The notes under the pieces are model-generated. The model did not search any database. It had not been told where the DNA came from and saw only the letters and a program-made list of their open reading frames with translations. A stretch of 12,690 nt of DNA from assembly GCA_024278415.1 (NCBI GenBank), contig JAJRTI010000373.1, forward strand, positions 1-12,690. Direction: 5' to 3'. This document shows, one piece after another, positions 1 to 12,690 of the stretch (positions are counted from its first letter, which is position 1; the number at the start of each line of letters is the position of its first letter). Both the position numbers and the translations under genes were made by a program. The stretch is from Planctomycetota bacterium (lineage in GTDB: Bacteria; Planctomycetota; Brocadiia; JAJRTI01).

Positions 1-663
1 AATGCCGGTGATATGGGGCGCTGCGAAACTCGTCCCAGTGAGGTTGCGATAGGAGTGGCCCAGCCAGGGAGCGCGCACGTCGGTTCCATGGGCCACGAAG
101 TCGATGCGCTGTCCAGGCCGGTAGACGAAACTGAACTTGTCATCCATGGCCGCGTTGCCTACCGAGATAAGGGAGGCATAGATTGAGGGGAAGCTGGGCG
201 GAGGCACATTGTTCGCAGCGGCGACAAGAATGCTCCCGCCGTAATAGGCCATGTCGGCCAACTCGTGCAAGGGGGCGAAGTACTCATGTCGAGGTGTGCC
301 CAAGCTCAAGTTGACCAAGTCCATGCCGTTCTCGATGGCCCATTTCAGGCCGGCGAGTAAGGTTTCGCCGCTCCCCGTCAGTTGTGCGCCCAGCACCTTC
401 ACGCTGTACAGCTCCGCGTCGGGCGCCAAGTCCTTGATGATGCCCGCGCAAGCCGTGCCGTGGCCGAAGGCGTCGGTAAAGCTGCATGGGCCATACTCCG
501 GCGCGCCTCCTGTGTCCAAGATGTCCACGCCCCCCTTGACACTGCCAGCCACGGCAGGGTGGGAGGCATCGATGCCACTATCGACAACCGCCACGCGGAT
601 GCCTTTGCCTGTGGCTGCGCCCCATGCGTCTTCGCGTGTGTCTATTCTCAGAATGCTCTTCAT
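1..663 (-). CDS. Subtilisin-family (S8) serine peptidase, C-terminus beyond the window
   Basis: The 221 visible residues carry the whole catalytic set of a subtilase. The aspartate is in VVDSGID (D28), the histidine in FGHGTACAG (H68), the oxyanion-hole asparagine in VAAANN (about N152, in a variant of the usual AAGN), and the nucleophile in GTSFAAPH (S212). The frame is open to base 1, so only the end of the domain and any C-terminal extension are missing. There is no signal peptide, propeptide or membrane segment, so the enzyme is probably cytosolic. The wording around the motifs (HGTACAGII, then NLSLGT) recalls the PatA-like and bacteriocin-associated subtilases more than secreted degradative ones; this is judgement, not a search. 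The start at 663 has GGAG four bases upstream. In-frame ATGs at 687 and 711 would add 8 or 16 residues. It is the last visible gene of the minus-strand exporter cluster and follows the GAF gene by 87 bases (39 if started at 711). Substrate unknown. Confidence 0.93.
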   Translation of the reverse strand, partial: MKSILRIDTREDAWGAATGKGIRVAVVDSGIDASHPAVAGSVKGGVDILDTGGAPEYGPCSFTDAFGHGTACAGIIKDLAPDAELYSVKVLGAQLTGSGETLLAGLKWAIENGMDLVNLSLGTPRHEYFAPLHELADMAYYGGSILVAAANNVPPPSFPSIYASLISVGNAAMDDKFSFVYRPGQRIDFVAHGTDVRAPWLGHSYRNLTGTSFAAPHITGI

Positions 664-750
664 TGATCTCCGAATCCTGTAGCGCATCTTGAACTCAATC
701 GTTTCTGGCATAGTCAGAAGAGGTCGAATCCTGGTCCACCCCGGGGCCGC

Positions 751-1689
751 TCACCACGTGAGGCCGCCTGAGGACTGGCCGACCCCGAACATGCCCTGTT
801 GCTTGGAGAGATAAGCACTGACCGCGGCCAGGGTCGCGCGGCAAAGCTCCGCGGCCTGGGGGCCCTTGGCGCAAATGCTCTCGATCTCAGCGGCCAAGAG
901 AAGCGCTTGCTTGTGTGTCTCAGACGCACGGAGCCGTTTCAGCGTCTCGGAAAGGCGAGCCGCTGTGGGAGACATGGCTGCGGTGGGGCCTGCGCCCTCC
1001 TGCGCATCCGCGCCCTTCTCCGCCTGGTCTTTGAGCCCCGCCAGCATGGAGGCCGTCAAGGAGGTAATGGCGCGTCTCTCAACCGCGGCCCCCGCGATCT
1101 TGGCGAACTGCGACAGTAGCTCAATGTCCTGCTGCTCGAATCCTCGACCATCGGTCTTGTTGACCACCTCCAGCACGCCCATCGTGCGCCTGCCAGCGAG
1201 CGCAGGCACGGCGAGAATCGACCGCGTCTGGAACTGGATGGCCTCGCTAATGGACTTGTCCCATTGCTCCGACTTGCCCACGTCTGTCACACACAGGGGT
1301 TGTCCGCTGGCGGCGACGAATCCGGCGATGCCCTGGCCAAGTTTGAGCTTGAACTTCTTGAGTTCTCCTGCTTTCTCGCCATGCACCGCCTCGAAGACCA
1401 GATGCTCCTGATCGTCCGTCACGAGGAGAAGAGAGCCGGCTTCCGCGTGGACCGTTCGGGTGGCCACCGCCACGATAGTATCCAGGAGATCATCGGCCTC
1501 CTCGGACGTGCCGAGGATCCCCATCGCCTCCAGGGTGGTCAGACATGCCTCCAGGCCGATTCGCTCTCCCATGCCCTCGCCCCCCCCCAACTCCTGCCGG
1601 AGAATGGCCACTTGTTCAGTGGCCGACGCCAAAGCTTTCTCAAGTTGTGCGAGGCGCGTCCCAGGGTCGCGCAGGGGCTCAGATTCCAT
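751..1689 (-). CDS. Stand-alone GAF-domain sensor protein
   Basis: A 312-residue soluble protein with no signal peptide or membrane segment. Residues 10-35 look like a short coiled coil. Residues about 62-205 form a GAF domain, a small-molecule-binding fold: AGSLLLV, then GQGIAGFVAASGQP, then VPALAGRRTMGVLEVVNK. NK at 177-178, F184 and D188 fit most of the NKXnFX3DE signature of cyclic-nucleotide-binding GAF domains, with the final E replaced by I. Many bacterial GAF domains of unknown ligand share this, so the ligand is open. The C-terminal 110 residues are mostly helical and Ala/Glu-rich with no recognised output domain, so it may act by protein contact. The start is well supported: AAGGAG at 1697-1702 lies seven bases before the ATG. 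It lies 152 bases after the ABC exporter gene, and that gap shows no terminator or convincing gene. Its GAF domain is clearly related to that of the GAF/HEAT protein at 5092-8814. Confidence 0.88.
   Translation of the reverse strand: MESEPLRDPGTRLAQLEKALASATEQVAILRQELGGGEGMGERIGLEACLTTLEAMGILGTSEEADDLLDTIVAVATRTVHAEAGSLLLVTDDQEHLVFEAVHGEKAGELKKFKLKLGQGIAGFVAASGQPLCVTDVGKSEQWDKSISEAIQFQTRSILAVPALAGRRTMGVLEVVNKTDGRGFEQQDIELLSQFAKIAGAAVERRAITSLTASMLAGLKDQAEKGADAQEGAGPTAAMSPTAARLSETLKRLRASETHKQALLLAAEIESICAKGPQAAELCRATLAAVSAYLSKQQGMFGVGQSSGGLTW
1580..1588 (-). repeat. Nine-base homopolymer (poly-G on the coding strand) inside the GAF gene
   Basis: A run of nine C on the plus strand reads as nine G in the sense direction, over codons 34-37 (Leu-Gly-Gly-Gly). 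It is close to the start of the gene, between the predicted coiled coil and the GAF domain. Loss or gain of one base would put the rest of the protein out of frame. It could be a slippage-prone contingency tract or simply chance in G+C-rich DNA. Confidence 0.9.
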
Positions 1690-1841
1690 GGGGGATCTCC
1701 TTCTCTCAAGGTGGGGCGTGTATCAGTCTGTCAAAGGCCGCCATGGCAGGCAGCGTGGGAGCGGTCCCCGTTTGCCGAGTTGGCCAAGATCCCATGCTCG
1801 TCCGTCCAGACGTTACGTGCGCGATCTGTTGAACCGCGTAA

Positions 1842-3647
1842 TCAGGCTGCGGCAACGGCTTCAGCCGCCTGGCGCTCGTAGAGCGAGAAGTATAGCCCCC
1901 GCCGCGCGACGAGTTCGGGGTGGGTGCCACTCTCGACGATGCGGCCTTGATCGAGGACAAAGATCCGGTCTGCATTGACGATCGTAGAGAGCCGGTGGGC
2001 AATCACCAGGATCGTCCGATCGCGCAGCAAGTGGTCGACCGCTTGCTGGAAGAGCATCTCCGTTTGCGTGTCCAGCGCCGAAGTCGCCTCGTCGAGGATC
2101 AGGATTTTGGGGTCTCGCAGCAGCACCCGCGCAATGGCGATGCGCTGGATCTGGCCGCCGGACAGGCCGGTCTCCTGGCTGCCGATCGGCGTGTCGTACT
2201 GCTGGGGGAAGGCCATGATGAAATCGTGAGCCTGCGCGATGCGGGCGGCCCGTTCGACCTCCTCCATGGTGGCCGAGGGTCTGCCGTATTGGATGTTGTG
2301 CAAGACCGTGTCGTGGAACATAAACGGCCGCTGCGTCACCATGCCCACTTGGTCCAGGTAATTCGAGAGGCTGAGCGTTTTCAAGTCGAAGCCGTCGGCG
2401 AAGACCACCCCTTGCGTCGGGTCGTAGAGCCGCGCAGCGAGCTTGGCGATGGTGCTCTTGCCGGACCCACTGGGCCCGCAGAATGCGACCATCGTGTTGG
2501 GCATCACCTCCAGCGACACGTCTTGGAGCACCATCTCGCCAGGCTCGTACTGGAACGACACGTCGTAGAACTCGATGTTGCCTTCGTACCGTGGCAGCAA
2601 GATGGCATTCGGTGCGTCCTGGATTTCTGGCTTCAGATCCCACACGCTGTACACTTGAAGCGCGGCCACGCAGATCTCGTTGGTATTGCGGTAGTACTCC
2701 AGCAGGCGGCCGAGGGGCGCCATGATGCGCATCAGGAACATGTTGAACATCACCAACTGCCCAATGCTCAGGTCGCCCTTGATGATCGCGTGCCCACCGT
2801 ACCAGAAGACGAACGCCGTGGCCACGGTCGATATGGAGCCCACAATCAGTGTGAACAACTGCCCCCACACCATGCCGTCCGCGGAGATCCAGGCGTCTTG
2901 GAGCAATTGGCTGAAGAATCGCTTTCTCTCCATGTGCTCCTGACGGCAGGTTTTGACGACCTGGATGCCGGAAATGAACTCGAAGAAGACATCCTTGATG
3001 CGGATCGCCTGCATGTTGAGCGCTTGCTGTATGGGGGCGAGCTTGTTCGTGAAGAACACGGTGCCGTAGACCCACAGGGGCAGCGCCAACAGGGCGAAAC
3101 ACGCCAACTTGAAATGGACCAGGCACATTAGGGTGACGCCCGCCACCACGTGGATGAGACTGTTGCTGATATCGTCCAGGCTCGTGATGAGGAACCCCTG
3201 CATCTGCGGCAGGTTCGTGTTCTCCGTGTGGGCGATCTGCGCCAGAGGGTTTTGCTCATAAAAGCGGATTGACAGGCGTTGCAGGTGCTCGAAGAACCGC
3301 TTGCGCAGATCGAAGTTGATCCGATTGTTCATGTAGAACGAAATGTACCCCGTCAGGAACCCGTAGAAACACTTGACCACGAACAGCGAGATCATGATGC
3401 CAAAAATGATATTCAGCAGGCGGCTGTCCTTCTGCACGAACACGTCGTCGATGAGGACCTTCGTGAGGAAAGGATCCACCATGGACAGGCCGACTTCGAT
3501 GAGCGTCAGGATGAACATCAGCACGAGGTACGGCTTGTACGGCGTGATGTTGGCGAAGACCCTCTTGAACACGCCCATCTTTTGGGCGAACGACATCTGT
3601 TCGATGTCGGGGGTTTCGATCCGCGCACTGGGCGGGGTCTCGTTCAT
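1842..3647 (-). CDS. ABC exporter, fused membrane domain and ATPase (type I / MsbA-like)
   Basis: A half-transporter of about 600 residues that should dimerise in the inner membrane and export a substrate using ATP. Numbered from the longer ATG at 3656, six membrane segments lie at roughly 43-62, 81-104, 160-181, 184-204, 266-288 and 297-315. The ATPase domain is complete: Walker A GPSGSGKST (394-402), Q-loop Q442, signature LSGGQ (498-502), Walker B ILILDE (518-523), D-loop SALD (526-529) and switch H554. The N-terminus has only about 40 soluble residues, so there is no C39 leader-peptidase domain as in bacteriocin exporters. ATG 3647 is preferred because AAAGGA (3656-3661) lies eight bases upstream. 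ATG 3656 would overlap the HlyD stop as ATGA but has no proper ribosome site. Adjacency to an HlyD-family gene suggests trans-envelope export. Substrate not inferable; lipid, peptide and drug exporters all look like this. Confidence 0.95.
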   Translation of the reverse strand: MNETPPSARIETPDIEQMSFAQKMGVFKRVFANITPYKPYLVLMFILTLIEVGLSMVDPFLTKVLIDDVFVQKDSRLLNIIFGIMISLFVVKCFYGFLTGYISFYMNNRINFDLRKRFFEHLQRLSIRFYEQNPLAQIAHTENTNLPQMQGFLITSLDDISNSLIHVVAGVTLMCLVHFKLACFALLALPLWVYGTVFFTNKLAPIQQALNMQAIRIKDVFFEFISGIQVVKTCRQEHMERKRFFSQLLQDAWISADGMVWGQLFTLIVGSISTVATAFVFWYGGHAIIKGDLSIGQLVMFNMFLMRIMAPLGRLLEYYRNTNEICVAALQVYSVWDLKPEIQDAPNAILLPRYEGNIEFYDVSFQYEPGEMVLQDVSLEVMPNTMVAFCGPSGSGKSTIAKLAARLYDPTQGVVFADGFDLKTLSLSNYLDQVGMVTQRPFMFHDTVLHNIQYGRPSATMEEVERAARIAQAHDFIMAFPQQYDTPIGSQETGLSGGQIQRIAIARVLLRDPKILILDEATSALDTQTEMLFQQAVDHLLRDRTILVIAHRLSTIVNADRIFVLDQGRIVESGTHPELVARRGLYFSLYERQAAEAVAAA

Positions 3648-3652
3648 GGCTC

Positions 3653-4966
3653 TCATCCTTTGTTCAACACCTTGACAATAATGAGATAGCGGAAGGCCTT
3701 CATTCGCTCCGCGTAGATGTCGCCCTTGGCGCTCAGCCCGGGCAAGAGGACGATTTCCTCATCTGGCTTGAGAAACATGGGACGCTTCCGGGGCTTATCG
3801 ACCTTCATGCGGACCTCGTACATCGCCATCTCCCCAATCATTTCGGTCGAGGGGCTGATCTTGAGCACTTCGGCCGGAAACTTCACGTCCTTGTACGCGG
3901 CGAACTCCAGTTTGGCCTTCTGGCCCGTCTTCAGGCGCCGACGTCTCGACTCCTCAACGTAGCCCTTCAGTACGCAGTCGTTGATGTCCGCGGCCACAAA
4001 GAGGGGCTCGGTCAGCTTGGCAAAGCCGCCCGTTTTCGCCACCTCTTTCAGGATCACGCCGTCGATGGGCGACCGGATCTCGCGGTGCTGGATCTCGTCA
4101 CGTTCCGTGGCGGTTCGTCTCGTCAGCTTCTCGATTTCAGTCCGGGCCGCATTGATCTTGAACTCCTGCTTCGCAATGAAGTCCCGCTTGGCCGTAGACG
4201 TGGTGGCCATCGCCAACTCCGCCAGTTTCACCTCCACCTCCGCCTGCCGTATCTGGCTGTCGTACTTCTCCCTGACGAGAGTCAGTTCCCTCTGCGCGAT
4301 CTGCCGATTCGACTCGGCCACTTTGTAGTCTGTCCTGGATTGATTCAACTCCATCTTGGCCACAATGCCATCCTTGACGAGCGCCGCGGTCTTGTCCTGC
4401 TTGCGTTTGGCCTCCATCGCCGTGGCCGTCTCTTTGGCCAGTTTCTGCTTGGCCACTTCCAGCTCCTCGACCTTGCGGGCCCGTTGGGTCGCCAAGGCCG
4501 CCCGGGCCTTGGCCAACTGGAGCTTCTTCTTCGCCAAGGTGTTGTCGTATTCGGACTTCGTCGTCTCCAGTTCTTTCTCCGCCCGTTGCAGTTCATTCTG
4601 CGTCTTTTCCAAGTCCAGCCGAAGTTGCGCCAGCTTGCGTTCGCGATCGCGCACATCCAGCTCCGCCAGCACTTGGCCCTTCTTGATCACGTCGCCCCTC
4701 TTCACGTTCAGCCTGAGAATGGGGCCTTCAATCTTGGCGAAGATGTTCACTTCTTCGGTTGGCGCCATTTTGCCCGTCACGGGGATCTTGACTGCCATGT
4801 CCATGATTAGGCTGCACACCACCGCCCCCACCACCACCAAACCTGTGCCGATGCCCATCGCTTTGGTCATGACCGAAGCCGCGCCCGCGATGTGAAAGTC
4901 GCAGTCGTCCTCGTACTCGATGAATCGGAAACCGATCTTGCGCCTCTCGACTAGGGGCTCACCCAT
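3653..4966 (-). CDS. HlyD-family membrane fusion (periplasmic adaptor) protein
   Basis: The 437-residue partner of the ABC exporter, expected to sit in the inner membrane and bridge the periplasm. Residues 1-35 are cytosolic and charged. One membrane segment spans about 38-58. A first half of a lipoyl/biotinyl-like domain follows (about 66-102, including GPILRLNVKRGDVIKKGQVL). A long Lys/Glu/Arg-rich coiled-coil hairpin covers about 103-290. The second lipoyl half starts at IRSPIDGVI (297-305), and a beta-barrel region runs to the C-terminus. The layout and length are typical of HlyD/EmrA-like adaptors. ATG 4966 has GGAG at 4975-4978, eight bases upstream. The gene follows the GAF/HEAT gene by 125 bases. 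Its stop lies just ahead of the exporter start, and its last codons form that gene's ribosome site, so translation is probably coupled. No outer-membrane TolC-like gene is seen here. Confidence 0.94.
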   Translation of the reverse strand: MGEPLVERRKIGFRFIEYEDDCDFHIAGAASVMTKAMGIGTGLVVVGAVVCSLIMDMAVKIPVTGKMAPTEEVNIFAKIEGPILRLNVKRGDVIKKGQVLAELDVRDRERKLAQLRLDLEKTQNELQRAEKELETTKSEYDNTLAKKKLQLAKARAALATQRARKVEELEVAKQKLAKETATAMEAKRKQDKTAALVKDGIVAKMELNQSRTDYKVAESNRQIAQRELTLVREKYDSQIRQAEVEVKLAELAMATTSTAKRDFIAKQEFKINAARTEIEKLTRRTATERDEIQHREIRSPIDGVILKEVAKTGGFAKLTEPLFVAADINDCVLKGYVEESRRRRLKTGQKAKLEFAAYKDVKFPAEVLKISPSTEMIGEMAMYEVRMKVDKPRKRPMFLKPDEEIVLLPGLSAKGDIYAERMKAFRYLIIVKVLNKG

Positions 4967-5036
4967 GGCCAGATCTCCGCTCTGAGGTATTCGGTCACAA
5001 TCCTGTGTGGCTCCCGCTCTCGCACGCGGCCGCTCA

Positions 5037-5052
5037 GCCTCTCACGAGAGGC
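5037..5052. repeat. Short inverted repeat between the GAF/HEAT and HlyD genes
   Basis: GCCTCTC and GAGAGGC face each other across two bases (AC); a realistic hairpin has a 6-bp stem and a CACG loop. It lies in the 125-base gap ahead of the HlyD gene. No T-run follows on either strand, so it is not a standard intrinsic terminator. It could be an operator or an RNA-processing hairpin, or chance. Confidence 0.4.
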
Positions 5053-5091
5053 GTCAGGCTCCGGTTTGTGCTGGGCATGCCCCCGCACCAT

Positions 5092-8000
5092 TCATCGTTC
5101 CTCGGCGTCCGACAGGTCGTCGAGCAACTGGACCACGTTGCGGCGCAGGGTCTCGTCGCTGGTGTTGCGCAGCAATGCTTCCAGCGCGGCTGTGGCCTCG
5201 GAACGGTGGGCCAGGAGATGGCCTCGCAGCAGGTCGCCGGCGCCGGGGTCGCGCCGGCCAAGGTCCGCCACGGAACGCTCCACCGCCAGGGGGTGGAAGC
5301 AGAGCCGTTCGGCCACGGCTCTTGCGAAGGCCGCTCGGCCCTCTTGATCCGATTGCATGAGTCGAGCCAGCCAGCCGATGGCCGCCGCACCCTCGCCAGC
5401 CAGTTCGTCAATGATGGCGCGCTGAGTCGCTTCATCGCCTTGCGACCACACGTCGGCCAGTGCGTCCTTCGCCCGAGAGTTCGTCATGAGGCACAGGGTT
5501 TTCGTGGCCTCGCGGCGCTCAGGCGGGCGAGCGTCCCGGTCGAGAGCCTGGGCGCTAAGGGCGGCCGCGTCCAACAGGCCCATCGCTTCGACCGCCTTGG
5601 CTGCCGCTCGCGCGACGCGGTTGTCCCTGTCGTGCGTTGCGCGAAGCAACTGGTCGGCCACCTGGGCGCTGTCGAACGCCGCGAGGGCCTCGACGGCCGC
5701 GAGGCGCACGGTCCACGATTCGGCGTTCAGGGCGCCGACAATGGCCTCGAGCGCTTCGCGGCTGCCGATTTGCCGCAAGGCCTCGAGGCAGGCAATGCGG
5801 TCTTGGCGATAGCTCGGCGCGGCCGACTCAGATGCCTGTACGCGTGCGGCCAACGTCTTCGCTGCGTGAGTTCCGCCAAGGCGGCCTAGCGCGTGGATCG
5901 TCGCGCGGCGCACGTCCACGGACGCGTCATCGAGCAAGGGCTCGAGTGCGCTGGCATGGCTGGCGCCGCCCACACGCGCGAGCATGCCGGCCAGGCGCGC
6001 CTTCGTCGCGGCCGATTCAGCGCGGCCCAGGGCCTCAATGACCGTGTCCGCGGCCACGCTGCCGATATCCACCAACACGGACTCCGCGAAGTCGCACAGG
6101 AACGGATCGCCTTCGTGGAAGGCCCGCAAGAGATGAGGCGCCGCGGCCTCCCCCAGCTTCAGGCACACCTCCGCGGCCGCGCGACGATACTGCGGCAGCA
6201 GCGCGAGCATCGCCTCCAATCCCTGCTCTCCGATCTCAACAACCGCGCTCCGCGCAGCCTCTGACTCGTCGTAGATCGCCATGAGGTGCGGGATGGCCTT
6301 GGCCGACCGCAGGGCGCCCAAGCCGTACGCACACCAGTGGCGCTTGCGTTCGTCCGTCAGCCCGGCGATGAGCGCGTCTTGCGCCCCGTCGCCGATCGCC
6401 ACCAGCGCGTGCGCGGCCTTTTGCGCCGCGTAGTCGTCGGCCGCGAGCAGAGCGACCAGCGGGCCCACGGACTTGGCCGTGCCCACGCCTGCGATGGCCT
6501 CGATCGCGTCGGTGCAGAAAGGGCCCGGCTTCAGTAGCGGGATCAAGGCGTCTTCTGCCTCCGCCCCCCCAATTTGGCCGATGGCAGCGATGACACTCGC
6601 GGCGATTCTGGGATCATCGATGAACTCGCGCAGCCGGGCGGCCGCGTGTGCGTCGCCCACTGTGCCGAGCGCTTCGAGGGCCGTTCGGCGCACCATGGAG
6701 CTTTTTTCGTCGGCCACCACACCCAACAGCGCCGCCACGCACTCCGTCTCGGCCAATTGGGTTTGCGTGCACAATCGGCCCAGCGACCGTATCGCAGTCA
6801 TGCGCAGCAGGGGGTCGTCGAGCTTATACAGCAACGGCTTCACCGCTTCCGCGCTCGCCGTGTGCCCCAGAGCCTCCGTCGCGCAAAGCCTGACGTCGGG
6901 GCTGGGGTCGCGGTCCATGAGGGCGATGAGTTCTGCAACGGCTTTGCCGGTCTCGCCCAAGGCCTCACACGCGGCCGCCCGCACCGCGAGGTCCGTCTGG
7001 TCAAGCTCGGCCTTCAACCTCGCCAGGGCCTCCGCCTCGCCGAAACGGTACAGGGCCAGATTCACTTCGCAACGCACTGGCGCGTGCTCGTCGTTCGTCA
7101 TCCCTTGCAGCGGCTCGATCGCGTCGCCCGCCCCAAGTCTGGCCAGACCTCGCACCGCGCTCAGGCGCAGGCGCGGGTTCGCGTCCCGCAAGTGCAGCAA
7201 CAGAGCAGACCGCACCTTTTCTCTTGCCGCGGGCGCGTCGCCCGCCAAGAGGCTGAGACTCGTGAGCGTGGCCCCCAAGATGTCCGTGTCCGCCTCGTGC
7301 GGCAGAAGCTCCAGCAGGGGGGCCAAGCCGCAGGGCGCGCCCAGTTCGCCCAGAAGTTGCACCGCTCGCAAGCGGATGAAGTGTTGGCTGTCTCGCAGCA
7401 CGGTGGCCACAATTTGCTCGGCCGCGCCCGCGGGCTTTGCTCGGCCAATCTCATCGAGCGCCGCGCTTCGCGTAGATGGATCTTCAGACCGCAAAGCCGC
7501 AAAGAGATCCTCAGGCGAAGCCGACCTGCCCCAGGGTTCCAGCCTCGCCGCCGCGCTGGCCAGGCCCGCCAGGCCCTGCACGTCCACCACCTTAGCCAGC
7601 GAACCCATGCGCATCATCCCATGGCCATCGGACGCCGCGATCGCCCTGACCACCAGGTCTTCAAGCTCCCGCACGTTGCCTCGCCACAGGCGATTCATGA
7701 AGAACCGCAGCACTTCGTGGTCGACCCCTTTCACGTTCCGGCCCAGGCGGGTGTTGGCCCGTTGGACAAAATACCCCGCCAGGTGAGGAATGTCCTCGGG
7801 CCGTTCCCGGAGTGGCGGCACCTCGGCCACCACCGCACCCCCCTCTTCAAATAAAGAGTTGGGAAGGACCGATGGCGCGTCGTCGGCCTTTGTGACGCGG
7901 CTGGTCCCGGCGAGAATCCGCGCGGCCGCGTCTGGCGCCGCCTGCGCCAGTCTCTGGGCCAATGCCGGCGACAGCGCGGCCACTTCACGCAGGTATACGC

Positions 8001-8814
8001 TGCCCGGGCGCGCCAGCAGGCCCGGCTCGCCCTGCCCGCGCCCGAAAAGCGCGGCCGCGAGGTCGCCCTCACTCGTCTTGTCGCACCGGAGGACGGTGAA
8101 CGCTTCGGACTGGCGCGGCCCAGCTTCGTGGATCGCGTGCGCCAAAAGTGTCTTGCCCACGCCGGGCTCTCCCACCAAGATCACGGGCTTGTCCGAGTGC
8201 CCCAACTCCGCGACTCGGGCCAGCAGCGCCTTCATGGCCGGGCTCTCCCCGACCACACGGTCGCGAAGGCCCAGCAGCTCTTCCAGCCCTTCCTTATTCT
8301 GTTGGACGGTGGCGTACATCCGTGCGTTGCGAATCGCCACGGCGACCTGCTCGGCCACGGCCTCCATCAGCGCAAGCGCGTCCGGACCAAAATCCGGCCC
8401 GTCGGCAGGGTTGAGCACCTGAAGTGCGCCAATCACCCGGCCATCGAGGCGCAGCGGCACCGTGATCATGGCGCGCGTACAGAAGTCTAGTGCGCCATCG
8501 ACCTGCGCCATGTGCCGCGGGTCGCTGTGGGCGTCGCGGGTCACCACCGGCTCACCGTGCTGCACCACCCAACCCGCGATCCCTTCGCCCATGTTGAGTT
8601 CGAACTGCTTGATGGACTCGGCCTTTTCCCCTGTCGCACCCCTGAACACGAGCTTGCCCCGATCCTCGTCCACCAGAATCAAAGAACTGGCCTCTGCGCG
8701 AAGGCCCTCCTGGACCGATGCCAGCACCTGCCGAAACACCACATCAATGTCCAGAGTGGAATGAACCGCAGAGGCGACCCGGAGGATGACCGTGGCGTCG
8801 GGGTTCTGATTCAT
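5092..8814 (-). CDS. GAF / degenerate sigma-54-type AAA+ / HEAT-repeat fusion protein
   Basis: A 1240-residue cytosolic protein. Residues 10-165 are a GAF sensor domain (GEGIAGWVVQHGEP; VPLRLDGRVIGALQVLNP). Residues about 185-395 align with the NtrC-type sigma-54 activator ATPase: VVGESPAMKALL, Walker A GEPGVGKT (215-222), PPLRERPEDIPHLA (333-346) and WRGNVREL (377-384). Key parts are changed: the GAFTGA loop after LFG is absent; the Walker B position reads VYLREV instead of LFLDEI; the usual FREDLYYRL arginine-finger segment reads LFEEGGAVV. ATP may bind, but sigma-54 activation is unlikely. No C-terminal helix-turn-helix follows; instead about 800 residues (430-1230) of PBS-lyase-type HEAT repeats, perhaps twenty, form a binding solenoid (e.g. 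VRRATIHALGRLGG). ATG 8814 is chosen because the promoter at 8885-8913 lies inside the longer frame reaching 9042, and residues before 8814 look non-native. It is the first gene of the exporter cluster, so it may be its sensor or scaffold (inference). Confidence 0.9.
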   Translation of the reverse strand: MNQNPDATVILRVASAVHSTLDIDVVFRQVLASVQEGLRAEASSLILVDEDRGKLVFRGATGEKAESIKQFELNMGEGIAGWVVQHGEPVVTRDAHSDPRHMAQVDGALDFCTRAMITVPLRLDGRVIGALQVLNPADGPDFGPDALALMEAVAEQVAVAIRNARMYATVQQNKEGLEELLGLRDRVVGESPAMKALLARVAELGHSDKPVILVGEPGVGKTLLAHAIHEAGPRQSEAFTVLRCDKTSEGDLAAALFGRGQGEPGLLARPGSVYLREVAALSPALAQRLAQAAPDAAARILAGTSRVTKADDAPSVLPNSLFEEGGAVVAEVPPLRERPEDIPHLAGYFVQRANTRLGRNVKGVDHEVLRFFMNRLWRGNVRELEDLVVRAIAASDGHGMMRMGSLAKVVDVQGLAGLASAAARLEPWGRSASPEDLFAALRSEDPSTRSAALDEIGRAKPAGAAEQIVATVLRDSQHFIRLRAVQLLGELGAPCGLAPLLELLPHEADTDILGATLTSLSLLAGDAPAAREKVRSALLLHLRDANPRLRLSAVRGLARLGAGDAIEPLQGMTNDEHAPVRCEVNLALYRFGEAEALARLKAELDQTDLAVRAAACEALGETGKAVAELIALMDRDPSPDVRLCATEALGHTASAEAVKPLLYKLDDPLLRMTAIRSLGRLCTQTQLAETECVAALLGVVADEKSSMVRRTALEALGTVGDAHAAARLREFIDDPRIAASVIAAIGQIGGAEAEDALIPLLKPGPFCTDAIEAIAGVGTAKSVGPLVALLAADDYAAQKAAHALVAIGDGAQDALIAGLTDERKRHWCAYGLGALRSAKAIPHLMAIYDESEAARSAVVEIGEQGLEAMLALLPQYRRAAAEVCLKLGEAAAPHLLRAFHEGDPFLCDFAESVLVDIGSVAADTVIEALGRAESAATKARLAGMLARVGGASHASALEPLLDDASVDVRRATIHALGRLGGTHAAKTLAARVQASESAAPSYRQDRIACLEALRQIGSREALEAIVGALNAESWTVRLAAVEALAAFDSAQVADQLLRATHDRDNRVARAAAKAVEAMGLLDAAALSAQALDRDARPPERREATKTLCLMTNSRAKDALADVWSQGDEATQRAIIDELAGEGAAAIGWLARLMQSDQEGRAAFARAVAERLCFHPLAVERSVADLGRRDPGAGDLLRGHLLAHRSEATAALEALLRNTSDETLRRNVVQLLDDLSDAEER

Positions 8815-8884
8815 GGGACGCCCCAGAGAAGTTCGCTCGCCAAATTCGGCTAGCAGCAGGAAATGTCCACGGCTGGCGGTGGGA

Positions 8885-8913
8885 ATTGTATAGGAGGGAC
8901 CCGGCACTGTCAA
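8885..8913 (-). promoter_or_regulatory. Sigma-70-type promoter for the GAF/HEAT-exporter operon
   Basis: Read on the minus strand: -35 TTGACA at 8913-8908, a 17-base spacer, and -10 TACAAT at 8890-8885. The -35 is a perfect consensus match and the -10 has one mismatch, with ideal spacing. Transcription would begin near 8878, leaving a leader of about 65 bases to the ATG at 8814. This supports 8814 over any upstream start. Confidence 0.72.
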
Positions 8914-8930
8914 ACTGCCACCGGCCGGCC

Positions 8931-8958
8931 TTGCGCAGGATGCTCCCAGCGATAGAAT
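8931..8958 (+). promoter_or_regulatory. Candidate weak promoter for the beta-helix gene
   Basis: TTGCGC (8931-8936), a 16-base spacer and TAGAAT (8953-8958). The -10 matches consensus at five of six positions, the -35 at only three. The leader to the ATG at 9117 would be about 150 bases and would contain the GCCACGT repeats. Tentative. Confidence 0.3.
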
Positions 8959-9026
8959 GGGGGCAACCATTCGACTTTTCAGGCCGCATCCCCCCCCTCT
9001 GCAAGTGTAATCACTCGCGCTGGGCG

Positions 9027-9095
9027 GCCACGTCCAGCACAACGTGGCGCAAGAACTTGGGCAGGCGGGCCACGTCGCTTCACGCGCAACGTTGC
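9027..9095. repeat. GCCACGT half-sites and palindrome upstream of the beta-helix gene
   Basis: GCCACGT at 9027-9033 is mirrored by ACGTGGC at 9042-9048 across eight bases, and a third copy in direct orientation lies at 9069-9075. A separate perfect 10-bp palindrome GCAACGTTGC sits at 9086-9095, just before the start codon. The arrangement suits an operator or leader hairpin for the plus-strand gene, but no matching regulator is known. Confidence 0.4.
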
Positions 9096-9116
9096 TGCTG
9101 GAGACACAAACACATC

Positions 9117-11912
9117 ATGAAAAAACGCGCCCCCCTACCCCTGCTCATGGCCGTCCTCATGGCCACAAACGCCGGGGCCGCAAGCTACTACGTGTCCCCC
9201 AATGGCGGCGACGCACACACCGGCCGGGGGCCGCAAGCCGCGCAGGCCCTGCGCACGATCCAAGCCGGGGTGGACAAGCTCCTGCCGGGCGACGTGCTGC
9301 TCGTGCGAGGAGGCGTGTATCGGGAGACCGTGGCGTTCCCCCGAAGCGGAGCGCCAGGCAAGCCCATCACGGTGAAGCCGTACAGGCGCGAGAAGGTCGT
9401 CATGACCGGCTGCGAGCCCGTCACCGGCTGGACGCGGCACAAGGGCCGCGTCTGGAAGGCGCCCATGCCCTGGACTCTGGGCACGGGGCGGAACCAGGTC
9501 TTCGCCGGCGGCGAACTGATGATCGAGGCGCGCTTCCCCAACAAACCCGCGCCGGGGCTGGGCATGTACGTGTCCGACCTCTCGCCGCTCTGGCCCACGT
9601 TCGGCAAGTTTTCCATCCCCGATCCGCAGAAGCAGCCGGGCCGAATCGTGAGCAAGCTCCTCGACGGCCAGCCCGACGACTACTGGAAGGGCGCACTCTA
9701 CTACGGCGTGCACTATCAGGGCTGGAGCGCGCAGACGGGAGTCGTCGAGCACTCGAAAGCCGGCGAGATCACCGTGGGCGACCGCACCCGAACGTGGTGG
9801 TTCTCCGGCCCGTACCGCCGCTACAAGCCCGAAGAGGGCCGCGGCATGATCGTCGGCCACATGCACGCGCTCGACCAGCCGGGGGAATGGCACTGGCAGG
9901 ACAACACGCTCTACCTCATTCCCAAAGACGGCGGCCCGCCTGTCAACGTGGAGGCCAAGCGCCGGCAGCTCGCGTTCGACCTGAGCGGCCGCGAGCACAT
10001 CCGCATCGAAGGGCTCCGTGTGCACGCCGCGTCTATGCGGCTCGCGGGCTCCGCCAACTGCGTCGTCGACCGCTGCGACCTCTCCTACATCTCCCACTTC
10101 ACGCGCTTCTACAGCATCGGACAAGTCGAGCACGGCCGCGACACGATCAAATCCGGCGAGACCGGCATCTTCGTGAGCGGCCGGGACAATTACTTTCTGA
10201 ACTGCCGCATTCGTTACAGCGCCGGCGCCGGCTTCTACCTCCGCGGCTACCACCACACCATTCACAACTGCCTCATCGACGAGATCGACTACACGAGCCA
10301 CTACCTCAACGCGATCACCGACGCGGTCTCGGACTTCAAGGACTACGAGAACTTCCTCGTCGGCGGCCACGTGATCACGTTCAACACCATGCGCAACGCG
10401 GGCCGGCACTTCTTCAACTTCTACGGCAACGGCACGAGCTTCGCCTCTCGCGACCGCGCGCCCATGGACTACATGGCCACGCTCTTCGCCCACAACCACC
10501 TATACAACGGCATGCTCCAGACCAAGGACGCCGGCTTCCTCACCGGGTACTACACCAGCGGCGGCACGCTCAACGGCCTGAATTCGCAGGTCGTGTACAA
10601 CGCGATGCACGACTCATACGACATCTTCGCCATGCGCATCCACAAGCTCGGCATCGTGTACCTCGACGCCGGCACGTGCAACGTGGACCTGCACCACAAC
10701 CTGCTCTGGGCCGCGCCCGGCTCGCTTCAGCATGGCATGTGGTTCAACACCCAGTGCGTGGACGTGCATGAGAGCGACAATGTGTTCCATCCCAACTTCA
10801 CGCGCACCAGCGCGGAGCTGACGCCCAAAGACTTCCCGGAGGGCGAGCCCTTCCGCTTCGGCCACGACTTCGACAGCCCGCCGCCGCTCCCGCAGTGGCC
10901 GCAACTCGAAAGGCGGCGGATCGAAGCGGAACAGTGCTCCGCGCGGTCGGAAGGCGTTCGCACGACTGATCCGACTGATCCGACTGATCCGACTGATCCG
11001 ACTGATCCGACGGGCCTGACGGGCCTGACAGACGGCGCATGGTTCGCACTGGGCGACGTCGACCTCGACGCCGGCTGGCAGTCCGTCGTCATGCGCTTCG
11101 CAAGCGGCGTGAAGGCCATGAACACCGACCGCGCGGCCCGCGCAAGGCCGCGCCACAAGAAGCCCACCGACCCGCTCGTGCTCGAAGCCATCATCAACGA
11201 CGGCGTCGCAGACGGCATCCGCAAGCAGTGGACGCTCCTCTACAACATCCGCGACGGCCAATGGGTGCGCTTCAACCAAGTGCCCCTTGGCAAGGGCTAC
11301 CGGCGCTTCCGTGTCATCTACGGCGTGGACAGCGCATCCCCGCGGTGGCTGGAGGTGCACCTCGACCGCGAGGACGGGCCGCTTGTGGGCCGCGTGGATT
11401 TGCCCAAGACCGATCGGCCCCGCGGCGGCAGAATTCAGCTCTACGGCCAGGCGACCGGCGCGATCTCAGCGGACGCGGCCGGCACGCGCGATGTGTTTGT
11501 CGTGTTCAAATCCAAGGATGCCAAGGCGGTGGGCGAGTTCGCGTACTTCCGGTTCGAGCAGTACCGTGGCGCCATCCCGTTGCAGAAGAACGAAGTGAAG
11601 CTGGAGTTGCGCGTCGGAGCGAAGGACGGCGAGAAGATCGGCGAGTTCTATCCGCGTTTCACAGGCGGCGCGGACGTGTTCAAGGCCATGGTCGCCAAGT
11701 TGGAGCCCGCGTCCGGCAAGCAGCCGCTCTTCGTCGTCGTGCGTTCGGCCATGGACGCGCCCGTGGGCGCGATCGATTGGCTCAGCCTAGAGAAGGCGAA
11801 GCAGCCGATCGACATGAGCGGCATCGGCCTGCCCCCGCGGCGCGACGCGGCCGGGCGCATGGTGTTCCCACAGCCCACCCACCGGCCCCGCGCGCGGCCG
11901 GCGGACAAATAG
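9117..11912 (+). CDS. Secreted right-handed beta-helix protein with CBM6-like modules
   Basis: A 931-residue exported protein, probably acting on or binding polysaccharide. ATG 9117 begins a clear signal peptide: MKKR, a hydrophobic stretch, and cleavage near NAGAA (about 18-22). SYYVSPNGGD and the following LRTIQAGVDKLLPGDVLLVRGGVYRE (about 23-70) are the usual opening of DUF1565/polysaccharide-lyase-like beta-helices. Coils continue to about 560 (NCRIRYSAGAGFYLRG; HNCLIDEIDYTSHYLNAI). Catalytic residues cannot be assigned, so lyase, hydrolase or binding roles remain open. Residues about 598-895 are CBM6-like: RIEAEQ, GAWFALGDVDLDAGW, then a complete inner unit (QWVRFNQVPLGKGYRRFRV, LEVHLDREDGPLVGRV, FRFEQYRG), then TGG and AIDWLSLEK. 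A tandem TDP repeat sits near its start. The nearest ribosome-site candidate, GGAG at 9100-9103, is 13 bases away, so initiation may be weak. The frame ends at TAG 11910-11912, but coding continues in frame beyond it. Confidence 0.92.
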   Translation: MKKRAPLPLLMAVLMATNAGAASYYVSPNGGDAHTGRGPQAAQALRTIQAGVDKLLPGDVLLVRGGVYRETVAFPRSGAPGKPITVKPYRREKVVMTGCEPVTGWTRHKGRVWKAPMPWTLGTGRNQVFAGGELMIEARFPNKPAPGLGMYVSDLSPLWPTFGKFSIPDPQKQPGRIVSKLLDGQPDDYWKGALYYGVHYQGWSAQTGVVEHSKAGEITVGDRTRTWWFSGPYRRYKPEEGRGMIVGHMHALDQPGEWHWQDNTLYLIPKDGGPPVNVEAKRRQLAFDLSGREHIRIEGLRVHAASMRLAGSANCVVDRCDLSYISHFTRFYSIGQVEHGRDTIKSGETGIFVSGRDNYFLNCRIRYSAGAGFYLRGYHHTIHNCLIDEIDYTSHYLNAITDAVSDFKDYENFLVGGHVITFNTMRNAGRHFFNFYGNGTSFASRDRAPMDYMATLFAHNHLYNGMLQTKDAGFLTGYYTSGGTLNGLNSQVVYNAMHDSYDIFAMRIHKLGIVYLDAGTCNVDLHHNLLWAAPGSLQHGMWFNTQCVDVHESDNVFHPNFTRTSAELTPKDFPEGEPFRFGHDFDSPPPLPQWPQLERRRIEAEQCSARSEGVRTTDPTDPTDPTDPTDPTGLTGLTDGAWFALGDVDLDAGWQSVVMRFASGVKAMNTDRAARARPRHKKPTDPLVLEAIINDGVADGIRKQWTLLYNIRDGQWVRFNQVPLGKGYRRFRVIYGVDSASPRWLEVHLDREDGPLVGRVDLPKTDRPRGGRIQLYGQATGAISADAAGTRDVFVVFKSKDAKAVGEFAYFRFEQYRGAIPLQKNEVKLELRVGAKDGEKIGEFYPRFTGGADVFKAMVAKLEPASGKQPLFVVVRSAMDAPVGAIDWLSLEKAKQPIDMSGIGLPPRRDAAGRMVFPQPTHRPRARPADK
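10963..11026 (+). repeat. 9-bp tandem repeat inside the beta-helix gene
   Basis: Five exact head-to-tail copies of CGACTGATC (10963-11007) are followed by two copies of a related unit, GACGGGCCT (11009-11026). The unit is a multiple of three, so the frame is kept. It encodes a Thr-Asp-Pro run followed by Thr-Gly-Leu units. Each main unit contains GATC. It falls in the CBM6-like region between the first strand (RIEAEQ) and GAWFALGDV, where a surface loop is expected. Confidence 0.95.
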
Positions 11913-11930
11913 CCCAAGCTCCGGCCGGCG
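11910..11930 (+). other. In-frame amber stop and 18-base junction
   Basis: TAG at 11910-11912 ends the beta-helix protein. The next six codons (Pro-Lys-Leu-Arg-Pro-Ala) and the ATG at 11931 are in exactly the same frame. Both sides are Pro/Arg-rich, like one continuous linker. There is no Shine-Dalgarno-like sequence between the stop and the ATG. Confidence 0.8.
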
Positions 11931-12690
11931 ATGGCGAAGCGGCCGCGGCCGGTCTTCGCCGCGACTCGCCTAACGGCCGCGCCGGTGATCGACGGCCGGG
12001 TCGGCGAGCGGGCCGGCGCCGGACGCGAGATGGTCCTCGCCGAGTCATGGGACGGCGCGCCCAGCGCGGGCTTGCCGAGCAAGGCGTGGGTCGGGTACGA
12101 CGACAACGCGCTGTACATCGCGGCCAAGCATTCGGTCAAGAACCCCAAGCAACTCCAGATCGCGGGCTACAAGTGGGGCGCGACCGACGCGATGGAGGTC
12201 GCGATCCAAGACAGCTTTGCGGCGACTCCCGGCCCGATCCTGAACCTGTACGGATGGCCGGACGGCCATTTCGTCAGCACGGACCAAGCCGGCGCGCCGG
12301 CCGACGTGGTCGCCCGGCTCGGCCGCGCGGTGGCTTACAAGGCCGCGGTCACTCCCGCTGGCTGGTCCTGCGAGTGGCGCATTCCCTTCGCCGCGTGCGG
12401 CTTCACGCCGAAGACCGCGCCGCTGCTCTCCTTCAACCTGGGCGTGCGCAAGGCCGCGAAGCGCGCCTGGGTGATTTGGCGCGGCGCCGGCGTCCCGACC
12501 TACGTGGCCAACAAAGCCGGCATGCTCGCGTTCCCGGCCGAGTTCGCCGCGCAAACCAACCCGCCCAAGGAACAACTCGACGTCTGGCTCGACGCGGCGG
12601 ACCCCGCGACCATCGAGAAGGACGCCGCCGGCCTCGTGTCCGCGTGGCTCGACAAGAGCGGCAAGGCCCGGCACGCGCGGCAGAGCCAAG
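11931..12690 (+). CDS. CBM9-like plus LamG-like region, 3' end beyond the window
   Basis: An open frame of 253 codons running off the window. Residues about 9-205 look like a CBM9-type sugar-binding domain: TRLTAAPVIDGRVGE, AWVGYDDNALYIAAKHS, DAMEVAIQD, then CEWRIPFAACGF and FNLGVRKAAKRAWVIW. From about 215 the sequence LDVWLDAADPATIEKDAAG, continuing with SAWLDKSGKARHA, matches the opening of LamG/concanavalin-like modules common in secreted PVC proteins. The nominal ATG at 11931 has no ribosome site and no signal peptide follows, although such modules normally work outside the cell. It shares the frame of the preceding gene, so it is more likely the distal part of one protein cut by the TAG at 11910 than an independent gene. 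If independent, it is a cytosolic oddity or has lost its secretion signal. Confidence 0.8.
   Translation, partial: MAKRPRPVFAATRLTAAPVIDGRVGERAGAGREMVLAESWDGAPSAGLPSKAWVGYDDNALYIAAKHSVKNPKQLQIAGYKWGATDAMEVAIQDSFAATPGPILNLYGWPDGHFVSTDQAGAPADVVARLGRAVAYKAAVTPAGWSCEWRIPFAACGFTPKTAPLLSFNLGVRKAAKRAWVIWRGAGVPTYVANKAGMLAFPAEFAAQTNPPKEQLDVWLDAADPATIEKDAAGLVSAWLDKSGKARHARQSQ

Follow-up and report, generated by a model that had tools for sequence, protein, structure and literature searches.

Can a sigma-54-dependent activator be turned into something other than a transcription factor? This question is raised by a 12,690-nucleotide stretch of DNA from a Planctomycetota bacterium (positions 1 to 12,690 of contig JAJRTI010000373.1, assembly GCA_024278415.1; hereafter the window), where a single gene joins a sensor domain and the motor of an enhancer-binding activator to a very long helical repeat. 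The order GAF then sigma-54-type AAA+, originally predicted from the letters alone, is real according to Pfam domain assignments, and the gene is organised as follows:

5092..8814, minus strand: whole gene, GAF - degenerate sigma-54-type AAA+ - HEAT solenoid, 1240 aa
8332..8754, minus strand: GAF domain, residues 21-161, sequence resembling cyclic-nucleotide-type GAFs
7810..8262, minus strand: sigma-54-activator-type AAA+ core, residues 185-335 (Pfam, sequence and fold comparison)
8149..8172, minus strand: Walker A GEPGVGKT, residues 215-222, unbroken (alignment)
8017..8031, minus strand: position of the deleted L1/GAFTGA loop, residues 262-266 (alignment and model)
7984..7995, minus strand: Walker B YLRE, residues 274-277, with Arg276 for Asp and Glu277 retained (alignment)
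7921..7926, minus strand: position of the deleted L2 or pre-sensor-1 insertion, between residues 297 and 298 (alignment and model)
7843..7863, minus strand: arginine-finger segment, residues 318-324, with Pro318 and Glu324 for both Arg (alignment)
7621..7809, minus strand: AAA_lid_14, residues 336-398, sensor-2 Arg382 retained (Pfam, alignment)
5095..7512, minus strand: HEAT-repeat solenoid, residues about 435-1240, standing where a DNA-binding tail would be (Pfam and model)

The AAA part exceeds the Pfam cut-off as a sigma-54-activator type, and NtrC1 is its top match by sequence as well as by fold. Its motifs were compared with those of 122 aligned relatives, and the persistence of Walker A is borne out: GEPGVGKT is intact and Lys221, a Lys in 120/122 relatives, is retained, as are the remainder of the P-loop, the Walker B Glu, the sensor-2 Arg and the lid. 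The losses fall elsewhere. GAFTGA, found literally in 116/122 relatives, is missing as predicted, the L1 loop being deleted in the alignment and no insertion appearing in the model, which runs from helix 249-257 into strand 271-276. In addition to the changes foreseen by the original prediction, L2 is gone as well (helix 283-295 leads directly into strand 298-304); in bEBPs, L1 and L2 are the loops that touch sigma-54 and promoter DNA, according to the available part of one account (PMC7175178). The predicted exchange of the Walker B aspartate for Arg holds, Arg276-Glu277 standing in columns that are Asp and Glu in all 122 relatives, and so does the altered arginine-finger segment, where Pro318 and Glu324 occupy two columns that are Arg in 122/122; this last placement rests on the sequence alignment, as model pLDDT falls below 50 at segment 308-318. 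The predicted structure is a compact sigma-54-activator AAA core close to NtrC1, with both loop insertions absent and the missing motifs not restored intact elsewhere in the domain. We infer from these residues that the fused protein is unable to activate sigma-54 RNA polymerase and does not hydrolyse ATP in the manner of a normal bEBP.

Such losses could also be those of a decaying gene, in which the AAA part drifts freely as a remnant and at most GAF and HEAT matter. The protein is an orphan and the loop/catalytic middle of its AAA part lacks 30 of 42 near-invariant residues, as decay would have it. However, while only 12/42 are retained there, 22/27 are kept in the P-loop and lid, and the two deletions coincide with L1 and L2, the predicted fold being unharmed. 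The 1240 codons are uninterrupted by a stop, GC by codon position is 0.75/0.49/0.81 for the whole gene, and third-position GC in the AAA part (0.82) is like that of the HEAT part (0.81) and of the four following genes (0.75-0.86); a promoter-like site is present too. Decay is thus improbable: losses in the sigma-54-contacting and catalytic part that spare the P-loop and lid fit re-use better than random decay. Two observations nevertheless run against a re-used, ATPase-dead protein that still binds nucleotide: a wholly dead site need not keep Glu277 and sensor-2 Arg382, and with Arg in place of the Mg-side Asp, nucleotide might no longer be bound at all.

Beyond the lid, the claimed replacement of the tail by about 800 residues of HEAT repeats is supported by both Pfam and modelling. 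Pfam recognises ten HEAT_2 stretches, beginning about 35 residues past the lid and extending to the stop, and residues 397-1240 are predicted to be all-helical, with 51 helices and zero strands (single-sequence prediction, mean pLDDT 68.8); tandem two-helix repeats thus make up most of the C-terminal part, as in a HEAT-repeat protein. The HEAT part was folded alone, and the joint alignment A3 was left unfolded because it forces HTH tails onto HEAT columns. With HEAT from about residue 435 to the stop, little room is left for a DNA-binding HTH. Some genuine bEBPs also lack an HTH.

This bears on the possibility that the protein is still a transcription regulator, independent of sigma-54, whose HEAT arm or partner contacts DNA or RNA polymerase. 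Degenerate activators lacking GAFTGA do function as transcription regulators: as far as the accessible portion of the source goes, Caulobacter and Rhodobacter NtrC and VpsR are bEBPs that have lost GAFTGA and sigma-54 contact and that regulate sigma-70 promoters (PMC10274813). Against such a role, no HTH model is recognised by Pfam in the fused protein (although the same tool misses the HTH in 5/6 intact relatives), HEAT starts shortly past the lid, and the HEAT part resembles generic solenoids, karyopherins foremost; moreover, loss of the Walker B Asp and the arginine fingers is not described for those three proteins in that same portion. A regulator of this kind is quite unlikely.

Is the fusion found elsewhere? 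A protein search with residues 1-430 gave 364 matches, and among the best 120 of these HEAT domains occur only in the window's own protein (P0001); scoring was confined to the 7987 candidates with the most shared words, so that a fused relative of greater divergence may have escaped it. Scans of genome contigs and viral contigs with the fused protein returned zero relatives. By tblastn, 750 plasmid and 12 phage records matched, but no single place in any of them spanned 80% of the query, and the 30 plasmid and 6 phage rows among the matches listed lie within query residues 4-451, that is, the GAF-AAA part. Among 900 genomes from the phyla holding loci titled Chthoniobacterales, Edaphobacter, Zixibacteriota, Anaeromyxobacter and Nitrospirae (Planctomycetota and several other phyla not among them), 60 matched (2/240, 4/149, 0/118, 37/195 and 17/198, at E<=1e-38, or 1e-36 for the 198-genome set); none of the matches listed covers the HEAT part and all end by query residue 450, which, with two to five candidates scored per genome and no known-positive genome, indicates rarity rather than absence of fused relatives. 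In 16 further genomes, GAF and/or AAA matches were found in 8/8 (E<=1e-20) and a GAF-only match in 1/8 (E<=1e-30). Across 23 loci (L081-L103, L103 repeating L085), 22 have a match that takes in the AAA part, with open frames that extend at most 99 residues beyond it, by subtraction; L089 is a GAF-GGDEF protein. The reading of the genome scans covered rows with a locus; rows lacking one include the long frames G1002, G1062 and G1110 of the 1e-36 scan. No fused homologue with a functional HTH was seen among the relatives searched, and no paper found among open-licence PMC papers describes a fusion of sigma54, GAFTGA and HEAT repeat. The proposal that an activator was reused as a scaffold is supported by the directional loss and the broken ATPase site; that no fused homologue turned up in these searches counts against it, for the changed motifs and for the gene neighbourhood alike.

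A protein known from a single contig might be an assembly chimera, a GAF-AAA gene and a HEAT gene joined in frame on one contig. This is the least probable of the alternatives: besides the frame being maintained, GC by codon position is equal on both sides of the join, and the AAA part is already degenerate, so that a normal activator and a normal HEAT protein would not yield it.

The surroundings of the gene point towards export. It heads a same-strand run, preceded by a candidate promoter:

8885..8913, minus strand: sigma-70-like promoter TTGACA-17-TACAAT, 11/12 matches (consensus match only)
3653..4966, minus strand: HlyD-type membrane-fusion protein, 125 bases downstream of the fused gene
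1842..3656, minus strand: MsbA/HlyB-like ABC exporter (TMD+NBD), 4-base overlap with the HlyD stop
751..1689, minus strand: second GAF protein (312 aa), a relative of the fused protein's GAF (sequence match)
1..711, minus strand: subtilisin-like S8 peptidase, truncated by the window end

The predicted promoter lies 70 bases from the ATG; two sites reach the 9/12 threshold (shuffles mean 1.1), and a site of at least 11 matches arises in 0/60 dinucleotide shuffles. Control of the run by sigma-54 promoters was rejected, with 8 sites found against 6.9 expected by chance. Intergenic gaps are 125, 152 and 39 bases, plus the one overlap; the first two exceed what one expects within a single operon, which counts against a scaffold for the exporter. 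The fused protein's link to the exporter is one of gene order on one contig. The second GAF protein matches the fused protein's GAF at 32% over 161 residues (E 4e-24). By sequence, the top PDB match of the fused GAF is the cAMP-bound 5w10 (1.2e-19), followed by cyclase and phosphodiesterase GAFs; by fold, PtsP GAFs score above the cAMP-bound GAF, and the two rankings thus differ.

A single close relative appears for the HlyD protein, P0122 (81% identity, 12310-base JGI contig), and seven relatives for the ABC exporter (P0235-P0241, 50-57%). At E<=1e-150 the ABC subfamily was found in 0/288, 0/64, 0/45 and 0/80 genomes (0/477; no known positive included). In the contig scan with the ABC protein, matches to the general ABC motif DEATSALD predominated, and the 80 loci kept of 590 are 30-37% identical; on plasmids all 329 ABC matches stay below 60% identity, six among the matches listed at 33-36%. 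A conflict or defence switch, combining sensor, NTPase and scaffold with the subtilase as protease effector, is suggested by PADLOC matches to RtcR-type AAA (E 1.9e-29), HEAT-ARM_XIII (E 1.3e-20) and subtilase (E 9.7e-21) models, and HEAT and other repeats are described as scaffolding domains of NTPase-based conflict systems in the part of the literature available (PMC7159879). But these matches are generic, as are those of the ABC protein to mad3/mad8; zero PADLOC models match HlyD or the second GAF protein, and the ABC exporter with HlyD indicates export. A defence role is very improbable.

The best explanation, a tentative one, is that the fused protein is a former GAF-type sigma-54 activator that has become a cytoplasmic scaffold, ATPase-dead and ligand-responsive, and may serve the co-encoded exporter. 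Loss of the ATP-burning and transcription-contacting parts, gain of a HEAT scaffold and an adjoining export pump together make a repurposed signal-responsive scaffold probable; the domain assignments, directional loss, missing loops, NtrC1-like fold and HEAT model count for it, as do the related second GAF, same-strand run, sigma-70-like promoter, lack of sigma-54 site excess and, by sequence, the cAMP-bound match of the GAF, whose fold favours PtsP GAFs. In such a scaffold, a small molecule at the GAF would change the arrangement of the AAA part, which may still bind nucleotide and serve as a structural or oligomeric hub, and the HEAT arm would hold a partner from the export pathway, namely the N-terminal part of HlyD, the ABC exporter, the second GAF protein or cargo. 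An unlikely, bolder version sees a new class of AAA+ pseudoenzyme, an activator in which contact with sigma-54, hydrolysis of ATP and binding of DNA were lost jointly and which turned into the signal-gated hub of a secretion apparatus, with HEAT docking HlyD/ABC under cyclic-nucleotide control. What sets the protein apart is that loops, catalytic residues and DNA-binding tail are all lost while P-loop, lid and fold persist and a HEAT arm is gained. If relatives confirm it, this would represent a route from transcription motor to post-transcriptional switch and a natural loop-less AAA+ core for probing the role of the P-loop without hydrolysis.

In comparison, GAF-type sigma-54 activators (NifA/FhlA-like) likewise possess GAF, AAA+ and lid. 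The eight best rows of the 1e-36 scan are 31-37% identical to the fused protein within residues 8-450, and the six of them that were aligned (L104-L109, the closest found) all have GAFTGA, the switch Asn, the Walker B Asp and both arginine fingers. Where the fused protein has its HEAT arm, they carry a short tail (71-78 residues after the match in five, the match extending into the tail in L105); Pfam names HTH_8 only in L105, the other five tails being similar by eye. From the NtrC1 AAA+ domain (1ny5/1ny6) and PspF, the fused protein differs in the absence of both insertion loops and the replacement of catalytic residues. QhpE and QhpF, the maturation protease and efflux ABC transporter of quinohemoprotein amine dehydrogenase, recall the subtilase and ABC exporter within one gene run; the subtilase, a fragment ended by the contig, scores 104.8 bits against the QhpE model (NCBIfam equivalog), under its 165-bit cut-off, and, unlike in that system, radical-SAM and dehydrogenase genes are absent among the ORFs scanned on a contig that ends inside the subtilase. 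Caulobacter and Rhodobacter NtrC and VpsR share the absence of L1/GAFTGA; as far as the available part of their description extends, the fused protein goes beyond them in also lacking L2, the Walker B Asp and the arginine fingers, and in having HEAT repeats for a tail. GAFTGA-less activators are already known; what is new here is the HEAT fusion, together with the losses beyond GAFTGA.

The fused protein joins a GAF domain, a sigma-54-activator AAA core with its lid and an arm of HEAT repeats, laid out by Pfam as follows:

5092-8814, minus strand: fused gene, start ATG 8814, product of 1240 residues
Residues 21-161: GAF domain
Residues 188-335: sigma-54-activator AAA core
Residues 336-398: AAA_lid_14
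Remainder after AAA_lid_14: ten HEAT_2 stretches

Third-position GC is 0.77 in the GAF part, 0.82 in the AAA part and 0.81 in the HEAT part, and 0.75-0.86 in the four genes downstream. Upstream lies a sigma-70-like site (TTGACA-17-TACAAT) with 11 of 12 consensus matches; 60 dinucleotide-shuffled versions of the window contain no site as good. It ends 70 bases 5' of the ATG, and its presence disfavours the longer TTG start preferred by the ORF list. No clear Shine-Dalgarno sequence is seen upstream of this ATG.

The AAA domain was aligned with 94 AAA domains (E<=1e-5) from 94 of the 119 other listed protein matches (best 120 of 364), the other 25 giving no AAA domain at that threshold; adding 28 genome-locus domains gives 122 rows, all selected for resemblance to the query and including one duplicate (L103 of L085). 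As originally predicted, Walker A persists: the P-loop Lys is kept (Lys in 120/122 relatives), as are the Walker B Glu and sensor-2 Arg (both 122/122) and the lid. The other motif changes of that prediction are borne out as well, with about 10 residues including GAFTGA deleted from loop 1, the Walker B Asp (122/122) replaced by Arg, and the two arginine fingers (Arg at both in 122/122) replaced by Pro and Glu. In addition, the loop 2 insertion has lost 13 residues, the switch Asn is Arg (104 Asn, 14 Asp and 4 Ser among the 122) and the sensor-1 Asn is Ser (104 Asn, 15 His, 3 Ser). Literal GAFTGA is also absent from the rows P0059, P0117, P0109, L081, L082 and L086. PMC7175178 describes the roles of Walker B Glu, switch Asn and arginine finger in enhancer-binding activators (bEBPs), as well as the contacts of loops L1 and L2 with sigma-54 and promoter DNA; the remaining motif names were placed by alignment.

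Of 69 positions at which at least 95% of relatives agree, the fused protein keeps 9/12 in the P-loop half and 13/15 in the lid, versus 6/17 around L1, 5/19 between Walker B and sensor 1 and 1/6 at the arginine fingers; the resulting contrast (22/27 versus 12/42 in the middle segments; Fisher p 2.1e-5) is a rough guide only, since segments were picked after alignment and positions within one domain are not independent. Identity to the six closest intact GAF-AAA relatives (L104-L109) is 27-31% in the middle, 36-39% in the P-loop half, 34-42% in the lid and 35-40% in the GAF domain.

No HTH model matched the fused protein, a result that carries little weight given the control scan, where Pfam names HTH_8 in just one of the six intact relatives (L105, barely above cut-off). 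The argument against an HTH is the limited space, as HEAT repeats start about 35 residues past the lid and extend to the stop codon; the proposed replacement of the DNA-binding tail by HEAT repeats is supported. The intact relatives share a conserved short C-terminal tail (71-78 residues past the match in five, the L105 match extending into it), possibly a divergent Fis-type HTH.

All six retain GAFTGA, the switch Asn, the Walker B Asp and both arginine fingers. Of everything met in this analysis they best illustrate the ancestral state, without proving the origin of the fused protein. The closest GAF-AAA proteins in the genome searches come from the phylum of locus L002 (210 bits, 37% over residues 9-395). 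Since no fused relative was seen among the best 120 of 364 protein matches or in 900 genomes at strict thresholds, the fusion is so far represented by one protein from one contig. A GAF-GGDEF protein (L089), in the same genome as the Anaeromyxobacter-titled locus L062, has a GAF domain 41% identical to residues 16-172.

With L1, L2 and the HTH absent, neither sigma-54 contact nor promoter selection would be expected, and the protein is very probably not a sigma-54 activator. The Walker B substitution and loss of arginine fingers would make the usual ATP turnover very unlikely, and we consider normal hydrolysis likely to be lacking. With the P-loop, Glu277 and sensor-2 Arg still in place, nucleotide binding would be possible, at about even chances. 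With a GAF domain in front of the AAA part and a HEAT arm behind, the simplest reading would be a ligand-responsive scaffold; judging by the gene run, its client may be the exporter, a role we put forward tentatively, at somewhat under even chances. These four gradings are judgements. The run comprises:

3653-4966, minus strand: HlyD, same strand, 125-base gap after the fused gene
1842-3656, minus strand: ABC exporter, 4-base overlap with HlyD
Minus strand: second GAF gene, 152-base gap after the ABC exporter
Minus strand: S8 peptidase, 39-base gap after the second GAF gene, running off the contig

HlyD has one close database relative (P0122, 81%, different contig), beyond which none of 113 matches is better than E 1e-15. 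Ahead of the membrane helix, the HlyD N-terminus carries a stretch (IGFRFIEY.DDCDFHIAGAASV) that differs at one residue from this only close relative and is a candidate docking peptide. Among the best 120 of 3246 matches, the ABC exporter has seven relatives at 50-57%, other matches covering at least 80% of the query reaching at most 40%; its subfamily (P0234-P0241, 50-57% identity) is small and distinct. None of the NCBIfam matches listed for HlyD, for the peptidase or for the ABC protein (25 of 187 rows) scores up to its cut-off. The opposite strand carries:

8886-11912, plus strand: divergent gene, likely ATG 9117
11931-12689, plus strand: next ORF, still open where the contig ends, CBM9 match below threshold (E 0.0092)

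The divergent gene product, probably secreted, clearly matches CBM6 (63.3 bits against a cut-off of 28.9) and shows a below-threshold beta-helix match; a Thr-Asp-Pro repeat run lies at 10965-11009.

In the qhp operon, according to PMC7876137, the leader of a peptide is trimmed in the cytoplasm by a subtilase, and export through an ABC transporter follows; because the window subtilase scores under the cut-off for QhpE, the maturation protease of that system, the parallel is an analogy only. GAFTGA loss, further losses and a HEAT arm together were not found in the literature or sequence collections searched. bEBPs without GAFTGA are already known: PMC10274813 describes an eight-residue L1 deletion in Caulobacter NtrC, and Rhodobacter NtrC and VpsR, also without GAFTGA, as active at sigma-70 promoters. 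The fused protein resembles all three in this respect, and what is new is its combination of added losses with a HEAT arm.
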